Part shown: positions 1-24,501 of the stretch, piece by piece
How the letters are laid out: each line of letters starts with the position of its first letter
Position numbering within the stretch: position 1 is the first letter of the stretch
Source: a virus
IMG/VR virus record: IMGVR_UViG_3300024518_002607
Coordinates: 1 to 24,501 of that record
Reading direction: 5' to 3' (one strand)
Length of the DNA: 24,501 nt
Notes under the pieces: generated by a model
Seen by the model: only the letters and a program-made list of their open reading frames with translations
What the model was told of the DNA's origin: nothing
Database searches by the model: none
Made by a program: the position numbers and the translations under genes

Positions 1-106
1 ACTTGTCGCACTCGTCGCCCGCCGTGAAACAGGCACGACACGGCCACCAGCCCAGGGCGAACCAGGCGAACGCGAACAAAATCGCGAGCTCGTGCAGGCC
101 TGGCAT
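1..106 (-). CDS. Partial small membrane protein with CxxC motif
   Basis: An ATG at 106 directly follows the TGA of the upstream gene (107-109) and opens a frame that stays open to the left window edge, giving the first 35 residues. It starts MPGLHELAILFAFAWFALG, a hydrophobic segment, then WWPCRACFTAGDECDK, with a CxxC pair and a third cysteine. The tight junction with the upstream tail-region gene supports a real gene in the same operon. A single N-terminal membrane segment followed by cysteines could be a small membrane-anchored metal-binding or tail-accessory protein. I do not recognise the family, and the C-terminus is outside the window. Confidence 0.55.
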   Translation of the reverse strand, partial: MPGLHELAILFAFAWFALGWWPCRACFTAGDECDK

Positions 107-694
107 TCAAGGGCACTCCATTTGTACTATTCGGTAATTTGTGCCCGAATCCCACACGGCGAGGCCGGCGTCGTCCTCGTCGCCCTCGAACACGTTGCCG
201 CTTGAGGCCGCCAGGTTGTGAACCGTGATCGCGGTCACGTTCGCCTCGCCCGGCCCGTATTGGTGCGTGATAGTCGCGGCCTTGCTCGCGTCGCCGGCAG
301 CCAGGTCGGCGTCAAGGGTGAACCGCACGAGCGATTTGAAGGGCACGGGCTCGAACAACCACACGCCGGCCGCGTCAGAATCGGCCGCCGATTGTGCGTG
401 ACGCCAGAGCCGCAACTTTTGACCCGAGGCGCACCCGCCGCCGAGCCAGTCGACGACGTTGAGGGCGGGAAAATTTACGGCGTCCGAGGCGACGAACGCG
501 CCCGCGCTCGAGATCCATTCGGTCGCCGTGCCCGTGCCGCCGGCCGCGATCGCGCCGTCGGCTTTCGCGATCTTAAACGAGACCGGCCCGACGCCGCGCC
601 GGCCGCCGCCGGGGCCGACCTGCGACTCGAGGGCGACGAGCTTGCGCTCGATCCGTTTCGCCTGCTCGGTCGTGAGGTAGTGTCGGCCGGTCAC
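107..694 (-). CDS. Hypothetical tail-region protein
   Basis: This 195-residue protein starts at GTG 694, which overlaps the stop of the upstream gene as GTGA (691-694), so translation is probably coupled. Its N-terminus holds a short charged helix (LTTEQAKRIERKLVALE), a glycine-rich linker near residues 28-35, and then a Ser/Ala/Gly-rich, beta-predicted body. I recognise no catalytic motif. Its position downstream of the tape measure and tail-tip genes, and the helix-plus-beta layout, suggest a virion-associated tail or fibre accessory. This is inferred from context only. Confidence 0.7.
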   Translation of the reverse strand: MTGRHYLTTEQAKRIERKLVALESQVGPGGGRRGVGPVSFKIAKADGAIAAGGTGTATEWISSAGAFVASDAVNFPALNVVDWLGGGCASGQKLRLWRHAQSAADSDAAGVWLFEPVPFKSLVRFTLDADLAAGDASKAATITHQYGPGEANVTAITVHNLAASSGNVFEGDEDDAGLAVWDSGTNYRIVQMECP

Positions 695-960
695 GGTATC
701 CTCGCCTCGATTCGCTTAAGTAGTTGTTCGGACACTTCCGCGTGCGTGTTGAGTTGCCCGAGCGTGTCACGAATCACGCGCAGGTCGCTCTCGATCTGAT
801 CGAGCCGCTTGGCGTGCGACTTGTTAATCAATCGCTGCGCGTCGGGCGACAGCTCGCCGCCCTCGCCGCCCAGGCGGGCACGCACGAGGGGCACGAGCAG
901 CTTGTCGAGCATCGTGTAAACGACGAGCACCAGGGCGGGCACGAGGCCGTCTTTGAACAT
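691..960 (-). CDS. Small membrane protein with coiled coil
   Basis: This 89-residue protein starts at ATG 960, 20 bases after the upstream stop. A GTG at 966 (VEMFKDG) is a possible alternative start. Residues about 5-25 (DGLVPALVLVVYTMLDKLLV) form one hydrophobic membrane segment. The rest, from about residue 40, is a charged helix with heptad character (DQIESDLRVIRDTLGQLN...EQLLKRIEARIP). One N-terminal helix plus a coiled coil resembles XhlA-like haemolysin/holin accessory proteins and small tail-module membrane proteins. It could be an accessory lysis component or a tail-linked anchor. No specific family is certain. Its stop overlaps the next GTG start. Confidence 0.7.
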   Translation of the reverse strand: MFKDGLVPALVLVVYTMLDKLLVPLVRARLGGEGGELSPDAQRLINKSHAKRLDQIESDLRVIRDTLGQLNTHAEVSEQLLKRIEARIP

Positions 961-980
961 TTCCACACGGGCACCCGTTT

Positions 981-1802
981 TTAGGCGGCTTTTGCGTTGA
1001 GGGCGATCGCCTGGTCGGGCGCCGTGAACGCGGTCACGGTCACGACGTCGGGGTCGTACTGGAACGAGGCGCCCGCGTTGAGCTTGATCGCGGCGAGCGT
1101 GCGGGCGGTGCCGTTGCCCAACGCGTTGAGCGTGCACCCCTCGAGGTTCGCGTTGCTGGTAATCCCGCCCGACGAATTCCAAAAACAGGTGCCGCCGAAC
1201 CCGTTGAGGGTCGCGAGCGCGCTTTCCTCCTCGAGGTATAGCTTGCCGCCGTAGAGCTGCGCAGTCGCGAGGGCCGCGCGGATTCGCGACGTGCCGCCCA
1301 GTTGTCGCAGCGTCGTGAGCGTGCACCCCTCGCCGGCCCAGAGCTCGCCGCCTTGTAGCGAGAGCGTCGCGGCGGTCGCCGTCTCGGCCAGGCGGCCCGC
1401 CAGGGCGACCGAACCCGCGAGCTGCGTGAGCGTCGCGATCGCCGACCCGAGCAGATAGAGGCCCGCCTTGCCGGCCGACCCGGCCGCCGTGCCACGCACG
1501 AGAACCGAGATCGCGGCGCCCGACAAATCGACGTAGGACACGCCGCCGCCGGCGAACTCGAACCGATTAGGATCGATCGCCAGGTAGCCAGCCGCGACCG
1601 AGCCGATCGCCGCTGTAAATCCTTTCTCGACGATAAAATCGCCGATCGCGACGCCGCTTTGCGCGAGGCCCGCGTTAATCGGGTTGTTGTAGTCGGGTGA
1701 TAGTCGCACGTCGTTCGTCGAGACGGGCACGGCCGCCGGCGACCAGTTAGCGGCGACCGAATAGTCGCCGCTAGTCGTTCCAAGCCAGAGCTTAGTTGCC
1801 AT
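981..1802 (-). CDS. Beta-rich repeat protein, probable tail fibre or tip accessory
   Basis: This 273-residue protein has ATG 1802 preceded by an AAGGATT Shine-Dalgarno site. It begins MATKLWLGTTSGDYSVAANW, a pattern like the 'W..G..G.w..a.NWs...vP...D.v' start of beta-helix or autotransporter-associated repeat proteins that are common in planctomycetes. The rest is Ala/Gly/Leu/Thr-rich with regular short strands (for example LYLLGSAIATLTQLAGSVAL), as expected of a solenoid. There is no signal peptide. Its place after the tape measure and a putative tail-tip protein suggests a fibre or receptor-contact protein. The solenoid fold is inferred from sequence texture. Confidence 0.75.
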   Translation of the reverse strand: MATKLWLGTTSGDYSVAANWSPAAVPVSTNDVRLSPDYNNPINAGLAQSGVAIGDFIVEKGFTAAIGSVAAGYLAIDPNRFEFAGGGVSYVDLSGAAISVLVRGTAAGSAGKAGLYLLGSAIATLTQLAGSVALAGRLAETATAATLSLQGGELWAGEGCTLTTLRQLGGTSRIRAALATAQLYGGKLYLEEESALATLNGFGGTCFWNSSGGITSNANLEGCTLNALGNGTARTLAAIKLNAGASFQYDPDVVTVTAFTAPDQAIALNAKAA

Positions 1803-1814
1803 TGTGGTTAATCC

Positions 1815-2648
1815 TTACAAGTCGAGGTGAGCGAAGTCGACCGCACCAGGCGGCGGCGTAAAACTCTTGAATACGGGCGCATCGTTCTCGCCGAGGATCA
1901 GGCCCGTTTCGCCCAGGTTGACGACGATCGGCGCGCCGGTATCGCTCACGGCCTGCTCGACGATATTCCTCGTGCCGAACGGGTTGTATAGCGTGCCCTG
2001 GTGCAGGATCTCGAGGTCGTGCCCTTCGGGGTCGTGTCGGAACACGAACGTCACGGCCTCGAACGTGTGCCCGTTGCGGAACAACTCGCCCGACGTCGAG
2101 AGGCCGGCGAATTTGATCGTGCCGGCCGGGTTGCCGAGAAATTCGCCCGCGTTTGTGCCGCCGACGAGCGCCTCGTGCGCAGCGAAGTCGAAATCGGCGC
2201 GGTTTACGACCCAGTTTACGACGGTGATCGGCACCTCGTACATCGCCGGCGGGTCGAACTTTTCGTTCGCGTAGGTCGTCACGGGGTTGCCGTCGACGTC
2301 GCGCTCGAGTACGCGCTCGACCAGTTCGACCGAGCGGGTGATCTTCGGGGGCTCGAGAGTCGGGTCGGCGTTCTCGTCGGTCGGCGGTTCGTCGTCCGCG
2401 CTGGTCGAGTAGGTAACGGTGATCGTCCAGAACCCCATGTTCTGGTCGCTCTCCTTGCCCGTGACGTTCGAGACGAACGCGCCCGAGAAATACGGGCACG
2501 CGTCGCCCTTTTTTGGGATCGTCGAGAACGCGTACACGGCCGGCGGTAGGAATCCCGCGCCCTCGTCGTTGAGTTGCCAAGTCTCGCGAAATACAACGCC
2601 CGAGTCGGTCACGTCGAACTCGCGGCCGCGTTGCTCGAGAATACTCAT
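1815..2648 (-). CDS. Hypothetical tail protein (distal tail/tip candidate)
   Basis: This 277-residue protein starts at ATG 2648, overlapping the tape measure stop as ATGA (2645-2648). The composition is that of a folded, beta-rich soluble protein (FWTITVTYST, VNWVVNRADFDFAAHEAL, FEAVTFVFRHDPEGHDLEIL). I see no enzyme motif, signal peptide or membrane segment. In siphovirus gene order the gene immediately after the tape measure is usually a distal tail or baseplate-hub protein. That role is proposed from position alone. Confidence 0.75.
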   Translation of the reverse strand: MSILEQRGREFDVTDSGVVFRETWQLNDEGAGFLPPAVYAFSTIPKKGDACPYFSGAFVSNVTGKESDQNMGFWTITVTYSTSADDEPPTDENADPTLEPPKITRSVELVERVLERDVDGNPVTTYANEKFDPPAMYEVPITVVNWVVNRADFDFAAHEALVGGTNAGEFLGNPAGTIKFAGLSTSGELFRNGHTFEAVTFVFRHDPEGHDLEILHQGTLYNPFGTRNIVEQAVSDTGAPIVVNLGETGLILGENDAPVFKSFTPPPGAVDFAHLDL

Positions 2649-4372
2649 AGCGGGGCCTCGGTCATCGGGTCGGCCTGGTTGCGGTTGAGTTGGTCGACGC
2701 CGTCGCGTATGTCGCCCGCGATCTCGACTTGTTCCTCGGCCGCGTCGGCGGCGCGGGTTGCCGGGTCGCTCGCTTTTGCGTTGCGTTGCGCGGCCGAGAA
2801 CGCCGCCGCCGTGCCACGCAATAAAGCGCCGGGCGTGATCGCCGCGCCCGTCGCCGCCGAGGCGGCCGCGAGGGCGGGCAGGGCGATCGCCTGGTCGGGG
2901 TCAGTGCCGAACAGGTCGGGCGCGTTTGCTTCCGCGTCGGCCGCTCGCGCGATCGCCTCGTCGCGCTCGGCCTCGGCGGCCGCCGTCGACGCGTCGAGGC
3001 GAGCGGTCAGCCGGTTAAAATTGCGGGCGGTTCGATCCTCGCGGCCGGTCTGGATGCCCTCGAGGGCGCCGCCCGCGCCCTCGAGGGCCGCTTGTGAGGG
3101 TAGCAGGCCGGCGAGTTGTGTCGGCAATACTTGCCGCATTCGCCCGATATTGCGTAGCATTTTGACCATCGACCTCGCGACGAACCCGACAATCTGGTCG
3201 AACAGTTGCTGCACGAACAGGGCGAGCTCGGCCCAGATCCGCTTGAGCCCGTTGATCCCGGCCACGAACTCGGCGCGGATCGACAGCCAGAGCACCTCGA
3301 CGGCGAGCTTGATGTCGCCGGCCGCGATCGCGTCGGCGATCCCGCCCCAGGCGTGCGTAAACTTTTCCTTGAGCACCTCGGCGACGTTCGTGAATTTTAG
3401 CAGGGCCGCGACGCCCAGCGCGACGAGCCCGATCACGATCCCGAGGGGCGAGAACACGAGCGCGAACGCGGAGGCGACGAGGCCGAGCACGGCCGCCAGG
3501 CCGACGGCGACGCCGCCGATCGCCATCAGGGCGACGCCGGCCGCACCCACGCCGGCCGCGACGGCCGCGACCGTTATAATCAATTGCTTGTTTGCCTTGA
3601 CCCAGCCGAGGACCGTATGAACGACACGGGTCGCAGTTTGCGCGATCTTGAGGGCGGCGGGCAGTAGGGCCTCGCCGATCGCGAACGCGACGGCCTTGAC
3701 CGTTCGCCAAAGTTCGTTTTGTGCGTCGACCATAGCGGCCGCGCCGGCGGCCGACTCGCCCGACAGCGAAAGCCCGAGCGCGCGGGCCTGCTCGCGCATC
3801 CCCTCGATCCCGGCCGCGCCGTTCGCGAACATGGGGAGCAGTTGCCGGCCGGCTCGCCCGAACAGCTTTTGCGCGACCGCGCCCTTTTTGCTTTCATCGG
3901 TCATCTTAGATAACCCCTCGGCGACGAGCAAGAACTGTTCCTCGGGGCTCAGGCCTTCGAGATCGGCAACAGTCAGGCCGACCTCGGCGAGCGAGTCGGC
4001 CGCCATTTTAGACCCGGTCGCCGCGTCGAACGTCGCCCGCGAGAGGCCGAATAACGCTTTCTCAACGAACTCGATCGACCCGCCCGACTGCTCGGCGGCG
4101 AACCCGACCTCGCTAATAAACTCAGCCGAGGTGCCGGTGCGCTTGCTTGTCTTGTCGACCTGGTCGCCGAGGTCGGCGAACACTTTGATCGCGCCGGCGA
4201 GCGGGCCGACGATCGCGGCCGACGCCATCGCGAGCCCGCGCCCCAGGCCGCCGACCGATCGCCCGAACGACTTAAGGCGTCGCTGCGCAGATTTTAGGCC
4301 CGCCGACAGGCGATCCTTGACGCCGAGCTCGACGAACGCCTTGCCGGCCCTGATGCCATCGGCTGCGCCCAT
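2645..4372 (-). CDS. Tape measure protein
   Basis: This 575-residue protein is the longest of the tail module and lies two genes after the frameshifted chaperone pair, where siphoviruses encode the tape measure. The N-terminal half carries helical text typical of the family (LGVKDRLSAGLKSAQRRLKSF, then GPLAGAIKVFADLGDQVDK and repeated Leu/Ala helices). Residues about 263-320 form a long hydrophobic Ala/Gly/Val stretch, as in many tape measures. The C-terminus is Ala-rich and charged. At the commonly observed 0.15 nm per residue it would specify a tail of roughly 85 nm. ATG 4372 is separated by one base from the upstream stop. Confidence 0.9.
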   Translation of the reverse strand: MGAADGIRAGKAFVELGVKDRLSAGLKSAQRRLKSFGRSVGGLGRGLAMASAAIVGPLAGAIKVFADLGDQVDKTSKRTGTSAEFISEVGFAAEQSGGSIEFVEKALFGLSRATFDAATGSKMAADSLAEVGLTVADLEGLSPEEQFLLVAEGLSKMTDESKKGAVAQKLFGRAGRQLLPMFANGAAGIEGMREQARALGLSLSGESAAGAAAMVDAQNELWRTVKAVAFAIGEALLPAALKIAQTATRVVHTVLGWVKANKQLIITVAAVAAGVGAAGVALMAIGGVAVGLAAVLGLVASAFALVFSPLGIVIGLVALGVAALLKFTNVAEVLKEKFTHAWGGIADAIAAGDIKLAVEVLWLSIRAEFVAGINGLKRIWAELALFVQQLFDQIVGFVARSMVKMLRNIGRMRQVLPTQLAGLLPSQAALEGAGGALEGIQTGREDRTARNFNRLTARLDASTAAAEAERDEAIARAADAEANAPDLFGTDPDQAIALPALAAASAATGAAITPGALLRGTAAAFSAAQRNAKASDPATRAADAAEEQVEIAGDIRDGVDQLNRNQADPMTEAPL

Positions 4373-4373
4373 T

Positions 4374-4814
4374 TTACTTGATCACCCCTTTCCACGCCTT
4401 GAGGATCTCGGGCAGTTCGCGGCGCAGCGCCGGCGCCATGAACGGGCGTGCCGGGTACACGACGCGCATCGGCTTACGGCCGCCGATCTTGCGAACGAAT
4501 CGGCCGCCGTGTTCGTTCGCCTGCGCGGCGCCGGGGTTCGCGCTCGCTCGAACTTTCGGCCCGACGACGGCGACCTCGCGTTGAGAATCCCAGCCGACGA
4601 GCACCAGGCGCCGCAAGAACCCCAGGTGGGCCGCCGGCGGTTGACCAGGCTTTGACGCGGTGCGGCGCCGCTTCATCGACGCCTGCGCACTCTTGCGCAC
4701 GGCGAACCCGCCCCGAAACAGGGCGCGGCGGCGACCCTGCGCGGCCTTTTTTCGTACGGCCGACGCGTCGAACCGACTCGTCGCTCGCATCGTGATCGCG
4801 AGGGCCTTGCCCAT
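4374..4814 (-). CDS. HK97 gp10-like tail completion/minor tail protein
   Basis: This 146-residue basic protein starts at ATG 4814, overlapping the TAA of the frameshift product by one base (TAATG). The N-terminal half is Arg/Lys-rich helix (SAVRKKAAQGRRRALFRGGF). The C-terminal part ends in ARPFMAPALRRELPEILKAW, a pattern typical of HK97 gp10-like or phage virion-morphogenesis proteins, where 'RPFl.pAl......i' is conserved. Such proteins complete the head-tail interface or tail terminus. Here it lies between the chaperones and the tape measure, which is not the usual gp10 position, so the exact structural role is open. Confidence 0.65.
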   Translation of the reverse strand: MGKALAITMRATSRFDASAVRKKAAQGRRRALFRGGFAVRKSAQASMKRRRTASKPGQPPAAHLGFLRRLVLVGWDSQREVAVVGPKVRASANPGAAQANEHGGRFVRKIGGRKPMRVVYPARPFMAPALRRELPEILKAWKGVIK

Positions 4815-5574
4815 TATTCGCCTTTTTTCTTGAAATGTTTGCGCATCCCGACGAGCTGGTCGCCACTCATGCCGCGCTGACGGCGATCGCCTGGCCGAAT
4901 CAGGTGCAGGGGCATCAGGTCGACGGGGTTGATCGCTCTAGCATGTTTTGCCCGGTTCTGGTTCATAATCGCGGCCATTACTGAACTGGTTTGGCCCCAG
5001 GCGTGCCGCGCCGCGCCGTGATACCGGGCGAGCAGCTCGCGCAGGGTCAGGGGTCCGGGTTCGCACCCGACGACGCCCGCGAGTTCGTCGATCCATTGCC
5101 AAGAATCGACAGGCTTCGCGTGATCTCGTCGTTGGCCTTTTCGAGCGCCGCGTCGATCGCCGGGTCGAACTCGTCGAGACGGCTCTCGAGAATCCCCTGC
5201 AGGCGGTCGGTCGCCTGCTTGCTTTTTTGCAGCGCGGCCGCCAGGGCGGCTCGGCCGTACTGGCGGAAAAAATCGACCAGGCCCTCGATCAGCGCGTCGG
5301 CCGCCTGGTCGAGCGGCTTGTGATCGTCGTTGCCGCCCAGCGCGACGCCGAACGCCTCGTCGGTCACGCCGAGCTCGTCGGCTTGCGGTTTGCACAACAC
5401 GAACAGCACGTCGACCAGCGTCAACGGATCTTCGAGTAGTTTCTGCACGAGCACCTCGTCGAGGTCGTTGACCAGGTCGAGGCCGAGCATTGCCTTGATT
5501 CTCTTGAGCCCGGTTATCGTGACGGCGATCAGCCAGGTGCGGCCCTCGTTGTCGGTGAAGGTTCGCCCGCTCAT
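4814..5574 (-). CDS. Tail assembly chaperone, predicted -1 frameshift fusion (gpGT-like)
   Basis: The frame -1 relative to the shorter chaperone stays open past its stop and encodes convincing protein: DSWQWIDELAGVVGCEPGPL followed by TLRELLARYHGAARHAWGQT, ending HFKKKGE at 4814. It lacks a credible independent start before this conserved-looking stretch. A -1 shift near 5137-5143 would join the first 143 or so residues of the short form to this extension, giving about 253 residues. Siphoviruses commonly make G and G-T chaperones this way just upstream of the tape measure, and the order here fits. The shift site itself is not canonical, so the junction is inferred. Confidence 0.7.
5047..5574 (-). 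CDS. Tail assembly chaperone, short form (gpG-like)
   Basis: This 175-residue protein starts at ATG 5574 and overlaps the upstream stop as ATGA (5571-5574). It begins with a small beta unit (GRTFTDNEGRTWLIAVTIT) and continues as acidic helices (LDEVLVQKLLEDPLTLVDVLFVL, split by short loops). The final 30 or so residues (LGNGSTNSRASSGANPDP) are low-complexity, while the alternative -1 frame there is protein-like, as expected for a short frame that terminates beyond a shift site. It lies two genes before the tape measure and after the tail tube, matching the usual chaperone position. Confidence 0.8.
   Translation of the reverse strand: MSGRTFTDNEGRTWLIAVTITGLKRIKAMLGLDLVNDLDEVLVQKLLEDPLTLVDVLFVLCKPQADELGVTDEAFGVALGGNDDHKPLDQAADALIEGLVDFFRQYGRAALAAALQKSKQATDRLQGILESRLDEFDPAIDAALEKANDEITRSLSILGNGSTNSRASSGANPDP
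5137..5143 (-). other. Candidate -1 ribosomal frameshift heptamer
   Basis: On the minus strand the heptamer is C GAA AAG in the frame of the short chaperone. Slipping -1 gives CGA AAA: the A-site lysine tRNA re-pairs well, the glutamate tRNA less so, and the motif is therefore not a canonical XXXYYYZ. Immediately downstream GCCAACGAC can pair with GTCG and TTGGC (stem with a bulge, about 5133-5100), a possible stimulatory structure. An A6 run at 5223-5228 is a second, less likely site, because the -1 frame between the two sites looks like non-coding shadow. Confidence 0.35.
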
Positions 5575-5951
5575 ACGTCGTCCCCCTCGGGGCCGGTCGG
5601 CGCGTCGTCGGCCGGCCGGCGGGTGCGTTTGCGTGGCGGCGTTGCGGTCGCCTGGCGGCCGCCTGCAGCATCGAGCAGCAGTTCGAGCTGGTCGGCCTGG
5701 TTGAACACGTCGAACCCAGGGCGGGCACGTGTGACGCCCTGGCGCAACGCCTTGACGACGTCGGCCGCGTGACCTTCGAGCGCGTCGTCGTCGACGAGCT
5801 CGAGCACCTCGAGCACCTCCGCGCGAGTATTCCGCACGAGGGCGACCTCGGCGTCGCCTGGCGGCGTGCCGCCGTCGAGTTCGCCGTTATACGCGGCGAC
5901 CGCCTCGCGGCGTGCCTTGATCCGTTCGCGGATCGTGTCGGTCGGGTTCAT
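5571..5951 (-). CDS. Hypothetical protein in tail module
   Basis: This 126-residue protein has ATG 5951 preceded by the motif CGAAAGG 7 bases upstream (5959-5965). It is helical and highly charged: an N-terminal basic helix (TIRERIKARREAVAAYNGEL), a central acidic helix (EVLEVLELVDDDALEGHAADVV) and a disordered C-terminus rich in Pro, Arg and Asp (TPPRKRTRRPADDAP). I recognise no family. It sits between the tail tube and chaperone genes, so a small tail-assembly factor is possible. That placement is the only functional hint. Confidence 0.75.
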   Translation of the reverse strand: MNPTDTIRERIKARREAVAAYNGELDGGTPPGDAEVALVRNTRAEVLEVLELVDDDALEGHAADVVKALRQGVTRARPGFDVFNQADQLELLLDAAGGRQATATPPRKRTRRPADDAPTGPEGDDV

Positions 5952-5993
5952 AGCTTGACCTTTCGCAGATAAATGAGGGCGGGGGGTGCAAAA

Positions 5994-6452
5994 TCAAGGG
6001 ACAATATACCAATCGGGTTCCACCAGTGCGGCCGATTCGACCTTGTAGGCGTTTTTGACCTCGACGTCGATTGTCATAGGATCCTCGAGGCCTTGCTGCA
6101 CGTTGAATCCGTACACGACGCCGTAAAATCGCGGCCCCTCGTTGCCCGACGAGGCAATCGCGCCGTCCATCACGGCGAACTCAGACTCGGTGTCGAGATC
6201 GAACGAGTTCTTGAGGGCGTCGAACACGGTGTCGGCGCCGCTCAGGTAGTTATAGCCGAAACTCATCGAGATATTCTTAAGGCCGGGGTGCGTGTATTCC
6301 CAATCGCTCGCCCGCGACCGGGTCGGCCCGGCCTCGTTCTTCGCGAGGTCGACACTGACGTCGATCGCTTGCGTGATCTCGACCCACGTCGGGCTCGCGT
6401 GCGATCCGGTGTTGTAGTATAGTTTGCAATCGCGGCCGGTAACTTTCGACAT
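5994..6452 (-). CDS. Major tail (tube) protein
   Basis: This 152-residue protein starts at ATG 6452 (MSKVTGRDCKLYY), chosen because GAGGGA lies 8 bases upstream. A TTG at 6458 in frame is less likely. The text matches tail tube proteins: a start describing 'W.ei..a.dvsv.lakneae..tR...', a central segment SMSFGYNYLSGADTVFDALK, and the end EDPMTIDVEVKNAYKVESA. These are typical of the tube-forming beta-sandwich that assembles as stacked hexamers around the tape measure. It is followed by the chaperone genes and tape measure, the standard siphovirus order. Confidence 0.8.
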   Translation of the reverse strand: MSKVTGRDCKLYYNTGSHASPTWVEITQAIDVSVDLAKNEAGPTRSRASDWEYTHPGLKNISMSFGYNYLSGADTVFDALKNSFDLDTESEFAVMDGAIASSGNEGPRFYGVVYGFNVQQGLEDPMTIDVEVKNAYKVESAALVEPDWYIVP

Positions 6453-6454
6453 GG

Positions 6455-6895
6455 TCAATTCCCTCGTGAATAGGTTGCGACGATCGGGATCGTGCCGACT
6501 CCAAAGTCGGCGAGGTGTTCAGGGTCGAGCAGGGGTTCGGCCTCGAGCGTTTGGAGCGTCGCGCCGTCGATCGCCGCGACCGCAGACAGCCACGCTACCA
6601 TCTCCTCGAGGTGCAGAAATAGCGACTCGACGTTCGCCGGCGAAATCGCGCCAGTTTCCATCGACAGTTTGAGCTGTATCACGATCTCGACACTGGTTAG
6701 CGTGTTCTCGTTGTATCCTCGATCGGCGAACGAGGTCGCGAACCCGGCCGGCCGCACCGTGACAGCCATCGCGGCGAGCGTCTCGACGTCGACCCGTCGC
6801 GAGTATCCTTTCACGGCCGTCACGGTCGTCGTGAACGAACCCGCGTTGATCACGGTCACGATCGCGTTGATCAGGTCGGTGAGGTTCGAGGCCAT
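6455..6895 (-). CDS. Tail terminator/completion-like protein
   Basis: This 146-residue protein has ATG 6895, six bases after the upstream stop, and no strong Shine-Dalgarno site. It opens with a helix (NLTDLINAIVTVINAGSFTT) and continues with alternating strands (VETLAAMAVTVRPAGF, TSVEIVIQLKLSM) and a helix (ANVESLFLHLEEMVAWL), the alpha/beta pattern common in small tail-terminator or head-tail joining proteins. It lies directly before the tail tube gene, the usual place of gpU/tail-terminator-like genes. Assignment rests on pattern and position. Confidence 0.6.
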   Translation of the reverse strand: MASNLTDLINAIVTVINAGSFTTTVTAVKGYSRRVDVETLAAMAVTVRPAGFATSFADRGYNENTLTSVEIVIQLKLSMETGAISPANVESLFLHLEEMVAWLSAVAAIDGATLQTLEAEPLLDPEHLADFGVGTIPIVATYSRGN

Positions 6896-6901
6896 GTATC
6901 A

Positions 6902-7297
6902 TCAGGAGCTCGAGTCTAGTCGGGTGTGAATTCGCAGTAGTCGGTGATCGGCGTCGTCGTATGTATACACGGGGCCGCCCTCGACGCCGACGACCGCGTA
7001 AGTATATGTTCCGCCGCCGCGTGTCTCGGCGATCACGTCGCCCAGCGCGGGCAGGATCGCGGCGCCATCCCACACGAGCAGCGCGGCCGGTATTAGCCAG
7101 TCAACGAGCTGCGCCTCGTTTCGCACGGCGCCGTAGTCGCCCAGCTCCTCGATCCGCGTCGCGCTCTTAATCGCGGCGATTCCGGTCGCGGGCAGGCCGC
7201 CCGTGCGGTCGTACGAAATCGCGACGGCGAACTCGTCGGCGTTGACCTGCACGGCCTCGAGATCATAGTCGATCGAGTCGCTGAAGGTTCGCGTCAT
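6902..7297 (-). CDS. Head-tail connector-like protein
   Basis: This 131-residue protein has ATG 7297 with AAGGG 8 bases upstream. It contains mixed alpha/beta text with no enzyme motif: DEFAVAISYDRTGGLPA, a helix AQLVDWLIPAALLVWDGAA, then beta strands TYTYAVVGVEGGPVYTYDD. Small proteins at this position, between the capsid block and the tail terminator/tube, are often stopper or head-completion proteins. I cannot identify the family by sequence. A terminator-like hairpin precedes it (7319-7342), so its expression may be lower than that of the capsid genes. Confidence 0.55.
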   Translation of the reverse strand: MTRTFSDSIDYDLEAVQVNADEFAVAISYDRTGGLPATGIAAIKSATRIEELGDYGAVRNEAQLVDWLIPAALLVWDGAAILPALGDVIAETRGGGTYTYAVVGVEGGPVYTYDDADHRLLRIHTRLDSSS

Positions 7298-7318
7298 GGC
7301 CTCGGCCCTTGTTTAAAC

Positions 7319-7342
7319 GGCGACGACCCGAGGGCCGCCGCC
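7319..7342 (-). terminator. Hairpin between head genes, weak terminator/attenuator candidate
   Basis: On the minus-strand transcript GGCGGCGGCC (7342-7333) pairs with GGUCGUCGCC (7328-7319), a 10-bp stem with two G-U pairs and a CUCG loop, directly followed by GUUUAAAC. The short U tract is weak, so it may reduce rather than stop transcription. It lies in a 68-base gap between the helix-hairpin-helix gene and the connector gene. Confidence 0.35.
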
Positions 7343-7365
7343 GAACCCTCCAACCCTGCGACGGG

Positions 7366-7833
7366 TCAGTTCGTTGCGGCGGTCGCCTCGCGGATCGCGT
7401 CAGCCCGAGCTCGGCCGATCCCGCCGATCGTAGTCAAGTCGTCGAAATCGCGCACGTCGCCCACGGTAAACAAATCCGACGCCGCGAGCAGCTCGACGAG
7501 TTCGTCGGCGAGCACGTTCGCGAGCATCGTGTCGGCCGCCAGGTCGTCGGCGGGGGCCGGCGCGTCGATCACCTCGACGCGGGGGGCCTCGACGACCGGC
7601 TCGAACGGAATAGCCGAACCCACGGGCCGCGCCCGCCCTTTTTTGTCGACCTCAGCGTCGAGCAGGGCGACGCCCATATCGGGCTCGAGCAGCTCGCGTT
7701 CGGCGGCCGTCACCTCGACGCCCTTGCCTGGCGGGAAGTCGAGCACGGTGAGCGGGTCGCCTTTTTTGTCGCGCAGGGTGCGGCGGAACGTGCCTTGCAT
7801 GTTGCCCTTAAGCATCACGTATAACGGCGCCAT
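7366..7833 (-). CDS. Head-module protein with C-terminal helix-hairpin-helix
   Basis: This 155-residue protein has ATG 7833 with CGAAAGG 8 bases upstream (7842-7848). The N-terminal 60 residues read as a beta-rich unit (GTFRRTLRDKKGDPLTVLDF, PPGKGVEVTAAERELL) of a kind often found next to capsid genes in phages of high-GC hosts. A flexible Pro/Ala linker follows (about 75-100). The C-terminal 40 residues contain a helix-hairpin-helix (DDLTTIGGIGRARADAIREA), the hairpin that usually grips DNA non-specifically or mediates protein contacts. A DNA-contacting head-completion role is possible. It is flanked by two terminator-like hairpins. Confidence 0.7.
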   Translation of the reverse strand: MAPLYVMLKGNMQGTFRRTLRDKKGDPLTVLDFPPGKGVEVTAAERELLEPDMGVALLDAEVDKKGRARPVGSAIPFEPVVEAPRVEVIDAPAPADDLAADTMLANVLADELVELLAASDLFTVGDVRDFDDLTTIGGIGRARADAIREATAATN

Positions 7834-7878
7834 TGTGTAGGCCTTTCGTTGCGGGGTGTCGCAGGGTGAGGGGGAAAA

Positions 7879-7914
7879 CGGCCGCCGCCTGGCGAATGTT
7901 CCAGGCGACGGCCG
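7879..7914 (-). terminator. Rho-independent terminator candidate after the capsid gene
   Basis: Thirteen bases after the capsid stop, the minus-strand transcript can form a 14-bp stem (7914-7901 with 7892-7879) around the loop AACAUUCG, followed immediately by UUUUCCCCC. The single deviation from perfect complementarity is C opposite A on the plus strand but a G-U wobble on the minus strand, which argues that the structure acts in the minus-strand RNA. It would let capsid mRNA exceed downstream mRNA. Confidence 0.65.
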
Positions 7915-7927
7915 GCCGGCGTCGATC

Positions 7928-8851
7928 TTAAGTGAACGTAGTCAAGCAGGCGTTCCACCACGCCAGGTAGCCCACGTTGTATCGCGCCCGTGTCATAAAC
8001 TTAAGATCCTTAAACTCGTCGTCGGTGTCGCCCTTGATCGATCGACTCAACGGCTCGCGGGCCTGGAACACGAACGGCTTGAGCACGTCGCCCAGGTAGT
8101 ACGTGTGCATTTCTACGGCCGACGTCAGGTAGGGCGACATGACAATGCGCGGCGCGTTCAACACGACGTTCGTGTTACCGCCGCCCGTCAAGTGCGACTC
8201 GAAGGCGACGTGCGCCGCCTCCTCGAGCTCGCTCGGCACAATCACCATCCAGTCGCCCGCGACGAACTCGACGGTCGGCTCGTGAATCGGCTCGCCGTTG
8301 TCGCGCTTGAAGGTCAGGATCGCCTCGCGGGCCGCGTGATAGGCGGCCTTGAGTTCGGTCGCCGTGACGGCCGTGTGATCCGACGCGTTATAACCGAGGT
8401 CATTATCCTGCGCACCCGAGTCGCCGAACGAGTGATCGGTGTCATAGAAAAACTGCCCGTCGACGCACGCGGTCGCGTCGCCGGCGGCGATCGCCTCGAA
8501 CAACAGCTTGTCGGGGTGCCGGGCCGCCGTGCGGCCGAGCTGCTCGAGGGGCGTGCCGTACACGTTCATACGGTCATCAGCTCGATCATCCTTGTCGATC
8601 GTTACGGACGATTCCCAGAGCTTATTCGCGAGCGTATAACTTGCCCCGCGTAACGTGTTGAAATCGCGTTCGCCGAGCCACTCACGCACGGCGGGCATCG
8701 AACCCAGGAAGCCGTACTTCTCGTCAGATCCGCTGGACGGGGCGATCGTGCACACGTCAGGGTAAAATATGCGCGCGGTGCCGACTCCCGTGTCGAACTT
8801 CGCGGTCAGGTCGCGAACGGTTGCGACCGCTCGTGCGGTGTCGTTTGCCAT
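7928..8851 (-). CDS. Major capsid protein (Mu gpT-like)
   Basis: This 307-residue protein has ATG 8851 preceded by CGAAAGG with 8-base spacing (8860-8866). It lies between the decoration gene and the connector genes. Its text resembles the Mu major head subunit gpT family: an N-terminal unit with WLGERDFNTL and YTLANKLWESSVTIDKDD, a middle with QFFYDTDHSFGD, and a C-terminal part with YYLGDVLKPFVFQAREPLSR and the ending ARYNVGYLAWWNACLTTF. These proteins adopt the HK97 fold and form the icosahedral shell. A gpT-like capsid combined with GpA terminase and a lambda-type portal is a mosaic head module. A strong terminator-like hairpin follows the gene, consistent with high expression. Confidence 0.85.
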   Translation of the reverse strand: MANDTARAVATVRDLTAKFDTGVGTARIFYPDVCTIAPSSGSDEKYGFLGSMPAVREWLGERDFNTLRGASYTLANKLWESSVTIDKDDRADDRMNVYGTPLEQLGRTAARHPDKLLFEAIAAGDATACVDGQFFYDTDHSFGDSGAQDNDLGYNASDHTAVTATELKAAYHAAREAILTFKRDNGEPIHEPTVEFVAGDWMVIVPSELEEAAHVAFESHLTGGGNTNVVLNAPRIVMSPYLTSAVEMHTYYLGDVLKPFVFQAREPLSRSIKGDTDDEFKDLKFMTRARYNVGYLAWWNACLTTFT

Positions 8852-8925
8852 AATATAAACCTTTCGAGTAGAGTGTCGCGACCTGGCGGCCGCCTGGTTG
8901 TCGTCGTCGATCGACGCGGCCGTTG

Positions 8926-9474
8926 CTAGGTTGCGGCGCCGCGCCAGGCCGATATTCGCACGCGCACCTTGCTCGCGCTGATGAATTCAGTGATCACGCC
9001 GACGAACGATTGCGACGAGGACGTGATATTAACCTCGTTGTTGTTGACGCCGTACGCTTTGACGCCGACCACTGTCTGCGCGGCCGTGCCTGAGTAGTTC
9101 ATAACAAATTCGCCCTCGGCCCACGTCTCGACGTTGAGGTCGCCGGCCGATCCGCTCGAATTATCTTGTTGCGCTTTCGCGACGCCGACGAAGAAATTGG
9201 CGCCGCCGTTGATTATGTCGGTCGCATAGCCGGCCGTGTTTTCGTATACGAGCGTGCCCTCATAGAAATTAATCGAGGCGGCGGCCGGTATCCAAGACGT
9301 TTCGGGGCCGCGTCGGGCAATCGCCTGGTTTGCCGTGACGGCCGCGCCGACGAACAGGGGCAGGCAGGCGTACCAGCTCAGGGCGGGCACGCACAGCGCG
9401 AGCGCGCCGGTCAGCAGCACGGCGACGCCGATCACCAGGTCGGGCCGGGCTTGTAGTCGTGTGAGTGTCTTCAT
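8926..9474 (-). CDS. Putative head decoration protein with hydrophobic N-terminus
   Basis: This 182-residue protein starts at ATG 9474, chosen because CGAAAGG lies 7 bases upstream (9482-9488). An upstream in-frame start at 9507 lacks such a site. The C-terminal two thirds are beta-rich, Gly/Asn/Val text (GGANFFVGVAKAQQDNSSGS, EGEFVMNYSGTAAQTVVGVK) of the kind seen in capsid cement proteins, which sit between protease and capsid genes as here. Unusually, residues about 12-50 form two consecutive hydrophobic segments (LVIGVAVLLTGALALCVPAL, then WYACLPLFVGAAVTA). That could be a membrane hairpin or a buried element. The cement role is inferred. Confidence 0.6.
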   Translation of the reverse strand: MKTLTRLQARPDLVIGVAVLLTGALALCVPALSWYACLPLFVGAAVTANQAIARRGPETSWIPAAASINFYEGTLVYENTAGYATDIINGGANFFVGVAKAQQDNSSGSAGDLNVETWAEGEFVMNYSGTAAQTVVGVKAYGVNNNEVNITSSSQSFVGVITEFISASKVRVRISAWRGAAT

Positions 9475-9505
9475 CGTTTCACCTTTCGCGTGAGTATTGC
9501 GGAAC

Positions 9506-9519
9506 ATTTCCGGGGAAAT
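9506..9519. repeat. Palindrome ATTTCC-GG-GGAAAT, copy 1
   Basis: The inverted repeat ATTTCCGGGGAAAT lies in the 46-base gap just after the prohead protease/scaffold stop (tta 9521-9523). The same 14-mer, extended to 15 identical bases by a 5' C, recurs at 19370-19383 inside a cytochrome-like gene. It is AT-rich for this window. It could be an operator or chance; no neighbouring promoter is clear. Confidence 0.35.
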
Positions 9520-9520
9520 C

Positions 9521-10030
9521 TTAGCGGTTATGCAGCGAGGCGGGTGCCAGGGCGACGAGGCCCTCGTCGATTTTGCGGGTGCGCACGTACTGCTCGACGG
9601 TGACGCCGGTCATCGCGTGAACTTCGGGGTGCTCGGCGTACTCGGCGGCGAACCGCTCGTCGGGCGTGCCGGCGGTCGGCGGCGCGTCGTTGCCCTCGCC
9701 GTCGCCGACGGGCGGGTTCGCGTTACACATGGCGGCGAACAGCGCGTCGCGGGCCTGGTCGACGGTGACCGATCGGTCGGCCATAAACTCGCGAGCCAGT
9801 TCGGGCTTGCCCGCCTGGTCGCATAGCGCACGTATGGTCGTGCAGCGAATGTTTTCGGCCGCCGCCAGGTCGGGCGCGGGCGGGGGGTCGGCCGGCGGGT
9901 CGACGGCCGGCGGTGCGGCGAGGCCGAGCACGAGCTCGGAATTATCCTCGAGCCAGGCGGTCGCCTGGTCGTCGGCGAGGTCGGCGGGCATCCCGGCGAG
10001 TTCGAGCAGCGTTCTAATGGATTCGGTCAT
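9521..10030 (-). CDS. Nested scaffolding protein (internal start in protease gene)
   Basis: An in-frame ATG at 10030 (residue 295 of the protease, MTESIRTLLELAG) has a strong Shine-Dalgarno site, GTGAGGAA, four bases from AGGA to the start spacer. It would give a 169-residue acidic, helical protein identical to the C-terminus of the protease. In lambda, gene C (prohead protease) encloses Nu3 (scaffold) in the same way, and the upstream Pro/Asp/Glu-rich linker here (about residues 265-294) marks a domain boundary. The nested start is predicted, not proven. The separate scaffold role follows from the family analogy. Confidence 0.6.
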   Translation of the reverse strand: MTESIRTLLELAGMPADLADDQATAWLEDNSELVLGLAAPPAVDPPADPPPAPDLAAAENIRCTTIRALCDQAGKPELAREFMADRSVTVDQARDALFAAMCNANPPVGDGEGNDAPPTAGTPDERFAAEYAEHPEVHAMTGVTVEQYVRTRKIDEGLVALAPASLHNR

Positions 10031-10912
10031 CGGTTCCTCACTTTCGGGGGGGTGTTGATCTTCGGGGTCGACGGCGGTCGCCTGGTCGTTGCCCGCGTGC
10101 GGGCGGGCGTCGATAGGTTCGTTGAGGCGGCGGTCGCACGCGGCGTCGAGCGCGGGCGCGGCGGGGGGGCCTGGTCGTTGCCAGGGCGCGGCGGCGGCCG
10201 CCGCTACAACGAACGCGGGGGGGTCGGTCAGGCGTTCCAGGTCGATATGCGCGGCGACTTGTTTCGCCTCGACAACGCGATCGGCGAACCCCTGCTCGAC
10301 CGCCTCGTCGGCGTTGAACCACGTCTCGGCCTTGAGCAGTTCGGCGACCTCGTCGACCTCGAGGCCCGTGCGGGCCGCGTACGTCGCGACGATCGTGCCG
10401 TCGAGCTTGTCGAGCAGGTCGGCCGTCGACCGCATATCCTCGGCCGTGCCGAACTGCACGGTCGCGGCTCGGTGAATCATTAGCAGGGCATTGTGCCCGA
10501 TCTCGATCTCGTCGCCCGCCATCGCAACGAGCGAGGCGGCCGAGATCGCGGCGCCGTCGATCGTGACCGTCACGAGCGCCGCGTGCGCGACCAGCAGGTT
10601 GTAGATTGCGACGCCGTCGAACGCCGAGCCGCCGGGCGAGTTGATCCGCACGCGGATCGTCGCGACGTCGCCCAGGGCGTCGAGTTGTTGCTTGAGGTCG
10701 CGGGCCGTGATCCCGTCGTCGTAAAGGTCGCCGCCGATCGTGCCGTAGATCAGCAGCTCGGCGGCCGTCGGGTCATCAGCGAGGCGTGCGAGCGAGAACG
10801 CGGGCGAGGTGTCGCCGGCGAGTGCGGGCGGCGAGGCGGCCGCCTGGCGGGCCTCGACGCGGGCGGCCTTGCGACGCCGGGTGCGTTCTAGTCGTTTCGG
10901 GCGGGTCGCCAT
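9521..10912 (-). CDS. Prohead protease, ClpP/S49-like, with C-terminal scaffold domain
   Basis: This 463-residue protein starts at ATG 10912, three bases after the portal stop. Residues about 45-225 form a ClpP-like serine protease. I see the NSPGG oxyanion motif (residues 91-95), the nucleophile region DGAAISAASLVAMAGD with Ser124, the histidine in LLMIHRAAT (His147), and the family segment AETWFNADEAVEQGFAD near 195-211, where the third catalytic position would lie (Glu196). A linker rich in Pro and acidic residues leads to a helical C-terminal domain from residue 295. Such enzymes trim scaffold and head proteins during capsid maturation. The N-terminus is Arg-rich. Confidence 0.9.
   Translation of the reverse strand: MATRPKRLERTRRRKAARVEARQAAASPPALAGDTSPAFSLARLADDPTAAELLIYGTIGGDLYDDGITARDLKQQLDALGDVATIRVRINSPGGSAFDGVAIYNLLVAHAALVTVTIDGAAISAASLVAMAGDEIEIGHNALLMIHRAATVQFGTAEDMRSTADLLDKLDGTIVATYAARTGLEVDEVAELLKAETWFNADEAVEQGFADRVVEAKQVAAHIDLERLTDPPAFVVAAAAAAPWQRPGPPAAPALDAACDRRLNEPIDARPHAGNDQATAVDPEDQHPPESEEPMTESIRTLLELAGMPADLADDQATAWLEDNSELVLGLAAPPAVDPPADPPPAPDLAAAENIRCTTIRALCDQAGKPELAREFMADRSVTVDQARDALFAAMCNANPPVGDGEGNDAPPTAGTPDERFAAEYAEHPEVHAMTGVTVEQYVRTRKIDEGLVALAPASLHNR
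10034..10041 (-). promoter_or_regulatory. Shine-Dalgarno site for nested scaffold start
   Basis: The minus-strand sequence GTGAGGAA followed by CCG and ATG (10030) is one of the better ribosome binding sites in the window although it lies inside the protease reading frame. It supports independent translation of the scaffold domain. Confidence 0.6.
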
Positions 10913-10915
10913 CGG

Positions 10916-12589
10916 TCAGGCCTCGTCGGTTGCGGCCTCGAGCTCGTCGGCGAGCTCGTCGGCCTCGGGGTCGTCGGGTTCGGCGGCGGCCGCCGGCGGG
11001 GGTGCGGCGCCCGCAGCGGGTGCCGGCGTGATATTCAGCGACGCCTCGCGGGCGATCTCGGCCGCCCGCTCGTCGAACACGTCATCGAGGGCGAACCCGG
11101 TGCTCTCGACGTAGTCGCGTTTGGTGCGCAGGTTCGCGGCGATCGCGGCGACGGCCGCGTCGATCTCTTGTTTCGGGTTGATCACGTAAGCCCAGGCCGG
11201 CGGCGTCCACGCGTGCCGGCGAAAATGGGCGCGGTGCGCCTCGTAGTCGCGGGGGTCAATGTCGACCTTGCCGAACAGCACGAGCTCGTCGAGGAATCGG
11301 TGATAAATCGGCTTGAGCCATAGGTCGCGATCGAGGGCCTGGCGGCAAGTAAAATCGACGCGGCCGTCGGCGAGCGAGAGGCGGCCGGTCGCGAACGATA
11401 GCCCGCCCCAGTTTTTGACCAGCAGCTCGTACGGGAAGTTGAGCCCGGTCGCGATCCGCCGGTGCGCCCACTCTTGAAAATCGCTATACATTCCGCCCGC
11501 CTTTTGCGGCGCGTTAAACGTCACCTCCTCGCCCGGCTCGAGGTAGTCGACGGCGCCCGGTTCCAATTCCTGCAGGCGGTTGCCGGCCGTGTCGGTGCCG
11601 GTGCCGGCGCCGATCGCCGCACGGGTCGCGCCGACGGGGCTCGTCACGAACGCGGTCGAACACGCCTCGACCTGCGCGGCGATCACGGCCGCCTCGTCGA
11701 GGTCGGCCGCATCCTTGACGCGGTTCGTCACGCGGTGTAGCCACGGCTTGCCGCGACTCACGCCCGCCGCCATGCGCTCGAAGACGTGCTGCACACGCCA
11801 GGCGGCGACGCGATCGAACTTGGCGTCGACCTGGTGCGTATCGCCCGGCGTACTACGCCGAATCCAATAGGCGATAACCTTGCCCTTTTTGCTGCGCTCG
11901 ACGCCCATTCTCACGAGCGGGTCGCCCGCCTTGAGTGCGGGGGTCGCCAGGCGGGCCGGGTCGACGACCTCGACGACCAGGGGCACGACGCGTTCAGATC
12001 CGTCGACGTCAAGGCCGCCCGAATCCGACAGCACGGTGATCGCCTCGCCCTCGACGCCCTGGTGTCGTTGCGCCAGGCGGTGTTGTGACCAGAGCGGCCA
12101 GCGTAGCTCGGGGTCGCAGCGGGCCGACCAGTCGACGAACAGCTCGTCGATCTGCGAATTGAGTGCGGCGGCCGCCTCGGCCTCGAGGCCGATCGCCGCC
12201 AGGGCCTTGATCTTCGGTTGTAGCTTGTGCCCGCACCCGACGACGTTATTGACCCGCACGTCGACGGCGCCGCCCGTCGCGTCGTTCGTGTGCAGTTCGC
12301 GGGCGCGGTTGCGCATCGACTCGAGATCCTCCTCGAGGGCCGAGTCGGGCGACAAGTGCGACCCGATCCAGCGTTTGGCCCGCAGTCGGTTCGACTCGGC
12401 CGCCTCGTGCGTCGAGAGCACGGGCGCCGCACGGCGACGCGTCTCGCGGTCGCGCACCTGGTCGACGATCGCCCGCATAGCCAGGCGACGCGCACCCCTC
12501 TCGGGTGACATAATCGCGACGGCGACGTCGAGGGCCTCGCCCAGGCGGCGGCTGATCGACTTGCGGGTTGCGTTCTTGCGGGCGGACAT
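10916..12589 (-). CDS. Portal protein, lambda gpB-like
   Basis: This 557-residue protein has ATG 12589, two bases after the stop of the gpW-like gene. It shows the lambda-type portal pattern: an N-terminal basic helix, then SMRNRARELHTNDATGGAVD with VRVNNVVGCGHKLQPKI, a central region with VEVVDPARLATP, RVQHVFERMAAGVSRGKPWL, and the C-terminal core with DFQEWAHRRIATGLNFPYEL and GGLSFATGRLSLADG. The last 40 residues are Pro/Ala-rich and then strongly acidic. Portals form the dodecameric ring through which the terminase pumps DNA. Position between gpW-like and prohead protease genes is exactly the lambda order. Confidence 0.92.
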   Translation of the reverse strand: MSARKNATRKSISRRLGEALDVAVAIMSPERGARRLAMRAIVDQVRDRETRRRAAPVLSTHEAAESNRLRAKRWIGSHLSPDSALEEDLESMRNRARELHTNDATGGAVDVRVNNVVGCGHKLQPKIKALAAIGLEAEAAAALNSQIDELFVDWSARCDPELRWPLWSQHRLAQRHQGVEGEAITVLSDSGGLDVDGSERVVPLVVEVVDPARLATPALKAGDPLVRMGVERSKKGKVIAYWIRRSTPGDTHQVDAKFDRVAAWRVQHVFERMAAGVSRGKPWLHRVTNRVKDAADLDEAAVIAAQVEACSTAFVTSPVGATRAAIGAGTGTDTAGNRLQELEPGAVDYLEPGEEVTFNAPQKAGGMYSDFQEWAHRRIATGLNFPYELLVKNWGGLSFATGRLSLADGRVDFTCRQALDRDLWLKPIYHRFLDELVLFGKVDIDPRDYEAHRAHFRRHAWTPPAWAYVINPKQEIDAAVAAIAANLRTKRDYVESTGFALDDVFDERAAEIAREASLNITPAPAAGAAPPPAAAAEPDDPEADELADELEAATDEA

Positions 12590-12591
12590 GG

Positions 12592-12849
12592 TCAGCTTGC
12601 CGATCCTGCGCGTTTGAGTTCGACGAGGTTGCGGGTCGAGAGCCCGGCCGACGCGTCGACCCTCGCCTCGAATAGCGCGAGCTGGCGGTGCAGGCCGTCG
12701 AGGCTTGCGCGGGTCAGCGTGCGGCCGTCGGTCGTGTAGGCTTGCCCGTGCAAGGTGATCTGCGCGATCGCCGCACGAGTGAAGTCGACGAGCTCTTGAT
12801 CTGTGCCCGTGCCGATCGGGTTCGTGATTTGAAACGCCATATCCCTCAT
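12592..12849 (-). CDS. gpW-like head-tail joining protein
   Basis: This 85-residue protein starts at ATG 12849, supported by GGGAG five bases upstream. ATG 12840 (MAFQITNPIG) is an alternative with worse spacing. The arrangement of one helix (ELVDFTRAAIAQITLHGQ), a short beta hairpin (AYTTDGRTLTRAS) and a second helix (LDGLHRQLALFEARVD) matches the small gpW fold. gpW proteins bind below the portal and are required to retain DNA and attach tails. It lies directly upstream of the portal gene, as W does in lambda. Confidence 0.75.
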   Translation of the reverse strand: MRDMAFQITNPIGTGTDQELVDFTRAAIAQITLHGQAYTTDGRTLTRASLDGLHRQLALFEARVDASAGLSTRNLVELKRAGSAS

Positions 12850-12882
12850 ATCGGCTCCCAGGGGGCCGCCTCTCGCGTCGGC

Positions 12883-12900
12883 CGTGCTACTGGTAGCACG
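12883..12900. repeat. Inverted repeat CGTGCTAC-TG-GTAGCACG
   Basis: Two perfect 8-base arms separated by TG lie in the 108-base gap between the nuclease and gpW-like genes. No U tract follows on either strand, so an operator or RNA hairpin is more likely than a terminator. Confidence 0.45.
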
Positions 12901-12903
12901 AAT

Positions 12904-12951
12904 GGCAAACGAGCCGGCCGGCCGTGAGGCGGCGAGCGGGGCGCGTTTGCC
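12904..12951. repeat. Inverted repeat GGCAAACG...CGTTTGCC
   Basis: Eight-base perfect arms (12904-12911 and 12944-12951) enclose a 32-base GC-rich segment containing CCGGCCGGCCG, directly after the nuclease stop. With the neighbouring 18-base inverted repeat it fills this gap, one of the longest in the cluster. Its function is unknown. Confidence 0.35.
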
Positions 12952-12957
12952 GGCGAA

Positions 12958-13338
12958 CTAAAACTCGGTTCGATGCCAGCCGCCTCGGGTGCGTTGCTCG
13001 GCGACGACCCGAAAATACCAGAACTTGGCGGCGATCGCCTTGACCTTGACCAGGGTCGCCGGCTCGAACCCGCCGCCGCCCTTGACGTCGACGAGCTCGA
13101 TCGTTCCGTCGGCGAGCAGTAGCATAAAGTCGGGCGTCCAGGTCGCCTTGAAGTCGTCGCCGTAGCGCAACTTGAACGCCTCGAACTCGTACTCGATCAC
13201 CTCGCCGGCTTGCTTGCGTGCGCGCAGCACGAGCTCGAACTCGCGTTCGGTGCCGTTCATTTTGCCGGGCACTCGCGGGGGCCGCCAGCGGGCGCGGGGT
13301 TGCTCGGCTGCGCCTTGTCGTCGTCGTCGCGGGGTCAT
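12958..13338 (-). CDS. DUF1064-like PD-(D/E)XK nuclease
   Basis: This 126-residue protein starts at ATG 13338, which overlaps the zinc-ribbon stop as ATGA. A start at ATG 13260 (MNGTEREFELVL) would match the family's usual N-terminus and is an alternative. The core reads like DUF1064 phage nucleases: a helix with Glu residues (TEREFELVL), AGEVIEYEFEAFKLRYGDDF, then TPDFMLLLADG with Asp70 and IELVDVKGG with Asp84 and Lys86, the PD...DxK catalytic pattern. The role is probably cleavage of a DNA structure or end during packaging or recombination. The extra N-terminal 26 residues are Arg/Pro-rich and could bind nucleic acid. Confidence 0.75.
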   Translation of the reverse strand: MTPRRRRQGAAEQPRARWRPPRVPGKMNGTEREFELVLRARKQAGEVIEYEFEAFKLRYGDDFKATWTPDFMLLLADGTIELVDVKGGGGFEPATLVKVKAIAAKFWYFRVVAEQRTRGGWHRTEF

Positions 13339-13565
13339 CGTCGTCGCCTCGGGGGTGCGTGTTCTATCGGCACAATCCACTTATTGTTATCGGGCTTGAG
13401 CCCGCACGAGCTGCACCCGATATATCGTACGCGGTATCGGCCGTCGGTCGAGATCCTCGTCGAATAGACCTCGAACGCGCCGTCGCACGCGGGATCGGTG
13501 CATGGCCCGCCCGCTCGCGGCCGGCCGCCCGTCAATCGCTTGAGCTTTCGTCGGCGGCCCATCAT
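13335..13565 (-). CDS. Small zinc-ribbon protein
   Basis: This 76-residue protein starts at ATG 13565 or the adjacent ATG 13562, both coupled to the terminase stop (ATGATG). It has a basic N-terminus (GRRRKLKRLTGGRPR), then paired cysteines: Cys22-x4-Cys27 and Cys51-x2-Cys54 around EVYSTRISTDGRYRVRYIG. This arrangement resembles Ogr/Delta-like or NrdR-type zinc ribbons, where an Arg-rich strand precedes the second cysteine pair. A nucleic-acid-binding accessory of packaging, or a late-gene regulator of the Ogr kind, is possible. Nothing in the sequence decides between these. Confidence 0.65.
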   Translation of the reverse strand: MMGRRRKLKRLTGGRPRAGGPCTDPACDGAFEVYSTRISTDGRYRVRYIGCSSCGLKPDNNKWIVPIEHAPPRRRR

Positions 13566-15655
13566 TTCCCCCGTCGCCTCGTGAACGTGCGGCGGTTGCT
13601 CGCCCGCCTGGTGCGGCCCGCCTGGTCGGGCGGTCGCTTGAGTTCGGGCGGGTCGGCGGCCGGGCTCGCGAGCCAGTCGCCCTCGGCGATCATCTCAGCG
13701 CCCGCCCTCGCGTAAACTTCGCAGTCGAAATAATGGTTGCCGATCGACTCGTGAACGACTTTCCAGCGCCGCACGTGGTGCCCTCTATTGTTGACGATCG
13801 TCGTCGGCGCCTCGTTCACGACCTGGCGCAGGTAGTCGACGCCGGCCGCGTCGCCCTGCAGGTCGCGAGGTAGAAACCAGGCGCCCGGCGTCGTTGCCGA
13901 TACTTTCCACCGGCCATGTAGGTCATCCTTGAACGCGTCGACGTTGAGTTGCCATTGAACCAGGCCGCCGACGTAGGGCTTGCCCGTGCGGGCGTTGCGC
14001 TCGAGCGTGCTCGCGCGATAGTATCCCGACCGCACGTTCGCGTCGCCGGCGACCGCCCGCACCCGGCCGCCTGGTCGGGCACGCATAAACGTATGCACGT
14101 CGTGGATACGGTGCCCGGTATCGACGCACACGAGGGCGGCCCATAATTGCGAGTGCCCTTCAGTTGTCTTGCCGATCACCGGCCAGGCCCGGTCGATCAC
14201 GAGCGGATCGAGCTGCTCGAGGTCGCCGTTGACGGTCGCCCGGCCGGCGTCGTCGATCGGCTTGCGCACGCACCCGAAATCGACGAGCCACGACGTCGCC
14301 GCCTCGCCCCAGGCCCTCGCGACCCAGTAGGCCCGATCCTCTTGCACGTCGACGCCGACGGTGAGAAACCAGGCGGCCGCCGGAATCGTCGCTCGATCGT
14401 ATTCGCCCGCCTGGTTGAACGCGAGCTCGTGCCAGGCCTGCGCCGCGCCGACCTCTTGCCAAGTCTCGGCGAGCCATTCATTCTTGAACGACCGCAACTC
14501 GGCGGGCCGATCCTTGACCGTGACGAACGTCGCCGCCAGGTCGCCCCAGGTGATCGAGAGGTCGTAAAGCCGTGACAACTGGTAGCCCGCGTCGGGGCCG
14601 TCGCGGGCCGGCTTGCCGACGACCCACGGGCACGCCGACCAAGACGACCAGGCGGCCGGGATCTCGAGCCCGTCGCCCGTCTCGGCGCCCTCGAGCGCGG
14701 CCAGGTTGTCGAACCAGTGCGCCGCCGCCAGGCGGGCGGCCCGGTCGATCACGCCGCACCCCTCGGGCGCCCACACGCCGCCGCGCATCATCGCCCCGCG
14801 ATACTCGTCGCCTATCTTGCGTTTACAGTGCGCGCACACATAGCAAGCCGTGCGGCGGGCGAGCTCGGGGTCGTGCGTGCCGTCAGGCCGCCGGCGCCAT
14901 TGTATCCCGCCCGGTGCTTTGCCGTTGCCCAGTTCGAGCGTTTGAAACTTCCCGCACTTCTTATGGGGGCACGGAACATAGAATCGGCACGCGGTCGACC
15001 GGCCGAGGCCGCGCTCGATTCGCGACTTGCCCTTGATCGTCGGCGAGCCCTCGATCACGTATTTGCGCGCGGGGTGATTCGACGCGCGGTCGAGGAATCG
15101 CTGCAGGGGTTCGCCTTCCGTTGCCGCCCGCTCGTGTTGCCACTTGTCAACCTCGCCCGCCCAGCCAAACCACACGTCGCGATCGGCGAGCGTCGTCGCC
15201 GAGCCCGACCAGGCGGCGAAAATTGTCGAGGCGTCGAGCTTGATCGCCTCGTGTGACCGGCGGTATTCTGGCACGAGCTGGTCAGCGAGCGGGCGCCCGA
15301 TCGCCGAGGCGGTGCTCGTGATCTGCTCGGCCATCTTATACGTTCGGCCGACGAGTTGCCGCGCGAGCGTTTGGTTCGTGCTCGCGAGCAGTTGCGGGCG
15401 CGGGTTCGTATCGGCGAGCCAGAGCTGCGACGCGTGCCCGAACAGGCTCTTGCCCATGCGAATCCCGAATTGCAGCCACACATGCCGCACCTCGTCGTCG
15501 TCGAGCGCGTCGCACGGCCCGCCAGGTGCGCCGAAATACGGAAACGCGTCGTGATCATAGGCGCGGCCCTCGATGTTGCGCACGAACCGCACGAACCAGG
15601 CGAGCGAGCGCACGCGAGGGCGGGGCGTGAATTGTAGCAGGGCGGCCTCGAACAT
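13562..15655 (-). CDS. Terminase large subunit, GpA family
   Basis: This 697-residue protein starts at ATG 15655 (MFEAALLQFTPRPR), 16 bases after the small subunit stop. The frame is open 125 codons further upstream, but that part overlaps the small subunit gene and is Arg/Pro shadow sequence. The ATPase region shows a Walker A-like QFGIRMGKSLFGH and an acidic motif VWFGWAGEVDKW. Two CxxC-type zinc-ribbon clusters follow (CPHKKCGK, CYVCAHCKRK). The nuclease domain begins at FLTVGVDVQEDRAYW, the GpA signature, and later has WQLNVDAFKDDL. GpA-family enzymes cut concatemeric DNA and drive packaging through the portal. Confidence 0.92.
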   Translation of the reverse strand: MFEAALLQFTPRPRVRSLAWFVRFVRNIEGRAYDHDAFPYFGAPGGPCDALDDDEVRHVWLQFGIRMGKSLFGHASQLWLADTNPRPQLLASTNQTLARQLVGRTYKMAEQITSTASAIGRPLADQLVPEYRRSHEAIKLDASTIFAAWSGSATTLADRDVWFGWAGEVDKWQHERAATEGEPLQRFLDRASNHPARKYVIEGSPTIKGKSRIERGLGRSTACRFYVPCPHKKCGKFQTLELGNGKAPGGIQWRRRPDGTHDPELARRTACYVCAHCKRKIGDEYRGAMMRGGVWAPEGCGVIDRAARLAAAHWFDNLAALEGAETGDGLEIPAAWSSWSACPWVVGKPARDGPDAGYQLSRLYDLSITWGDLAATFVTVKDRPAELRSFKNEWLAETWQEVGAAQAWHELAFNQAGEYDRATIPAAAWFLTVGVDVQEDRAYWVARAWGEAATSWLVDFGCVRKPIDDAGRATVNGDLEQLDPLVIDRAWPVIGKTTEGHSQLWAALVCVDTGHRIHDVHTFMRARPGGRVRAVAGDANVRSGYYRASTLERNARTGKPYVGGLVQWQLNVDAFKDDLHGRWKVSATTPGAWFLPRDLQGDAAGVDYLRQVVNEAPTTIVNNRGHHVRRWKVVHESIGNHYFDCEVYARAGAEMIAEGDWLASPAADPPELKRPPDQAGRTRRASNRRTFTRRRGK

Positions 15656-15671
15656 ATTACAACGGCTCGCG

Positions 15672-16361
15672 TCAGGTGGGGGGCGGTTCGTGATCGGCGC
15701 GACGGTTCGGCAGGGGTCGCCAGGCGGCGAACTCGAGCAGGATCGCCCGCACGCGTTCGGCCAGGCGTCGCTTGAGTCGCGGTCGATCTTTTGCGGGCAG
15801 TTCGGCGGCGAGCTCGGTCGGCAACTCCTCGAGGCGGCCGGCGATCCGCGTCGTGAGTTCGGCGGCGTTGCGTTCGACGTCTTCGCGATAGTATAGGCGG
15901 CCCTCGAGCAGGTCGTTCTTGAGTCTTTTTGACCTGGCGCCCTCGCGGCGATCGGTGAGGCGGGCGGCCGCGAACTCGCCGCCCTCGCCCGTGCCGAAGT
16001 AGGCGGCCCGCCAGGTGCGGATTGTGTCAATCGGGAATCGGCCGGCCTGGTGCCGACCCTGCTCGCCCGGCCGACCGGGGAAGCCAGGCAGCTTGAGCCA
16101 CGACTTGAGGGTGCGCTCGTTGACGGCGAGCTCGACGGCCGCGTCGGCGATCGTGGCGACGACCTTGCCCGTCGCGTGCCCGTTGAGCTGCGCGGCGTCG
16201 CTTGCGAACTCGCCCTCGTTCACGAGCCAGAGGGCGACCTCGTGCTCGTCGAACTTGCGGCGCCGGGCGGTGCCGTGCCAGGGCAGGCCGCGCGCTACCC
16301 AGGCCTTGACCTCGGGGGGCTTGACGGTGAGGGCTTGCGCGAGGGTCGTCGCGGTCATCAT
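15672..16361 (-). CDS. Terminase small subunit (Nu1-like)
   Basis: This 229-residue protein starts at ATG 16361 (a second ATG follows at once) and sits directly before the large subunit. The N-terminus is a MerR/excisionase-like winged helix (TLAQALTVKPPEVKAWVARG then FDEHEVALWLV). A second helix-turn-helix follows at about 68-115 (AAVELAVNERTLKSWLKLPG). The C-terminal helical region contains KRLKNDLLEGRLYYREDVER, the pattern seen in Nu1-like small terminase subunits. Two tandem DNA-binding units would let it recognise the packaging start site. No cos-like site could be identified by eye. Confidence 0.8.
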   Translation of the reverse strand: MMTATTLAQALTVKPPEVKAWVARGLPWHGTARRRKFDEHEVALWLVNEGEFASDAAQLNGHATGKVVATIADAAVELAVNERTLKSWLKLPGFPGRPGEQGRHQAGRFPIDTIRTWRAAYFGTGEGGEFAAARLTDRREGARSKRLKNDLLEGRLYYREDVERNAAELTTRIAGRLEELPTELAAELPAKDRPRLKRRLAERVRAILLEFAAWRPLPNRRADHEPPPT

Positions 16362-16368
16362 AAAACGC

Positions 16369-16671
16369 TCAGGCCGAGCGCGTCAAAAGCGAGAGCGGAC
16401 TCGCGATCTCGGCCTCGGGGGGGGCCGCCTGGTCGTCGGCGAGGTCGCCCGCGTCGTCGACGCGCGAGATCACCTTGCAATCGACACGTAGGTCGGCGTT
16501 GACACGTCGCAGGTTCAAGACAAGGCCCTCGGGCACCTCGGCCGGGCGGTCGTGATCGCTCGAGCCCTCATTGAGCTGCTCGAGGTGCCCGACCTCGAGT
16601 TCGAGCAGGGCGAGCACGCGGCGAGCCAGGTCGACCCGCTCGTCGCGCAGTTGTTCGGCGGGTTGCGTCAC
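16369..16671 (-). CDS. Hypothetical protein upstream of terminase
   Basis: This 100-residue protein starts at GTG 16671, which overlaps the beta-helix gene stop as GTGA. It also has CGAAAGG nine bases upstream (16681-16687). The frame is open further upstream, but that part overlaps the beta-helix gene and is Arg/Pro shadow. The text is helical and acidic: QLRDERVDLARRVLALLELE, EVGHLEQLNEGSSD, then strand-like VLNLRRVNADLRVDCKV and a Pro/Ala-rich tail. I recognise no family. Its stop is seven bases from the terminase small subunit start, so a packaging accessory is conceivable. Confidence 0.65.
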   Translation of the reverse strand: MTQPAEQLRDERVDLARRVLALLELEVGHLEQLNEGSSDHDRPAEVPEGLVLNLRRVNADLRVDCKVISRVDDAGDLADDQAAPPEAEIASPLSLLTRSA

Positions 16672-17705
16672 GCGGTCGGGCCTTTCGCGTAGTGTTGCGC
16701 AGGCCGTCGCGTGCGCCCCTGGCGGCCGGCAGAATTCGCCAGGTGACGCGGGAACGCGTAGGCGCCCACGTCGTACGGCCGGCCGAGTCTCGGGCGGCCG
16801 AGGATGTCGTGCGTGAGGCCGGCGATCGAGACGCCGGCGCCGACGGCGTTGCTCGTGACGGGTAGCGTGAAGTCGCCGTTTGCCGGGTCGAGCCAAATGT
16901 CGTCCTCATCGACATCGACCTGGTGACCTGCGCCGCCATCATCATCAGCCGTCGAGTCTGTTGATATGTTGTTTTGGATTACTAGCGTATCAACAGCGGA
17001 AACGAGAAAATCACCTCCAGCATTTTCACCGCAGATCGTGTTTTCCAGCGTGAGGGTGTTGTTGACGGAAGACGTGAATCCGGTTTGGATTCCTCTGTCG
17101 GAACAACCATAAAATGTGCAGTTACGGACAGTGCCAACAAATGCGGGCGAACTGGTAAGGGTAGATATATAAAGCCCGTCCGTGCCTCGCCGAATTACGC
17201 AGTTTTCTATCAGGACATCCGATGCGTCCGACGACGAATTGGTCTGGATGTACATGTTAGAGCTGGTCGGAGTTACGTGTGACTTATGAAACCAACATTG
17301 CTTGAATTCCAGTTTCATTCCGCCGCCGCCGCCCGAAACTAACACACAACCTTCGTTGTTTTTGCTGTTTATAAATAGCAGTCCTTCAAACGTAAAATAA
17401 TCAAGTTGCTGACCGTACGACGTGACGTTCCAACCGCCGGTCAGTGAACTGTAAGCACCAACACCCGTTGACCACGATCCGTCGTGCTCGTGTCCTGGCG
17501 CGGCGTAGATTTTTATCCGCCCCCCTTCGGATGACGGCTCCTCGGACCAAGCGCCCTTGGCGAACCTCGCCATGTTCACCCCGCTGTAACACTCCGCGTG
17601 CCACGGGTCGGCATTAGTCGATGAGATTGCCGCCGCGTTTTCAAACTCCTGCAACGTCGTGTAGGTGCCACCGGACGCTTTAATCGTTTTAACCTGAATA
17701 GTCAT
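16668..17705 (-). CDS. Right-handed parallel beta-helix protein (tailspike/fibre-like)
   Basis: This 345-residue protein has ATG 17705 overlapping the upstream stop as ATGA. The body shows beta-helix texture: repeated Asn-rich short strands such as DVLIENCVIRRGTDGLYIST, FVGTVRNCTFYGCSDRGIQT and TLTLENTICGENAGGD. The C-terminal end ILGRPRLGRPYDVGAYAF matches the closing motif of many planctomycete beta-helix proteins. There is no signal peptide. Phage relatives are often receptor-binding or polysaccharide-degrading. The gene has much lower GC than its surroundings from about 16925 onward to its start, while its last 80 or so codons are GC-rich again, suggesting a recombination junction inside the gene. 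Confidence 0.75.
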   Translation of the reverse strand: MTIQVKTIKASGGTYTTLQEFENAAAISSTNADPWHAECYSGVNMARFAKGAWSEEPSSEGGRIKIYAAPGHEHDGSWSTGVGAYSSLTGGWNVTSYGQQLDYFTFEGLLFINSKNNEGCVLVSGGGGGMKLEFKQCWFHKSHVTPTSSNMYIQTNSSSDASDVLIENCVIRRGTDGLYISTLTSSPAFVGTVRNCTFYGCSDRGIQTGFTSSVNNTLTLENTICGENAGGDFLVSAVDTLVIQNNISTDSTADDDGGAGHQVDVDEDDIWLDPANGDFTLPVTSNAVGAGVSIAGLTHDILGRPRLGRPYDVGAYAFPRHLANSAGRQGRTRRPAQHYAKGPTA

Positions 17706-18142
17706 CGGGGTGTTTCCCGTAATTCGCTTTTCAGTTTTACGATACCGCCCGCCCTTAAGATGTCGGTTTGTTTTTCGCGGGCCAACGTGTCGGCGCGTTC
17801 GGCGGGGTCCATATCGTTGATGTCTAGCTGCATTGTTGACCGTTCCACCATTGCCGAATGACCGTTATCGTCCGGTGGTCCCATTACAGCAAACGGATGT
17901 GATCTCACCGGGAACGGCTCACCAGCATTACGTTCGGACATCATATCGTCGTGTAGCGATATGATTATTGTTGAAACTGGTGGGGAGTAATCGTCCGAAT
18001 CCATTTCGACGATCCGGTCTTCGGTCATAGTGGTGTCAGACCAGGGACCACCGGGGAGCTTGACGTTCAGGACATCGTTTGCCTTGCGCAGGCCAAGTTC
18101 GCCCCGTAATTGTAGCGCGATGAGTGCTTCGATTTTCGCCAC
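17702..18142 (-). CDS. Hypothetical protein in low-GC insert
   Basis: This 146-residue protein starts at GTG 18142 with AAGGGG six bases upstream. It has a helical N-terminus (KIEALIALQLRGELGLRKAN), a central segment with STIIISLHDDMMSERNAGEP, and a charged helical C-terminus (DPAERADTLAREKQTDILRA). There is no membrane segment or enzyme motif. Its base composition is near 50% GC, like the following beta-helix gene and unlike the rest, so the two probably arrived together. The ATGA overlap suggests co-function, perhaps as a fibre partner or chaperone. That is speculation. Confidence 0.65.
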   Translation of the reverse strand: MAKIEALIALQLRGELGLRKANDVLNVKLPGGPWSDTTMTEDRIVEMDSDDYSPPVSTIIISLHDDMMSERNAGEPFPVRSHPFAVMGPPDDNGHSAMVERSTMQLDINDMDPAERADTLAREKQTDILRAGGIVKLKSELRETPR

Positions 18143-18152
18143 TTTATTCCCC

Positions 18153-18461
18153 TTATTGCACCAGATACCAGGCCTTGGAGCTCGTGCCGCCAGTGACCGC
18201 GTATATTTTGTTCAGGTTGTCGATCGGGATCAGAACGGCCTCGCCCGGCGCGAGCGGCCAGCCGTCCGTTGCGTCGGCCGCGTCGGCCGTGATCGTGGCG
18301 GCGTCGCCGACATACAGGTCGACGGTGTTCGCCGAGTCGGCCTTGACTAAAACCCCGCGCTGCGCGGGCGTGTCGGTCGTGTTGAGCTGTAGGGCGGTGC
18401 CGGCGATCGAACTTTTGCGGCCGGTGACGGCCTCGGTGCCGACGTCTTTGTCGATATTCAT
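18153..18461 (-). CDS. Small beta-rich virion surface protein
   Basis: This 102-residue protein has ATG 18461 overlapping the nuclease stop as ATGA, with CGAAAGG five bases upstream (18467-18473). The pattern QRGVLVKADSANTVDLYVGD, then PLAPGEAVLIPIDNLNKIYA and the end SKAWYLVQ matches a widespread small phage structural family with the layout 'v.vkA...Nt..vyVG......g..L.pGes..l.v.nl..iy'. These are beta-sandwich proteins of decoration or fibre type. No enzyme motif is present. It is placed at the border of the lysis/accessory block and the fibre genes. Confidence 0.7.
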   Translation of the reverse strand: MNIDKDVGTEAVTGRKSSIAGTALQLNTTDTPAQRGVLVKADSANTVDLYVGDAATITADAADATDGWPLAPGEAVLIPIDNLNKIYAVTGGTSSKAWYLVQ

Positions 18462-18826
18462 CTTGTCCTTTCGTAGGGCACGGCGTGCCCGGTTGTGAGT
18501 AGTCGCTCGGTCAGGTTGACCGGGTCGCCGGCCGGGTCGAACCCGACGACCTCGGCGAGCCAGCGCCCGAACCCGTCGGCCTTGCGGGTCTTGACAACGA
18601 AGTCGGGGCCGAACTCGAGCACGAACTGCTCGACGAACGCGGTCGCCTGGCGGCCTCGCTCGCGTTCGGCCGGGTCGCCTCGTCGCGTCTCGGGCGCGTC
18701 GACGCCGACGACCCGCGTGCGGATTCGGGCGCCAACGCCGAACCCGAGGTCGACGTCGAAATCGATCGTGTCGCCGTCAACGACGCGGCGAACCGTCGCG
18801 CGGTATGTGAAGTCGGGTCGAGCCAC
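18458..18826 (-). CDS. Staphylococcal-nuclease-like (SNase) protein
   Basis: This 122-residue protein starts at GTG 18826, supported by GAGGTG upstream. The SNase signature is complete: VVDGDTID (Asp17, Asp19), RTRVVGVDAPETR (Arg38, Asp43, Glu46) and DGFGRWLAEVVG (Arg88), corresponding to Asp21, Arg35, Asp40, Glu43 and Arg87 of the staphylococcal enzyme. The predicted activity is Ca2+-dependent hydrolysis of DNA or RNA. No signal peptide is visible, so it would act in the cytoplasm or after lysis. The neighbours upstream encode exported proteins. It may degrade host nucleic acid, but this is inferred. Confidence 0.88.
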   Translation of the reverse strand: MARPDFTYRATVRRVVDGDTIDFDVDLGFGVGARIRTRVVGVDAPETRRGDPAERERGRQATAFVEQFVLEFGPDFVVKTRKADGFGRWLAEVVGFDPAGDPVNLTERLLTTGHAVPYERTR

Positions 18827-18843
18827 ACGCGCCGCACCTCGTG

Positions 18844-19089
18844 TCAGTTCAAACGGAAACAGCCGAAACGGTCGCAGACAATACGCGAGCGGCGAAAGTC
18901 GAGCCGATCGCCGCGAAAGTCGAACCGATCGCGGCGACCGCGAAAGTCAGAACGCCCGCGAAAGTCAGAACGGCCGCGAAAGTCGCGGCGGCCTCGGAAG
19001 TCAGAACGGCCGCCGCACCCGGCGTCGACCGTGTCGACCACGACGAACGACGTCGCTACGGCGAGCAGAATAATAGATAGCATTTTCAT
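18844..19089 (-). CDS. Exported cationic DFRGR-repeat protein
   Basis: This 81-residue protein has ATG 19089 with GAGGTGATCCT directly upstream, one of the best ribosome binding sites in the window. Residues 1-23 (MKMLSIILLAVATSFVVVDT then VDA) are a signal peptide. The mature part has four near-perfect hexamers DFRGR[R/S] (residues 30-53), then degenerate copies (DFRGDRL, DFRRSR), and ends IVCDRFGCFRLN. I count 19 Arg and 9 Asp after the signal, net about +10, with three cysteines. Nothing is recognised. A small cationic exported protein beside a holin and a protease could act on the outer envelope during lysis, as disruptins do. That is speculation. Confidence 0.65.
   Translation of the reverse strand: MKMLSIILLAVATSFVVVDTVDAGCGGRSDFRGRRDFRGRSDFRGRSDFRGRRDRFDFRGDRLDFRRSRIVCDRFGCFRLN
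18931..19002 (-). repeat. Four tandem 18-bp repeats encoding DFRGR[R/S]
   Basis: Four 18-base units, differing by a few bases (core GACTTTCGCGG on the minus strand), encode the hexapeptide. Degenerate copies continue to about 18883. The DNA-level similarity suggests recent expansion by slippage. Confidence 0.8.
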
Positions 19090-19093
19090 AGGA

Positions 19094-19915
19094 TCACCTC
19101 ATTCTCAGGGTGTTGAGCTGGCGATAAAACGGCGCCCGCTCGTTGATCGACAGCGGTTCGCCTGGCCCGCCGTCAGGTGCTTGTGGCATTTGCTTGGCCG
19201 GGTCGGTGTGCACGATCCGCGCGAGCAGGCGTTCGACCTGGTCGGGGCCGATCGTGCGCGGGTCGGTCAGGTCGAGGCCGCCGGCCGGCTCGGCCGGGTC
19301 GCGGCCGCCGTGACACGCGGCGCAACGCGACGAGAGCACGGCGGCGAACGTGTCGGCGGTCGGCTCGTCATTTCCGGGGAAATAGTCGCGGCGCCCGAGG
19401 GCCGCGAGCTCGTCGTCGGTGAGGCGACGCGGGTCGCCGTCGGGCGTCACGATCACGCCCCAGGCGTTCGGCGTTTGCGGTCGCAGGGCGTCGACGACGG
19501 GCGCGAGAATACGCTCGGCCGCCTCGCCTTGCGCGAGAATCCGCGCGACGTCGGCCTGATTGCTGCCCTGCACGGCGAGCAGGCCGGCCGTCGAGAGCAC
19601 GAGCTCGCGAAAACCGCGTTGATCGCCTTCAACGATCGCCAGCAGGCGCCCGAGGTGCCCGTCAAGATCGACCGCGTAGTCGGCACGCACGTCGTCGAAC
19701 GTGTAGGCGGTCGCGCCCTGCGCGGCGATCGGCGAGGTCGTCACGTTGTTGAACACGAACACGTCGCGGTCACGGTCGACGATCCGCTCGACGTGCGAAC
19801 AGTCGTTGATAGAGCACCCGCAACGACGGCCGGCGGCCGCCGTTGGCGGGTGTAGCACACACGCGAGCAGCACAATCGCGACGGTCGAGCAGGTTCGCGG
19901 CGAGGGGCGGGGCAT
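19094..19915 (-). CDS. Exported mono-heme c-type cytochrome-like protein
   Basis: This 273-residue protein starts at ATG 19915 (MPRPSPRTCSTVAIVLLACV), four bases after the upstream stop. The frame is open further to 19960, but that extension overlaps the previous gene. Residues about 8-28 are a signal peptide. Near the mature N-terminus is a cysteine cluster (RRCGCSINDCSH). The heme c motif is CAACH (Cys198, Cys201, His202), and KQMPQAP (Met243) fits the distal ligand of a class I fold. The segment between residues 60 and 190 is helical and unrecognised. The protein likely acts in the periplasm. It is co-transcribed with a second CxxCH protein. Confidence 0.75.
   Translation of the reverse strand: MPRPSPRTCSTVAIVLLACVLHPPTAAAGRRCGCSINDCSHVERIVDRDRDVFVFNNVTTSPIAAQGATAYTFDDVRADYAVDLDGHLGRLLAIVEGDQRGFRELVLSTAGLLAVQGSNQADVARILAQGEAAERILAPVVDALRPQTPNAWGVIVTPDGDPRRLTDDELAALGRRDYFPGNDEPTADTFAAVLSSRCAACHGGRDPAEPAGGLDLTDPRTIGPDQVERLLARIVHTDPAKQMPQAPDGGPGEPLSINERAPFYRQLNTLRMR
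19370..19383. repeat. Palindrome ATTTCC-GG-GGAAAT, copy 2
   Basis: Identical to the copy at 9506-9519, but here it lies inside the cytochrome-like gene, where it encodes part of DYFPGND. Placement inside codons weakens an operator interpretation. Confidence 0.3.
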
Positions 19916-19919
19916 AACG

Positions 19920-21353
19920 TCAGGGCCTTTTGTCGGTGAGCTCGAGAACCAGGTCGGCAAATACTCGCTGGTAATCTAATCGGCGCACAGGCTGCCCTAG
20001 CATTAGCGCGCCGATGGTAAAATCGACGGGGCCGGCCCGTTTGTACGGCTCGAACAGGGCGGGCAGGTCATCCTCGGCGACCAGGTGCCCGCACTCGGCG
20101 GCCGCCTGGCGGGGGGTGACGAGCTGATAGAATTCGCGCCCGTAGAACAGGGCGACGCCGGCCGATAGCTCGGCGACCTCGAGGCCGCCCGTGCACCTGG
20201 CGACCGCCTCGGCGTAGTCGGCGCGACCCAGGTCGAGCCGTCGGCGGAAATCGCCAGAGTAGAGCCCGACCAGGCGGGCGACCGCCTGGTCGCGGTCGAG
20301 CGACTTGACGCCCTCGTCGTCGATCACGTTAAGGCGGCCGGCGAGCAGTCGCTTGACGTCGTTTGGGGCGTCGATCAGGCCGCCCGTCGGCCCGTGACAA
20401 CGCACGCACCCGATCGCCGGTTGTAGGCGGGCCGAAAACGGCGCGGGGACGCGGTGATCGCGGGCGACGTCGTCGGGCACACTATCGACCAGCGCACCCC
20501 GATCGTCGAACAGGGCGAACGCGTGCAGGCCGTTCGGCATTTCCGCGATCACCTCGCGGGCCGCGTCGTCGAACGCGAGCAGGTTGTAGAACGGGTGTTG
20601 ATCGACGTCGAGGTCGTCGTCGCGTATGTCGCGCGTAATCCACACGGCGCCCGTATTGTGCCGGCCGACGAGGCCCTGATAGCGGTCGACGCGGCGGGGC
20701 TTGCCGGTCACGCCCGAGAGCAGGATCGCGACCCGTTGATCGCCGTCGAGGCGTTTGGCGAGTTGCTCGTCGAGGCCGAATTGAGAGAAAAACGCGACCT
20801 GCGCACTCGCGCCGCCCGCCGGCGTGCGGGCAATTCCTCGCAACGCATAATAGACGCCGCCGTCGAGGGTCGTGAGGGCCTTCACGACGAACCAGTCGGC
20901 CCGATAGATCCCGCCCGACGAACCCGTGACCTCGAGCAGCTTGAGGGCGGCCGCCTGGTCGAGGTGCGGGCCGAGCAGGGCGGCGCCGACGCCGGGAACG
21001 TGATAGTACGGATCGAGGGCCGCGAGCGAGTCGAACACGGCGAGCACCCGTTCGCGGGCCTTGAGCTCGGGCACCAGGCGAGCGAAGTCGAGGCGCACCA
21101 GGCGGCCGCCGGCGGTGCGTTCGATCGGCACAATGTAGCCGGCCGTCGAGATCGCCGCGTTGACCGCGTAGTCGACGACGGCCGCCTCGAGTTCGTTCCA
21201 CCAGGGCGAGGGCGAGAGGTAGCGCACGTCGCGGGCGACCGTCGGGTCGAGTTGCAACGCGTCGGCGAGCGCCTCGACGACGAACTCGCGCGGCGTCGCG
21301 ACACGCTCGGCGGCGGGAAAGGCGAGCACGAGGGCGAGGGCGATCGGGATCAT
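19920..21353 (-). CDS. Large exported CxxCH (c-type heme) protein
   Basis: This 477-residue protein starts at ATG 21353 (MIPIALALVLAFPAAERVA), a signal peptide, eight bases after the metalloprotease stop. An open frame continues upstream to 22097 but overlaps the metalloprotease gene and is Arg/Pro shadow. The N-terminal 300 residues are an unrecognised alpha/beta region (FVVEALADALQLDPTVARDV, DQHPFYNLLAFDDAAREVIA). It then carries IGCVRCHGPTGGLI (Cys316, Cys319, His320), a c-type heme motif whose context, 'VPDDVARDH...LQPAIGCVRCHG', resembles planctomycete exported heme proteins. Two later cysteines (387, 421) are unpaired by motif. The predicted location is the periplasm. No reaction can be assigned. 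Confidence 0.75.
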   Translation of the reverse strand: MIPIALALVLAFPAAERVATPREFVVEALADALQLDPTVARDVRYLSPSPWWNELEAAVVDYAVNAAISTAGYIVPIERTAGGRLVRLDFARLVPELKARERVLAVFDSLAALDPYYHVPGVGAALLGPHLDQAAALKLLEVTGSSGGIYRADWFVVKALTTLDGGVYYALRGIARTPAGGASAQVAFFSQFGLDEQLAKRLDGDQRVAILLSGVTGKPRRVDRYQGLVGRHNTGAVWITRDIRDDDLDVDQHPFYNLLAFDDAAREVIAEMPNGLHAFALFDDRGALVDSVPDDVARDHRVPAPFSARLQPAIGCVRCHGPTGGLIDAPNDVKRLLAGRLNVIDDEGVKSLDRDQAVARLVGLYSGDFRRRLDLGRADYAEAVARCTGGLEVAELSAGVALFYGREFYQLVTPRQAAAECGHLVAEDDLPALFEPYKRAGPVDFTIGALMLGQPVRRLDYQRVFADLVLELTDKRP

Positions 21354-21361
21354 GTGCGGGA

Positions 21362-22159
21362 TCAGTTCGGCACGCGGGCGATCGTGCCCGCGAAACGGTT
21401 GCCCGCCTGGTCGTGCACCTCGACCGACAGGTCGGCGGCGGCGGGGTCGGGGTCGGGTTCGGCCGGGCGGCCGTAGCGTTTGACGGCGGCCTTCTTGTCG
21501 GGCGCGATCGGGTCGGGCGTCGTCGGGTCGTACGTCGGCGCCATCAGCGCGCGGCCGGGCAGGTGCGGTAATCCGATCGCGTGCCCGTCCTCGTGTTTTG
21601 CGACGATCAGTAGGTCGATCTGACCGGGTCGGGCGTCGCCGATCACGAACCGCTCGGCCGCGTCGTAGCGCTGCGCGAGCCGATCGTCGCGGCCCGAACA
21701 GGGGAGTTCTGACCAGGCGAGCGTTCCGTTCGGCCCGTCGATCCGCCCGGCCGCGTGCGTGATGTCGGCCGTGCGGTCGTTCGTCGTGTAGGCGAACCGC
21801 AAGTCGCACACGCTCGACCAGGCGGCCCAGGCGGCGACGTGCACGTCGACCAGGTCGGCCAGGCCGATGTTCGGCAACGCGTCGACGACGGCGAACGTCA
21901 GCTCGCGTTTTTTCCACTTGCAAATGCGCGAGCGTTGAGCGACTCGATCGGGGTGCGCGCAGAATCGCGGCGCGGTGAGCGTGCGGGCCGTTTGCGGGCC
22001 GACCCATCCGTCGGGCTTGAGCCCGTGCCAATTCTGGAAACGGCCGAGCAGCGTCACGAGGGCGCCGCCCTCGACGCGGGCGCCAGGGTCGAGCCATCCG
22101 GTGCGGGTGAGCTGCGCGACGATCTCGTCGACGGTCAAGGTATGTTCGGGCACACTCAT
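21362..22159 (-). CDS. PG-binding/matrixin-like zinc metalloprotease, candidate endolysin
   Basis: This 265-residue protein starts at ATG 22159, overlapping the holin stop as ATGA. Residues about 5-65 form a peptidoglycan-binding type 1 domain (LLGRFQNWHGLKPDGWVGPQ). Residues 64-71 read PRFCAHPD, close to the MMP cysteine-switch PRCGxPD (Cys67). The catalytic domain follows: LTFAVVDALPNIG, TADITHAAGRIDGPNGTLAW, then HEDGHAIGLPH (His189, Glu190, His193, His199), the metzincin zinc site, and the Met-turn ALMAPTY (Met206). There is no signal peptide, as expected for an enzyme released by a holin. Matrixins are proteases, so a cell-wall substrate is inferred from the PG-binding domain and from position. 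Confidence 0.85.
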   Translation of the reverse strand: MSVPEHTLTVDEIVAQLTRTGWLDPGARVEGGALVTLLGRFQNWHGLKPDGWVGPQTARTLTAPRFCAHPDRVAQRSRICKWKKRELTFAVVDALPNIGLADLVDVHVAAWAAWSSVCDLRFAYTTNDRTADITHAAGRIDGPNGTLAWSELPCSGRDDRLAQRYDAAERFVIGDARPGQIDLLIVAKHEDGHAIGLPHLPGRALMAPTYDPTTPDPIAPDKKAAVKRYGRPAEPDPDPAAADLSVEVHDQAGNRFAGTIARVPN

Positions 22160-22383
22160 AGCTGATCCGATCGCGGGTTCGGTTGCTCGCGTTTGAACAT
22201 AGCGACGAGGGCGAGGATCGCGGCGACAGCGTTCGCGGCGTGCGTGATCGCGTCGACGCCGAGGTCGAACTGCTTGCCGGTGACGCCGACGAGCATCGCG
22301 AGCGCCGCCAGGCCGGCGAACGTCGAGGGCTCGCGCAGTCGATCGAGCAGGGTGCGCCAGGTCGAGGTGAGTGCGTTGACCAT
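22156..22383 (-). CDS. Holin candidate
   Basis: This 75-residue protein has ATG 22383 with CGAAAGG seven bases upstream (22391-22397). It has a charged N-terminal helix, two hydrophobic segments (STFAGLAALAMLVGVTG at about 20-36 and ITHAANAVAAILALVAMF at about 46-63) separated by a short polar turn, and a basic/polar tail (KREQPNPRSDQL). Size, two-helix layout and charged tail fit class II-type holins, which accumulate in the inner membrane and open it at lysis. The immediate coupling to the metalloprotease gene supports this. Confidence 0.75.
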   Translation of the reverse strand: MVNALTSTWRTLLDRLREPSTFAGLAALAMLVGVTGKQFDLGVDAITHAANAVAAILALVAMFKREQPNPRSDQL

Positions 22384-22417
22384 AGGGGGGCCTTTCGGGT
22401 GCGGGGGTGCTTATTAG

Positions 22418-23188
22418 TTAGTCTGCAGGGGTCGCCAGGCGGCGGCGGCGCATGACCTGGCGGCCGAGATCGCGGTGCGCCCGCGTGAGGATCTGCGATA
22501 CTCGCGCAGGGTCGACGCCGATGATCGCGGCGAGTTCGACTTGCGTGTGTCCGCCGAGCGAGTAGAGCACGACAAGCAGGCGATCCTCGAACCCGATCCC
22601 GCGTGACAAGTCGACGACGTCGGCGAATTGCTCGCGGCGCGTCATCGTGGGGCAGGGTCGTGCGGCGACCAGGTTGTCGAGATCGCCCTCGACGAACTCG
22701 ACGGTCGGCGAGCCGCCCCTCGCGGGCGCATCCTTGATCGCGTCGGCGCCGATCGAGGTCAGTAGCACCTCGTGCGACCAGCCGAGGCGGTCGATCACCT
22801 CGTCGTCGGTCGCCGGCCGCCCGAGTTCGATCATCAGTTCGACCTCGGCGCCCGCCCGGTCGGTCGAGTGAGTGCGCAGCGTGCGGCCGCGAGGGTCGGC
22901 CCGGCGTAGCTCGTCGAGCATCGCGCCGCGAACCCGCTTGACGGCGAACCTAATAAACGGCGTTTTTCTCTCGGGGTCGTATCGTTCGACAGCGCGCAGC
23001 AGGCCGAGGGCGCCCGCCTGCTCGAGGTCGTCGCGCGGGTGCGGCGTCTTGATCGCGTAGTGATCGGCCAGGCGGTCGACAATCGGCAGGAATCGCTCGA
23101 CCAGTTCGTTGCGCACATCCAGCGACGGCCGCGCCTGGTAATCGCGAAACTTTTGCCGGGGCGTTTGTAGCGCGAGAGGTATTGTCAC
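22418..23188 (-). CDS. Sigma-70 family RNA polymerase sigma factor
   Basis: This 256-residue protein starts at GTG 23188, overlapping the upstream stop as GTGA. Region 2 spans about 26-98: ELVERFLPIVDRLADHYAI, the core-binding and -10 segment DDLEQAGALGLLRAVERYDP, and FIRFAVKRVRGAMLDELRR. Region 3 follows (ELGRPATDDEVIDRLGW), then region 4 at about 185-250 with the HTH TQVELAAIIGVDPARVSQIL. The layout is that of FliA/SigF-type group 3 factors. In phage operons such factors can redirect RNA polymerase to late promoters. It precedes the lysis and head genes here, but I could not identify its target promoter. Confidence 0.9.
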   Translation of the reverse strand: MTIPLALQTPRQKFRDYQARPSLDVRNELVERFLPIVDRLADHYAIKTPHPRDDLEQAGALGLLRAVERYDPERKTPFIRFAVKRVRGAMLDELRRADPRGRTLRTHSTDRAGAEVELMIELGRPATDDEVIDRLGWSHEVLLTSIGADAIKDAPARGGSPTVEFVEGDLDNLVAARPCPTMTRREQFADVVDLSRGIGFEDRLLVVLYSLGGHTQVELAAIIGVDPARVSQILTRAHRDLGRQVMRRRRLATPAD

Positions 23189-23481
23189 TTTTTACCCCGC
23201 CAGAACAGTCGCCGCACGAATGCCGCTACCCAGGCCGCCGGCCGGCCCGGCCTGGTCGCAAGTGCGCGCGCTCGATACGCGGCCGCCCGGCGGGCGTGCC
23301 GTAATCCGATCAGCCGGCCCTGCAGGACGAACACTTGCGTCACGCCAGGCGTGTCCGAATTGCGTGCCGAGCGGGCCGCGCGGGCCGCGTCGGCGAGCAC
23401 CTCGTCGGGCGTCACCTCTTGCCCGACCTGGTGCAGCTCGAGGGCGATCGCCCTCGCGAGGTGTTCGGTCGCGATCATCAC
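23185..23481 (-). CDS. Hypothetical protein
   Basis: This 98-residue protein starts at GTG 23481 (GTGA overlap) or at the next codon, ATG 23478. The N-terminus is helical and acidic (ATEHLARAIALELHQVGQEV then TPDEVLADAARAARSA). The C-terminal half becomes strongly basic (RLIGLRHARRAAAYRARALA, ending FVRRLFWRGKK). I recognise no family. A small nucleic-acid-binding regulator is possible because it lies directly upstream of the sigma factor. The evidence is only charge and position. Confidence 0.65.
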   Translation of the reverse strand: MMIATEHLARAIALELHQVGQEVTPDEVLADAARAARSARNSDTPGVTQVFVLQGRLIGLRHARRAAAYRARALATRPGRPAAWVAAFVRRLFWRGKK

Positions 23482-23879
23482 GGCGTCGCCTCATTTTCGA
23501 GGCCGAGCATTTTCTGCGCGTCGCCGAGCGTGCGGGCGAGGCCCGGCTTGCCGATCGCCTGGCACACGTCGAGCAGCACGAGTTCGAGGGTCGCGACCCG
23601 ATCGGCGAGTTCGTCACGGCTCGCCGAGCGCTTGCCCTCGAGCTTGATCTTGAGGGCGCCCAGCGCGGCCGCGAGGTGGTTGTCGTTGAACTTGTCGAGC
23701 TCGGTGAGCTTTTGGTATCGACGCACCAGGGCGACACGCGTCGGCCGCGTGCGCTTAATCCACTCGCGATCTTTTTCGAGTTGTTGCCACACGGCGAACT
23801 TTTCGCAATCAGTTAGCACGACACGCGTGCGGGTGCCGGCCGCCGATCCGTTGCTCGTGTTCGTTGTCGTTGCGTTCAT
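23478..23879 (-). CDS. Hypothetical protein
   Basis: This 133-residue protein has ATG 23879 with CGAAAGG eight bases upstream (23888-23894). After a low-complexity N-terminus (NATTTNTSNGSAAG) comes a charged helical region (CEKFAVWQQLEKDREWIKRT), a central helix FNDNHLAAALGALKIKLEGK and a C-terminal helix (ELADRVATLELVLLDVCQAI). There are no membrane segments or enzyme motifs. The family is not recognised. It is the first gene here with a clean ribosome binding site after a 30-base gap. Confidence 0.7.
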   Translation of the reverse strand: MNATTTNTSNGSAAGTRTRVVLTDCEKFAVWQQLEKDREWIKRTRPTRVALVRRYQKLTELDKFNDNHLAAALGALKIKLEGKRSASRDELADRVATLELVLLDVCQAIGKPGLARTLGDAQKMLGLENEATP

Positions 23880-23909
23880 AGTGTTTGCCTTTCGTCGCAG
23901 GGGGTCACG

Positions 23910-24501
23910 TTACGGGGTGAGAGGGTGATCGGGTGCCGCCAGGTGTTCGAGCAGGGCGTCGCGCAGCACTTGCCGAGGGCGGCCGTCGGCGTGCACCTGG
24001 CGACGCCAGGCGGTCGCCTCGACGCCGAACGCCTGGTCGACCAGGTCGAGCAGCTCGAGGCGGTCGAGGGCGTCGAGGGCCGGGCCGTGCACGAGCTCGA
24101 GTTCGATCAGGTGCGCTTGCTCGATCGCGCACGCCTGGCGATCGCGGGCGAACGCCTCGGCCTCGCGCACCCGCTCGCGGCGGTCGCTCGTGAGGCGGGC
24201 GGCCGCCAGCGCCTCGGGGTCGGCGGCCGGCCAGGTCGACACGTCGCGGGGGTTCGTATCGGGGTGTGCGCCCTTAATCCGCAAATAGAGGGCACCAGGC
24301 CCCCACGCGGGCCGCCGCTCGTCGTAGAACGATACCAAGGCCGCGACGTGTTCGGGCGTCACCTCGGCCCGCCTGGCGGCCTCGACGCACGCGTCGGCCG
24401 CCGCGATCCCGTGCCCTCGCAAAATATCCCCCACGCCCGCCCAGGTTGGGGGGGGATTTTTAAAGGGATCTTTAAAGGGATTATATTCCTTATAGGGGGT
24501 G
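23910..24501 (-). CDS. Hypothetical protein, probably 5'-truncated by the window edge
   Basis: A GTG at 24434 could start a 174-residue protein, but no Shine-Dalgarno site precedes it, and the frame stays open for 22 more codons to the right edge. These read YKEYNPFKDPFKNPPPTWAG, a Pro/Lys/Phe repeat like the linkers of phage replication proteins. The C-terminal part has helical segments (AADACVEAARRAEVTPEHVA, RPAWGPGALYLRIKG) and an acidic end. The text 'RPAWGPGALY' resembles C-terminal domains of phage replisome-organiser-type proteins. I cannot confirm this. The alternative is a GTG start with the promoter at the edge. Confidence 0.6.
   Translation of the reverse strand, partial: TPYKEYNPFKDPFKNPPPTWAGVGDILRGHGIAAADACVEAARRAEVTPEHVAALVSFYDERRPAWGPGALYLRIKGAHPDTNPRDVSTWPAADPEALAAARLTSDRRERVREAEAFARDRQACAIEQAHLIELELVHGPALDALDRLELLDLVDQAFGVEATAWRRQVHADGRPRQVLRDALLEHLAAPDHPLTP
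24459..24481 (-). repeat. Two direct repeats TTTAAAGGGAT, 12-base period
   Basis: TTTAAAGGGAT occurs at 24459-24469 and 24471-24481. In the open minus frame the units encode NPFK and DPFK, so the period is four codons. The stretch is AT-rich against the GC-rich background. Confidence 0.6.
24480..24485 (-). promoter_or_regulatory. Promoter -10-like TATAAT
   Basis: The minus strand reads TATAAT here within an AT-rich patch, 46 bases before the GTG at 24434. The matching -35 position would lie at or beyond the window edge, so the site cannot be tested here. The same bases are open in the coding frame, so it may be chance. Confidence 0.25.

Follow-up and report, generated by a model that had tools for sequence, protein, structure and literature searches.

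A proMMP-like matrixin beside a holin-like gene in tailed phages: a proposed lysis protease with a cysteine switch

Introduction

To our knowledge, every phage lysis enzyme described to date is a wall hydrolase, and a limited literature search returned no report of a matrixin serving as a phage endolysin. The planctomycete envelope was at first taken to consist of protein alone, until peptidoglycan was demonstrated in it. The closest functional precedent for the protein described here is the Listeria Mtz/Tim system, in which a metzincin of phage origin is linked to lysis genes and sensitizes cells to holin-lysin (PMC8235301). Among the bacterial MMPs, karilysin uses an aspartate as its switch (PMC6949598). 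Here, we analyze a phage gene that encodes a matrixin with a proMMP-type cysteine switch and overlaps a holin-like gene.

Results

The window, the whole stretch of DNA analyzed here, is a complete IMG/VR record that is linear and 24,501 bases long and is probably a fragment of a phage genome. Lambda-like late genes lie on its minus strand and encode a terminase, a portal, a ClpP-like head protease, a major head protein and a tape measure protein. The gene order runs from a sigma factor through the holin-like gene and the matrixin gene to, further on, the terminase, head and tail genes, so that the pair sits between the sigma-70-like factor and the terminase genes. The sigma-70-like gene (22418-23188) is directly upstream of the pair, in the position of a late regulator. 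After the tail genes, positions 691-963 (minus strand) encode a small protein that has one TM segment, ends in a charged C-terminus and matches no family. The features of the locus are as follows:

22418..23188, minus strand: sigma-70-like factor (Sigma70_r2, 2.2e-14; phrog_351, 9.8e-23)
22156..22383, minus strand: two-TM holin-like protein, 75 aa (by topology and position; PHROG 297 match weak, E 0.048)
21362..22159, minus strand: matrixin, proMMP-like, with a cysteine switch, proposed lysis protease, 265 aa (Pfam, PDB profile and AlphaFold model)
21977..22132, minus strand: prodomain with PG_binding_1 fold, residues 10-61 (Pfam PF01471)
21947..21967, minus strand: cysteine-switch peptide RFCAHPD, residues 65-71, with Cys67 (aligned to PRCGVPD of proMMPs)
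21515..21919, minus strand: matrixin catalytic domain, residues 81-215 (Pfam PF00413, Peptidase_M10)
21563..21595, minus strand: zinc motif HEDGHAIGLPH, residues 189-199 (H189, E190, H193 and H199 invariant in 18 sequences)
21536..21550, minus strand: Met-turn ALMAP, residues 204-208 (sequence and alignment)
19920..21353, minus strand: w477, exported protein, 477 aa, one CxxCH (CVRCH), starting 8 nt after the matrixin stop

The original prediction had assigned this protein the architecture of an MMP, with a PG-binding domain, PRFCAHPD, HEDGHAIGLPH and a Met-turn, and profile searches bore this out. PF00413 matched the 265-aa protein at E 5.7e-18 (65.7 bits against a curated cut-off of 24), PF01471 matched residues 10-61 over cut-off (2e-5), and each of the motifs was located. 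The features of a matrixin are present, namely HExxHxxGxxH, the Met-turn, PF00413 over cut-off and a PGBD prodomain ahead of the switch, while two features of vertebrate-type secreted MMPs, the signal peptide and the histidines of the structural zinc site, are absent. The protein has no hydrophobic N-terminus and thus no signal peptide, and no signal-peptide-like sequence was found among the family N-termini inspected. The catalytic domain of the 265-aa protein is that of a matrixin, and no match to the catalytic domains of known peptidoglycan hydrolases was obtained; its matches to PHROG endolysins are weak and fall on the PG_binding_1 domain. Given that this domain is the ordinary prodomain fold of MMPs, it does not by itself establish peptidoglycan binding.

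The matrixin belongs to what is apparently a large and undescribed phage family, with at least about 100 loci in IMG/VR. Exact peptide patterns were too strict for finding relatives in IMG/VR; a degenerate scan for the zinc motif was used instead and recovered 17 full-length relatives, and a profile scan confirmed at least 80 loci (80 of 96 among the matches listed). A tblastn search of 50,697 GenBank phages gave no match to the window matrixin or to the version from the ~200-kb phages. The loci include both ~200-kb phages and small siphophage-like phages: one group is carried by large phages, many of them close to 200 kb, in which the order of the genes is mostly constant, and the remaining loci are spread over diverse contigs that range from about 10 to 110 kb, the majority measuring 20-60 kb. 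A full-length member was present in one of 392 Planctomycetota genomes, a Planctomycetaceae MAG, on a prophage-like contig that also carries a head protease. The cellular planctomycete matrixins that we retrieved match essentially over the catalytic domain alone and are without the switch motif. A cellular bacterial counterpart was observed in Nannocystis (Myxococcota; L203:9677-10996), a full-length, lipoprotein-like proMMP with the canonical switch VPRCGIPDY.

The cysteine corresponding to Cys67 is invariant in all 53 dereplicated members. The switch peptide in most of them reads RRCGLPDF, in agreement with the MMP consensus PRCGxPD, and the window version is RFCAHPD. On the evidence of these alignments, the resemblance of the phage proteins to MMPs is far beyond chance. 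Members with a shortened prodomain (L184, L131 and L267) keep the cysteine as well, and in L182 it is the sole cysteine of the protein. When the family profile was compared with the PDB, the best matches were human proMMPs and spanned the prodomain and the catalytic domain; those to the zymogens of proMMP-1, -9 and -3 had E values of 4e-34 to 3e-31 (4.2e-34 for proMMP-1), with cysteine aligned to cysteine. We considered that Cys67 could instead be a structural cysteine, disulfide-bonded for example to Cys118, since both are invariant in the first 18 sequences. Residue 118 is Ser in L123 and Thr in L182, however, the switch cysteine is still there in both and L182 has no second cysteine at all, so such a bond cannot account for the conservation of Cys67. 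The peptide also agrees with the switch consensus of MMPs and can be aligned to their switch; we regard a structural role as very unlikely and have dropped it. A different pair, C80 and C154, is either present or absent as a unit in 52 of the 53 members, which suggests a C80-C154 disulfide.

An AlphaFold model of the matrixin (mean pLDDT 84.7, pTM 0.74) was aligned by VIA-align, and the top 14 superpositions were all on proMMPs (Z 22.9-24.4), with 204-221 residues in one superposition. Structure prediction had been put forward as a means of refuting the switch, and since the fold obtained by prediction could be superposed on proMMP zymogens, this first test did not refute it; the linker between the switch and the catalytic domain (residues 71-80) is of low confidence in the model (block pLDDT 53). 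In the proposed switch, Cys67 would ligate the catalytic zinc and thereby keep the enzyme latent.

The neighboring gene had originally been described as an ATGA-coupled, two-helix holin. The ATGA overlap with the matrixin gene (22156-22159) and the two hydrophobic segments of the 75-aa protein were confirmed, but the holin assignment by profile was weak (phrog_297, E 0.048; no Pfam holin match), and we refer to the protein as holin-like based on topology and position. Holin-like genes adjoin the matrixin gene in several unrelated contigs. In L185, an r1t-type holin is clearly present beside it (Pfam 2.6e-16, PHROG 1.8e-14); in L138, a two-TM gene overlaps it by ATGA; in L123, a two-TM gene is 4 nt away; and in L267, the two overlap by ATGA with the matrixin first. 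Immediate adjacency of a two-TM gene was seen in 4 of 21 diverse contigs compared to 5 of 130 background genes (p 0.02), a modest enrichment that was not significant at wider distances in the same 21 contigs. This count supersedes a cruder neighbor statistic with greedy ORF calling, which was uninformative.

On its other side, the matrixin gene is followed by w477. In 11 of 22 diverse contigs, a homologue of w477 is found downstream, beside the matrixin or close to it, and a separate search with w477 added one new contig, L267, where the matrixin and a two-TM gene are also present, for a total of 12 diverse phages. The model of w477 is confident (pLDDT 79, pTM 0.83), and neither Foldseek (best E 1.3) nor sequence comparison turned up a relative in the PDB, so the protein possibly has a new fold. 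Domains resembling w477 also occur on chromosomes inside larger proteins (L260-L262, L264 and L265), where no phage context is visible; w477 alone is thus no phage marker. A second contig of the same Planctomycetaceae MAG (C402) carries a tailed-phage region with terminase, portal and head protein genes, and there the w477 partner gene follows a TM gene and, in place of a matrixin, a gene for a papain-type protease. The papain-type protease in this slot (L263:3257-4177) matches PDB 3ois at E 1.8e-51. The occurrence of a second protease fold at this position speaks for a need for proteolysis there.

Several other neighbors were observed. A 341-aa protein (L163:12031-13056 and homologues) is encoded in almost every large-phage locus, some 1.2 kb downstream from the matrixin gene; it has papain-like GDCVSW...H...NSWG motifs and no Pfam or PDB match, its likeness to papain being by motif only. 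The product of positions 19094-19960 of the window (minus strand) is exported, contains CAACH and matches planctomycete cytochrome C (PSCyt1) below threshold. Other small CxxCH proteins are found in L177, L131 and L182, which makes genes of c-type cytochrome appearance a recurrent feature of the family's phages. Near the matrixin, L181, L185, L186, L189, L200 and L201 carry a further conserved type of partner, mostly exported and 230-290 aa long, with a domain that looks Ig- or PKD-like by eye. Downstream of the matrixin, short exported proteins composed of R/Q/V- or RGRSDF-type repeats were seen repeatedly, as follows:

window 18844-19089, minus strand: short exported repeat protein
L138, near 4767-5300: short exported repeat protein
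L122, 12680-13072: short exported repeat protein

We also looked for a conventional endolysin. Six families were screened in the window record, itself a fragment, and 23 viral relatives: Amidase_2, Phage_lysozyme, SLT and NLPC_P60 had no matches, and neither M15_4 nor M23 had a match over cut-off. Sub-threshold matches were seen to M23 in five ~200-kb phages and to M15_4 in G019, the record of L185. The matrixin is the sole PG_binding_1 protein in the window and the 23 relatives. A single Amidase_2 match came from the bacterial MAG, on a different contig from the matrixin. As a control, Amidase_2 was present in 5 of 24 unrelated contigs.

Discussion

The architecture of the protein, its homology to proMMPs, its invariant cysteine and its gene linkage, together with a zymogen fold that is predicted and the lack of a match over cut-off to the six endolysin families in the relatives sampled, are the grounds for the reading that we favor. 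We consider it somewhat probable that the matrixin is the protease of the lysis module, a cytosolic zymogen of proMMP type that exits via the holin, cuts protein or peptide of the host envelope and takes over the task of an endolysin. Zinc ligation, latency, exit via the holin, activation, the substrate and lysis by the matrixin are steps that we infer, along the following lines. The matrixin would be synthesized as a zymogen and accumulate in the host cytosol, with the prodomain laying RFCAHPD over the active site and Cys67 ligating the catalytic zinc, which, in our proposal, would keep the enzyme harmless until lysis time. The matrixin has no signal peptide, unlike Listeria Mtz, and would therefore need a holin-type exit; the ATGA-coupled holin-like protein would open the cytoplasmic membrane and the zymogen would reach the periplasm. 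Activation would follow by autocleavage or thiol oxidation, the C80-C154 disulfide would form in the periplasm, and the activated enzyme would cleave protein or peptide linkages on which the cohesion of the host envelope depends, in place of an endolysin.

The matrixin could instead be an accessory lysis factor that just weakens a protein layer or the outer envelope, with an unrecognized endolysin as the main agent, on the pattern of Listeria Mtz/Tim and its sensitizing of cells to holin-lysin. Such a role has a precedent in a phage-origin metzincin near holin-lysin genes (PMC8235301). The screen took in six endolysin families, and the sub-threshold M23 matches in the five large phages would also fit. 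The host envelope bears on this question. Planctomycetes are the hosts of at least some matrixin phages, based on the one MAG contig pair and on the planctomycete-type cytochrome domains. Their walls have long been described as proteinaceous (PMC3422733), yet their sacculi contain lysozyme-sensitive peptidoglycan (PMC4432640), so that a protease alone may not lyse planctomycetes, and protein and peptide targets are both possible. Against an accessory role, none of the six families matched over cut-off in the window and its 23 relatives, where there is no second PG_binding_1 protein either, even though Amidase_2 alone turned up in about a fifth of the control contigs (5 of 24). The matrixin also lacks the signal peptide of Listeria Mtz. 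We judge an accessory role to be rather doubtful, though a serious contender.

If the target were the wall peptide itself, the protein could be a peptidoglycan endopeptidase with a matrixin fold that cuts stem or cross-bridge peptides while its PG-binding-like domain holds the wall. The PG_binding_1 match over cut-off and the weak PHROG endolysin matches on that domain would agree with this, but the fold is the usual one of MMP prodomains, and several members lose the domain and keep the switch peptide (L184 and L267). Matrixins, moreover, are known to cleave L-peptide bonds of proteins, and papain-type proteases take the slot of the matrixin; a wall endopeptidase is thus unlikely in our estimation. 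A cargo or entry protease, whether a moron, virion-associated or acting on neighboring cells, might lie in the late region by chance, and the accessory-looking, exported CxxCH cytochrome-like genes nearby would suit that origin. In the window, however, the matrixin gene is outside the tail module and beside the holin-like gene, with the sigma factor and terminase on either side, and the absence of a signal peptide and the recurrence of the holin linkage in other contigs make this origin quite improbable.

The lysis-protease reading may extend further. Some tailed phages, planctomycete phages among them, may lyse with general proteases, of proMMP zymogen type or papain type, that are latent in the reducing cytosol, released by a holin and directed at load-bearing protein; we offer this generalization tentatively and would not be surprised to see it fail. 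If the lysis role holds, a proMMP-type zymogen in the position of an endolysin would add a new catalytic class to the lysis enzymes, with a chemical safety catch built in, and the MMP cysteine switch would be at work in viruses of bacteria, timing lysis rather than tissue remodeling. The matrixin phages also make testable how far the planctomycete envelope depends on protein.

Compared with known systems, the phage protein shares with animal and plant proMMPs of the M10A group (proMMP-1, -3, -7 and -9) the prodomain fold, a PRCGxPD-type switch, the zinc helix and the Met-turn, and its zymogen arrangement, which is predicted, superposes on theirs, with profile E values down to 4e-34. It differs from them in lying beside a holin-like gene, in having neither a signal peptide nor a hemopexin domain, in replacing the histidines of the structural zinc site (LAH to LAW, DxHFD to Q..YD) and in carrying the additional C80/C154 cysteine pair. 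The bacterial MMPs, karilysin and the Nannocystis proMMP-like lipoprotein, have the matrixin catalytic domain in common with it but are exported cellular enzymes. Listeria Mtz has a Sec signal peptide, is accessory to a normal holin-lysin and is paired with a separate inhibitor-like lipoprotein, and the available parts of its description mention neither a PGBD prodomain nor a cysteine switch (PMC8235301). With phage endolysins that carry PG_binding_1, finally, the matrixin shares a cytosolic, signal-peptide-free form, a PGBD-type domain and a holin neighbor, whereas its catalytic domain has a general protease fold and not that of a lysozyme, amidase, transglycosylase, M15, M23 or NlpC enzyme.
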